DNA of 64,000 nt from Polytrichum commune (Eukaryota > Streptophyta > Polytrichopsida > Polytrichales > Polytrichaceae): contig OX485803.1 of the NCBI GenBank assembly GCA_950295325.1, positions 55,319,554 to 55,383,553 of the forward strand, written 5' to 3'. The notes beneath the pieces were generated by a model. That model ran no database searches and was not told where the DNA came from. It worked only from the letters and a program-made list of their open reading frames with translations. Positions 1 through 64,000 of the stretch are shown piece by piece. Position numbers and translations under genes: made by a program. Position 1 is the stretch's first letter, and each line of letters begins with the position of its first letter.

Positions 1-1500
1 TCAACTTAACCTGATAGTCGTGGGGGGGAGAGGGAGGGAAAGGTTAAGTGATAGACTAGAAACGGGCACTAATGCTCTGCTACTCTGCTCGCATCACAGG
101 AATCTGTTCCGACCCTCCTTGTGATCGGCTGAGGCTTGGGTTCGCAACCACAACAACAACAACAACAGCACGAAAATCACTCCTGTCTCCGGTGTCAAAA
201 TTTGATGGGGCTACCTCACGCCTCCATGTTTGTACCGCCATCCAACTCCCCAACGTCCATAATCATACGACAGTACCGCTTGATCTCTCCTTATACGCAC
301 AGAAAGCTTTGGAACTTGTGTGGACTTCCAATTCCCTGTCACTTGCAACAAATCAAAAAAATGGAGAAAACTTCACCTCGCAATGATATTCCACCCTCCC
401 TTGAAGATAGGTAAGTTAACCTTCGCAAATTGCAAGCAAGCTCTCAGCCTCAAGTGACTCGTCCCGAAACCGACAAAATTTCTTCACAAACTTCCTGTGT
501 CGAGCCTCCTTCCTCCGCTCGCTCGCTCACTCCCTCTTTCTCTCTTTGTCTCCGTCAAATGTAACAATTCCAAGGTCTTGCCCCCGACACACAGACATGA
601 AATCTAACTACCGGCGAATCGTACTCACGTAGTACTCTCGGGGCTCCTAATTTCTTCCGAGTACTCACAATTCTCAAAAAGACCGCACGCGATTACACCC
701 CTGCAGCAGCTGCAATTGCCCAATTAAACCCTTAATTTCCAAACCCCCGGCTTCCACTCATCACCTGCATCACAAGCCCTCCAAAATTTTAAAAAAATTA
801 ACAAATAAATAAATTAAGTCTTCGGCGTGCCGCGCTACCCCGCCTCGCGGAGGAAGAAGAGAAAGGCCTCTCCCACTGCTTTCTCCGACTGCATGCCGGT
901 CAACGCCATGTTTTACCCCTGCCCCTGCCCCTGCTCCTGATCATGATCTCACTTAATAACAAAAACACAGACACTTGAAAAGTTAAGTTTCCTTTAGAAA
1001 GTTGGAATCAATTTTAGTGGTGCACCCTCCACGAATGTTCTAAACATACACATGTACCGTTCCCAATTTGTTCCAACCTTTATAAATCTCGACCTTGCCT
1101 AACTCTTCGCCGGTCGGACTAGGACCCACAAAGAGGACCAGTAAGTTACTCCATGCAGCAAGCTGGCAAGAATTTCTTTGGAATGCCACCAGAAACTATA
1201 CTGTACTCACAATCGTCTGTCTGTTTGTGTGGCTTAACTAAGTTTGATAAACTTGAGGTAAACTATGTACTAATAACTAAACAAGAAGTTCTCACTCTCC
1301 CCAGTCCCTGGAATGTGACAAATCGCAGTAAGAACCTCCATCAGATGTCACCCCCATCCAAGTAAGGTAAGGATTCTAATCTGTAATCAGTCCCCGTGCG
1401 AGTCCAAATCAATCCTTTCCCACACTTCTCTCAGAGCTACAATCTTACGTGCAGCAATTCCCTAGATACTCAAGTCTGTGACTCAATTGAAGTTTGATCA
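1..1500. other. No gene supported; relatively GC-rich stretch
   Basis: I see no ORF that I would defend. The two overlapping plus-strand frames near 72-414 are low-complexity around a CAA repeat and do not resemble a known protein. A strong donor-like AG|GTAAGT lies at about 411, and the region up to about 950 is richer in C than its surroundings, so it could hold the 5' part or leader of a gene that runs off the window. Nothing further can be shown. Confidence 0.4.
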
Positions 1501-1707
1501 CAGCATTCTTAAGTAAACTCTCTCTACAGCTCACGTGCAGTGGGAGGAGGATGGTGGGTTTTCGGATTTTGGATTTTGGATTTCGGATTTACTGTATCGA
1601 TTTGCCAGAGAGCTGGTTTTATCCGGCCACGCACATTTGAAAACGCCAGTTTCGAAAGTTTGGTACAAGCCAAGATAAAAAGAATTTTGGCCTTGGCATG
1701 TGCCTAA

Positions 1708-2097
1708 AGGCCAGTTCACATGGAGTCCCAAGTGCCACTCATGTCAACAAGTTCCAACATGGAGGCAAAGTCCATACTTTTGAGCCTCGACAGTCCATTA
1801 AAGTATGGTTTATATGGGACTATATGTTAGATCTTTGATATTTTGTGCAAAAAAATATAGGGACTTGTGTTGTGAGTTGGGTCTAGTTTTTTGCTTGACC
1901 CAACTCTCAACACAAGTCCCAAACCTCACCTCCAAAAAGTGTTGCCATGTAGGCATCCATGTCATACTTGGGACTAAGGACTGGGGACCCGTGTGAAGTG
2001 GTAAGTCCCCACTTCCATGCTCTTAACGGCTGAAATTGCATGGATTGACCTCAAGTAAACTGGGACTCATGACTCGGGACCCCATGTGAACCAACCC
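1708..2097. mobile_element. Harbinger-like MITE (TAA target duplication)
   Basis: The ends form an imperfect terminal inverted repeat: the left starts AGGCCAGTTCACATGG and the right, reverse-complemented, starts GGGTTGGTTCACATGG. The element is bracketed by TAA at 1705-1707 and 2098-2100. A 3-bp TWA target duplication is typical of PIF/Harbinger elements. It contains an internal hairpin at about 1860-1917. The ends resemble those of the MITEs at 7485, 46305 and 46747. No coding capacity. Confidence 0.75.
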
Positions 2098-2295
2098 TAA
2101 CTTCGAGGAGCTTAGTTTCAAGGTTGGTCCCCCTTTTTTGGGGGGGGGGTAAAACCATCTGTTCCAACTCCAATCATGATCGGAGGTTTGAAGCCTTGCA
2201 AATTTATCATCTTTGGAGTGGAGTTGAAAACAAATGTTTATACCCAATGAAATAAATCAAAGACCAACCTTGAAACCAAACTCCTTGAAGTTAGG
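2096..2295. mobile_element. Small MITE with 35-bp inverted ends
   Basis: About 35 bases at each end (2096-2130 and 2261-2295) are inverted copies with three or four mismatches, sharing the core GTTTCAAGGTTGGTC. The interior holds a G10 run and no gene. It abuts the right edge of the preceding MITE, so the two form a compound insertion. I could not define a target-site duplication. Confidence 0.6.
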
Positions 2296-2706
2296 CACAT
2301 GTCAAAGCTGAATTTCTTTTACCTTGGCTTACTAAACTCTGGTTTTCAACCAACATTTTCAACCATGTGTGGCCTCCACGTGAATTGCACAAGGAATCAA
2401 CTCTAGAAACTTATTGGGAAGACTTTGTAAAATGGCCATGCAGAGAGTCACCTAACTTATCCTTTGAAATTTCAAAGCTGCAAGTGCCATGAATTTACGG
2501 CTAGTATCATCATTCAACCCCACGAGCCATGGGAAAGTGACCATGAGGTTGCAAGGACTTGCTTGCTTAACATGAGACATAGGACAGAGTAATAAGTTCC
2601 TCGGAAGAAAGCAATCACAGATTCACCTCTACATTCATATCACATGATTTATTCTCAAAATTAGAGTTACAAAATTTACACCAAAAGACTGGTAACCACT
2701 TGAGTA

Positions 2707-2931
2707 CAGTGATCGGGGAGATTTTTGGGCATAATCGGTTGAGATCCTAGTGTTGCAAGTCCAACCGGTTACATGTTGACAACCTTTGGTTTTTCTCTAT
2801 TAATTTGAGGTATATTCCATAAATTCCTCTAAAGTGATCGGTAATTCTCCTGTAGTCTTGAACTTCAACCGGTTATTTTTCAAACTCAACCGGTTCATCT
2901 GTAACTAATTGCCGGTTCTCCCCGATCATAG
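2707..2931. mobile_element. hAT-type MITE with 8-bp target duplication
   Basis: The 225-bp element starts CAGTGATCGGGGAGA and ends with the near-perfect inverse (13 of 15 match). It is flanked by identical CTTGAGTA octamers at 2699-2706 and 2932-2939. An 8-bp duplication with ends starting CA is typical of hAT elements. The interior repeats AACCGGTT-like motifs. No coding capacity. Confidence 0.75.
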
Positions 2932-2939
2932 CTTGAGTA

Positions 2940-3411
2940 TGTGCTTCCGCAAAATCTTAGAACCACATGTTTAGGGTAGGTGAGCCTAAATGTACCATGT
3001 CTAGACTCTATTCGTTTCAGAGCACAAAAATTATAGGGTCGTACCATTGGTAACCATTTAGAAAACTGTATGTTTTAATAGACCCACATGTAGATGTAGA
3101 CCTACATTACAGTTTGGTTTTGCAACACATACCAAGGAGGTGGACCTAATAGTAGAAATTTTACCATCTACATGTTGGTTGTTGATTCATCTCAATTTAA
3201 GATCATTGGATTAAATTGGGGTTTATATACATGATTTAGGGATGCATTCAATTTTTACAACAATAATCAATGATTTTATGGTTGAATTTTAGATTGGATG
3301 AATGTATAATATGTGCACGCAGTCCAATCTCATCATTACACGTGTATTTTCAATGCTCCATCTTGAGAAGTCATGTGCATACGGGTTTAATAAATACACT
3401 CACAAATCATA
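2940..3411. other. Intergenic, nothing recognised
   Basis: AT-rich DNA between the hAT-type MITE and the LINE fragment. I see no ORF, RNA gene or repeat structure that I can support. Confidence 0.5.
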
Positions 3412-5640
3412 ATGGCTCAACGAGTACAATTGGCAGTGGGCAGAAGAGGGTGATCTTTTAAAGTTACTTGGCACCCCATTTGGGTTGAATCTCAACACAC
3501 AAGATGTGGACCGTTTTCTCTATGAAAAAATTGCTAAGAAACTATATTATTGAAGTACAATGAAATTTTCACTAGCAGGGAGAGCAATCATATACAATCA
3601 GGTGTTTCTATCCACCCTATGGTTCTTCATCACGGTTTGGGGAGGATCTAACAAAATCTTAAGCAAAATCAAAGGTGCAATTCACAATTACTTATGGTTA
3701 GGGAAAGAGCAACTTACCCGAAGTAGAGTAAGCTTGAGAGAATGTTGCCTAAAGATGCAATATGGTGGTCTAGGGCTAGTGGACCTAGAGGCAACTAAAA
3801 CCAACCTCCTATGCAAGTGGATTGTAAAGGCAATGGAACCGGACGAATCTAATCTTCAACTCATGCTTAGGTATAGATTGACAAGGTTCAACCCACAGAG
3901 AGGGCGTAGCTGGGGGGTTAGCCTAGACTGGTTCACAAACAAATTGCATCAAGGATCCTCGGGATCCAATGTATGGGGCCATATTAATCAAACATGAAAG
4001 GTTATGGTTAAAGGCCTTTATCAAATTCCGCCTCGCACACAGATGGAATTACTGCACTCAAACATTTGGTGGTTGGATGGAGTGGAACTACTTAATAAGG
4101 GGTTCGCCTACGCTAAAGGCCTCCACCTTTATCGCAAAGGAATCCGATGCGTTGATGACATCTGGGATAGTACACAACAAAACTTTCTTAACTGGGAGAG
4201 AGTGCAAGAGAGATTGAACCTCATAAATACGGAGTTAGAAGACTGGGAGGAGTTGACTAATAAGATCTCCGGACAATGGTGCCACCTCCTGGACACTGCC
4301 CATCCCGGACAATGGCTCGGGTTTTACATTGATGGTGAAGAAGATCCGGCTTTTGTTTTCCAATGTGACACGGATTTCGCACCCAAATGTTTGCAATGGT
4401 ATAATCTTACGTTGCCTCACCCGGTGCAATGTTTCACGGTCGGCACCCACTCACGTTGCCTTAGGGAATGGGAACACCCCCTTGGGGAGATGGCGGGTTT
4501 CTTTCACAAGGTGAAAATTATTCACACCTATAGAGGGCCCAAAAAGGAAGGGAAAACAGAGGAAATGAATTTCTTCTTCATAAAATTGGCCACCCTCGGA
4601 TGGGACCCAGATCGATGGCGATGAATTGATGGAGGTCATTTCCTCGACTACACTACTAAGGATGGTCACGACTCTATCATTAATAGGAACCCAGGCATCA
4701 CTCGTGCGGCGGACAAATGATAGGATTACCTACTGGGTAACTATAGGTTCTAATGGTCACAAGTGTGGGATTTGATCCGGTCCGGAAAAGAAGCCGCGTT
4801 TAAGTCGTCAATTTGGCACAAAGCTATTGCCGTCAATGCGTGGAGGGCTCACATTGCACCGGCCTCATTTTCTAAGCAATGTGTGTTTTGCCTCCCTAAT
4901 ACTAGTGAGTCGATCAAACACAAATTTTGGGATTGCATCCATGCCAGGCGGGCATGGAGATGGGCCACGTTCATTATGCATGAACTTTGCGGGGTTAGAA
5001 CGGGCAATTATGACATATTCAATTGGAAGCAAGTTTTGTTTGGGGAAAGAATTCCCAAAAAGTATGCCAAAATGATCAAAATTTGGCACCTCCTTAGAGG
5101 CACTACGCTCTGGACCATTTGGATCAGACGTAATGACAAAGTATTTAACCATGCACAATGGCATTAGTCTAAGGTCAAGCAATGGATTTGGGACGAACCT
5201 ATCATTTACGCCAAAACGGCGTGGAAACGAGTCCTCGAACAAATTAAGATTAGCAACTTCTCGGCAGCGCCCATGCTTCAAGGCTTCGACAAAACATGGG
5301 GAGCTAGGAATGTGCTTTGTAGAAGGCATGATTTGCATATAGAGTGGAATAAGAAAAAGACAAATTAGGTAGATGGCCAAGCCCTCTCTTGGGTGTTGAC
5401 TTGGTGGTTTGGGGGTGGTCCTTGGCCGGTGGGGTGGGGATGGTCCTTGGCTTGGTGGGTTCGGTGGGTTGTCCTTGGTGGTGGTTGGTTGTTTGTTTCT
5501 TTTTACGTGGCTATGTCTCGTGCCCGAGGGGTCCCGCCTCCCTTGGTGAGGGCGTGTTTTCCTTGGTTTTATTCATCTTGGCATTGGTTGTGTTGGCCTT
5601 CTGTCTCAAAAGAAAAAAGAAAAAAGAACCAAATAAGGTG
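3412..5640 (+). pseudogene. 5'-truncated LINE (non-LTR retrotransposon) reverse transcriptase remnant
   Basis: Conceptual translation starts in the thumb of a plant LINE reverse transcriptase (LLGTPFGLNL, then SLAGRAIIYNQ and STLWFF..VWGGS) and runs on, with stops, to the C-terminal zf-RVT zinc-binding module at about 4880-4975 (CVFC, then H and C, then RRAWRW). The upstream endonuclease and catalytic YADD regions are missing, as expected of 5' truncation during target-primed reverse transcription. Stops or frame changes at about 3550, 3995, 4622 and 5165 show it is dead. The 3' end is a G/T-rich tail followed by an A-rich run at about 5606-5632. Family assignment is firm; boundaries are approximate. 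Confidence 0.85.
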
Positions 5641-5841
5641 ATGGACGTGCTTTCAACTTAACTTAGACCGGTTATATGTTATCCCCATATATGTTATCCC
5701 CGTTCATTCATAATCAAGAGAATGGGAGTTACAAAGTGGACCATATTTTACGTAACTCTCGAGAATCAAGAGAGAGAGAGAGAGATCATGGCATGAACGC
5801 GGAGGTGTTGGTTGTACTTGGAAGTTGGAACTTGTTGCCAA

Positions 5842-6153
5842 TGTGTATGTTTGACAAAGTTTTTGCAAGTTTTTGACATTTGACATGCAAAAACTTGCAC
5901 AAAAATAAAATGCACGTCAATTGACACGCACGATTTAGAATTTGACATGTAGTGTGACTCGTGAAGGACAAAACCACACATCAATTGACATTTAGAAATT
6001 GAAATGACATGTACCCCTAGGCATGTGACATTGAGGTGACATTTTAAAAGAAAATGTAGATGTCAATTGACATTCATTTCGCGTTTTTGAAAATGTCACG
6101 TGACACTTTGGATTTGAAGTTGAATGTCAAATGAAATTTGTCAACCATACACA
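5842..6153. mobile_element. MITE-like element with TGTGTATG...TTGACAAA ends
   Basis: The left end (TGTGTATGTTTGACAAA) and the inverted right end (TGTGTATGGTTGACAAA) match. The interior is rich in TTTGACAT-like inverted motifs, and no gene is present. The near-identical decamers CTTGTTGCCA and CTTGTTGGCA flank it and may be the target duplication. Confidence 0.5.
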
Positions 6154-6922
6154 CTGCTTGTTGGCATGGCAAGTGGTGCTTCGTTAAGTTGATTAAGTTA
6201 CTATTATGTGTATTGATGGTGATGTTTCACATAGAAGAGGGAATCCATGGTTTGGAGTGACTCGGTCATAACTTGTACTTCCTGCAGAGAGGTGTGTGTT
6301 TATAAACATACATTACATATATATATATAAACATAGGTAGACTGGCCTACTTAGTACCTCACCTACCTCTCTAATATTAGGGATGGTGGTGATGTGGTAA
6401 TGACATCACCTTCGTCTCCCCCTGATAACTCTGTCTGGGCGCCGCCTAATACTAATTTTATTCTGTCATATTATGCCTTTAATTAATGAGATACTATTTT
6501 AGTGTGATTGCAGGAATTTGCTAATTTCTGGAAACAATTAATAAGCTCTCTTCTGTCTGTGGCTGGGCCGCGTCACAGAGGCGTTGTGAACGCCTCTCGT
6601 GTGGTGTAAATCCCTCCCGGGGAACTTCATTGGGAACTCAGGGAACTTTCAAAAATCTCACACAAATGTTTTCATGCGATGGGATGAACAATAAACCCCT
6701 TCATGTTGCAAAAATTGATTTTCATCCGTCAAGATTTCATCTGTCATATGTTTTTTTTTTTTGGGGGGGGGGGGGGGTTGCCCGAGCAATTTTGTAGACC
6801 GTAGGATGGGGCTTTGTGAAAGGACGCCTTGGATGTGGTATGCCCACAACCACACATCCTTCATTCACTGCGCCTCAGTGACATGGGTGGTTGGGGCTTC
6901 ACTACACTAAACAATCCTATTA
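6154..6922. other. Intergenic, low-complexity tracts
   Basis: Contains a TA microsatellite near 6318 and a T-run followed by a long G-run at about 6751-6778. No gene or mobile-element terminus is recognised. Confidence 0.5.
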
Positions 6923-7149
6923 CACTCAAGACTCTATAAGTGTTACCCCTATAAGCGTTATAATTTCATATATGCTAAGAAAATTTTACTCCCCTACAAA
7001 AACATAATTGGTAAGACTAGTGAGTGTTATGTGTTAAGTGTTATAACATGCTCTACTCCCTTCTTTATTAATTGCACCTTTATAAGTGTTAATTTTGAGA
7101 AAATCAAGGTAATAATATATGAGAGCATACATTTTAAACATGTAATCAC

Positions 7150-8713
7150 ATTTATCTCATATTCTTTGCGAACAATTCAAAATTGTTGGAGGCACACATG
7201 TGTTCTTTTGATCTTTATTGAGAGGGAGATAGAGGAAGCTAGGTGCTTGGTAGAGGTTGATGAGGTTGCTAATCTACTTCATCAACTGACATTGTTGTCA
7301 TCTGATAGTGAGGTGGGTGACGTGATTAATGCTCATGAATCCCTCAATAATGAGATGAAGTTTGATTTAAACAACCCCTATGGACCTACCGATGAGGAGT
7401 TTTTGGATATGTATTCCTCAGGACATCAAGAAATTGATGTTGATGAGGTTATGGTTGATGTGGTAGAAGAAGTTGTAGGATTTAGGGGCGGTTTACACTA
7501 TGGACCATGAAGTTGGACCAGGGCTCTGCGAGGCAGCTGATTGGCTGTTGAAGTTCTCCCGGGACAACTTTGGTTTACACTAAGGGAAAAATGGCAGAGG
7601 GACCATGGAGGTCGAGGTCCCCAAAATATAATTTTTAAGGCCTAATAAATGCACTGACATGGTCCAACGGGTTTTGCGTTTTAGAGAAATACCATTTCAA
7701 TAAATTTTTAATGAATCTACCTTTTAAGCGCCTTAATTATACCATAGCCCATGAGACATACCAGCACTACCTTGCCCTACCGGCTCACACGTGTTTCACC
7801 AAACAACGCGGGACATCTAGAACTCAAGAATTCAAGTGCAGATTTGTTTTTTTGGTCTACCAAATGTAATGTTTGGAATTTTGGGGCTTGTAATATACCG
7901 TTGGAAAGGTCTTGAAAATACCTTTCCAACGGTATATTACACACCCCAATATTCTTACAAAATGAAGTTGAAAAACAAAAAAGAAAAATCTGTAGTGGTT
8001 TAGTGACTGTAGATCAGGGTAGTCAAAAGAAGTGCAATGGGAAATCTTCTAACATTAATTATCAAAGAATTGAAAATTAGTGTTGAGCAAGGTAGGGTGG
8101 TAACAACATTAAATATAATCAAACACTAAATATCCTATTTAGTGTAGTGACAACACAAGGTACATGTCACATGTACAAATTAAATTGCTCATTTTATTTT
8201 ATTTAAAAAATTTGTTGTGAGAAGATTTGCAAGCCACATCTTCGACACATTTAACAAGAAGTGAAGACAAGTGAAGCCCAAGAGAAGACAAGGAATGATC
8301 AAACTTAATTTTTTTTCAAAATTGCCCTTTTTGGGCATGTATAAAAAAAATTAGCACCTCCACTTTTTGGTGCATGGTCATTCTTCATGGTCCACATTCG
8401 GTTTACACCTAGTGAAGGGCCCATGAACCATGAAAACTAATATTTTAGTAACTCGGACCATGGAAGTCATCCCATGAAGTCGTCCCACGCAAAATAGGCC
8501 TCTTACGTGGGACGACTTCATGGTCCATAGTGTAAACCGCCCCTTAGTGTTGCTGAGCATTCTCTATAGACTTTGAAGAAATACTTTGAACAAAGACCAA
8601 ATGATGCCCTATCACACATCAAGAGCATTTCAGGACTCCAAAAGGAAGTTTCATCTCATCGTTTGGAAGCTTCTTGTCAGACTACTATAGACTCTTTCTT
8701 TCGGTTAGTTTAG
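7150..8713 (+). pseudogene. pogo/Tigger (CENP-B-like) transposase C-terminal remnant, split by a MITE
   Basis: Translation reads TIQNCWRHT, the block that closes the DDE domain of Tigger-type transposases, then an acidic tail with ANLLHQL and PTDEEFLDMY. The frame is broken by the MITE at 7485-8543. After it the tail continues as TLKKYFEQ and QTTIDSFF, matching the usual end of these proteins, and stops at 8711-8713. A TAG also lies at the post-insertion join. The N-terminal DNA-binding and catalytic regions are gone. The family call rests on these C-terminal motifs only. Confidence 0.65.
7485..8543. mobile_element. 1.06-kb Harbinger-like MITE nested in the pogo relic
   Basis: Near-perfect inverted ends of about 28 bp (starting GGGGCGGTTTACACTATGG) are bracketed by TTA at 7482-7484 and 8544-8546. 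Inside are a strong hairpin at about 7888-7951 (arms GTAATATACCGTTGGAAAGG and its inverse), partial duplicates of the end sequence near 7570 and 8395, and a copy of the palindrome-ended repeat family near 8010-8150. No coding capacity. Confidence 0.8.
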
Positions 8714-8961
8714 TTGGAAGAATCTCATCAAGTTACTACTATATAGATTATTTCTTTCAATTAGTTTAGTTGAATTATGTATTATCATTTGTACTTTCAT
8801 TTTATAAAACGTTATGTTCTTCATTTTCAAAAAAATTAAAGTGTTATTTCTATAAACGTTATCAATCATCAGTATGAATTCTATAAGTGTTACTTGTTAT
8901 AATTCTATATATGTTATTTTCTAGCTACTCCCAACCTGTAACATTTATAGAGTCTTGATTG

Positions 8962-9275
8962 TATTGTGGGTCACAATGATTTTCTAGAGCTCATGCTAAT
9001 TGCCAAATTGAGAATCAAGGTGGGTCGCATTGATTTTCACCCCACGCTAAATTTGTAGTAGGAAATCAGCATAGGACATCTAGTTATTTGTTTTTTCTAC
9101 AAAAGTAACATGGGTGATTATTTATTTTATGTAAGGTGTTGGTCTAAAGTCTTCATGAAGGCTTAGGGGGAGACCTAGAGTCTTGAGCCCAAGGTAATTC
9201 CACCTTGAGTAGGAAATTGGTGTGGCTGACAGTAAGTTTCCACCCACACTAATGGGACTATTTAGTGTAGTTACC
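8962..9275. other. Intergenic, nothing recognised
   Basis: Spacer between the pogo remnant and the 0.5-kb direct duplication. No ORF or repeat terminus is recognised. Confidence 0.5.
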
Positions 9276-10660
9276 AAAACCAATAATCAAGGGGAGAGAG
9301 GGGGGGGGGGGAGGGGGACAACAAACAAACAAACAAACTTCCATCGTTGAGTCTAGCTCTATATTATAGATGTATGTAGGACACAGACTCCAAGTTTGCA
9401 ACTATGAAAGCTTTGGCACTTGATATAAGGTAGGTGGGTCTTAGAGCATCTCCACCATTGGGCAGAAAGGCAAGCTCTCGAAATGCGCTTTGAAGGGCTC
9501 CAAGCATGCACTAAATTTTTTTAGGGTGGCACTCCCCCACCGTTACTTGCATATTGGCTCTTCAAGCCGAAAAATTGTCAGGAATATTCCCTATAGTGAT
9601 ATGATTCCCAAAAGTGGCACGATTCACTGAATCGCAAGTGGATGAGGCCCCGGAATGTGGGCGCAGCAAGAGCAACGCTCACCCGCGAGGATAGTGAGTG
9701 GAGCCGGAAGTTTGAAGAGCCCTGGCAATCAAGGCCTCGGTGTTGGGGAGGGGTGGGGCAGGTTTTTCTCCAAGGCCGCGTTAAAGGGCTTGCCAAGTCC
9801 CTTTAACACGGCAGGGTGGAGATGCTCTTAGATGGTTACTTCTTTGGACTGGCCCACTTCTCCTTAAATAAGAAAACACACAATTAGTACAAGATAGTTA
9901 GCAAATCCAAATCCATGTCATATCCTTGTATTTTAAGGAGCTTGCATGAATTTCATAATCATAATCAAAAGTGAAGATTCTTGTGCTCATTAAATGGGCA
10001 TACATGTACCCCACTTACGTTGACTATTGATCTTAGAATAGTTATCATTTTTTTTAAGCACGCAATCTGATCTCTTTTGGGCACATTAAGGTCACCAACC
10101 CATTCCCGACCAATTAGTATATATGTGGTTTAGGTACGATCGAATAAAAAACTCCAATAATCAAAACCAATTATCAAGGTGGGGGGGGGGGGGGGGGGAC
10201 AAACAAACAAACAAACTTCCATCGTTGAGTCTAGCTCTATATTATAGATGTATGTAGGACACGGACTCCAAGTTCGCAACTTATATGCATGAAAGCTTTG
10301 GCACTTAATATAAGGTAGGTGTGTCTTAGATGGTTACTTCTTCGGACTGGCCCACTTCTCCTTAAATTAAAAAAAACACACAATTAGTACAAGATAGTTA
10401 GCAAATCCAAATACAGGTCATATCCTCGTACTTTATGGAGCTTGCATGAATATCATATTCATTATCAAAAGTGAAGATTCTTGTGCTCATTAAATGGGCA
10501 TACATGTACCCCACTTTCGTTGATTATTGATCCTAAAATAGTTATCATTTTTTTAAGCACGCAATCCGATCTCTTTTGGGCACATTAAGGTCACCAACCC
10601 ATTCCCAACCAGTTCAGCAATTTAGTATATATGCGGTTTAGGTACGATGGAATAAAAATT
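9276..10660. repeat. Direct duplication of a ~0.5-kb unit
   Basis: A unit running from CCAATAATCAAGG through a G-run, a CAAA microsatellite, TCTAGCTCTATATTATAG and on to GGTTTAGGTACGAT occurs twice in direct orientation, at about 9276-10150 and 10163-10655. The copies differ by scattered substitutions, and the first has gained a 384-bp MITE at 9444-9827. No gene is seen in either copy. Confidence 0.85.
9444..9827. mobile_element. Tourist/Harbinger-like MITE with GAGCATCTCCACC ends
   Basis: Perfect 13-bp inverted ends GAGCATCTCCACC / GGTGGAGATGCTC are flanked by TTA at 9441-9443 and 9828-9830. The neighbouring duplicate copy has GTCTTAGATGG at the same point with no insert, so the empty site is visible in this window. 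Ends of this kind are common in plant Tourist-like elements. No ORF. Confidence 0.9.
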
Positions 10661-12799
10661 TCCACCACGTAGAGAAATAGAATGAAGAAGCATATCTTAA
10701 TTTCTTCTCATGTCGTTTTTTTTGGCAATAACCTAATTACTATGAATTTTCTAAGTGGATATTCTCTTCAACCTAGACTCATAATATAGACTACCCTAAT
10801 TCCAATCACCAATCCGTTACAAAATGAAGAACGCTTGATTCCTTGGAATTGATAATTGTGGCACCTAAACGTGCTTGCAATCTAAATCTAGGTGCCAACC
10901 TAGCCAACCTAAACATGGGATCTGACCATGACATGTCATCACAATTTAGAGGTATGATGTTGGGTTGCACAGAAATAGATTGACCTAAGTTGTGAAAATA
11001 GGGTAGTGGTCAGGAATGTGTCAACTAAGTCATAAATTTTATATCCGTTATTGAAGCCACACAAAATCACATATCACCTATATGTCTTGAAAAAACAATG
11101 ACCATATAGCAATTGTCTACTATAAGGTAGAAATACCATAAGCGGCTAACCACCCTCTAGCCGTGCACTAGACTGCTGTCGTAATGGTGAAGTGCCATTT
11201 CTAAAACGGATCATGGCTCGTCGGCAACTTCAATGCGTGTACACTTAATGTAGCCAATGGGAGTCAAGTGTTAATGTACTCATGAGGTAACCGATTTAGG
11301 CGATGTTTTGTATGGAAATGCGGATTATCGTGTTCAGTGTAGGGAGAATCTAATGAATGAGTAGGGGGTTTGACAACTTTCCACTTTGAAAAATTGTAGC
11401 ATTTTCTGTATAGGACAGGAAAAATATGAAACAACTTGCATTCTTCATGAACCCTTCTCGTCTATCTTGGAAAATTATCTCACAATTGTCAGACCAGATC
11501 TTCAATGCGAAAGAATCACCTTATTTTCACGGGTTATGGTATTTCTACCTTAGAGGGTATTCAGAATACACAAACAAAAGAGTTTGCTTGCAACACTACA
11601 AGGAAGGGGGGGTCAACTTCAGTCCTCCTTCTCCTATCACTTATTGTGATTGTGGACCACATTTGTGCTCATTTCAAGTTCCTACTCCAGCACGTGCCCA
11701 ATGCGCTCACCAAGGCAAGTATTCCGATGGCTTTTGTATTGTTTTGAATATTAGGGTTGGTCATTTTATCTCTAAATCATTAACACTCTGTGTGCGTGGT
11801 CACATCAACAATGCACCATCGTTTTTCAATGTATTGTCATGATACCATGTGCAATTCCAAACTTCTTGGTTCATTCTTCCAAACATGGCTGATCGACCAA
11901 CTTCCACTCCATGTACAGTTAGGGTCCAAAAATGTTTCAAATCTTGGATGTACTCCATGTTTTGTGCTTCAAAACTAGTTGCGTTCAATTGCATGTAGCT
12001 ACCTCATTATACATATTTTTGTTTTTCACCAAATCAATTACAACTTGTGAAGCCATTAGTGGTCTTTAGTCAGTAGTTCTTGATCATGAGCACATGTCAA
12101 AAGTTTGAAGATTTGGTTGTAATTAGAATATTGTGTTGTCAAAAGCTCAAACATGCAACTTCCCTTTTGGAGCTTGTGGCACCACCTCGTTGTTTTGATG
12201 GCATGTGTTCATTGCAACGTTTAGTGTATGAAGTTCAAGATTACAACGTGGAGTGTCATTGCAATGGAGATTGGCTTGCACGTATAGATATGGTGGTTTG
12301 AAGTTCTTTTGGGGGTAGTTTGGTTAGCAACATTGGAGTTGCCTTTGTTGTTCTGTTGGTGATCGAATCTATTGATTTTTAGATTGTGCATTGGGTCATT
12401 GAGAGGTACCATGTTGTACAAAATCTTGAGTGATGAAGAAAGGGGTCGCATTGTGGGAATGCGTGAGGGTAGAATGAAGAGTCGAGACCAATGTACGGGG
12501 AGTACCGACGTTTAGTTACGAGCTAGCCGAATTTTTTTGGAGATTTCCGAATGAGCTTGCAATGATTCGGATGAGGTACCAATTTACAATTGTCGAGGTT
12601 GGAAATCAACCGGTTCAAGGGAGAATAGACCGGCAATATGGCCGGTTGAGGCATCATAGTTCGGGATATTTACCAAGTCAATTTTTTAATTTTAGGCAGG
12701 TAGCCGAAGGACTAGGGATAGGGCAGAAATGTTACTATGGTAATACTAGAGTCATGACTCGTAAGGTCAAAACCATGGAGGCTAATTTATGGTTGGTTC
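10661..12799. other. Intergenic, no supported gene
   Basis: Several short frames occur (for example 11426-11842 and 12080-12301), but none has a recognisable domain or plausible splice context. At about 12432-12480 a short frame reads LSDEERGRIVGMREG, which resembles the N-terminal helix-turn-helix start of Tc1-like transposases. It is isolated and stops quickly. Confidence 0.4.
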
Positions 12800-13060
12800 C
12801 GTTGTCATTAGGCCCATTAGGGTTTTGAGGCTCTAAGCAACCAGGGACCCTCTCTCACAAATATAAGAAGAGTTTGAGCCTCTTGGGCAAAGTACCTCAC
12901 TTCCTCCATTAGGGTTTTTCTCTTCACCCCATTCTTGCTCTAAGCTTCCGCTTCTACTCTTGTATTTTCAATTGATGTTTTCAAGCTTAGTGGGTGGCTT
13001 CCGATCTTGCACCACTTGTCAACCTCGTTCAAGGGTGCATTGAATTAAGTGCTAAAATGC
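12800..13060 (+). promoter_or_regulatory. Possible orphan promoter and leader with telo-box motifs
   Basis: The telo-box core TAGGGTTT occurs at about 12815 and 12911, either side of a TATA-like ATATAAGA at about 12862. A C/T-rich stretch that looks like a plant 5' leader follows. No convincing ORF follows within the next kilobase, so this may be a promoter cut off from its gene by insertions, or chance. It is a guess from composition and motifs. Confidence 0.25.
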
Positions 13061-13981
13061 TAGGTTTTTTTCCATCTTTTCTTTTGGTTTTGCAATTGTG
13101 CGTAATAGTAGTTATGGTGATTGTGGCCATGTCTTGACAATAGATATATTGTAGGGTGAGTGATGATGTTCGCTGATGCATGGAGGTTCGAGGAACATTT
13201 ATGTTGGATTTTCATGTTGGTGGGTTGATTGTAAATTGTGGGTGCTTATGGTGGTTTGGGGGATCATATTTGGGTGTTGGTTGTGAGTGATTCAAGGCCT
13301 GCTGGGTTGAAAGCAAAAAATTGGAAGGTATTCTTAGAATTGCTTGGGAGGGGCCATATGAGAACTTTGATAATATCATTGAAGAGGCAATTCCTTTGTG
13401 GGAAAATGGAACTAAGTATTGGTTCCTATATGCCAACCATCCATGTTATATGTCTTCTGCAAGTGACGTTTTTTGTTCAATAACTTTAGTTATGTTCCCA
13501 ATTCTAAAGATGTCGATTAATTTCAAGGTTGCATGTATTGTTGTACTAGCCAACCTCTAAGAAATGTATGCACCCTCTTTGGATCGATACATTTTTCAAA
13601 GGCTACATTCTTGGCCCCAAGATGGTGGGGGCTTGGCAAGGTTCAACTCCTTCCAGGGATACTTGGGATATCTTTCAACACAAATTCAATCCCTTAAAAG
13701 CATAACACCAATTTTATTTTATATAAAAAATCCGACTTAATATACTTAACTTCGGAAATATACCGAAGTAAAATCTAGAAACTAGGAAAATTGCTGAATG
13801 GTGAAGGTAAATCTCGGAATTTAAACCGAGAAAAAAAAGTCGGCTTACGGTAGCTTCCGAGTGAAAAGAAAAGAATCTAAACCGTTTTATAAAAGGTAGG
13901 AAATGTACCGATTTTTGTATAGAACTCCCCGGACTGTGGTCGAGACATTGCATCCGTATTGAATGTTCCACGGTCAACTGT
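13061..13981. other. Intergenic, no supported gene
   Basis: A 79-codon frame at about 13321-13560 contains AWEGPYENFDNIIEEA, which reads like coding sequence, but I do not recognise it and it has no neighbours in frame. The rest shows nothing. Confidence 0.35.
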
Positions 13982-14964
13982 TTCTACTATCTTGACAAAT
14001 TGAAAGGTCGGAGGGAGTATAGAATCTTTCAAACCCCAATGTGGTAGGCATCGGAAGTTGAGTGATCATGATGCTAGAGTGTTGGCACGTTATGTTAGAG
14101 ATGATAGAAGACAATCATTGTCAGAATTATCAAGCCTATTGAATGTGAGTTGTAACACAACACGGTCGTACTTACATGACTTGGGTTTCAAAAATTGCAT
14201 TGCACCAAAAAAACCATATCTTAGTGAAAATCACAAATTAGATGGGCTTAAATTTGCATGTGCTCATGAAAGCTATGCTTTTAAAGATTGGTGCAATGTG
14301 ATTTGGTCTGATGAGTCACCATTTGAAATTGGTAATAATTTGAGGCAAATTAGAGTGTGGCAAAGTCCATACGAAAGACATGCATAGGATTGCATAGCTC
14401 CAACCTTTAGGAGTGGCCGTACTTCAGTAAAGGTTTGGGGTACATATATTGGCTTTGATAAATGTCCTCTTGTTATTATGCCTCCAAACAAAAGAATAGT
14501 AAACGATGTTGTAACCACTGTTTATGAGGCAACATTAGGCGGATTTTACTTTTTACATGATTACCCTAAACAATTGAAACTTATGGAAGATGGTGCTCCG
14601 GTCCATTGTAGCTCACTTACGTTGCAATGGAGACAAGCTCATGGTTTGGCAAAACTAATTTGGCCTGCAAACTCTCTTGATTTGAATCCCATAGAGAATT
14701 TAAGAAAGATTTTCAAGGATTTGTTATGACATCGTCCTAGACCCAAATACAATGAGAAAATGGCACAAGCCGTTCAATCAACATGGGATACAATATCTTT
14801 GGAGCAACTCCGAACTTTGATTATAACTATGTTTGATAAAATGCAAGCAGTTATTTCAGCAAGAGGTAGTAGCACTAGATGTTAGATACTATATTACGAT
14901 CATTTTTTGAATGTATGATTTTCTACTTTTGTAATGATTTTTTTTCATTTTGTCAAAGTAGACT
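13982..14964 (+). mobile_element. Tc1-like DNA transposon remnant
   Basis: A dead Tc1-type transposase lies between TCTACTATCTTGACAAATTG on the left (from 13983) and an inverted TCTACTTTGACAAAATG on the right (14945-14962), which I take as terminal inverted repeats with a 3-bp indel. The left edge is uncertain because a Stowaway-like GGTCGGAGGGAGTA sits at about 14006. The first DNA-binding helix region of the transposase does not fit in the space, so the 5' part is deleted. Confidence 0.6.
14028..14885 (+). pseudogene. Tc1-type (DD34E) transposase, nonsense-mutated
   Basis: One frame carries the motif series of Tc1 transposases: GRHRKLSD linker and second helix-turn-helix, KKPYLSENHK, VIWSDESPFEI (first catalytic Asp), MEDGAPVH (second Asp) and WPANSLDLNPIEN (Glu). 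I count 34 residues between the second Asp and the Glu, so this is DD34E and not the DD39D of plant mariner-like elements. The frame ends GSSTRC at 14885. It is broken by TAG at 14385-14387 and TGA at 14727-14729, each possibly a C-to-T change of Gln or Arg codons. The N-terminal first helix-turn-helix is missing. Function was cut-and-paste transposition. Confidence 0.85.
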
Positions 14965-15208
14965 CTTTTATCTTTGCAACACAATTTACAGTTTGTGAAT
15001 TGATGAATTTTTGAGCATGCAAGAGGTTTTCAAAGTTTGTAGTTTTCATTCTCATTCAACTCCAGGCCAAAAATTCGAAATATTTTTGGACCCCGCTATA
15101 CACTGGGCCAATCTTTGCTTTCAACACACTTGTTCCAGGAGTTCCAAACATACCAAGGACCCCCGTGGGGCATAATTGTTCCAGTGTTCGCCACATCAAA
15201 TGACGACG

Positions 15209-15503
15209 GCTTAATATCAGTCCCGATTCTTCCGTTACCATGGGGAATCCCAAGCCAAGCCTCAAACACAATTCTAATGAAACTAAAGACGATGATGAAG
15301 AGCGGGTGTTGGTGCATAGAGAATGGAAGCCGGAGATTTTCATCATTGGCATGACGGATGATGAGGTTGGGAATTTCCGGCTTCCATTCTCTATGCACCA
15401 ACACCCGCTCTTCATCATCATCTTTAGTTTCATTAGAATTGTGTTTGAGGCTTGGCTTGGGATTCCCCACCGTAACGGAAGAATTGGGACTAGTATTAAG
15501 CCT
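15209..15503. repeat. Long inverted repeat, ~130-bp arms, ~37-bp loop
   Basis: 15209-15337 and 15375-15503 are reverse complements over nearly their whole length, differing at only a few positions by eye. The arms look like a duplicated coding fragment: an open frame (for example HREWKPEI) passes through the structure on both strands, and single-copy-looking sequence in the same frame continues at 15060-15200. A transcript would fold into a long near-perfect hairpin. No target duplication or transposon end is seen. Confidence 0.85.
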
Positions 15504-15674
15504 CCCTTGCATAGTTGACACGACCCTAACTTGCATCCTATCATCCTCCGCGATACCTCTCTATACTCACCTTCACTTCACTCTAGTGCCAGTGCCTTGC
15601 AAAAAATTCATGTGTGCACTAGAAAGCTCTTTTTGCTTGTCTTTCAGAGCAAACATAGTAATTGTAAGGAAGAC

Positions 15675-15747
15675 TATCCCTTACGGGATTCGAACCCGTG
15701 TTCTCGCCATGAAAAGACGATGTCCTATACCCCTAGACGAAAGGGAC
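15675..15747 (-). tRNA. trnE: tRNA-Glu(UUC), mitochondrial type
   Basis: The minus strand folds as a complete 73-base cloverleaf: acceptor GTCCCTT/AAGGGAT, D stem GTCT/GGAC, anticodon stem TCGTC/GGCGA with loop TTTTCAT (anticodon TTC), variable loop GAAC, T stem ACGGG/CCCGT with loop TTCGAAT, and discriminator A. From memory it is close to plant mitochondrial trnE(UUC) and unlike the cytosolic or plastid genes. A perfect B-box (GGTTCGAATCC) means polymerase III could read it. It probably derives from mitochondrial DNA moved to the nucleus. Flanks were not recognised as mitochondrial. CCA is not encoded. Confidence 0.85.
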
Positions 15748-18700
15748 AAAATTACTTCGAGGGAGGTTTGCAATGCAATGACATTAGGTTACAAGAACTC
15801 GTGCTAGAAATTTGTGCAAGAGCCATCCTCTATGGCTCCCAAGTTTGCTTACAATGGGAGACATTTTGGGAGTTCTTCCATGTTATGAAACTCATAAAAT
15901 CAACTCCCAAAATGTATGTGCGCCTTAACTACCCCTTGCTAGTCGAGTTTATGAGGAATCAAAAAACACATGCGTGTCACTAGATGCTTTTGAAATCAAT
16001 TAAGCATTTTAGTTGGAATTCGGTTCATGCTACAAGTCCTTCCCCATAGCCTAAATCCATCGTCGCCATTGCTACAAAGGAATCAATTGCATTGGAGTGA
16101 CGACCGGTGTAGTTTCCATATCCTGCTTGTGGAATTAGTAAGTTGTCTTGTGTTTTACTTGCATGTGTATTCCAAAATTAGGTGTCTTGTGAATTCATGA
16201 CATTCTTATAATTTTCTTTCTTTTTTTCTCACAAAGGAAATGTTGCCTTCCGAGGTGCAACTTTTCTCTCACCCTCCTCACATGTATTGCACGCTCCTCC
16301 TTGGATATCAGAAACATGGTTTTTTTTTCCAATTGGATTTCTTCTCAGTTTGAAAAATATTATTATGATTGATTTCTTATATATTGTTTCAAATAACAGG
16401 ATTCTTGAATGTGCCTAATGCATTCATAAATTTCACTTGCCATATCCAGAGAAACCTTAGCAGTGCTTCATCCCACTCGGGCCGTCCTCAACGTACCATA
16501 CAAAATCTAAAATGTTTCTTACAACACTACGTATCCCTTGCCCCGCCAACCACGTTGCTAAATGGACAACGACCACCACATTGGCAACTGATGGTTGGAC
16601 CACACTTCTACTGAACTAGTCTTAAATGTATTGGAGTAAACGCCATGCATGTATCCCATGGACACTATGTTGTTAAGGGCCACTATTTGCCTAACTTCAT
16701 ATTCCTTTTTGTGACATCCATGTTGTTGTTGAATAATGGAGTGGAGGTCCCAATGCCAATATTTGAGTCCTACATTTTGCTTCTCATGTTCCGAGGTGAT
16801 TCGATGACGTTGTCGTAATTCAAGCATACTTATTGGTTTTACTGTAGATTTTATCACACTATAGTTGACATTCACTTGTGGACAACTCTTAAAACTATGT
16901 CACGCAGTCCCATGCCTCTAGAGAAAGGTGTCAAAACATGGAAGTATTATGAAACTAGAAGCATGGAAGTATTTTATACTCTACTTTTGTAATCCCAATC
17001 ACAAGCATGGATAAATCCATTGTAATCATCTTCTTCAACATGTTTTGTTACTTTTGTTTTATTTGTCCCCTCTTTGGTTTTACAAATCAGACAACGGGTG
17101 TCCATAACCAATGCTTTCATGTTATTATGTATCCATGCATTTGGATTAACAATCTCCAACTAGGAAGTATGCAAAGAATTGTATTTTGTACCCTATCACA
17201 CCTCTGAAGACACTACTACATTTGCCATTTTACTTGTTGATTCTTTGGTTTTGTCCACAATTTCCACTACATCATATCTACTGCTTTAGAAACTTGCCCC
17301 TACCTGCAAGAACTCCTATCGATGTCTCTAGCATTGATATCAATGTCAATGTTGATTTAAGTGTAGGACCATGCCATGGTCCATCCATCAACCCATTCTC
17401 TCTCTTGCCATTTTTTCAGGGTTGCATTATTTTCCATTCATCCTACCACTATTATTGTGGTTAACTCCAATTGCATATCTATGAAAGTCAACACCCTTCC
17501 TTGTTTAATATACATACCTCTTGCAAGTAGTATAACAACAACCAAACTAAAAGTCTTGGTTTTACATGTATTAATGACATATCTTACTTTTTCACTCTTG
17601 ACATCCATGACCTAGTGGTTGACATTTATAAAAAAATTCCATGTCACATGTTCATAACCTATTGCATGTGAATTCTATTACTAGCTATGATTACCCTATC
17701 CCTCTTTATGTTTCACACAAGTGTTGCTAATATCCATACCAGACATAACAATGGACTTGGCTCCACCGACTTATTTTCTACTATGGAAAATGCCAATATT
17801 CTATCCTAACACCAAAGTACATGCCTTATTTGACATGTTTTTATTACTCTTTTTGTCTACAAACCTATAATAGATAATTATGCACATTCCCCATCCATAT
17901 CTTTCATGCTTTCAAATTACATGTTTCAATCATATGTTTTCAATTATTTGAGGTTATGGTAATTTTAAAACCAACCATGCCTTGTTTCAACCTATACAAT
18001 TCATGTGAATAATATAAAAAAAGAAAATAGAGTTGACCAAGTGAATTCAAAATCTCTAACCTAGACATTCAATTTTAGTGCCATGTGGTTGGCTTCGACT
18101 CCATAAATGGTTATAACTGTCATTTGTGTTTCATTCTACGTTTCACTAGTACAAATGAGGGGTTGTTTTCACAACTTCAAAATGGACCAATTCATACAAA
18201 TGGTGTGGGGGGGGGGGGGGGGGGAGAGGGGGCTCAAACTCAATGTGTCATTTGGTGCCTCTCTGTAAATCGGGATGCACCTCCTCCTCTCGGGGAGTTC
18301 ACTGCGATAATATTAGAAAACAACGTGCGGGAAAATATAGGGTAATTTATATTCACAAAAGGAAAAACTTAGAATTTTCTTAGAAGTAATATAGGTGAGT
18401 ATGTATGATAAAATTTGTATTATAAATAATATAGGCTTGATACAAATAACGCATATTTTTAAAATATACCGTAGGATTTAAGGATCCTAGTTTTTTTTGA
18501 AATAGGGTGTCCTTTGTGTTTAGAGGCGGGAAGATTTTGGATGAAAAACTACGTCGATTCAGTTGAAAAAATGGGATGAAAGATTTGCGGTTCAGTGTTG
18601 GCGAGAGTTTTTTCTTCGACGTTGTTGACTTTCTGAGAGGTGGGGTTTGCAGGCGGCCTGTGCATGTCATTCTCTCTCTCTACTTTGAATGGAGGAACAA

Positions 18701-19522
18701 TTTCTCAAGATAAATTAGAGGAGTTTTGGTTGGTCTTGTGTTTGTTTGCTTCAAGCATGATGTTGTAGTATTAACTCTATACCCTTCTACATTATTGCAT
18801 GGACCCTATTTTTGCTTGCTTTGTTGTTGGTGTTTTAATTATTTTTTTATTTTTTATTTATTTTTTGACACTCAATACCGTTGTGTTTAATTGTGCGTGT
18901 AACTTGATTGAGGAACATGGGTTGATTTTGTTGTTTGAAATTGTTTATTAGCACTCTTAATGTAAAACCTTGTTGTGCCTTGGATTTTGATGACTTAGTA
19001 CTTTGAATGCTCTTAAACCCTTTGGAGCAAAATCAAATTATAATGAACATACCTAACTTAAAATTAGAGCTTCATCAAATTTAAAAGTAATTATAGGGAC
19101 ATTTAAAAAACAAGAAATTAGCAAATTATATAATAATACGGTACAAAAAATTAAGGATGGATAATTAAATACCCCTTGAATAAATACCCTTGTCACGCAC
19201 GTGTATACATATATACATGTCTAGTGAACTCCCCGAGCTCCTCCTTAGTCCCCCTCACTTCACTCATGTCAATTGGGTCACCCCTGAATAGTTCCTCTTG
19301 ACACACCCATACCTGCTTAATTATCATTTTCTCTCGCTCCCTTATTAAACTTTTGTTTCAATGACCATAATAAGGAGAGAAACTAAAACTTGAGCATGAG
19401 CGTAAGTAGGCCCCTATTACCTATGTTTTGAGACATGCCCATAGTTTATGGGATTTCTTTAAAGTGATCCTTAGATGAGGGCTACCCATTCTAATATATA
19501 CTTGACCCTTTGTAATTTTATG
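15748..19522. other. Gene-poor stretch
   Basis: No supported gene. A G16 run lies at about 18206-18221. Frames near 16560-16875 contain weakly hAT-like pieces, but not enough to call. Text near 18840-18870 is T-rich low complexity. Confidence 0.45.
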
Positions 19523-19923
19523 TTGCCCGTTTCACGACATGGTAGGGTGTGACTACCATAATATTTACATGGCAATACTTTTTGACTAAGTTGACGGACT
19601 CTTGAAGGAAGTTTGGGTCGGACATGAATGAAAACCCAAAGTACGGTCGAGAGGCCGCCGATTCTTTTTATAAAAAAATACAAAATTGACAAGATCTTGG
19701 CCATTAGATTGGAGGGGTTGTTTTGGGCAGGGAATAAAGCGGGATGCTCCTTCTTCCTTTGGACTTTGGGCTTGGCCTTTGGAGGCTTCACACTATGCTT
19801 GGCTAAAGGCTCCAATTCCTATAATATATTGGCTATTTTCAACCCATTTCTTTGGACTCAACAAAGTTTGACCATTCAATCCCACGGCCTCTTGACTTGG
19901 ACGGCCATAGTGTGAAGCAACCC
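19523..19923. mobile_element. Harbinger-like MITE, inverted relative of the 46.75-kb copy
   Basis: The right end GGCCATAGTGTGAAGCAACCC followed by TAA matches the shared family terminus. Most of the interior (about 19550-19915) is the reverse complement of the element at 46747-47241, including the block around TTGAAGGAAGTTTGGGTCGG. The left end is degenerate, so that boundary is approximate. Confidence 0.65.
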
Positions 19924-20455
19924 TAAATTGTTGAACAAAGCACGCATTGGATTTATTTGCATTCTAATTTGGAGTTGAATAACCATCCGATAATTGATTA
20001 CACTAACTCCTCCAAGTTGTCCACCATTGTGCCAAGTTTTTATTTGGTATATCTTTGTTTTGCTCAATCACTCGGATGTTTTGTGTAATGGCTTGATGGC
20101 TTGTAATATGGATATTTAGTTCATTTTCTCCACTGCTTTGTGATATTTTGAGCAGGCCCAAAGCAAGTGCCAAATATGGATATTTATCTTCAACCTCTAA
20201 TAAGATGAGCTCCAATAATCGTGGGCAGGTGTCCAACATTCATATGATGTGGACACCAAATCATTTTTCACCATGAAAGGCACTTTGTTTGAGGTCAATG
20301 ATAGATTTCCCATGTAACGACTGACTTAAACCATAACTAGTTTGTATTTGCACCTTAATATGTTCTCTAATTTACGTTTTCTAGGTTTCATATTAGGTGT
20401 ATTGTATTGAATTCCTTGCAACCAAATGCAAATGTTTGTATTGTTGGAAAGCTTA

Positions 20456-20604
20456 GGGCCACTTCACACATGAGCCAAGAGCCGTGACCATGAAATTGTG
20501 AGAGCCCAAAACAAAGTGTCCGAAGGCTGTCCCAAGACACCTCCAAAATCATGTAGTGTGGTCATGGATTCTCAAGTGTAGTGTGAAGTCACATGTGACC
20601 GGGC
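20456..20604. mobile_element. Degenerate Harbinger-like MITE fragment
   Basis: Starts TTA then GGGCCACTTCACACATGAGCC, matching the family end. The far side carries only a partial inverse (GTAGTGTGAAGT near 20580). It lies just outside the left end of the giant MULE. Boundaries are approximate. Confidence 0.45.
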
Positions 20605-20708
20605 ACTCAACCGAATGCTATTTCAATGAATTTCTCTTCACACGAGCCCTCACGATTGATAAACCAACGGTTGTGAGCGTTTGGAGTAGGAGACGATATG
20701 AGACATAG

Positions 20709-20930
20709 TTTTCAACAATAAAATTAAGGACGACACTTGTATGTGAGCGTAGAACGTAGAGCGGAGAGCGGAGAGCGTAGATTTGGAGAGCGGAGAGCAT
20801 AGATGAAAAAAAAATAGCAAACCTTCCAGATAAAAATAGGAATGTTTAAAAAATAGACAAGAATATACCTGGAATATTCCAGAATCTGCCAAAATTAGAA
20901 AAAATTTGGACCTATTTCCGTGGGAATTAT
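20709..20930. repeat. Left inverted-terminal region of the giant MULE
   Basis: Contains GTTTTCA, TATGTGAGCGTAG, a run of GCGGAGAGCGGAGAGC-type repeats, GGAATATTCCAG and CCTATTTCCGTGG. The same blocks appear inverted and in mirrored order near 37207-37331. Indels separate the blocks, so identity is only moderate. Confidence 0.65.
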
Positions 20931-21259
20931 AGGTAATAAAATAAACAAAAATGCCCTGAAATTGAAATGGTCTCACTAAGTTTGGAGACCGCGAGGTGGT
21001 TGAATTGTTAAAACCATGGATGATTATAAGAAAAAATCAATGAAAATGGATTTTCTGAGATTGGTATAATTGAAGAATGAGTCAATCAAAATACAAAGGA
21101 ATCAAAATAATCAACTTCCTTCGTTTTTATTCATCACTTTTCTCTTTGTCTTATATGTGAGTCTACTCTATAGCTTGGACTTTAGCAATTATCGTTTGTG
21201 GCCGAATAGATTATATATTGGACTCATACCCAACATCATTGTATATACACTTGCATACA

Positions 21260-21727
21260 ATGGGTGATGAAAGAGACATGTTTGCTGGATTAAAATGGGA
21301 TAAGGAAATTAGAAGTCTAGGAGATCCTCATATTCCGGTTAATTTATCGCCGGAATTTTCGTTTGCTGCTGGAAATTGAAGTAGTGATGACTACGACCTG
21401 ACTCCATTTTCGCAGTCTACACAAGCATGGAGGTGGAGGACGCGGGAGGAGCAAAAACAACGTGAGAAAAAAGAAAAGAGGCAGGAAGATGTGCCCGAGA
21501 AGGACGCTGATTTGGATGAAGACAAATCGAACGAAACGGAGGAGGAGGTGAAGGTGGAAGGGGAATCTTCAAAGTCTATTTCATTTCGCGAACGGATGAG
21601 AGCCTTGCCGCCGCATCATCTTCCGCTGAAGGATCGAAAAAGAGATAAGACAGTTTCTTATATGGATTTGCTTCGACCGGGTCCACCTTCCTCGGAATCA
21701 TCCAAGAAGTATGCTAAACGAAAATAG
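21260..21727 (+). pseudogene. Small charged ORF inside the MULE, one internal stop
   Basis: From ATG at 21260 (MGDERDMFAGLKWDKEI) the frame runs 156 codons to TAG at 21725-21727, with a TGA at 21377-21379. After the stop it is highly charged: WRWRTREEQKQREKKEKR, an acidic middle, FRERMRALPPHH, YMDLLRPGPPSS and a basic end. I do not recognise the family. It lies between the left terminal repeat and the 3' end of the transposase, converging with it, so it may be a third element-encoded protein. No signal peptide or membrane segment is visible. A regulatory or nuclear role is only a guess from composition. Confidence 0.4.
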
Positions 21728-21888
21728 AGTTGATAGACAAATGATACATTGTAATACGATACTTTGAATGGAATAAACATAATCATTGAGATTATATCTT
21801 TATTATATCAATCAATTATTGCTTCACAAGAGGTCTAGAAATGGACACATATATCATATCCCAATGTATTGCTAGGCTGAGAGGAATT

Positions 21889-24800
21889 CTAGAAAGTAGA
21901 TTGACTCAAGAGACCTTCCTCCATGATGAGTTTGACCTCATTGAAACTAAATGTCGGGGCGTGTATGAACAAATTCACTTCCGCATCCAAATTAGAAATC
22001 TTGACGAAGATGTAATACAGATGCTTACAATTCATATAAGAATTTCGTTTGCGGCCGAACTTGGAAATCATATCCAAGAAGTAGGCGCAGTTGCACTCTG
22101 GAAGAGAACTCACTGTCACTTGGTGGATGGGTGGTTGGGGTTCTGATTTGGACTGCAGTGTGATAATGCAACCAAATCCCGGTTGAGGGATCATAGTTAA
22201 CTTCAGAACAGTCGCATGCATAGCTTCAGCAGAGGCCACCATCTGCCTCTGCTTTGCCGAAGGTGCGCTGCTGGATCGCCGAACAAGCTTGGACAGTCTT
22301 GTGGTAGGGATGAAGTCGGGGTTTTATGGAACACGGATTCGAGACATATCCAGCGGGGTCGCAGAGTTGGTGAAGAGTCGAGTCGGTGTGATGCGCTCCT
22401 TTGGTGGGAGTTGAAAACCTGCGTTCTCAAGCGCACAGATCTCCGAGCGGGCGAGGTTGGTACCAATCTTCACGGGCCAGATTGGGGGAATAGGTGGCTT
22501 CTGGTCATCAGCAGAGAACGGCATGACCCATTTCCGACGAGGGCCCTTGACGCAACGCTCGATGTCGTCTGGACAAAAGACGAAGTCAGTGCGCTTCATA
22601 GATTGGAGTTTGTAGTGATGCCACATACCGGTGTAGGTCGGCGCAGGGACGCTCTTGTTATTGGTGACGATTCTTGCGGTGCACTTCTTCTTTGTGCCCG
22701 CATGATTAGCCCAACAAGACTTCCCAGAGGTATAGGGTATGCGGGCAATATGCCAAAGAGAGACATCTACTTTGGTTTCTTGCACGGCGGTGACACGCTG
22801 GAAACCAAGTCCTGCAGGTGAAGGTACTTGAACCTCTTGTACAGAGGGGGAAAACTCCTCAATGATAGTAGGCAATGTTTCAGGTTGAGAGCGAGTGACT
22901 CGCTTACCGGGGGGAGGGCGAGAGAAGTTCACAGTATCCGGACGGTGGGTCTCGCCATCATCACCAATTGGAGTGTTTGGTCTTCGCTTCTGCGATCCAA
23001 ACACCTCGGCGCCCTCAAGGTGGGGATCGCGAGTGCAAAACTCTTCCCCACCGGGCATGTCAAGCAAGACCTTCTGCAACACTGTGGGGTCGCCAGTACG
23101 CTGAGCTCGACGTTGAGCACCCCTGAGCTTGAGTTCTTCTTTGCTTGGACCGTCTCCGCCAATTCCACCTTTAAGGAACTGGTAGTATGCAACAACTTGT
23201 AAGAAGGCCCGAATGTAGTCGTCCACCGTAGCCACGTATAGATCTCCACCCTTGTTGCCCGAGGCCTGAAGCCACTTGTTGTGGACGGACTCCGCAAGAT
23301 TGCACGACGGCATCTCGGCCAACTGGTCTTGAGTCAGAACCTTTTCCTGATTGGGGAGTGCAGAGGGAGTATTAGAGGGAGCACATAGAGAGGAAACTAA
23401 ATCCAGTAAAAGACAATTATGAATCATGAAGGGGATTTACCAGTTCCATGAAACCACCCCATTGAAGGTAGCGGAAGTGCCAGAAAGCAAGCCATAGCTG
23501 GAGGTGCTTGAGACCGTCCTCACTTGTACAATTCGATGATGCCCACCAAGCCTTGATAGCTAGGTACATAGTCTCCGCCTCTGCTATAGAGGACGCATTG
23601 CGATATTGAAGGCAAAGGTGTCTATGTTGGTCTTGTAACTCATGCTTTATGTAGGATTTCGTATGTTTCTCGAGCGACTGTTTCCAATGGAAAAAACAAG
23701 TGCGCTCACGGCCCTCCATAGGAACTTTGGGATCTCCTGAACCATACACAATGCGCACAGCGTTCCAATTGGCTTGCGCACTGTCCGCCATGAAGCCAAT
23801 AAAGTTAGGATGCGGGATACCGTGGCGGGCCATGACATGGTTGAGGTTCTGCCAGAAGAGCACTTGGGCATCCTTATCCTCCGATTGGAAATCACAACAT
23901 GAAATGGTCATGACCCGTTGATAAGTCCCATCGTAGACATGAGCGGCCATGGTGGTCCACCCTTTGACCCGCTTGACGTGATCGGACATAATCCAGGCGT
24001 TCTCAAGGTCCCCACCCGGTTGCATCCGACGAACCAAATCCACCCCGCTTCCAGGACCAACCTCGGACATCTTGAAGACGAACACCTTGTCGGCATCGTC
24101 ACCTTGTCCTGGGAATTGGTTCCGTTGGACGTAGGCCCAATTGCTAACGCCTCGGAGCTTTGCGATGCCATCCATAACACCGAACCTCCGCAAAAATTTG
24201 AAAGAGGTAACCTTAGATCGAAGGTTTGGGGATTCAACCCTCTACAACTCTCAAACACAGGTTCGAGCTCTGTTAAGGAAAGGAGACGGTGTTTCTCACT
24301 ATTTTCAGAAAGGAGGAACTCACCAACAATGTCCTTGCTGGCTTCAAGGACGATATTGCTGTACGTGGCCTGAGGCGCACGCTCAACGTGCTCCTTGAGA
24401 AGAGCATTGATGCGCTTCCGACTGTCTCTGCAGTCCCCAACCTTCACAGGATGTTGATGGTTTCCGATATGAATGCAGGCCCTTTGGGAGAAATTCTTCC
24501 CATGGACGTAGAAAATATTCGCCTCGCAAAGTGCAATGCATTTGGGAGGCTGTTTGCAGATCCTGCACACAAGAGTAGATCCGGATGGCACAATGCCAGA
24601 GAGAGGGAAAGGCTGAGTAGTGAAACCATCAAATTCCGTGTCGTTGACATGAGAGATACGATGGGCGCGTTGAAGGAAATCACAACAAGTGTTTTGGCAT
24701 TGGAGATGGCCAACACGGGTAGAGGAACGAAATACAAGGCCAACGTCGTTTGTAATGTTGGTGGTTTGAGTCTTCGTCCAAACATGGCCATCATATTGCT

Positions 24801-25542
24801 TGTCCATGCCGTCCATGGACCTGGCCCTGGAAAGAGATGAAGAGACTTCTGGTGGAGGCAGGACAAATAACTGGGTACCATCGAAACGAGGGGGGAGGTG
24901 ATTAACCTCTTGGATTTTGATCTTATCGTAATCTATTTTCTTGAGGACGCTTTTACTACCGGGTATAGAACCTAGACGACGAAGACATTGAACAATAGGT
25001 GGAGGAGGTTTGGACGTAGACGGTACGGAAGGAGATAAAGGAACATAGTGAGAAGGTGAAGGCGTTACAAAGGAATCAGAGGGAAACAAAGGAGGGGAAT
25101 CATGAACATCAGCATTCCTCATAGATACATCTTCAGTCGAAGAATCAGACAAGTCTACAACGTTGTCTATGTCAGGCTCGGTCTTGACACTTACTACCGG
25201 AGGTGTGCTAAAGTCAGTAGTGGAAGATCGAAGAGGAGCATGGAGTTCTGTTGACACTCCCATCCGAGAATCTGGCCAGCCCCAAACCCTATACTTTCCT
25301 GCGCCAAGCTCCCACACTACATTGCCATTGTCAGTTACCTTGGAGGGCTCATGGAATGTATGAACGAGCAATCCAGTATCATTGAAGATCTCACGATCTA
25401 CCCATATTGTATTAACTTGAAGAGAGAACCTAATGCTAAGATGAAGCTCCGAGACAACAACAATACCATGTGCACCAATGGGGAAGAGAATAGGGACATC
25501 GTTGGCATTGGAACGAAGTTCGGCCATTGAGCTGGAAGCCAT
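21889..25542 (-). pseudogene. MULE-type transposase with SWIM zinc finger, disrupted
   Basis: Three blocks on the minus strand. Block 1 (25542-24324) starts MASSSMAELRSN and ends in a Cys/His zinc-binding region (CQNTCCDF, VCRICKQPP, CIHIGNHQHPV), as in FLYWCH/WRKY-like fingers of MULEs. Block 2 (about 24193-23441) is the DDE-like core: VYDGTYQRVMTISCCDF, GFMADSAQANWNAV, CFFHWKQSLEKH. A phase-0 GT-AG intron (23440-23347) joins it to block 3 (23346-21889), which ends in a SWIM finger, CNC-x19-CKH, near 22012-22098. Expected role: cut-and-paste transposase in the nucleus. Defects: TAA at 22326-22324 in block 3, and no phase-compatible splice that I could find between blocks 1 and 2, so a frameshift is likely there. 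A minus-strand TATA-like TTATAAA lies about 45 bp upstream of the ATG. Confidence 0.75.
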
Positions 25543-25863
25543 GAAGGCAAAAAAACAGAAACGTAAATGCACAAAGATGCAAAGATTTATAAGGAAGAAG
25601 AATGGTGAAGACAAACGTTGTGATGTCACCATGTGCATCACCGAAGGAACAGAATTCGAGGAACTAATGTATATAAAAAAGGAGTAGGGGGAGGATGCCA
25701 AAAAGGGAAAACAAGGGACGACTGCCAAAAGAGGGAAACCCTAACCTCAAGCACTGGCAATATAAAGAACAATACAAGCAAAGGAACGAGTTATTATGTG
25801 AATGCGATGCCCTAATAGAAGAGGATAGGAGAGAGACGAGTATTGGGAAACCGGGACGCACAC
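25543..25863. promoter_or_regulatory. Divergent promoter between transposase and ParB-methyltransferase gene
   Basis: The 321 bp between the two start codons carry a TATA-like TATATAAAA on the plus strand at 25670-25678, and a TATA-like CCTTATAAA reading to the minus strand at 25586-25594. The two genes are head to head, which would let one region drive both. Start sites are inferred from the first good in-frame ATGs, 25542 (minus) and 25864 (plus). Confidence 0.5.
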
Positions 25864-26744
25864 ATGAAGGAACGAGGAAATAGTCAAGTCTCCACTGCCG
25901 ATCCTGGAAGAAAGAGAAAGAAAAGAAAGGGAGGCACAAGTTTTAGCAATTCAAAACAGAGGAGACGGAGAGAACTGAGAAAGAAGGAGCAATCCTGTAC
26001 ACAAGGAAGTGAGCAACCAACAGATTTGAGGAAGACGGGCGGAGAGGCAAAGACAGGGACGTCTAGCAGGAACGAGGAACTGGAACGGATAGAGGAAGAA
26101 CGGGAGAAGGGTGGATCACAAGAACAATCGATGGGAGAGAGCGAGCATCGAAGCGATTCCGATTCAAGCGAATATGAGGAGGAGACAAAGGAGGACTCAA
26201 TGGGCACAGTAAGTTTGGTTTAGCGTATTATGCACTAGCCTCAGATATACATTTAGGTAATTTACAAGATGGCATTTAATATTTAGTTATGTAATGTGAT
26301 TCTTCATGACCAACATGTTGAATGTTGAAAGCTCTCTTTTTGTTAAAGTTGGTGAGATGGGGATATACAACCGAACCCTCTCGGAAACGAGAGGGTCAAC
26401 AATTATGCACCACGAATAGGGTATTGGCTAAGCACGAAGTTGTGCGGGGCCGCCACCTCCCAAACATGGCCCATAGCAAGAAGGCTTTCGGCCCATTATA
26501 TTTGGGGGGAAGGTACCTAGGAAATAGAAGAGTTCGAAAATAGATGGAGGTAGTCCACCGTAGCCGACACCAAGGAACCATTGCGGCTAACCTAGTTTGT
26601 CGTTCGGAGAGAGAAGGGAGGAGGAAACCCTTGCCGACAACCTTGCGGTGTAGTGTCGAATGTGGAAGGAGCATCCACAATCCCATAGCTCGGAGAAGTT
26701 CGGCATAGACAGGTTTGATGTTAAAACATGCATTCTGTTTAAAT

Positions 26745-29700
26745 AAGTGGCCATGTTAGAGCTTTTAGATTTGTAGTTGATAAGCAAGGTTCAGATTATG
26801 ACCCTAATAAATGGCCATGCTTGCGGTATCAGATTTGTAGTTGATAAGCAAGGTTCAGATTATGAGCCTAATAAGTGGCCAAGTTAGAGGTTTCAGATTT
26901 GGAGTTGATAAGCAAGGTTCAGATTATGAGCCTAATAAGTGGCCATGTTAGAGGTTTCAGATTTGTAGTTGATAAGCAAGGTTCAGATTATGAGCCTAAT
27001 TAGTGGCCATGTTAGAGGTTTCAGAGTTGTAGTTGATAAGCTAGGTTCAGATTATGAGGGATATAAGTGGCCATGTTTGCGGTTTCAGATTTGTAGTTGA
27101 TAAGCAAGGTTCAGATTATGAGCCTAATTAGTGGCCATGTTAGAGGTTTCAGAGTTGTAGTTGATAAGCTAGGTTCAGATTATGAGGGATATAAGTGGCC
27201 ATGTTTGCGGTTTCAGATTTGTAGTTGATAAGCAAGGTTCAGATTATGAGCCTAATAAGTGGCCAAGTGAGAGGTTTCAGATTTGTAGTTGATAGGCTAG
27301 GTTCAGATTTTGAGCCTAATATGTGGCCATGTAAGAGGGTTCAGATTTCTAGTGTGCAAGTTAATTCCAGATTTTGAGTCTAATTTTGAGGTCAAAGAAA
27401 TAGTTGGACAAGGGGGAAGGGCATCTCGATTCCGAGAGGGTGGTGCAAGAGGGGTTTTAGTGGGCCGTGTTAAGGTATTGGATTTGTAGTTAATGAGCTA
27501 GGTTCAGATTATGAGCCTAAAATGTGGCCACGTTAGAGGGTTCAGAAATCTAGTATGTAAGCTAATTCCAGATTTCCAGTCTAATTTTGAGGTCAGAGAA
27601 ATAGTTGGACAAGGGGGAAGGGCCTCTCGATTCCGAGAGGGTGGTGCAAGAGGGGTTTTAGTGGGCTGTGTTAAGGTATCGGATTTGTAGTTAATGAGCT
27701 AGGTTCAGATTATGAGCCTAATATGTGGCCATGTAAGAGGGTTCAGATTTCTAGTGTCTAAGCTAATTCCAGATTTTGAGTCTAATTAGTGGCCATGTTA
27801 GAGGTTCCAGAGTTGTAGTTGATAAGCAAGGTTCAGATTATGAGCATAATAATTGGCCAAGTTAGAGGTTTCAAATTTTGTACTTGATAAGCTAGGTTCA
27901 GATTATGAGGAAAAGAAGTGGCCATGCTTGCGGTATCAGATTTGTAGTTGATAAGAAAGGTTCAGATTATGAGCCTAATTATTCGCCAAGTTAGAGGTTT
28001 CAGATTTGGTCTTGATAACGGAGGTTCAGATTAGGAGGGATATAAGGTTCAGATTTTGAGCCTAATATGTGGCCATGTAAGAGAGTTCAGATATCTAGTG
28101 TGTAAGCTAATTCCAGATTTTGAGTCTAATTTTGAGGTCAAAGAAATAGTTGCACAAGGGGGAAGGGCCTCTCGATTCCGAGAGGGTGGGGATAGTGGGA
28201 TTTTTGGGGGCCAAGTGAGAGGTTTCAGATTTGTACTTGATAGGCTAGGTTCAGATTTTGAGTCTAATTTTGAGTTCAAAGCAATATTTGGACCGGGGGG
28301 GGGGGGGCTCTCGTTTCCAAGAGGGTGGGGTAAGAGGGGTTTTAGTGGGCCATATTAGTGGTTTCAGATTTGTAGTTAATGAGCTAGGTTCAGATGATGA
28401 GCCTAAAATGTGGCCATGTAAGAGGGTTCAAATTTCTAGTGTGTAAGCTAATTCCAGTTTTTGAGTCTAATTTTGAGGTCAAAGAAATAGTTGGACAAGG
28501 GGAAGGGCCTCTCGATTCCGAGAGGGTGGTGTAAGAGGGGTTTTAGTGGGCCATATTAAGGTATCAGATTTGTAGTTAATGAGCTAGGTTCAGATTTTAG
28601 GCCTAAAATGTGGCCATGTTAGAGGGTTCAGATTTCTAGTGTGTAAGCTAATTCCAGATTCTCAGTCTAGTTTTGAGGTGCACTAAATATTTGGATAGGG
28701 TGGGGGGACCCTCTCGATTCCGAGAGGGTGGGGATAGTGGGGTCTTAGTGGGCCATGTGTAAGGTTTCAGCTTTGTATTTGATAAGCAAGGTTTTGATTA
28801 TGAGCCTAATAAGTGGCCATATTAGTGGTTTTAGATTTGTAGTTAATGAGCTAGGTTCAGATTATGAGCCTAAAATGTGGCCATGTAAGAGGGTTCAGAT
28901 TTTAGGTGTGTAAGCTAATTCCAGATTCTCAGTCTAATTTTGAGGTCAAAGAAATAGTTGGACAAGGGGGAAGGGCCTCTCGATTCCGAGAGGGTGGGGT
29001 AAGAGGGGTTTTAGTGGGCCATGTTAAGGTATTAGATTTGTAGTTAATGAGCTAGGTTCAGATTATGAGGCTAATATGTGGCCATTCTAAGAGGGTTCAG
29101 ATTTCTAGTGTGTAAGCTAATTCCAGATTTCGAGTCTAATTTTGACGTCAAAGAAATAGTTGCACAAGGGGGAGGGGCCTCTCGATTCCGAGAGGGTGGG
29201 GATAGTGGGATTTTTGGGGGCCAAGTGAGAGGTTTTAGATTTGTACTTGATAGGCTAGGTTCAGATTTTGAGTCTAATTTTGAGTTCAAAGCAATATTTG
29301 GACCGGGGGGGGGGGGGGCTCTCGTTTCCGAGAGGGTGGGGTAAGAGGGGTTTTAGTGGGCCATGTTAAGGTGTCAGATTTGTAGTTAATGAGCTAGGTT
29401 CAGATGATGAGCCTAAAATGTGGCCATGTAAGAGGGTTCAAATTTCTAGTGTGTAAGCTAATTCCAGTTTTTGAGTCTAATTTTGAGGTCAAAGAAATAG
29501 TTGGACAAGGGGAAGGGCCTCTCGATTCCGAGAGGGTGGTGTAAGAGGGGTTTTAGTGGGCCATATTAAGGTATCAGATTTGTAGTTAATGAGCTAGGTT
29601 CAGATTTTAGGCCTAAAATGTGGCCATGTTAGAGGGTTCAGATTTCTAGTGTGTAAGCTAATTCCAGATTCTCAGTCTAGTTTTGAGGTGCACTAAATAT

Positions 29701-30400
29701 TTGGACAGGGTGGGGGGACCCTCTCGATTCCGAGAGGGTGGGGATAGTGGGGTCTTAGTGGGCCATGTGTAAGGTTTCAGCTTTGTATTTGATAAGCAAG
29801 GTTTTGATTATGAGCCTAAAAGTGGCCATATTAGTGGTTTTAGATTTGTAGTTAATGAGCTAGGTTCAGATTATGAGCCTAAAATGTGGCCATGTAAGAG
29901 GGTTTAGATTTTAGGTGTGTAAGCTAATTCCAGATTCTCAGTCTAATTTTGAGGTCAAAGAAATAGTTGGACAAGGGGGAAGGGCCTCTCGATTCCGAGA
30001 GGGTCGGGTAAGAGGGGTTTTAGTGGGCCATGTTAAGGTATTAGATTTGTAGTTAATGAGCTAGGTTCAGATTATGAGGCTAATATGTGGCCATGTAAGA
30101 GGGTTCAGATTTTAGGTGTGTAAGCTAATTCCAGATTCTCAGTCTAATTTTGAGGTCAAAGAAATAGTTGGACAAGGGGGAAGGGCCTCTCGATTCCGAG
30201 AGGGTGGGGTAAGAGGGGTCTTAGTGGGCCATGTGTAAGGTTTCAGCTTTGTAATTAATGAGTTTGGTTCAGATTTTGAGCCTAATGTGTGGCCATGTTA
30301 GAGGGTTCAGATTTCTACTATATACGTTAAGATCAGATTATGAGTCCAAGTTTTAGACCCTCTCGGAAACCAAAGGGTGGGTGTGAGGGGCCCAGGTGGA
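26745..30400. repeat. Satellite-like tandem array filling intron 1 of the ParB-methyltransferase gene
   Basis: Built from a ~64-bp unit (GTGGCCATGTTAGAGG, TTTCAGATTTGTAGTTGATAA, GGTTCAGATTATGAGCC) and a longer ~200-bp unit that adds TTTTGAGGTCAAAGAAATA and the palindrome CCTCTCG-N4-CGAGAGG. From about 28050 to 30080 a higher-order unit of about 1.02 kb is repeated: 28056-29070 closely matches 29078 onward. Open frames inside are by-products of the repeat. A related palindrome with a GAAA loop lies just before the array (26376-26395), and a degenerate one at its far end (about 30356). Confidence 0.9.
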
Positions 30401-32329
30401 GTTCTTTGTTGTCAATAGTGGATTCTGATTTGGAGATATAGTGAATAAGGGGATTTTTCTTGGAATCGACATGGTGGGTCATCTAGGATTACTGGGGCAG
30501 GTTGGAGGTTTCTAATTTTGCAAAGACTATGCTTTGTTGTGTTTTCTAATGTCTTAAGGTGTATTCTGTGCATGCAGGCATCGGAGTCTTTGGGTCTTAC
30601 TGTAGCACGGGTGCAATACATGGCGGATGGGGTTGTTATATTGTCGCCTCCTGAGGCTAGCCATGCGGCTTTGGATGACATCTCACAAGAAGAGGTGTTT
30701 GATTCGTTCATCTGATACAAGTGTTCTTGTATTGTATCAATGCTGCATTGACATTCTGGGTTTAGAGTTCTTTTCTTATGTTTTCTTTCTCTTATGTTGT
30801 AGATTGATGTTCCGGCTATACCCGACTGCATAAGACCTCTTGCTGAGTCGAATCCAGCTGAAGCAGAGTTAACGATTCGTAGATCGCAAAAACAAGACTC
30901 CAACACCATGATTCAGCGGGTTCGATTCAAGCCTCTAAGGAAGTCTCGTTTCTCAATTCCATTGTGTCGGTTGCGGACTCTTCCTCTTGTTCGGCCAATC
31001 AACGACGTTGATGTTTCTCGTTTGGAGAATGAGTTTGTGATGGGGTATCGTGATGGTGACCGAGCTATGTACGTCTCGGCATACAACAACCTCGATGAGC
31101 CTCTTGATGTCTCCGATGACATCAAGTCCTCCTGGAGTCCATTATGGCAGGAGGCCAATGCAGAGTTTGATGCCATACTCCAAAAAGACTCCGACCTTGC
31201 TTACTTTGTTGGCAAAATGTTCTTCGTGTGGGAAGGGAACCATCGATTGACAGCTTGGTGGAGGCATATCAACAATCATCACCCGTTGGACAAAAATTGG
31301 CATATATGGGCTGATTGTATTGTGGTGGATGCAAGAAATTGCACCGCTCTCTTTCTTAATGCTATGAATGACATCAACTGGTGAGTTCAACATTTAATGT
31401 TGTTGATCGTCTCTTTTGTTTGTTCGCATTTTCTCCTCTAACATTTTATTTGTCTAGGTCCACGGAGCATGACCATGTTAAGGACAACCTCCCCGCCAAG
31501 TTACTTCGCATTCGCACGTTTGGAAAGATGAGGCTAGAGGAGTTCAAAGACCTCCTTTCCGTTTCGGACTACAAGATGTGTGAGTCCAAGATGGAGAAGA
31601 GTCCTACTTGGTATTCCCTGACATTAGATGTCTTCGTCAAGTTCTTATACAAGGTAAATTTTGTGTACATTTTCCACTCCCATCCTTCTCCCACGTCTAT
31701 GTGCGCTTCTTATCCTTATTTTTGTTTTTTTCAGAGGGAGATATCCAACGCGGCTGATACCGCGGCAAGGTTATATCGTGAGGCTACTCCGGAGGCTCAG
31801 AGAACTGCTACCGATATTTGGAATGCTATGACAAAAGCCCAAGATAGGTTGATCAAAACCATTCGTTCTCGGAACTTTGAGAAGTTCATTTCCGTTGCCC
31901 ACAAGGACAACGGTGATGATTTCTTCAACGAGGTGTCTCTCCTATCTTTGTTTTTTGGTTTAGTTTTTCATCCTCCTATGAATTTTGCCGTGCTTGTTTT
32001 ATCTTTATTTTACTTATCTTTCTTCTATGTGGCAGATTGACCGTCATTTCTCCGCTTTCCTGGTCACTGATATGACAATTGAGAAACTTCAAAAGGTGGC
32101 CACCACACATGTAGATTCCCACTTCAAGGCCAAGTGGCTACGTTGGTGGAACTCTCCTCCCGAGGTCAAGGATAAGAATAGATTTCCCTCCGATCTCCCT
32201 CTTAGGGAGAAAGTCCTCGACAACTGGCTCAACAAAGCTTCTTTCTGGGCTCAGGTGCATCCTCAGTATTTTGACTCCGTTTCTTCCTTTCCATTCTACA
32301 TGTGGGATTCGAGTGGGTCATGCCAAGGT

Positions 32330-34330
32330 TTCGGATTTCAAGGGGATAGTGGGGTATTAGTGGGCCATGTTGAGGTTTCGGATTTGAATTAGATAAGCTA
32401 AATTCAGATCATGAGTCGAATAAGTGGCCAGGTTGATGTCTCAGATTTCTAGTTAATAAGCTAAGTTCAGATTCTCAGCCGAATAACTGGCCTGGTTAAG
32501 GTTTCAGTTTTCTAGAATATAAGCTAAGTTCTGATTTTGAGTCGTATAAGTGGCCATGTTTGAGGTTTCAGACTTCTAGTTGATAAGCAAGGTTCAGATT
32601 ATGAGTCTCATAAGTGGCCAGTTTGAGGTTTCAGATTTGTAGTTGATAAGCAAGGTTCTGATTATGAGCCTAATAAGTGGCCAAGTTAGAGGTTTCAGAT
32701 TTGTACTTGATAAGCTATGTTCAGATTTTGAGCCTAATATGTGGCCATATTAGAGGGTTCAGATTTCTAGTATGTAATCTAATTCCAGATTTTCAGTCTA
32801 GTTTTGAGGTCCACTAAATACTTGGCCAAGGGGGGGGGGACCCTCTCGATTCCGAGAGGGTGGGGATATTGGGGTTTTTGTGGGCCATGTGTAAGGTCTC
32901 AGATTTGTAGTTCATAAGGAAGGTTCAGATTATGAGCCTAATAAGTGGCCATGTTAGTGGTTTCAGATTACTCGTTAATAAGCTAGGTTCAGATTATGAG
33001 CCTAATAAGTGGCCAAGTTAGAGGTTTCAGATTTGTACTTGATAAGCTAGGTTCAATTTTTGAGCCTAATATGTGGCCATATTAGAGGGTTCAGATTTCT
33101 AGTATGTAATCTAATTCCAGATTTTTAGTCTAGTTTTGAGGTCCACTAAATATTTGGACAGGGGGGGGGACCCTCTCGATTCCGAGAGGATTAGGTAAGT
33201 GGGGTTTTAGCGGGCCATGTTTAAGGTTTCAGCTTTGTATTTGATAATCAATGTTTTGATTATGAGCCTAATAAGTGGCCATGTTAGAGGGTTCAGATTT
33301 CTAGTATGTAAGCTAATTCCAGATTTTCAGTCTAATTTTGAGGTCAAAGAAATATTTGGACAGGGGGGGGGGGCCTCTCGTTTCCGAGAGGGTGGGGTAA
33401 GAGGGGTTTTAGTGGGCCATGTTAAGGTGTCAGATTTGTAGTTAATGAGCTAGGTTTAGATTATGAGGCTAATATGTGGCCATGTTAGAGGGTTCAGAAT
33501 TCTAGTATGTAAGCTAATTCCAGATTCTCTGTCTAGTTTTGAGGTCCACTAAATATTTGGCCAAGGGGGGGGGGGACCCTCTCGATTCCGAGAGGGTGGG
33601 GATAGTGGGGTTTTAGTGGGCCATGTGTAAGGTCTCAGATTTGTAGTTAATGAGCTAGGTTCAGATTATGAGCCTAATAAGTGGCCAAGTTTGAGGTTTC
33701 AAATTTTTGGTTGATAAGCTAGGTTCAGATTATGAGGGAAAGAAGTGGCCATGTTAGAGGTTTCAGATTTGTAGTTGATAAGCAAGGTTCAGATTATGAG
33801 CCTAATAAGTGGCCAAGTTAGAGGTTTCATATTTGTACTTGATAAGCTAGGTTCAGATTATGAGGGAAATAAGTGGCCATGTTAGTGGTTTCAGATTTGT
33901 AGTTAATAAGCTAGGTCCAGATTATGAGCCTAATAAGTGGCCAAGTTAGAGGTTTCAGATTTTTAGTTGATAAGCTAGGTTCAGATTATGAGGGAAAGAA
34001 GTGGCCATGTTAGAGGTTTCAGATTTGTAGTTGATAAGCAAGGTTCAGATTATGAGGCTAATAAGTGGCCAAGTTAGAGGTTTCAGATTTGTACTTGATA
34101 AGCTAGGTTCAGATTATGAGGGAAATAAGTGGCCATGTTTGCGATTTCAGATTTGTAGTTGATAAGCTAGGTTTAGATTATGAGTCTAATATGTGGCCAT
34201 GTTTGAGGTTTCAGATTTGTAGTTGATAAGCTAAATTCAAATTTTTAGCCTAATAAGTGGCCAGGTTAAGGTTTCAGAGTTCTAGTTAATAAGCTAAGTT
34301 CATATTTCTAATGTCTTAAGGGGCCATGTT
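32330..34330. repeat. Second tandem array of the same family, in intron 6
   Basis: The same ~64-bp and ~200-bp units as in intron 1 fill the 2.2-kb intron 32255-34437. Palindromes CCTCTCG-N4-CGAGAGG recur near 32842, 33374 and 33579, with a damaged copy near 33172. G-runs of 8-11 precede several of them. The array ends about 100 bp before the splice acceptor. Confidence 0.9.
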
Positions 34331-37206
34331 AGAGGTCTATGTTGTCAAAATTGAATTTTGTTTTTCATATATGGTTCAAGTTAGAGTGGAGTATGTTATC
34401 AAGTACCATCCCCTTACTATTTTCTTTGTTGTCATAGTTGGAGAAGGGGGTTGAGGGTGAGATAGCTTCATTTGAAAATGAGTGTTCCGTTGAAATCGAT
34501 TGGAGTTCCGCGGAGGATATTTATCAACCGGCCAATTATGTTGAGCATTGGAGGCTGAATCTTTGGGACAAGGCATTTCTGGTTTATTTTGACGACAAGG
34601 GAGATTTGAAATTTATCAAAGGCCTTGATCTCATGGATTTTGAGGAAGGCCCCATAGCAATCAAACGCGTCGCTTACCGGTAATATTTTGAGTTTTCTTT
34701 TATTTCATATAGTTTTTGTTTCATTTCAATCCCGCCACCTTTTTTGTTTATGATGTTCTTCATTTTACAGGTTCATCCACCGTGAGCTCGTTGTGAAGAA
34801 TGCTTTGCCTTCTTCGTGCTTGCCAACCTTCCTTGTAGATTGGGTCGATGTCAACTCCGATCTTTGTGTGTATACGCCCGTGCAAGTTTCCAAGTTTTCG
34901 GAGTCTCACTTGCAGGCTGGGGGATGGTACTTGGATTGTTCTGGAGGATTTGTGCCTGAGGTAGAGAAGCCTCTTTTTTCCACCCTTGTGAGTAGTGCTC
35001 CCGAGGTGACCTTTGTCCCCTTTGAGGAGCCCGACATTGTTGAGCTTCCTCCTCCACCGCCCAAGGCACCAAAGGGAAAGGGAAGAGCTAGGAATACCGG
35101 CACTCAATCAACTCGGTCTGCCTCAAAGACCCTTGTTCAACCACCCACCCTTTTACAGAGTCCACCTAGTACTCCCTCCGTTGCTCCATCAGCTGCCCCC
35201 TCTATTACTCCATCCGCATCTCGTCCACAAACTATTGCTACTCCTTCACACAGTGGCACTTCTCTACTCTCCTTGCCTCGCAAGAGGAAGGCCGCCCTCT
35301 TGGATACGAGTGCCACCTCTTCGGATTCCCCTACCACGCTTGCCCTCATCGAAAATGTGGACATGGTACAACTCATGCTCGATTCCGACCTTGCAGGAGG
35401 TCCCCTCCCGGCATATACGCGCATACAAGAGTTCATTGCCAAGGTTTGTATGTTTTCTTTTGGCATTCATCAGACTCCTTTCCGTTTGGTTTGCTTTTGT
35501 TTTTCCTTCTCTATTTTTTCTCATGAATTTTTCATTGCAGGCCGGGGAAGGTCGCTCCCGTGTGAACACCTCCTCTACATTTCACAAGGGCCTCGATTTA
35601 CTCTTCGTGGACATTCCTGAAAATTTGCCGGTGCCCAACATCTCCACGGATGTTCCTGAATGGAACAAGCTCCATGATTCTTACTATGAGTGTCTTTTTG
35701 CATTTGCAAAATCTAACCTCTATGATCATGGCGTCCTTGTCCTTGTCCATTGTGCGAGTGCAAGTGTTTCTAGGATGGTTTTCGATTGGGCACACACTTA
35801 CGACTTCTACGTCGCCGAAGATTGGTTCGGAATGGCTGATTTGGACCTCCAATCTCCGGTAGACCCCTCTGGAGTGGTAAGCAACTATCCATCTCCTAGT
35901 CCATTTTTGTTTTGTTTTTCATTTTACTTATTCCGATTCTTATGAAATCGTTGTCATTTTTTCAGACTCGCAAATTCAATATCAAGGTTCTTGTTCGTGC
36001 TAACTCCGTTCTGAAAGTGCGACCGGAGGCCGCCCAGGAGTATGGCTACTACCTCCAGTGAGATGGATGGTTGAATGCTTTCACCGATGAGAAGAGCCAG
36101 ACAATGCGCAGTGATGGGATACCCTGGAGAGGTGCTCGCGAAAAGCATCAAGTTTTTTTTTCTATCCTTTTTGCTACTCTCACCGATAAGAATGATGTTA
36201 TTATGGACTGGCAATGTGGTGTAGGTGGTTCGATTACAGCGTGTCGCTCCATTGAGCGGCATATTGTGGCCCTTGAGAGTGACCCAGTGATTTTTAATGC
36301 GATACTACTCCCCATGCGTGAAAACCAACCTTCGCGACCTCCCCGCTCAAATGCCACACCGTCCACCTCTATGTTTGATCCTCCTAAGAAGATGACCAAA
36401 CGCGCATTCGGTTTTCTTTGTGCGTAAGTTTTATTTCTATGTTTTCTCATATTTACGTTCTTGTCATTTTCCCATCTTTGTGTGTTATTTTGTTTCTAAT
36501 CTTATTGCTTATTGGTTCAGAGCGCCAAGGGAGAACGCATGTATGAGTTCGAGTCCTTCCAAGACGTTCGAGCTCCCAACCTATGCTGCTAGTTTTGCCA
36601 ATCTTTTAGCGGAAGCTCCGTCTCCACCTCCTAGTCGCATCCGGCCTTTCAACAAACTAATAGAGGATTTTCTAGACATAGAGGCCGAGGAGGGTGAGGA
36701 TAGTGATAGACATGGTAGTCCTAGTTCTTGACTACACCTCGGACCTCCATTTTGTTTGTATTGATTTTACTTTATAAGTTTATTTCTTCAATTTTTATGT
36801 GGCTATTGCAAACCTCATTCAATCCCTTATTGAAGTTGGTTGGTGTTTGATTTCAATTCTCTAGATAGGTTGGGTGGACGGGTTGAGTATACTTTGAAGG
36901 TTGTCTACTTTAGTTGTATTTGAGAGATGCTAAGGTTGTGAGTGACTTTGAATGTTTGTGTTGAACTTTAACTCTTGGCCACATTCCATACCGCTTGAAT
37001 GTTTGTGTAAGGCTTAACTCATATGTTCAATTGATGACGTAAGCCCTAATTTAATATAAACGTATTCGAAACCTAGACTATAAGATGTTTGATAACAAAC
37101 ACTATCTTCCACGCCTATAGGTTCGGTTGGTTCACCGACCAAGGTTCGGTTATTATTTACACGGGAATGGGGTGGCTTTTTCGACAAATTGAAGACAAAC
37201 TATCAC

Positions 37207-37331
37207 TAAATTCCACGGAAATAGGCACGACTTCCCCTAAAATATTCCAACAAATTTGAAAATCTCCGCTCTCCAATCTCCGCTCTCCGAGCTATGCTCA
37301 CATACTTGAGTTTCCCATAAAATTAATGAAA
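37207..37331. repeat. Right inverted-terminal region of the giant MULE
   Basis: Carries, inverted relative to the left end, CCACGGAAATAGG, AATATTCC, two CTCTCCNNNCTCCGCTCTCC-like tracts and GCTCACATAC. Spacing between blocks is shorter than on the left. Beyond about 37340 the match stops. Confidence 0.65.
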
Positions 37332-37340
37332 ACAAAAAAC

Positions 37341-38628
37341 ATGAAAAACCCCCTTATAAACATATACCACGAACTATATAAAGTGTGAGGTCCTATAGTG
37401 GGCACTTGTAACTCCACCCACATATGTGGCCGTTTATCAAATCAATAACTGTGTATTCCATTTAGTAATTGCACATAAGAAAGGTTGGCATTTCAAGCTT
37501 TCAGCATGGAAGTTGAGATTAGAAAATTATGAGATTTCAAAGTGAGGCTTTGATTTGTTTGTAAAGTGGTTGCATAGACCTTCCAATTTTGTTATTTACA
37601 TTGGTTTTGGTATGTGATGTGGGCATATATATTATAACACTTGCCCATCACAACCCTATAGTGTGGCCCAAAGTTTTCATCATCGTATACAAATAGCATG
37701 CAACCCTAGTTACAATATTTGAATCTTCAACAACTCACCATGTTCTAACTTCTCATTCGTTCAATTTTAGTTTGGAGCTAATCGAGCTAGGGACTAGATA
37801 AGGACACAAAAGAGAAAACAACAACAAGTAGCCTAATGACCAAACAAATCCAAGGTGAAACAAACCATCTAGGAAGTTGAGCCCCTCACTCTCTCCCATT
37901 GAGGTTGAAAAACCAAGGGAGAGGGCAAGTGCTAAACCTAGTGCACTCCTTCAAAGACATGCCAAGATACATGCCATTGAAAAATCTTTTCCATGTGCTT
38001 CCAAAGGACCTCATGTAGACCTCAAAATTTGTTCAAGGCACCAACCTTCAATTGTAGGCAAAATTAGCCAAAGAGATGGTTTTAATCCAAGCTAAACAAC
38101 CATACTTTGAAGTTGTTGCCAAACATTGATCTCAAGTTTGGCAATGGGCCAGGTCAAACTTTTGTGATTAAAACCCTTGTTGACCATTGTTGCAAAGTGA
38201 AATGACTCTCACATGTACATAATGTTGACGGCCCATTGCCATACACTTTAAGCCATCGGAATATATCCAATATACGCATGTTCTCCCCATCTCCAAGAAT
38301 CCTTTTAGAGGCATGTGGTTTACATGTAATGAGGGAATCATGACAATTAATTTGTTTTATGCCAATTAAGCGATTACGATGGACAAAATAAGGTGTCGTG
38401 CACATGAGGCTTTGCCTAAATGATTTATTGTTGATTATTTCAATTATTTTGTGTCTTAGTGTATCACCAAGAGAAATGAAAATGGGTGATATGATCTAGT
38501 CAATTATAGGAAACACATATTAATATATGATAAGTCGAAGACCTTAGAGGAGGTCATTGTGCTTGCACATTTAAAAACCATCAATGACCAATATAGGATC
38601 CCCAAAGGTTAAATATATAAAATATGCG

Positions 38629-38690
<62 letters not shown>

Positions 38691-39393
38691 ATTACCAAAA
38701 AATGCAATACAAAAAAGCTATTAGTAAGGAATTTGAAAACAAAATTTAGAATATTCTTAGAATATCTCCATGATATCACATGAGTTGATCGAATTTTCTT
38801 ACAGTATTTCATTATATAATAGCCCCCCCCCCCGAAAGACCCTTTGTACACTTATTTATGGTAGTGAACTCCCCAGGCCAAGAATATTTTGTCATTCCTT
38901 ATTGACATGTTGGTTTCAAAACCAATTCTCATTTCTTAATATTTGGTAGATATGTAGGCAGTTTTCACCACTCGCTACATTGCACCATTTTGGAATGCAA
39001 GTTGGCTAGATCTAGCAGTTCCAAAAAGAAAGGAAGTAGAAAAAAATCTTAAGCTTATAAAGTTCCAAATGTACACAAAATTATGTATGGAACACAAAGA
39101 CATGCTACTAGAATTGTTCCATTCAAAAAAATATTATCCAAGTTTATTTCCACAAAATTTCAAGGCATGCTCTTCCCTTACGTGTGGTGGCTCTATATAG
39201 AATAGACTTCTACATGGAAAAATAAGTTAAACTGATTAGCAAAATTATGAAAGAGACTACATAAGACAAATTCATCCACTCAGTAGACCTTCGTTCTCTA
39301 ATACGGACGGACGCATTCATTCATTCAAGAACAAAGTCATTAGTCTAACACGATGCCATTTCAAAGCGATCGAGAGCCAATAAACGACACCTT
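37341..39393. other. Intergenic, microsatellite, no supported gene
   Basis: A (CA)n(TA)n microsatellite lies at about 38629-38690 and a C-run at about 38822-38833. A short frame at 37877-38095 has no recognisable content. Nothing else is supported. Confidence 0.5.
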
Positions 39394-39632
39394 CTAGCAC
39401 GTTGAACATGTGGATGGTCTTCTTTGTACTTGGGGTGTAGCATAGCCCGATCGGTCCTTTTCAAGCATCTCATTATTTTTCATCTCCAGCACTCGACTCC
39501 GGTCCCGTGGGGTCTCATGTGTTGAATAAATCTCATCTCCATATGTTTCTTGGCTCCTTGTGGAACTCTCATCCCATTTCCCACGCACTTCCATATTGTT
39601 CATATTTTCATCACCAGGTCCAATACATCTGA
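39394..39632 (-). CDS. Possible terminal exon, charged C-terminal tail, unrecognised
   Basis: After an acceptor-like TATATTCAG on the minus strand, an open frame reads CIGPGDENMNNMEVRGKWDE and continues, hydrophilic and rich in Glu, Arg and Ser, to KDRSGYATPQVQ and a stop at 39394-39396. It could be the last exon of the cysteine-rich gene upstream on this strand, but I cannot join them with confidence. No domain is recognised. Confidence 0.3.
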
Positions 39633-39887
39633 ATATAAAACAACGAAAATTTGGAACAAGCATATCATCAATCTTTGAGCCACCACCTCCATAAGTGTGG
39701 CAATCTTTACACACACACAAGCATGTATGCTTGGTCATAACAAGGTAAATTACCAAGCCCTAAACTTCACATTCCAGTTCTACATGACAAATGCATTGAT
39801 GTCTCCCAAGCTTATGTCTTCATAAGTTTTCGGCATGGATGGGCATGTGTCGACACACTCATTTATAGGTGACATGCGCATTACGTA

Positions 39888-40465
39888 CCACCATGGTGAA
39901 CTTTGTTTTGAAGGTATTGGATTGTTGTGGATTTTCTATGTGAAAAAAAAAGAACAACAACATCTTCAATTCCAATCCATCATTCTTTGACGACCTTCCT
40001 TGCTTGTCGTGAAACACTAGACTGGAAATCTGCACAACCGAAAAACTTGTCGTTTTCAACCATCTGTTGCAACTCAGGACACAAAAACTGCATAAATAAA
40101 ATCAGTTTTGGTTGTCAACCGGAGGTTTTTGGTTGCAGATTTGGGATTCACCCACCTTTGAGAGGGGGAGGTTGTTCCACCATGATGAACTATGTTTTGA
40201 AGGTATTGGATTGTTGTGGATTTTCTATGTTAAAAAAAAAGAACAACAACAACATCTTCAACTCCAATCCACCATTCTTTGACTACCTTCCTTGCTTGTC
40301 GTGAAACACTAGACTGGAAATTTGCACAACCGAAAAACTTGACCTATTCAACCATCCGTTGCAACTCAGGGCACAAAAACTGCATTAAATGAAATCAGTT
40401 TTGGTTGTCAACCGGAGGTTTTTGGTTGCGGATTTGGGATTCACCCACCTTTGAGGGGGAGGTTG
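39888..40465. repeat. Direct tandem duplication of a ~288-bp unit
   Basis: 39888-40177 and 40178-40465 are near-identical direct copies (CCACCATGGTGAACT... to ...GAGGTTGTTCC), differing by scattered substitutions and small indels. Minus-strand frames through each copy are broken. The second copy runs directly into the cysteine-rich open frame. Confidence 0.85.
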
Positions 40466-41073
40466 TTCCCGATTCTCGTGTTGCATGTCCCCCCCTCGCT
40501 TCCAAGGCGGCTGCCACTCGTCAGGCACCCCTGGCGTCCGTTGCATACATGTGCGAAACTCGCGTGGTGGCGACTCTCCAACGCCATCGCCCCGGAATTG
40601 TGGTTGCCATTCGTCTTTGCGGCTTGAAGTGCACCGTTTCCCGCGTTTCGGGCATTGCCACGGAATGCAACCGGGGGCGACGCCACACACCACGTCCGGG
40701 GTGGGCTCTCGGAACGGCGGGAGCCATTGGTCCTTGCACTTGTACTCGCCGGGGCCTCGCATCGGGTGCCGATGCGGTGGCTCGCTTTCTCCGCTCGGGA
40801 TATACCGCAGTGTGGGGTGGAAATCCGCTTGCATCGTTTCCTTGGTGCTTAGATTCTTGAAGCACTTAAGCCCCTCCCGGGAATCAGCTTCGAGGGAAGG
40901 TTTCTCGCACACATCGAATTGTTTCAGGCAAGGTTTCCAATCGGTTTCACAGCAGCCGTGGCCAGGATTTATGTACCTGCTGCACGATCTCCAGTTCTCA
41001 CTGACTGCACCGCTTCCCTCCGGAATATACCTGTGGATTGCTCGCCATGGCTGCCAAAATTTACACGTGCGAC
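40385..41073 (-). CDS. Cysteine-rich open frame with repeated acidic-W-x-P motifs, unrecognised
   Basis: A 229-codon open frame on the minus strand, in a locally GC-rich block unlike its AT-rich surroundings. It contains CKFWQPW, NWRSCSRYINPGHGCCETDW, DWKPCLKQFDVCEK, KCKDQWLPPF, CGVAPGCIPWQCPKRG, DEWQPQF and DEWQPPW, so short Cys-flanked segments repeat a [DE]-x-W-x-P pattern. YIP is repeated too (YIPEGSG, YIPSGES). Paired cysteines suggest a secreted or disulfide-rich protein, but no signal peptide is in this frame and I do not recognise the family. It opens just after two TGA codons, so it is probably an internal or 3' exon. The 3' part overlaps the tandem duplication. Confidence 0.45.
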
Positions 41074-41460
41074 TTCATCACTCAAGTTTCAGTGTGGAAC
41101 CCACTGCGTAGAACTACTGATTAGACTGTTATATATGTGAGACTGAATGTTTCAAAGCACTTGTGTACTTTTGCGGCAGTTAACCAAGATGTGTAACCAT
41201 GGATCGTGTGGAAGCTTAATCCAAGGACACTCACACTCAAAGTTATTCATTTATCATTGGAATAATGTTGTACACCAAACTCATGCTACTCATGAGTCGG
41301 TGGATGTTTTGTTGCTTACGTTCGGCACTGTATTGAGATTCACACATTTTGTGTTTGCAAGTTTTACATCGTCATCGCTATAACACAGGGAACTTCAGGC
41401 AAGTTACCACACGTGGAAAGAAGTGAAGGAGGCGAGAAGTACACTGAATGTGATAGTCAG

Positions 41461-41822
41461 TGACACCAATTCTACTTGTCTTGCTCAATACTAAATGTAA
41501 ACCGCAGTATAGTTATCACCAACACTAAATGTCAACCCACCATAGTTTGTCATTCCTTGTAAATGGTTTGGGGGATTATAGGTTTACAGTGTTGCAATTA
41601 CTGTCACCTTACTAAGCGATTCGTCATCCAAATTTCAATCATCCATGACAATATTTATCACCAGTTGCTGACAAGAGAAGGTAGGGTTTTGGCCAATCCA
41701 TGAAGTCATCCATCATCCATGACAGCATTTGTAAACGTATTCATACAAACTGTCATCCAAAAAGTGACCATAGTGACATAAAATACCTTATAACACTAAA
41801 TATCATATTTAGTGTACTTAAT
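41461..41822 (+). repeat. Palindrome-ended dispersed repeat, copy 1
   Basis: Member of a family with the palindromic end ACACTAAATATCATATTTAGT and an internal block TTGCTCAATACTAAATG...AACCGC. Other members: inverted at 45315-45690, direct at 48721-48900, and a partial inverted copy at about 8010-8150. Non-coding MITE-like element. Target duplication unclear. Confidence 0.6.
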
Positions 41823-42069
41823 TTCTGCTACAACTGTAGTGTGATTGAACTTTCAAGTGATCGTACTACTTGCGTACTCTCAGCACAGTTAACTCCAGTG
41901 TCACCATGCGTCAGGACGAATCATGGATAATCCAAGGACATTCAGACTCAAACTTATTTATGATCGGAGTGTTGGATCAAAATGTGACGGTACTCGTGAG
42001 AGTATCAACATGTGCTACTTATGTTCAGCACTGCATTGAGGTTCACTCGTTTTTTGTTCACAGCTTTTC

Positions 42070-42071
42070 GT

Positions 42072-42104
<33 letters not shown>
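42070..42104. repeat. ATC microsatellite
   Basis: About eleven uninterrupted CAT/ATC trinucleotides. Confidence 0.95.
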
Positions 42105-42680
42105 TTTGCTTTATCACAGGGAGCTTTGGGCAAAATTAATTAGAAACCTGGGGAATGCGCTCTCAAAAATATTACCTCCTCTTTGTTCGGTACTGCATAA
42201 CACTCCAACGTCCCATTTGACGCAATGTAGTGTCGAGAAGGTCGAAAAGGTGCTTGAAAGCCATCCGGTGGATGTAGGATCCGACAACATGACCTCCACT
42301 ACAACAAGTCAAGGTAACCAAAAATGTATCATAAATGAAACCAAACAAAACCAAAATTGGCGTCAAGAATAGAGACCCTAGCAGCAGTATTTGATACTTC
42401 ATGTGGAGCAATAGTTTGACTTCATGTGGAGCAAAGCCTCTTCTGGCGGCGACTGCTTAAGCACAGGTTCCACAAGTGAACTGAAGTCAAGGTAACTGAA
42501 GTTATGTTCAATGCAAAGCAAAGCAGAAACCGATGTGAAGAATATTAATGCTAGGTAATTCATACTTGAGAAGCTTGACTTAATATTGAGACATATTTTA
42601 TCCGCCAGTCCTGTAGCAAAGTTTATCAACAAATGAACGGAAGTAATCATCATCTAATTGTATTCCAACTAGGTACTCAC

Positions 42681-42911
42681 TCGAGGCTCCTCACTGTCGA
42701 ATTTGTCGAGGAATTCGAACTCATTCACCGGCTTGCGACATAGCTCCACACCTTGGGCAACCTGCCCTTCCCGGCACTTTGGGACTCCGCATCCAGTTTG
42801 ACGACACCCACTGATTGGAAATCCACAGTAAGGCCGCGCGCATACTGGATACGGATCAGCACTCATGACTTGCACAACGTTGTAATTGTTGTCAAGCTCC
42901 TTCAAAAAATT
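42681..42911 (-). CDS. Candidate internal exon of a cysteine-rich protein
   Basis: A 77-codon phase-0 open exon bounded by a long pyrimidine tract and CTGTAG acceptor on one side and CGA|GTGAGT donor on the other. The product reads FLKELDNNYNVVQVMSADPY, then VCARPYCGFPISGCRQTGCG, VPKCREGQ, ELCRKPVNEFEF. Six cysteines fall within about 45 residues. It precedes the cysteine-rich frame at 40385-41073 on the same strand and may belong to the same gene. Family not recognised. The splice signals are better than chance, but expression is unproven. Confidence 0.45.
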
Positions 42912-43097
42912 CTACAGAAAAAAACCAAAAAAACCAAAAAAAAAAAAAAACTTTTAAGGCATGCTTTTAAGTACGATTCATTTTCTGGAACCTAAGAGCA
43001 ACTCCTCTGGTCACTGTGATACAATTCTCTACATAATCAGCTTCTGAAGATTTTTAGGCCAATGGTGCTCCATGCTCATCTCACACCTAAAGTCCAT

Positions 43098-43455
43098 ATA
43101 CATCATAAATCTTCATTGCCCATCAATTTTTCAGAGAGACATCAACCGCTAATTCTTGACAGTCGGACGAAAGGGGTTGCCTCTCTAGTGACAACCGATG
43201 GGCAGTAAGCTTTTTTGGAAACATAGGATTTTGTCGGTGGATTGAGCATGTGGTGTTGCCCCAAAAATATACATCATAAATCTTCATTGCCCATCAATTT
43301 TTCAGAGAGAGACATCAACCGCTAATTCTTGACAGTCGGACGAAAGGGGTTTAAAAAGTTGCCTCTCTAGTGACAACCGATGGGCAGTAAGCTTTTTTGG
43401 AAACATAGGATTTTGTCGGTGGATTGAGCATGTGGTGTTGCCCCAAAAACCCTAG
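43098..43455. repeat. Direct tandem duplication of a ~170-bp unit
   Basis: The segment beginning ATACATCATAAATCTTCATT occurs at 43098 and again at 43269. The second copy carries two small insertions (AG after CAGAGAG and TTTAAAAAG). Non-coding. Confidence 0.9.
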
Positions 43456-45314
43456 AAAGTCAATTATTGAGAGAAGCAATTTTTTGGAGGTGCTCTAAGT
43501 AGGTAATGCAAGGTCAAATTTGTAGACCTATATGACATGAAAGCTTGTCTGTTCCTTGCATAGGTGCCTCAGTGTGTGCTACTTTATTTCCTGCAGCTGG
43601 CAAATTAGCAGCTAGGCTGAAAATCATGAGAATGGAAGGTGAAAATATTTACATGCTTTTGACTGTCAGTATGAGGAGATTATTCAGATCAACTGATGTT
43701 GGTCAGGCTCATCAGCACTCGAACTTCGTTTTCAAAATTCCACGTCAATCAAGTTCTTGCAATTAACATCTTGAATGATGCAGCTGTTCATCACGGAAGT
43801 GAGTATCTATAAAACTCTTCAAGGAAACACTCCGAACTCCTCACCCACGAGATACTGATAGTGAGGACCTTTTGACGAGATCAATGGGGTTTTCATCTCG
43901 ATGCAAGGGAAGCAACGTGTCCCCTTTGTTCTCCCACGCTTGTCCACCGTCTCTTGTAATGAACTGACCCTCACACTTCCCACTCCTCTTGCTTAGTTTT
44001 TCCAGTCCCAAAAAACCCTTCACCACTTTACTAAATCAAAATTTTAAAGTCATGAGGTGCATTGATAGTCATGATGAAGTGGTCAGACCTCCACCAATCC
44101 TGCTCTGCAAAGTGATGCCGGAGCTTGGAAATAACCACGAAATTATGCCCTTTGTGGAAATTTTGTGCACAGTAGTAGGATCAATATTCAACATGATTGG
44201 GAGGCCCTATATGACCACTTCATGAGCACAAGAAATCCTCACTTTGAAAATGAATAAGATGTTCAAATGAGCTCTGAAAATTACGAGGAAAGTGGTGTGG
44301 ACAAGATTTGGATTTGATAATCATCTTGCACTGCTTGAATGTTGTTTCATATCCGAAAACTATGAGAAGTGGTTGCAGGGAGAAACGATTCCATCCATCT
44401 AAGGCATGTCTATCTTAGGTGCAATGTGTGCGAGCTTTGCTCAAATGCAGCTGAATTTGGACTCCAAGTTTAAGCTCCTTGAGTACCCATGTTGAAGTGG
44501 GGCTGAAGTCAAAACTCAGATAATTAGGTGACACAATACGTTAAATTGGCTCCTGAGTGAGTTTCAGCAGTCATCAAGCTCCTCAAAAAATTTACATAGT
44601 TATCTGCAAATACACGAAATTTTGCACATATCCACATCTAAATCGACATAATCCACGGCATGTTGCACCACTGTCAGAAATTGAAATGATGGAATTAACT
44701 TTCAATGATAAGACTTCTAAGTCAACAAATGCACATTCAATCCAGCCAGTGTCCTATTTGATAGACCTCCCAGCAGCTATGGTGAGACTATGCAGTAGGT
44801 GATCCGCTTCAACCTCGTCGTGCTCCTGAGTCCCTCGTGCTTATGATTACCATGACAATTGTCCGTCGGTGTATCTGCATGGGCTGTATTTAATTGGAAC
44901 AGGATCTGATGAATGCCCCCGGTCATGAATAATCTGCAAAAAAGTCTGTTAACATTTTCGATTGCTAACATGGTGTTCTCTAGTTTCTAATTCCGCCGCG
45001 TTCGTCAACGTAGTGGATGGTTTTCTTACACTTTCATGAGACATCGTAGGCTTCGTATTGCTTTCTCTGGAGAATTTGAGAGGAAATCGGGTTTTGCATG
45101 AATCACTGAATCTCAGTTTTGTGACTTCATATTTCGCTATTCTTCATCAATATGCTAGGAAATTATGTGCATCTGCATGTAGCATGTCAAGTTTTGCATC
45201 AATAACTTCACACTTCCATGCACCAGCTAAGTTAGAGAAAACCAAAAAGTGCCAAAAAGTTCATTTCCATCCACATGGAACTTTGCTTAATTTCTCCTTG
45301 GAGAATGAGAATTG
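43456..45314. other. Coding-like traces without a resolvable gene
   Basis: Short open pieces on both strands look protein-like, for example plus-strand HDEVVRPPPILLCKVMPELG near 44070 and minus-strand CEGQFITRDGGQAWENKGDT near 43920. None links into a transcript by splice phase. This may be a decayed gene. The segments at 41200-41400 and 41910-42120 are diverged copies of each other (GHSHSKLF / GHSDSNLF), so the wider area has duplicated. Confidence 0.3.
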
Positions 45315-45690
45315 ATACACTAAATTTTGTATTTAGTGTCATGTAGTATATAATATCACGATGGCACTTCTTTTGATTAAGTTCACAAGTACCGTCATCT
45401 CAACTCACATTTCTGATACAAAATACTTACAAAGGTTGGCATATTCTCCACTCTTAACAATTATGTAATGAAATATTGTCATGGATGAAAAATCACTTAG
45501 TGAGTGAAAGGAATAGCAACATTGTCAATCTACAATGCCCAAATATTTTCACAAAAGATGACAAATAATGTTCCGGTTTACATTTAGTGTTAGTGACACT
45601 ACACGGGCGGTTTCCAATTAGTATTGAGCAAGACAAATAGAAATTTTGACCCTAAATATGATATTTAATGTAGCAATTTCCATTTATTGG
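45315..45690 (-). repeat. Palindrome-ended dispersed repeat, copy 2 (inverted)
   Basis: Ends with TACACTAAATTTTGTATTTAG at one side and CTAAATATGATATTTAATG at the other. The interior is the reverse complement of the 41461-41822 copy around GCTCAATACTAA and ACACTAAATGTAAACC. Non-coding. Confidence 0.6.
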
Positions 45691-46304
45691 CATGACCAAC
45701 TTGCAAGTATAGTAACAAAGGCAAGCAAGCTCATATTTGGTTCAAATTCAATTTAACCCTTAAAGGACATGGGGTCTTAAGATACAACCATATACACAAT
45801 CTATAGGGGCATCACCATGTTCATAAATCATATTATATATATTTATGTGTTTGAAAATTGTATTACGTCAAAGGAGAAAATAAAGAGATTCCTATACCAA
45901 ACATTGATGCTCAAAATACAACTTATGTATTTGCATCCAAAGGTACCCAAGCTGCATATTGGAACTAAAGTTTTCAATTACATCAAAATGCATAACTTAT
46001 TCAAATAATGCACTTGAAGAATAAGTCGATTTTAGGTAGGGCTACTTTTGACATTATTAGCTTAAAATAGAAACATATAGCTCAAATACGATAGTTTTTG
46101 CTTACAAATGCCCAATCTAGGCCTCTTAGATACGTAGGGGTTAGAATTTGGATTTCCGTGCTTTATTCAAGAATTTCTCGTGACATATGTTGGGCGCAAG
46201 AACATAGGATAGTTGTAGAGTTATATTATATGACATGGGCGTGACCATGATGTGTGAAACCCCTTTACGGTAATTCAACTAAGAGCATCTAAACATTACT
46301 CTAA

Positions 46305-46666
46305 GGGCCGGTTCACACTATGGCCAAACTTCGAGAGGAGAAGCGTTTCGACCAATGAAAATGCATAAATGTCCAAAGTTCGTCCTCTCGGCCTTCACAC
46401 TAGAGGCCGAAGTCCAAAGGACGTCGCCTCCAAAAGAGCCTAGGTGGCAACACTTTTAGGAAAACATGGCGCCAAGAGTTCGGCCTCTCGAGCCAAGTTT
46501 GGGTCGAGCAAAATGCTCGACCCAAACTTCCGTCGAGAGGCCGAACATTTTTAGCCGTGGATTATTTTAATATACTTTTTCAACCCAAAGGCTTCTCCTC
46601 TCGACATAGTTTGGTCTAGAAAAGTGACGCTTCTCCTCTCGACTTGGGCATAGTGTGAACCGGCCC
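46305..46666. mobile_element. Harbinger-like MITE (TAA target duplication)
   Basis: Inverted ends begin GGGCCGGTTCACACTATGG and are flanked by TAA at 46302-46304 and 46667-46669. The interior is a nearly complete fold-back, with CTCGACCCAAACTT mirrored around 46506, and GAGAGGCCGAA-like blocks. Non-coding. Confidence 0.85.
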
Positions 46667-46746
46667 TAAAGCTCAGTCCAAACAACCTGAAAGTGTACAA
46701 TAAGAAGAAATTCTTTTTAATTTAAAAAAAAAATCAATTATATTTA

Positions 46747-47241
46747 GGGCCACTTCACACTATGGCCATCCAAGAGAGAGGCCTCGGGATTGAATGGCCA
46801 AACTTTGTTTAGAGTCCAAAGAAATGGGCTGGAAGTAGCCAATAAAATATAAGAAATGGAGCCTTCAGCCAGGCATAGTGTGAAACCTTCAAAGGTCAAG
46901 CCCAAAGTTCAAAGGAAGAAGGAGCATCCCACTTTATTCCTTGCCCAAAACAAACCCTCCAATCTAAAGACCAAGATCTTGTCAATTTTTGTTTTTTTTA
47001 TTAAAAAAAATCTACAACCTCTCGACCATAACTTGGTTTTCATTCCTGTCCGACCCAAACTTCCTTCAAGAGTCCGTCGCCTTGGTCAAGAAGTACTGCC
47101 ATGTAGGCATTTTGGAGAGCGATAGCCTTTGGACTTTGCCCTCTAGAGTGAAGGGTCGAGAGGCTGAATTCTCGATTTCTTGCGATCTGATTGGTGGAAA
47201 TTGACAGCCACTTGACCTTCGGCCATAGTGTGAAGTGGCCC
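46747..47241. mobile_element. Harbinger-like MITE (TTA target duplication)
   Basis: Perfect 21-bp inverted ends starting GGGCCACTTCACACTATGG, flanked by TTA at 46744-46746 and 47242-47244. A diverged inverted relative lies at about 19523-19923. The two elements at 46305 and 46747 sit only 80 bp apart with closely related ends. Non-coding. Confidence 0.9.
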
Positions 47242-50200
47242 TTAGTTCAATGACCTGTGGGGAATGTTACGTGTGCATATGGCCATCCAAATAAGAGGCT
47301 CGATTGTTTTTGCTTGAACGATTTATAAAACAATTTATACGGAAGACATACACAATGCACGGCAACACTTGTCTATACAATGTTGTTGAAGTGTTCTTAG
47401 AAACCCCTACATATTTTGAAAATTGTAGGTTACATAAACATGTTAGCAAATCTAAATATTTGTGACTGATTTTAGAATAAATAAGTCAACTAAAATTTTC
47501 TTTATTTCATGTGTTGGTAAATTCATAACAAATACATGTGTTGAAAATCTTTGTGCGAGCAATTGACACTTTTCATTGATTGAAAGCGATAGAACCACAT
47601 TTTGGGATGATTTTGTCTTTGAAACAAACTCTCATGTTCAAACGTCACTCATCATGTTTCATTGTAACTTACGGTGGGTTATATTAGAATTACATAATGA
47701 GCATGATAGGTACATAACAAGTTACAAAACTCTTAGACATGTAGAATGTATGTTTTGCCTTTGTATTGTAGGTTTATGTCTTCAATATTGTTTCCAATTT
47801 GCGTTTGAACAAGGTTTTGCAACTGCAACATTAAAAATGCAACCTCTGATACAAAATGTGTTGATTTAGGGTAGGATACCATGTGTTGGTTGTTTTGTCA
47901 AAAGAAGGTAGACTTCACTATTGTTGGTGGAACTTTGGACAAGATCTGTCAACAATTTGTTGGTTGAACATTTCCATTTGGGGAGGTGAACACATAAGAA
48001 AGTAGATTGTGGTTGTCATCTCATATCTTTATCCATTTTTGGATGTGGGATTCAAGAATGAAGCATAGTAGATCCACTCATCGCACATCAAAAAATGGAT
48101 ACAAGGGATGAATGGATTTAGTGCACTTTAAACCTTGATATTTTAATAGAAAATATTAAATCCAAGAACCGAATACTTTGGGGAGGTTTGAAAAAGAAGG
48201 AAAGAACATGTTCACATAGAAATTCACAGTAGAATTTAGTAGCATGCCCCTACACTATGGGGTTGGGAATTTGTGAGCATAATGCCCCTTTTCGTTGGGC
48301 CACCCTTACAAAATGAACAACACACTTCCTAAATAATGTTCATTTTGCAACAACTTGTTGGCACCCATGCTTGTTGTACATACATGGAAAACAAATTTAA
48401 TAATAAATGTGACAAGCGCGCAAGGATGGGGCAACAATATAAGGATTGCTTGCATATGTGGACCCCACATGGAGCTCGCCACCAGCTTGCTAGGTCAATG
48501 CCTACACCAAATCTACATTGCATGTTATCCTAGGCCTACCCCTCCTCCTTTAGAAAGGGTGCAAAGGTGTAGGCTTAGTAATGTTAAGTTTTTATTGTAA
48601 ATATGACAACATCTACCTCACACCAATAAATTTATGAAAATAAATTATTCAAAGTGAATGTATGATTCTAGAATAGAGATACGGTCAACTCCCCTTATGT
48701 TTTTTTTCCTACTATTGTGCTCACTACACTAAATAATGTATTTAGTGTCAACAATTCTATGTGTATTGCTCAATATTGTAAACCACCCATGAAGTGTCAC
48801 CAACACTACATGTAAACCATCATTTGTCATTCCATGTAAAGAGTATTGGGCATTATAGATATATGATGTTTCAATTTTTGTCACGTACCAGTAGGTCACT
48901 GGGCTAACCATGTACATCCAAAAGAACAATTGTGAGCCTAGAGTTTGTTGGATTTGTAGAGAAAAAAACAATTTTATATTACAATACAAACATCTCAAGC
49001 ATTGGAGAGGGATGACAACAACATGGGAATGACATGAATGAGAGGCCCTTCACCGTTGAGCACACTTTGAGTTTATGTGTAAATTCAACACATGGCCACA
49101 TGCTAGTATATGGACCAAGCGTTACTACCTCTTTTAAGATTTCATCTTAATTGGTGAAGGGGCTCCCAAACCATACCTAGAAGAAGGCATGAGACATATG
49201 TATTATTTTCCCTTTGTATTCAACAACGAAGAATCAAGAATCGTGTCCGAAATGTTATGTGAAGGCTAACATAAAATGATAGCCTATCCAAAATTTGCCA
49301 TGTTTCACAAGCCCTCATTTGTCCAAGAGTAAAGATGTAATTGATCAAACTTGGATTTGTATCCTTCATTATGCTAGCCAACATATCCTTTGCACGAACA
49401 CATTTCTTTCTTGCCAAAGCCATTCAATTTTGAAGATTTGCTTCTACGTAAAGAACATTGTCATTAGTGAGGAGTTTTCATGCTTTCTTCAATGTTTTTG
49501 GGTTATTTTGACATTGAAACAATCATTTGTCAAGCCATCTACATTTCTTTCTTAATTTCTATGGTGGTTTGTTGGGCTCTTGTGATGTTCCTTGTATCAT
49601 TCTTTTCAGTCTCGATTCTTGAGAGATTGAGGGAAGCCGGCATGGTGGCATTGAGGTTACATAATGCAGGTTTACTTGCAGTCCACCTTAGAGAAGTGGC
49701 ATACGTCCGCATGGCGTGGTCGGAAGAATTAATGTTTGAGACAAGTTGTGTGTTGCTTTGTTTTTTTGTCATTGTCTCTGCATGTTTGCACATAATCTCT
49801 CAAGGGAAATGTTATCCTGACAATGTTCCAATTCCACGCCGACGAGGATGGGATTAGTCCTTATATGTCATCACAACTTGAGAATGACAACAAAAGGAGC
49901 ATAGCCTCTTTAGTAGGTCATCCATGACATGTAAGTGCTAGAATATCCATTATGCATTGGTCTATTTGCAATGTATTGTCCATATCAAGATTTCAGAGAC
50001 GAAGAACCAAGATTCCAATTGGCCAAAAAATGAAGGTGGAAAATCAAATAAACCATCATGCGGTAACAAAAGGATCAAGACTTTATTAGGTCTCTCAATA
50101 CTATCAATCAACGTGATGGAGAATTGAGCTTGATCAATTTGAAGCCCCAAAATTATGTTTGCGCAATGCACTTTTGTAAGTCTCCTAATGTACAACTCCA

Positions 50201-53200
50201 ACAACAATTTGTGGAGTATAAGAAGTGATTGGAAATCAATAATGCTATGTTGCAATTTGCAACTCAAAAACACGTTATGAAATGCTTTGCATTTTTAGCA
50301 TGATCACTTAAAGTTGGGAAATTTAGACCTCAGTCATAAAACAATTCTCAATCCTAGTAATTATAGGTTTTTCTCCCACAAATCTTAGAATAGATTGAGG
50401 ATGCACAACTTAACATGGACTCACAATTTTAGGTTTATATTGAAATAACACTTATTAGGTATCAAGAAATCAACATGGGATCTCAAACAAATCCACAAAA
50501 TATGGGGTAAATTACACACACACACACACACCAACAAAAATAAAAAAATAAAATCCCCACAAACTTTGATTCCACTTTATCATGCTTATATCATTATTCC
50601 ATATTGCATTGTTCCTATTTGTATATTCTATTAGATATCATGTCTTGCATAATATAGTATATAGCAATTGTTGTCAATTGTTTTGATTGGATGTGGACTA
50701 ATATATTGGAAAAAAAATACTTGTTCTAGGAAACAAGCATGAAGGTGGATATTGATTTGGAAGTGGAAAGTGGAGATTTGGACACCGTCTCATTCCTTAC
50801 AAAGCTTCAAGGTCAAAACATTTGTTATGGCATGTCATACACATTTCCTACGTATCAAATTATTCATTGCGTATATTTAAAAAAATGAAACCCACGTTGC
50901 TAATGACATGAAGTGTAATGCACTTCTTCTAAAACACATAAGTAATGTCATTGCCCATGATTTGCAGGATTGGAATGTGTGCCCAATTAAATGGTGCACA
51001 ATCTTCAAGTAAAAGTTGAATGAAAATTTGGAGAGACATTTGTTTTACGACATTAAATGTTTATGCAAATCATGATTGTTAGCTAGTTGTGCATCCGTAA
51101 AATCTATCAAAAATAAATTCTTTCAAACAACATTCAATGGTTTGTGGTAGCTTTTTTTCTTTTTAAATAGCACACATGCACGCACATACACACATATAGT
51201 TGATGAAGGATTGTTATGTAAGAAACTCAAATTTTCATTGAAACCCAAAGAATTTCACATCTAACTTATCAACTAGTGGCATTGGATTCAAAATGTGTTG
51301 TTAGATTGTCATAAAAGTTCATATCATACACATACACTAGTGGCATGCATATGAAGATTGATTTTATTCAATAAGTACATCTATATACAAAACATGCTAT
51401 CCAAATTGTGGAGATTTTGCATAATCATTGTTCTGACTTATACAACCTTCATAATTATAAATAGCAAATGTTTACAGTAGTACATCCTTTAAGAGGTGGT
51501 ATCTTTCACAGATAAACTATGGCAATATGTGTGTATCTGTCTTGGGGGGGGGGGCTAGCGGTGAGCAATGAGGAAGAATATGTCAACATGGATTAACATT
51601 CCATACCTGATGACTTTTTGCACCTAAGGGAAGAACATGTACATGATTATGGGTGATTTAAATGATTATTGCTTTCACCAATCAAAATTGTTTGCATTTT
51701 ACATTGTATGGTCATGATCACTAGATTGTTACCAATCACCAACACATTTAAATTTAGAAAAAAACCACACAAAATCAAGTCCATTAATTGTGGTTTATTC
51801 AAAGAAGGACATAACATGAAAACCAACCCACACAAATCCAATCATTATATATAAAACTATCCATGATGACATTCATCCTCAACATCCTCTTCATTACCTT
51901 CTTCTATCTCATAATCTATAAATATGCACTAAACCAACCATCCGCATCTTTGACAAGTGATTGTTGTCAAGGTAACCGCCATAGCCTATGCAACATTCTT
52001 TATATGTGGAGAGAGCAACATCAAGTTGGGAGGTGATGAAGCATCTACGATCATGCTCCTGCTAACATTGAAGTAAACGTTTAGTTGGTTTATAGTTTTT
52101 GAAAAAATCATAAGTAAGAAGATTGAACTAAATACCAAATTTATTTAATGATACGATTGCTTTGCCACCTTCCGAATAGATTCATCATCATCCGCGATGT
52201 CGGTAACGTGGGGCACACTTGCACATGTCACAAGCGATTTAGCCTTGCACAAAGAAGCCAATATTGTGTCAAATATGACAAAGTCTTCTTCCATTGCGAG
52301 AAGGTGTCGTTGGCTATGCTTACAAGCATGAATAGAAGCCCTTAGAAACCACAATGAATAACATTCATCATCAAGGTTCCATAAACAATTGAGAATAACA
52401 CAAAATTGATACGACTAGGAGACAACAATTGCAAATACATGTGGACGCATAGGGATCAAGAGCCATGGCATCATGTTTTAGTTAAATGCCTCAATGAAGA
52501 CTTGCATGGAAACAAAGTCTCTCTCTCATCCACCTCTCCAAGGTACACATTTGTTCAGAAGTCGAGTTTCAAATGTGGTGAGAGGAATAAATACAATTTG
52601 TGGCCTCCAATTATGGAAAGCAAAATGCAATAAAGGCCTTTGCTTTGTGAACAAACAACAAAATGCGGAAATGCCAAGTCTGAAATCAATAAAATTTTAT
52701 TTAAGACCAAAAACAAAAAACTCAAAACAAAACTTCAAGCCAAGAAACATTGCAATTACAATAGTTTGATTTCAAACACACAATACCCATATCATGCGAG
52801 TCTTGTCAACCCCCAAACATGATGGCAACTCATTGATGCCCCACCAATCCTTTATAGTTGCAAAATCATCACGTCCACCCTAACTTCTCTTACTTCAGGC
52901 AAAAAGACAAGCACACAACCATCATCATGCAAATAGCGTCAATGTGGGAGGTTGAGTACATATGCCATTGATTGACCATAGAAGCGGAGGATATATTTGG
53001 AATAAGAAGCCCTTCTAGAAATATGAAATTATGAGGTCAAACTTGGAACCACCGGAAGATACATGAAAAGGAAATTGAATTAATGTAGGAGAACAATAAT
53101 AGGATTAGGAAATAATACGCATTAACAAAAATCAATGATGAGATGCTACCTTCTTCATGAGTGTAACTTGAACATGAGCATGCTCATGTGAGCGGACCCT

Positions 53201-55339
53201 CCAACCTATTTTAGTGAATTCACATGTCTATATATAGGCATACCTCCAAAATTTTGGGCAACCTATAAATTATTGTATAGATTGCCTGACATAAATTTTC
53301 ATCATGCCCATTAAAAGATTTCTTTTCGGGTTGCTCGACAAAAAACTATATCTTGGGGCCACCCAACAAATCATTTGTCCCTTGCCTTAGGGGACAATAA
53401 AATGCAATGTATATCATTGGAGTTGTTTGCTATCTACATACTTAGGGACACTTGTACCTTGCATACATTAGGTTCATTGTGGAAGAGTAATTAATACCCA
53501 GTGTGTTCTAGGAATGGCCATCAACATTCATGCTCACCACCTCATGCCTCCGCATATTTTGCTTGTTAATATGTGTAAGGAATTTTATATCTTAATTTTA
53601 ACTAAGAAACACTAACAAAGTCTATGCATCTCACATGGAAAAGGTAGTGGAGTACATAATTCATATTCTAACATTGATATCAATATGTAAGAAATTACAT
53701 AGACATGGATAATGTATGCATACATATATCAAATGCTTTAGAAGTTCAAAAGCGATATACCGGCACAAGTATTTTGAGCATCCTTAATGCATGCACGAGC
53801 AATATTAGGTTATGTTTTTACACACATATTTATAGTTGCTCGTAGAGAAAACATATTTCTTAGAACACAAATTTATTGTAAAACATACATGTACAAAATG
53901 TACTATATATCATAGGGCATTAATAACATCTTAGACCTATCCATGGAATTGAACTATTGTCTATTGAATTGCTATCCACTATGATCTACATCATAGGGTC
54001 ACAATTCTGGCCAAATTGTCCACATTTGCAACTTGCCTTGACAATGTCAACATTGTTTTCACTTATCATTGTGTATCATTCAACATGAATGTCTCACTAA
54101 GGTTGAAAGTAAGCATGCTCCATCGTTGTCCAATGTCATCTCATGTCGCAACCCTTGCTAGCACCCCTTAACTTATCTTGACAGCTTCCCAACTCTAGCA
54201 AGTGTCACAAACGCTAACATGCACATCCCACACACATGCATGATTAGCACCCCATACCGTGGACCTCCAATTTCATGGTTTGGTAACCAACACTCCTACG
54301 CATGAGTTCGGGGACTCTTCCCTTAGTAGGTAGGCAATGATTAGATGTGGATTTCCATTCATGAAAGTTCACTCTTGAGTTGATCATCGTGTTGTCAAAG
54401 CAACACTATAACAACCCGAAGCATAGTTGCCAAGTATGCTTAAGGTGGGGTCAGTCGGCAACACTGTCTCATCCATATAAGCCTTTAGGATTTGGACAAG
54501 GCCCTTACCCCACCATCAAGAAACCTTTTGTCTCTCTCCTAAGGGTTGGGGCCAAGTAGACATTTTCCCTTAGCCGCTGGGGCTCGAAGCCCCCAATAGC
54601 TTCAAACCTCCATAGCTTCATTGTACGATCTTTGGTTCTATCAAGTAACAACTACAACTACATCGACATCTTATTTTTATTTTTATTTTTATTTTTAGAT
54701 ACTAATAGACTCCTCACTTGCCCCATTCAAGCAAGTATTGAGGACATTATGGCTATTCTAACCTCGGCAGTCCCAGGTGCCACTCCCAGGTCATTGTTGT
54801 CCCTAAGCGGCGCCCCACGCAAATTACCATATCTCCTAACTCACACCTTCAATCGTGGAGTTCTTGAGCATTCTAAAACGTGGACGCCATAAGCTACTCA
54901 ATGCTCATGGCCTTACCTTCTTGACTGTTGTTCTCCGTGGGTGGGAGTCGTTCTTAATGCATGGGGCCCTCACCCACACTAGAATCACTTGGGCCTTCTC
55001 ACATATGGCGCTAAAAGTCCCGGGCGTTACTCTAGGGTCCCCCTTATGCTCATGGTGTTGCGGGCACTCCTCATGGAGAGGTACGCGACATCTCCCCCTT
55101 ACAAACAACAATGAAATGAGAGATAATAGGAACAAATAAGACAAAGTGTAGATGGTGTTGTTAATCAGAAAACATACACAACAAAGTATTGTGGTTTACA
55201 TATCAAATGACGGACCCCCACTAGGCAAAACGAAAGTTCCAAACTTGAGCTAGTGCATCATGAATTGCTCCCCGTCCGAAGTTTATGCTCTATAAGACTC
55301 TAGGTAGTCTTATAATTTTTGGTTTTTATCTATTCCGTT
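47242..55339. other. Gene-poor AT-rich stretch
   Basis: No supported gene in about 8 kb. Seen: a palindrome-family copy (48721-48900), a CA microsatellite at about 50514-50530, a G-run near 51544, and an ATTTTT repeat at about 54668-54697. Frames at 49480-49857 and 54632-55139 have no recognised domain; the latter lies in C-rich text that may be an old retrotransposon end, unproven. Confidence 0.45.
48721..48900 (+). repeat. Palindrome-ended dispersed repeat, copy 3
   Basis: Starts CACTACACTAAATAATGTAT, followed by ATTGCTCAATATTGTAAACC and ACACTACATGTAAACC, paralleling the 41461 copy. The far end is not clear. Confidence 0.55.
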
Positions 55340-55830
55340 GTCCAATGTCTTGGAATGCTTCCACTCACGACGAGTGTATTAAAACCATCAACATGGCATG
55401 GGTTATTGTGTTTCTTATGTTGTTCAAAGGACCACTCTAAATGGAAATCGCATGTCATTTACACACCTTCCATGGGGTCCTTGGAGTTTCCGCTTCCAAA
55501 AACTATGCACATTGCATTCTAATTGGCTTGAGCAACATTTGCCATGAACCCATGGATATAAAGTTTTGCAACTTGATGGAGCTCCATACGTCTCATCATT
55601 GAGTACCACATACCACATTAAGACTCAATGTTTGCAAACTATATATATGCAAACTCGATTATATACATGGCATGCCATTGTTGTCTGTCCTTGCACACGC
55701 TTTACGTGATCGAACATCATCCAAGCATCCTCCAAAGAGCCTCTAGAATGCATGCACTTAACCAGGTCCACTGCCAAGCCATGTCCCTTGTTGCTTGTCT
55801 TGAAAAAGATAGCACATTGTGAGCCATGGC
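55340..55830 (-). pseudogene. Decayed relic of the same MULE transposase family
   Basis: Minus-strand translation, with stops and frame changes, follows the transposase core at 24.1-23.6 kb in order: GHGLAVDLVKCM (compare GSGVDLVRRM), RGSLEDAWMMFDHVKRVQG (GGDLENAWIMSDHVKRVKG), TTMACHVY (TTMAAHVY), then after a deletion GFMANVAQAN (GFMADSAQAN), FGSGNSKDPMEG (YGSGDPKVPMEG) and FHLEWSFEQHKK (FHWKQSLEKHTK). The zinc region, SWIM finger and terminal repeats were not found. This is an independent, older insertion. Confidence 0.8.
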
Positions 55831-58399
55831 CCGGAAAGAAACTATCTTAGACATAGTCCACCTTGTTACTTCACTTTAGTTAAACAATAAGATCAATCAT
55901 TCCTTTATGATCATATTGATACTTTAAAAAAAACCACATGGTTTCAAACATCATAAGAGGATAAAGTTTGAAGCATAGACATAAAATTTGCATGACTCCC
56001 AAGGGCTGGATTTTTCTTTGGAAACGTGCGTGGGTCACTATGAAATTAACCCCATATATACAAGAATTTCTATAGAGAAAAATGTAAACATACTAACAAC
56101 ATGCTAGAAATTAGACTCATGCATTTACACTATGTTTTATTAATTCAATGTGATAAATGCATCCACTACATATACAAAACATAAATCATTTGTTAAAAGT
56201 ACTTTATCACATATAATATTTTTTCACTTTCCAATAAGAAAATGATTGTATATTTAACATCCATAGGATGTAACTCAATAATTGCATCAAACAAACAAAG
56301 ACACAATCATAATAACTTAGCAACAATTCAGAGGTAAAATTAAACGGAGCCATGAGCACTCCAAGAGCCTCCAGTTTGTCAAAACCTAGACCCCGGATGA
56401 AGGCCTTAACAATAATGGACATGATAATCATTGAGAGCTATTACCATATTAGTTAGGATTGACAATAAGAAGGTTGCATTGTCCAAATACAGTAATTGCA
56501 ATATAGGTTTATCCAACCAAATGCATGAGATGGTTGCCATAACTCTTTGAGAAAATCAAGACCATGTGCGAGATTGGTTGAAGAAATTATTTTTTCAAGA
56601 TCGGCTCTTTTGATGTTCTTTATAGTTATTTTAAGTTGCTTGCATGGTATCCCATATACTTGATGTCATCCTTTTGCTACACAAACCAAGAAATAAGAAA
56701 TTTGATAGTGCATCTAAAAGACCACACCGTTGTACCTTTGGAAGGTGACTATGGGAATTTTTGAAAACCACATGAGATAAAAAAAATAGGGTCAATTTAA
56801 TTTGTTTAGGGTAAAATTTACAATTTTGTTAGTTCTATCACAACATTGGAAATATGTCCCCCACATGATTGTATGTAAATTAGGGTGATGGATAATTCCT
56901 CCATTTTAGTAATTAGAAAAATAAGGTCATAGACATAGGATCCCCCTAAAAGTGTGTAGGAGGATCAGTAGAATAGTTATGGGTTTGACTACTTGGATGG
57001 AAAAGTGTGTAGTCCAAATTTGAATCAAGCGCGTTAGTATGAAGGGATACGTTGTGGGATCTTTTTTTGGGGAAGGAATGTGCTAGCGCCCCTCAATGGC
57101 TCTTGGGTTTTGCAACGATGCTAAACATGTGGGACCTCACTGAATGCTTGTCTATTTCGGCTTATATATTTTGTTATCTCCATATTTATTCGTAATCATT
57201 TAACTAGTCTTTCGTGTTATTGGTTGTGTTTTGAATGGTACTTTGAATGATTTAGGACTGGTATAACTAATTGAAACCAAATGAATGATGATTTGAATGG
57301 TATGGAATGTTTGTTGGTCACATAGTCGGCTTCGTAATGCTATAGTATTATGTTCATTATTTGGTAATTGTACGATTTATAAAAAAATATCGTGCCAAAA
57401 ATTAGCCTCTCTAAACAATTACAAATAAATATAGGGTGCTAGAAAATACGTCAAAGTAGTTTTTTATGTACAAATAGGGAGGGACAAAATATTGAGAGGT
57501 GCAACAATATCCCTTCATTAAATACCCCATTATTGCACGTGGTTACAGAACGTAAGGGAGTGTGATCAACCCGAGCACTATACATTATACAATTTCAAAA
57601 TGTTGAAAATGAATACATAGTGTGAAAACATACTCACCTTTTACAAGGATTGCGTAAACACATCCAATGTTAGACGATACCACACATTCTTATTACGTTT
57701 CTTGACACAAAAACTGTATTGCTCAAGGCATTAGTAGAAAACTATGCCCAAAAATACCGTAGCTGAAATTGGTTGTGGTTATTTTGACCTACCCGATTTG
57801 CCATTGTTGAACAACGACAATTTTTTCTTTTTTGTTTTGCGACTAAAATTTAATTTTTTTAGGGCTTGTAGTATAATGTTGAAAAGGTCTTGAAAAACAT
57901 ATCTTACAAAATACTTATGCAAGACGATCTCATCTTTATTTTAGGAAGTATTTTCATAAATTTATGTTATGAAAATGCCTATACAAAGCTCATGACCTTA
58001 TACAAAAGATCCAACCGTACGGATATGTTCATTGACTTTGTGTCTACAATTTTTTTTCATGAATGAAAATATTACCTTATAACTCATTTTGAATATACAT
58101 AATTACCTTAGAAATATATAGTTTACCCTTGAAGATTGAAGGGAAATCTACCGAAAAAAATTGCGTAAAATAACTCATAAAATTATCAGAGAAAATTTGT
58201 GAAGTGAAGATTGTTCACACAAGCTGTTAGTTGTCCATGTTCCAAATCACAAGATTGTAACGTAAATGTGTATGTGTATGCTTAGTATTATTATCGGGCA
58301 GGGGGGGCTGCCAGGAGAAAAAAAAAAAACGTGTTCCTTGGCCCTTTGGAGTTAATATGAGAAAAACAATAATTAAGCTTACGCAAAACTGATCACAAC
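55831..58399. other. Intergenic, nothing recognised
   Basis: AT-rich. No supported ORF, RNA gene or element end. An A-run lies near 58318. Confidence 0.5.
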
Positions 58400-58745
58400 G
58401 GTAAAATCCATGAACACGGGATTAGGGAGCTGACCCTACTTCCGCATCCCCAGAGGCGCCGCCATCTAAACCCTAATCCCGCCCGGCCAGCTATGCGTAC
58501 CCAAGCCCGCGCATCCCGTAAAACCCTAAACCCCAACCCACACACTCGCCTTAAGTTACACCCAACCTCCCGTGCTCGTCTCCACTCTTCACCAGATTTC
58601 ACTCCGGATTGCTGTTCCTCCCCTGCCTCGAACAGCAACTACATATTCTTCATCGTCAACTTTCAGAACTCGTCCTCAAACACTAGAGAAGTTACAATCA
58701 TTAGTGCTTAATACAGATTTCCTGGATTGATTGGCGTCAGGAACC
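58400..58745 (+). promoter_or_regulatory. Probable 5' leader/promoter of the FKBP gene
   Basis: Composition shifts to C-rich, with several AAACCCTAA telo-box-like motifs at about 58470-58530, a pattern seen in plant genes for nucleolar and ribosomal functions. The first ATG that opens the FKBP frame is at 58746. The transcription start is not resolved. Confidence 0.5.
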
Positions 58746-61700
58746 ATGACCTTCTGGGGTAAGTCGCATTTCGTGTATATGTTCTTTCGGTACCTTTTTT
58801 TGCATTCGCTTGGAATGTTTTGAATGCGGTTGCAGGGTGGGGGTTAGCATGCATCCTGGGCAACGGTTTGTGGAGAAATCTAGTGATGTGGGGAAAGGTT
58901 TTTGGTGCGTTGTGGGACGATTTCGTGGTACCTCTATGTGCTTGTAGGTTTACGAAGTTCTTCTAATTCACCTTTCATATAGAGCAATTGTAGTGCTTGA
59001 AGCACTTAAATCTATTATTCTACTCCTTATTTTGCTTAGCAAGTCTTACTAGGGTAAGCAGTATATAATAGTTGAACTCGCAAGTCAATGTATTTATGGC
59101 TTGGAAAGTTGGCTAGGTTGGTCATTATCTAGTCAGAATATGACCAGCACTAAGTGGTGGTGATGGTAACAATATCCTCCCATTTCGATGACAATGCACC
59201 GTGCATTGTTATGTGCTTTAGAAGCTGCCAAAGGGTGTACACTAGTCTTGAAAATGAGTCCTTAGAGCGAGGGTACATGGTTTTTCTTCAATCGTCGTGA
59301 CTTCATTGCGATCTGGTGTCTTGTGATATGTTCACTTTGATGTGGTTCTATGTTATGGGTCCATCAAGTGGACACACAAAAGTTTCCTATTTTCTCCAAT
59401 GATAAAGATGAGTTCAAACTGCGTCGGTTATTGAATAGTTCGGTTTCTTAGGTTCTAACCCACATGGACCCGCTTATTTTACATTTGGGAAATTCTGGCA
59501 CTCGGCCATGCTGTTGTCGGACACGTGACAACCAAAATGCAGTACTGTTTTACTATCTGAAAGTAGGTCTGGCGCACGTGTGTTGGTAGTGGAACTGCTG
59601 TAAGCAGGAGGGCTGTGATGATCCAATATTACCTATTTTGTGATGTCGGTGCTCAACCTTCCATGATCACTACATTACTTAACTGAGCCTTCCAATGCTT
59701 CTTTCTGATGTAATTATATGAAATTGAGTCACTTGTTTTAGGCGTACCTTCTTCGATTAAGGGCTATAATCTTAAAATTACCTATTTTGTGATGTTGGTG
59801 TTCAAACTTCCATGATCACTTCATTTCATAACTGAGCCTTCCAATGCTTCGTTCTGATGTAAATATATGAAGATGGTCACATATTTGAGGCGTGCCTTCT
59901 TCGATTGAGGGCTATGATTTTAAGATTACCTATTTTGTGATGTTGGTGTTACACCTTCAATGATCACTTCTTTACCATATGTTGAGCCTTTGAATTCTGG
60001 ATTTGGTGAATCTTAAGCGTCTAGATGTGTTTGCAAGTGGGTTTGCAGAGGAAGTCAGTAGAAGTGTGCCTGTCATTATATTCTACCATAATAGTTAGTT
60101 TCCTTTTCGCTTTGGAGGCTGTGATGTTTACAATTACCTATTTTGTGATGTGGGTGCTAAACCTCACATGAACACTTCCTTTTAAGACTGAGCCTTTCAA
60201 CGCGGATTTCAATGTACGGCGATGCTAACGTGTGGGGGTTTCATATTAGCTTATCGGTATTTAATGCTACATGAAAATCAGTTTCCAGGAATAACCTTCC
60301 TATGAAGTGGTTTACCTTTTTGGTGCATCTTTTTTTTTCCGCTCCAGGCTAAGTTTCACATTACTTGAAACTTATGTGACGGGGAAAGTTGCCCAATTGA
60401 TCTTTTATACCAATGGATCCTACTGAGCCTTGGATGTGGAAAGTTTGGATTACTGAAGATGAGAGTCATACGGATTTGCGAACATAGATGTTCATAGTGA
60501 TATCTTGCTTACACAATGCACATTTCACATACCAAGTTACCAGAGATTCGGGCCTTTCTATTCCGTTCAAGGCCTCAATTACATTGTGCATGACTGGGGT
60601 AATTTGCCTCAAGTTATTGGATCCTACAGAGACTTGGGTGTGGGGTGTGGGGTGTCTGGATTGCCGAAGATGCTATTCACATTGGCTTAGAACATATGTG
60701 CGAGGTTATTCACATTGTGTGATGGGTTATCACAATTTTGAAGTGAAGGACTCAGTCGCGTCCCGCTCTGGAATCTGGTTTCCGAGGGAAATGGTAGAGC
60801 ATGTCCTAACAAATATTGTTTTCTATTTCATCCAAGGGTGAGATGATGACTACTATAAATATATTTGATGGGTCTGTTGGCCGCTTTGAATGCCAATTGA
60901 TATCAGTGAATCCTACTGGGCCTCTAGATGTGAAAATTTGGTCACTTATGTTGTTCATGAATGTGGGTAGTTTTAAGTAGGAATCAGCCAATCTTTCTTA
61001 TATTAGCAACTCTTTTCGAGTTGAAAGTATAGATAAACTCTTGGCCTACGTTGTATGTACTAGTGGCCTACGTTGGTATACCAGTGAGTTAGCCTTGAGG
61101 ATATGAGCCATGGCGTTGTCATGGTCTGTGTAAAATGAGGCATCTAAGCGAAATGTCTCTGGTATTGAACAGGGGTTGAGGTGCAGCCTGAGAAGCCCTA
61201 CCTTCACTCGGACGAAGATGGCGTTTCAAAGCTCCACCTTTCTCATGTAAGACTAACCCTTCTCTCTATATCAAGGATATATTGACCCTTTTTAATTTGC
61301 GTGATCTAGGTAGAAGGTGCTAAAGTTTTCAAGGGTCCAAGTAGATGATCCATAACCTAAATCACGGGAGCTTGATGTTATGGTGGTGGACATTCTCAAA
61401 ACGATATACTTAATGTGCAAGATATAGGGTGTTGGTTTTAGCATGCTGTAATGGTATCCCTACCTTAGAGGTCATTTGTAATGTGGTGAACTGGGTAATG
61501 TTCGTGGATGAGCGTTTACCAAGGGCCACTCTTGTTTTAAATATAGCCTGTATGTTTTGTTTGTTCTCGAGGAATCTGTCGTGTCAGGTTCTCATTCCAT
61601 GTTTGGTTTTTGGCAGGCTACCTTGGGTCTTGACTGCAAGGGAAAGGAGAGAACTGTTGTGAAGTGTAAAGTGGGGGACAACCCAGAGCTCTTGCTATGT

Positions 61701-63877
61701 TCTTTGATACCCGGTGTCTCCGAGTCATGTGCGTTGGATCTGCTGTTTGACCAGGAAGTTACCTTCACGGTATCAGGAGCCACCAGTGTGCACCTTACTG
61801 GATATTACATGCCCCTGGAGGAGCCCTACAGTTCTGAGGAGGACGAAGACGAATATGATTCGTATCCTCTAAAAAACCTCTCGTTATGTTACAGAAATGT
61901 GTTGTAATATCGTGTCGTAAATATCTCACTATATCAATGCCCAGTGATAGTTATCACTATAGTCATCATTTTGTAACCCCCAGTGACCATTAGGTTTATG
62001 AAAATTTCAAAAACTGTGATTGACTTGACCGTGCTTTTAGAGAGGATGGCTTTGAGTTCAGCGATGAAGAAGATATCGAAGATGACAGTGACCTTGAGCA
62101 AGTTCGCCCCAGCTCTGGTAAGAGCTCAAGAATGTCTTGCAAGAATGTGTATGCCATTTCACCGAACAAAACAGATTTCCACTCCTTTTGGTATATGGGT
62201 GGGTCTTGAGATTATGTTTTGTGGACATTTGATTTGCAGTGCAAATTGTCGAAGTGGATGATGCTGGCATGAATATCACTGGTAAGAATGAACTTCTTGC
62301 CATTACAGATGGTGGCAAGTCTGCCTCAAAGAAAAGGAAGAATGAAGAAGCGGTGAAGGCAAAAACCAACGGAGCGGAGAAATCTGCTGCCAAGGATACT
62401 GATGTTGCTATGGGCGAGCATAGTGAAGATGAAGATGGATTTCCTGTACTCGGCAAGAAGGGAGGGCCCGTGATAATTCAAACTCCAAAGAAGAAGCAAG
62501 CTGTTAGCGGGTACTTAACAGCATACATCAATCTGACTTTTCATGTCCTTCCTTACATGTGAAGTGTTCTGCATCTTATTCATGAAGACCTTGTTTTGCA
62601 TCTTATTCGTGCAGACCTTCTTTATATAGACTGGTAAGATCTTATTGCTCCGGGATTTAGGATATTCAGTATTAGGATGTCAGGTAATTTGGAGTTCTGG
62701 TTGGTTCTTCTCTGATAAGGACTTCTTGCAATAGAGGTGATGGAACCCCGGTACCCGCTCCAGCATCTACACCAACTGCAGATGCTCCCACTTCTGCAGA
62801 GGGAAAGAAGAAGAAAAAGAAGAAAAATAAGACCAAGTCTCCGGGTAAGGAGGAACAGGTAGCTAAAACACCGGAGCCCAAGGATAACGGAAAAGCTGCA
62901 GAGAAGACCCCTGCCAAGACACCAACAGCGGAAGCAGGGAAGGCTTCAAAAAAAGATAGTACGCCGGTTAAGAAATACCCTAATGGATTAGAAGTGGAGG
63001 AGCTTGCGATGGGCAAACCTGACGGAAAGCAAGCTGTGGCAGGGAAAAAGGTATTTTTTACCGTTTCGAGTAATTTGAATTACTGTTTGTAATGGTTGGG
63101 AGGGTTGTGCGTGATATGAGTTTCAGAGCAATTACCTCTTGAATGGTAGGCCATTCACTGAAGATGATTACAAAATGTAATGGGAGATGAATAACTATGG
63201 AATGCCACTACTAGACGTTGGAAGTGTTGTTGAATTCCTTATTTACCGAGCACATCCACAGCATTTCTCGAGCAGATTTGCCTACCCTATTTCACCGTGT
63301 GACTTTAATTTTTTCAATTCTCAGCTCTTCACCTTTGTGACATGTGCAGGTGGCAATGCAATATACTGGAAAACTACAGTCAAATGGCAAGATTTTTGAC
63401 TCGACTGTTGGCAAGAAACCATTTGAGTTCAGATTAGGTAAGCAAAACATCATTTCCGCCTTCGTTAATGGCAGTGAAGGTTCTGCACTGAAGTGATTCT
63501 TTCGCAAAGCTGGCGGTTAGAGCTACTTCTTTTCCCTTGGTCTGTGTGATGCATAATTGATGGGCTTTCTGGAAATGTAATTTTTGCAGGTGTTGGAGAG
63601 GTCATCAAAGGCTGGGATGTGGGGGTTAATGGCATGAGAGTAGGTGACAAGAGAAGGCTTACGATTCCTCCTCAGATGGCGTAAGTTCCTCTTTACACAT
63701 AGATTTGTGTCATTTATCTATCCTTCACACAGGGAATCATCACCATCGTTTATAATTTTGAAATATGAACTGAATCGTTACTGTTCTATCTGCAGGTATG
63801 GACCGAAAGGAGTGAAGGGTACGATTCCCGGGAACGCATGGTTGACATTTGATGTGGAGCTGGTGAATGTCAAGTGA
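58746..63877 (+). CDS. Nucleoplasmin-like FKBP-type peptidyl-prolyl isomerase (FKBP53/FKBP43-like)
   Basis: Nine exons with GT-AG borders and matching phases: 58746-58758, 61173-61246, 61617-61861, 62041-62117, 62240-62510, 62735-63050, 63350-63437, 63590-63680, 63796-63877, giving 418 residues. The N-terminus ([14 protein letters not shown], then [18 protein letters not shown]) is a nucleoplasmin-like domain, followed by acidic tracts ([20 protein letters not shown]), a Lys-rich middle, and a C-terminal FKBP domain ([57 protein letters not shown]). Core FKBP residues (Y, F-D, V-I-K-G-W, Y) are present. Plant relatives are nucleolar histone chaperones acting on rDNA chromatin. Intron 1 is 2.4 kb and repeat-containing. 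No stop or frameshift is seen. Confidence 0.9.
59628..60250. repeat. Imperfect ~148-bp tandem repeats in FKBP intron 1
   Basis: The block TTACCTATTTTGTGATG starts at about 59629, 59778, 59925 and 60134, each followed by a variant of CCATGATCACTTC and GAGCCTTCCAATGC. Spacing is about 149, 148 and 209 bp. Non-coding. Confidence 0.8.
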
Positions 63878-64000
63878 TCCGTCACGAGTAGTGGGTTTTA
63901 TATGCAGATTACATCTGTTTTCATGAAGAGCTATAGGATATGCGGGTGGGCTAGTGCAAATTTGAAAGCCGTCAGCCTGAAAAATGGGGTTCATGTAATT

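Follow-up and report, generated by a model that had tools for sequence, protein, structure and literature searches.

The window, a stretch of 64,000 nucleotides from the moss Polytrichum commune, contains one copy of a large, old family of DNA transposons in which a divergently transcribed partner gene is the standing companion of the transposase. Markers on contig C8 indicate a non-flowering land plant: it has a complete rbcL, whose best PDB matches are enzymes of land plants, and a PF00142 match interpreted as chlL, a gene that flowering plants are not known to have. The sequence of the partner protein argues strongly that its C-terminal half is homologous to the β-class N6/N4 methyltransferases, and the N-terminal half probably resembles ParB. 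Introns of the partner gene hold tandem arrays that are unrelated between lineages save for a palindrome with the core CGGNNCCG and lineage-specific arms.

The element family and its two genes

The element of the window spans 20728-37316 (16,589 bp). Its ends were set by full-length alignment with other copies, and a perfect 10-bp target duplication, ATAAAATTAA, flanks it on the left (20718-20727) and on the right (37317-37326). Paired imperfect inverted ends had been described in the initial annotation and were confirmed. The arms at 20716-20784 and 37260-37328 are 69 nt long and 75% complementary; trimmed to the aligned ends, they give terminal inverted repeats at 20728-20784 (plus strand) and 37260-37316 (minus strand). 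The repeats of the copy at C1:34.5M are 78 nt long (86%). Exact duplications of 9-10 bp were found in eight of the nine copies compared, the window among them; in the piece fetched for the ninth, C3:55.7M, no left end could be located. At C1:36.4M the left end has an exact 10-bp duplication.

The transposase gene is encoded at 21889-25740 on the minus strand, its frame broken in the window where the copy at C1:34.5M keeps long open frames. Motifs identified by eye are a cysteine-rich region, a DDE-like core (23417-24241) and, near the 3' end (21889-22323, minus strand), a CxC...CxH pattern like that of a SWIM finger (CxCxnCxH), where Pfam gave no SWIM match. Neither Pfam MULE nor SWIM matched the transposase ORFs scanned, none of the 142 PF10551 matches in the genome overlapped the window transposase as judged by eye, and the transposase had no match in the PDB. 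With four reference sequences only, all from the same genome, the profile score against other MULE transposases was reached by 55 of 60 shuffles, and by 7 of 60 for the core alone. Target duplications of 8-11 bp are the MULE criterion, and those found here were of 9-10 bp in eight of nine copies. We call the element MULE-like on its duplications and inverted ends; the MULE-type transposase proposed earlier drew no confirmation from the Pfam and profile tests. A few weak Pfam matches, such as FERM_M and Enterotoxin_a, fell below the cut-off and were treated as chance.

A third, small ORF of 155 codons (21260-21724, plus strand) has tblastn matches in nine fetched loci as well as in the window. 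It is open in L001 and carries a single in-frame stop in the window. With this stop, the interrupted transposase frame and an in-frame TGA in the partner gene (36059-36061), the window copy is defective.

We surveyed 141 transposase places for the partner exon. Among the genome matches listed, at least 94 have it in divergent orientation within 20 kb, and at least 112 have it within 40 kb. Chance pairing is ruled out, as 200 control shifts gave a mean of 1.5 and at most 5 for the 20-kb count. The same gene layout is found in an element whose transposase is only 55% identical. The two genes recur jointly in many copies, which the initial annotation had named as support for its proposal. Together with the common ends and the target duplications, the single orientation of the partner exon upholds the unity of the element. 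A transposase standing alone in complete elements had been named as evidence to the contrary. Among the matches listed, 29 of the 141 transposases have no partner within 40 kb, and the one at C7:40.43M (L081) has no clear partner exon in the adjoining 10 kb, but no complete element lacking the partner was established.

The partner gene is under purifying selection (dN/dS mostly 0.1-0.25). For the ParB-like exon, dN/dS was 0.09-0.25 in nine of ten unsaturated pairs, and for the methyltransferase-like exon h it was 0.12-0.21 in three of four; the remaining pair was near-identical in both cases (0.55 and 0.57, respectively).

The partner gene and its two halves

The partner gene is encoded on the plus strand. 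Its putative exon 1 (25864-26220), with a basic, NLS-like stretch, has tblastn matches in L108, L109, L110, L113, L119, L122 and L124; its rank and its end are predicted. Beyond a presumed first intron with tandem array 1 (26370-30560) lie exon 2 (30579-30692) and the exon with the ParB-like region, GNHRLTAW (30803-31379), placed by homologs and profile comparison. Exons at 31458-31653, 31735-31932 and 32036-32254 precede an intron with tandem array 2 (32255-34437), which is followed by exons at 34438-34679 and, with a linker region, at 34771-35443. Exon h (35541-35876), placed by homologs and a profile match, has DIPEN instead of DPPY at the motif IV position. The next methyltransferase-like exon (35966-36423) has DWQCGVGGS...ALESD at the motif I position and contains the TGA of the window copy, and the last exon is at 36521-36731. 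Splice sites of exon 2, of the last exon and of the five exons between the ParB-like exon and exon h were placed by eye; homologs were found for all of these five except that at 31735-31932. Nine single ORFs had no match in Pfam, and viral contigs held no confirmed relative (0 of 18 and 0 of 53 pattern matches). AlphaFold gave poor models of the two domains (mean pLDDT 40.5 and 41.7); structure searches with them found nothing, and no conclusion was drawn from these.

When the C-terminal half of 11 copies was compared with five phage enzymes by hhalign, the probability was 98.7 and the score 111, whereas none of 60 shuffles exceeded 21. The methyltransferase-like part also matched PDB 5hek (E 0.0036), and only two of seven members matched Pfam N6_N4_Mtase (best E 0.047). 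Tblastn against phages gave 37 records for this part (best E 0.003). Like the β-class enzymes (DpnA; phage methylases L058-L062), the moss protein has motif IV before motif I in a collinear profile match. It differs from them at both motifs. The catalytic motif of the class, [DNS]PP[YFW], is absent: in none of the 37 fetched copies with that exon is the DPPY aromatic kept, its place being taken mostly by glutamate (E in 32, K in 3, D in 2). Motif I, the FxGxG-type SAM motif, reads CGVG or CGTG in some lineages and PSTG or AATG in others, the first glycine being missing in several (e.g. DWSPSTG, DCTAATG). Following motif I, the AC....RH..ALE region is conserved. From these sequences, methyltransferase chemistry is doubtful. 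A DNA-modification-type protein had been put forward; that it is a working enzyme of this kind is unsupported because the catalytic aromatic is absent from all 37 copies.

The N-terminal half resembles ParB/Spo0J in carrying GNHR where ParB has its GERR/GHRR box, as read in all six aligned lineage representatives (Gx[HR]R), in a weak but collinear profile match, and in candidate palindromic sites, which differ from parS. The sequence similarity is near noise. None of 21 members matched Pfam, PHROG gave scattered matches without names (best E 0.0089, for one of the 21), PDB matches were to unrelated proteins (E 0.55 or worse), and the three phage records found by tblastn were apparently irrelevant. 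The score of an untrimmed profile comparison with ParB was reached by 1-4 of 60 shuffles; only a query whose trimming was chosen afterwards beat 100 of 100. The layout first proposed, ParB-like plus β-class amino-methyltransferase-like, is borne out strongly for its methyltransferase part and weakly for its ParB part.

Palindromes in the intron arrays

The arrays were assigned to introns by exon homology. Array 1 of the window has 13 TCGN4CGA sites with the palindrome CCTCTCGATTCCGAGAGG, and array 2 has four sites. Exact CTCGRWTYCGAG is found 14 times in the window (0.06 expected), always inside the arrays of the element. The short palindromic motif has built up in tandem repeats that lie within introns and upstream regions. 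At least four TCGN4CGA sites are present in 19 of 23 array regions, two of the 19 being marginal. X91 has only four sites, with up to three in shuffles. No palindrome array was found in L114 and L123. Of ten pairs among five arrays, seven had no BLAST match, and the window array matched two A' arrays, themselves alike, only in pieces of up to 44 bp. Outside the palindromes the arrays are poor in CpG (observed/expected 0.23 for the window, 0.15 for C2:14.78M), with the palindrome CpGs retained; the arrays of copies B and C are less depleted (0.50).

Arm type tracks the ParB class in all 15 elements with at least three sites (11 of class 1, four of class 2). The classes are defined by a tree that sets class 1 apart from both class 2 and the outgroups (support 95) and keeps class 2 together (support 97); one member of class 1, L054, shares only 67% identity with the window. 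In L117 a single class-2-like site accompanies a ParB exon of class 1. Arm type does not follow transposase type. The window copy is 96% identical to B and 86% to C in the transposase, and 90% and 62% in exon h, but 65% and 74% in the ParB-like exon. Even between copies with 96% identical transposases, the arms differ according to ParB class. The agreement between ParB class and palindrome may derive from a very small number of independent swaps.

Possible roles and known systems

We think it rather probable that the partner is an accessory protein for self-recognition that works like VANC and whose methyltransferase fold has a changed active site. Its ParB-like module would bind the palindromes in the introns and promoter region of its own element. 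The protein would then gather on copies of its own family and there counter silencing or control expression, as VANC does in the VANDAL elements of Arabidopsis. VANC itself is, to our knowledge, neither a ParB nor a methyltransferase protein. The methyltransferase-like part would serve as a platform for cofactor binding or docking, and is probably no ordinary adenine or cytosine amino-methylase. Because it carries both the partner gene and palindromes putatively recognized by the product, the element might label copies of itself or shield them. Tentatively, the ParB-like module and its own palindromic array may form a self-recognition cassette, exchanged as a unit and independent of the transposase and methyltransferase halves.

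A working amino-methyltransferase that places 6mA or 4mC on its element, a role proposed for Sola1 of a brown alga, would fit a fold homology that spans the whole domain, the conserved region after motif I and the published suggestion for the algal relatives (PMC12477816). It is unlikely given the replaced aromatic in 37 of 37 copies and the first glycine missing from motif I in several lineages. That the gene is a captured host gene of the Pack-MULE type, with no role for the element, is very improbable. Gene capture by MULEs is frequent, but we reject it here because the two genes keep their pairing and orientation across deeply diverged elements and dN/dS is well below 1.

The palindromes could also be read in other ways. 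They share an element with a transposase that has a cysteine-rich region and might be its regulatory or subterminal binding sites, the accessory protein having another task; yet they sit in mid-element introns, away from the ends, and their arms shift with the ParB class between transposases still 96% identical, which makes this improbable. Finally, palindromes within fast-evolving tandem arrays might be structural, as hairpins or by-products of recombination or array expansion, and serve none of the element's proteins as a recognition site. We hold this to be quite improbable, as arrays with no other detected similarity have the specific core in common and two of the four arrays measured keep their palindrome CpGs against a CpG-poor background, the other two less so.

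Cytosine methyltransferases in retrotransposons are likewise transposon-borne, but belong to an unrelated enzyme class and element class. The layout found here had been thought best known from phages and bacterial mobile DNA; it is described also in transposons of brown, green and red algae (PMC12477816). Sola1-1_Ec32 of Ectocarpus carries a ParB/DNA-methyltransferase gene, and the same paper cites such genes in green and red algal transposons, so that the cargo of the moss element is of a known kind. Compared by description, Sola1-1_Ec32 is similar in its divergent accessory gene with ParB-like and amino-methyltransferase domains, the ParB part being weaker in the moss. It differs in its brown-algal host and, by name, in its transposase superfamily (Sola1), and the text on the algal element mentions neither array palindromes nor a change in motif IV (PMC12477816). 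The VANC/VANDAL anti-silencing system is likewise based on an accessory gene in MULE-type elements, with a short motif that has built up in tandem repeats within introns and upstream regions and with a motif that varies in concert with the protein (PMC5735166). The motif of VANC21 is a 9-mer, YAGTATTAY, for which the text describes no palindrome, whereas those of the moss are palindromes. Hypomethylation was shown for VANC (PMC5735166).

The moss family adds a land-plant host, an altered active site and co-varying palindromes. Described from algae, the ParB-methyltransferase genes of transposons are here extended to a land plant, in an element flanked by target duplications of 10 bp. The family offers concrete candidate binding sites for a protein of this type, of which the algal-element text describes none (PMC12477816). 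Since the type of palindrome varies with the ParB-like module, a single binding assay can test by what means such a protein locates the element that encodes it. The methyltransferase half may act without ordinary base methylation. If the recognition cassette is indeed swapped as a unit, a lineage could take on a new identity and evade rival copies or silencing by the host; the VANC strategy would then have been invented a second time, independently, from a bacterial-type ParB and a pseudo-methyltransferase.

Ends, copies and gene linkage of the element

The inverted ends described in the initial annotation are real. Alignment of copies set the boundaries of the whole element at 20728-37316 of the window (16,589 bp), with an exact 10-bp duplication, ATAAAATTAA, on either side. 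Counting the window element, eight of the nine copies compared have an exact duplication of 9-10 bp; for C3:55.7M (copies are named by contig and Mb) the left end was not found within the fetched piece. The target duplication and ends fit a MULE. The transposase had no match of note in Pfam and none in the PDB, and its profile scored no higher than shuffles against four MULE transposases from the same genome. End pieces of C2:54.2M, C1:47.9M and C4:30.6M are 98.7-99.8% identical to the C1:34.5M copy, so the family has transposed fairly recently. At 11.63 and 11.79 Mb of contig C2, two places with identical scores and matching hit spacing have the look of a segmental duplication, not of separate insertions.

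The genome containing the window comprises 408 Mb in 64 contigs, seven of them large. Contig C8 codes for rbcL and has a PF00142 match interpreted as chlL, a gene not known from flowering plants, which makes the host a non-flowering land plant.

The transposase and its divergent ParB/methyltransferase-like partner gene are linked. Searching the genome gave, as lower bounds, at least 150 matches to the ParB-like exon (150 of 1256 candidates scored), at least 169 to the methyltransferase-like exons (150 of 1077 scored) and at least 141 to the transposase core (141 of 1772 scored). Among the matches listed, a divergent partner exon lies within 20 kb of 94 of the 141 transposase places and within 40 kb of 112; both partner exons are within 20 kb at 58, and 29 have no partner inside 40 kb. 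Randomly shifted transposase positions gave a mean of 1.5 and a maximum of 5 pairings in 200 shifts. The layout is unchanged in the C2:65.84M element, with its 55%-identical transposase. No clear partner exon was found in the 10 kb beside the 78%-identical transposase of locus L081, while L080, from the same transposase clade, has one.

Several other features were observed. In L080, a 1165-aa open frame resembling a reverse transcriptase (6405-9899 on the minus strand of the reverse-complemented sequence) adjoins a divergent partner-gene copy. Among the exon matches listed, many partner-gene matches, often with stops, cluster at about 41-59 Mb of contig C4. A high-copy methyltransferase-like lineage (L090-L094 and similar rows) has open frames of 428-512 aa, and many of its rows are equal in both length and score, which suggests recent bursts. 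A small acidic ORF of 155 codons, the third conserved one, is found at the transposase end (window 21260-21724, plus strand; 826-1290 in locus L001). It is 87% identical between lineages A and B, with one stop in the window copy.

The two halves of the partner protein

NG86 dN/dS values show selection acting on the element genes. The ParB-like exon has values of 0.09-0.25 in nine of ten unsaturated pairs and 0.55 in the tenth, a near-identical pair; four further comparisons were saturated. Exon h, the methyltransferase-like exon at 35541..35876, has values of 0.12-0.21 for three pairs; the near-identical pair gave 0.57, and one was saturated. For the transposase core two pairs gave 0.07-0.08 and three were saturated.

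The N-terminal half is probably ParB-like. None of 21 members matched Pfam. PHROG matches were scattered, to unnamed families, in at most two of the 21 (best E 0.0089), and PDB matches were only unrelated ones, at E 0.55 or worse. In untrimmed profile comparisons with 12 ParB cores, 1 and 4 of 60 shuffles scored as high; for a profile built from six copies of greater diversity, 1 and 2 of 60 did so. After removal of an insertion from the query, a trimming chosen post hoc, none of 100 shuffles reached the score (22.3, E 0.003). The two profiles match in collinear order, and the GNHR box lies within the match.

The other half shows, by profile comparison, homology to the methyltransferase fold with an altered active site. 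Single sequences match Pfam N6_N4_Mtase poorly (two of seven, best E 0.047); all seven match a PHROG methyltransferase (best E 0.00096), and a profile query found DpnA in the PDB (E 0.0036). Compared with five beta-class enzymes of phages, a profile of 11 diverse copies matched along most of the domain (probability 98.7, score 111), 60 column shuffles scoring at most 21. In this alignment DIPEN lies opposite DPPYG, and the SAM motif corresponds to the DWQCGVG region. At the catalytic-aromatic position, the 37 fetched sequences with this exon, hand-chosen from the match lists, have E (32), K (3) or D (2) and never Y, F or W. Since the surrounding D-x-P-E-x-L-x-V-P is strongly conserved, this suggests changed function rather than decay. 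The first glycine of motif I is missing in several lineages.

Palindromes in the tandem arrays

A conserved segment at 25864-26220, interpreted as the partner gene's exon 1, was found in seven further loci, and the main array (26370-30560) is therefore probably in the first intron. One of the later introns contains a second array. Among five arrays, seven of ten pairs have no BLAST match (window with B and C, two A' with B and C, B with C). The window array shares only pieces of up to 44 bp with the two A' arrays, which resemble each other.

The lineages have a palindrome in common, which reads CCTCTCGATTCCGAGAGG in the window, CCCTCTCGGTTCCGAGAGGG in A', TCTCGGTTCCGAGA in C and GAGGCCTCGGATCCGAGGCCTC in B. 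All 14 occurrences of CTCGRWTYCGAG in the window, with 0.06 expected, are inside the element's arrays. At least four TCGN4CGA were found in 19 of 23 array regions tested, two of them marginal (L113, with 4, one listed site being unrelated; X91, with 4, shuffles reaching 3). The counts were 0 in L114 and L123 and 1 in L117 and L124. As controls, 47 kb outside the element held 3 (1.5 expected) and its two non-array ends 0 and 1. L124 has CACGGATCCGTG instead, repeated 16 times, and GGGTTCGGGACCGAACCC is present in X97, which makes CGGNNCCG the wider common core, of which the window variant has lost one G. Another palindrome, CGAGTG-n-CACTCG, is repeated six times in the L117 array.

The conserved palindromes retain CpGs where much of the remaining array has lost them. 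In the window array they hold 27 of 61 CpGs in 286 of 4191 bases (observed/expected 0.23 outside), and in C2:14.78M 52 of 72 (0.15 outside). The B and C arrays, with 64 of 205 and 74 of 167, are less depleted outside (0.50 each).

Palindrome type and the ParB-like module

In the ParB-like exon tree, class 2 (L002, L050, L051, L055, L056) has a support of 97, and class 1, with the window and other close lineages, is split from class 2 plus outgroups with 95. Where a class-2 element has an array (four of four: C1:34.5M, L118, L119, L120), the sites are CCTCG-N4-CGAGG and none is of class 1. In all 11 class-1 elements that have at least three sites, these are TCTCG-N4-CGAGA and none is of class 2; outside this count are L114, with no site, and L117, whose class-1 exon is accompanied by one class-2-like site. 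As judged from these elements, the palindrome co-varies with the ParB-like module. It does not follow transposase similarity: paired by position, transposases with class-2 palindromes are 96%, 95% and 83% identical to that of the window, and those with class-1 palindromes 98-100%, 91% and 84-86%.

Between the window and B elements, identity is 90.2% in the transposase half, 65-69% in the ParB-like exon and those after it, and 80.6% over 34790-36226; their arrays share nothing. At the protein level, the window copy is 96% identical to B and 86% to C (C5:18.25M) in the transposase, 90% and 62% in exon h, and 65% and 74% in the ParB-like exon. In small trees of 6 to 8 elements, the transposases of the window, A' and B form a group that excludes C (support 83 and 98). 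Support for the corresponding tree of ParB-like exons is poor (58-94), the larger tree being better. The ParB-like exon is synonymously saturated (pS 0.88) beside a transposase dS of 0.25, which speaks for the exchange of a block and against fast protein change.

Similar gene pairs are known from algae. PMC12477816 describes a 21.5-kb brown-algal Sola1 element with a ParB-plus-methyltransferase gene opposite the transposase, and cites examples from green and red algae (Iyer 2011; Petroll 2025). The main text of a Mutator-element survey (PMC6446971) does not mention ParB, methyltransferase or moss, and a 2026 gene-capture review (PMC13317346) mentions neither ParB nor methyltransferase. Judged by title and abstract opening, a search with preprints and most subscription papers outside its range found no other relevant publication on a plant or moss case. 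In its anatomy, the VANC21 system of Arabidopsis is strikingly like the moss element. According to PMC5735166, VANC21 binds a 9-base motif that has accumulated by tandem repetition within introns and upstream sequence, and the motif varies in concert with the protein. By block exchange, the moss ParB-like module and its candidate palindromes may have been replaced together. The ParB/methyltransferase-like protein would bind these palindromes and accumulate on copies of its own family, where it may serve in anti-silencing or regulation.
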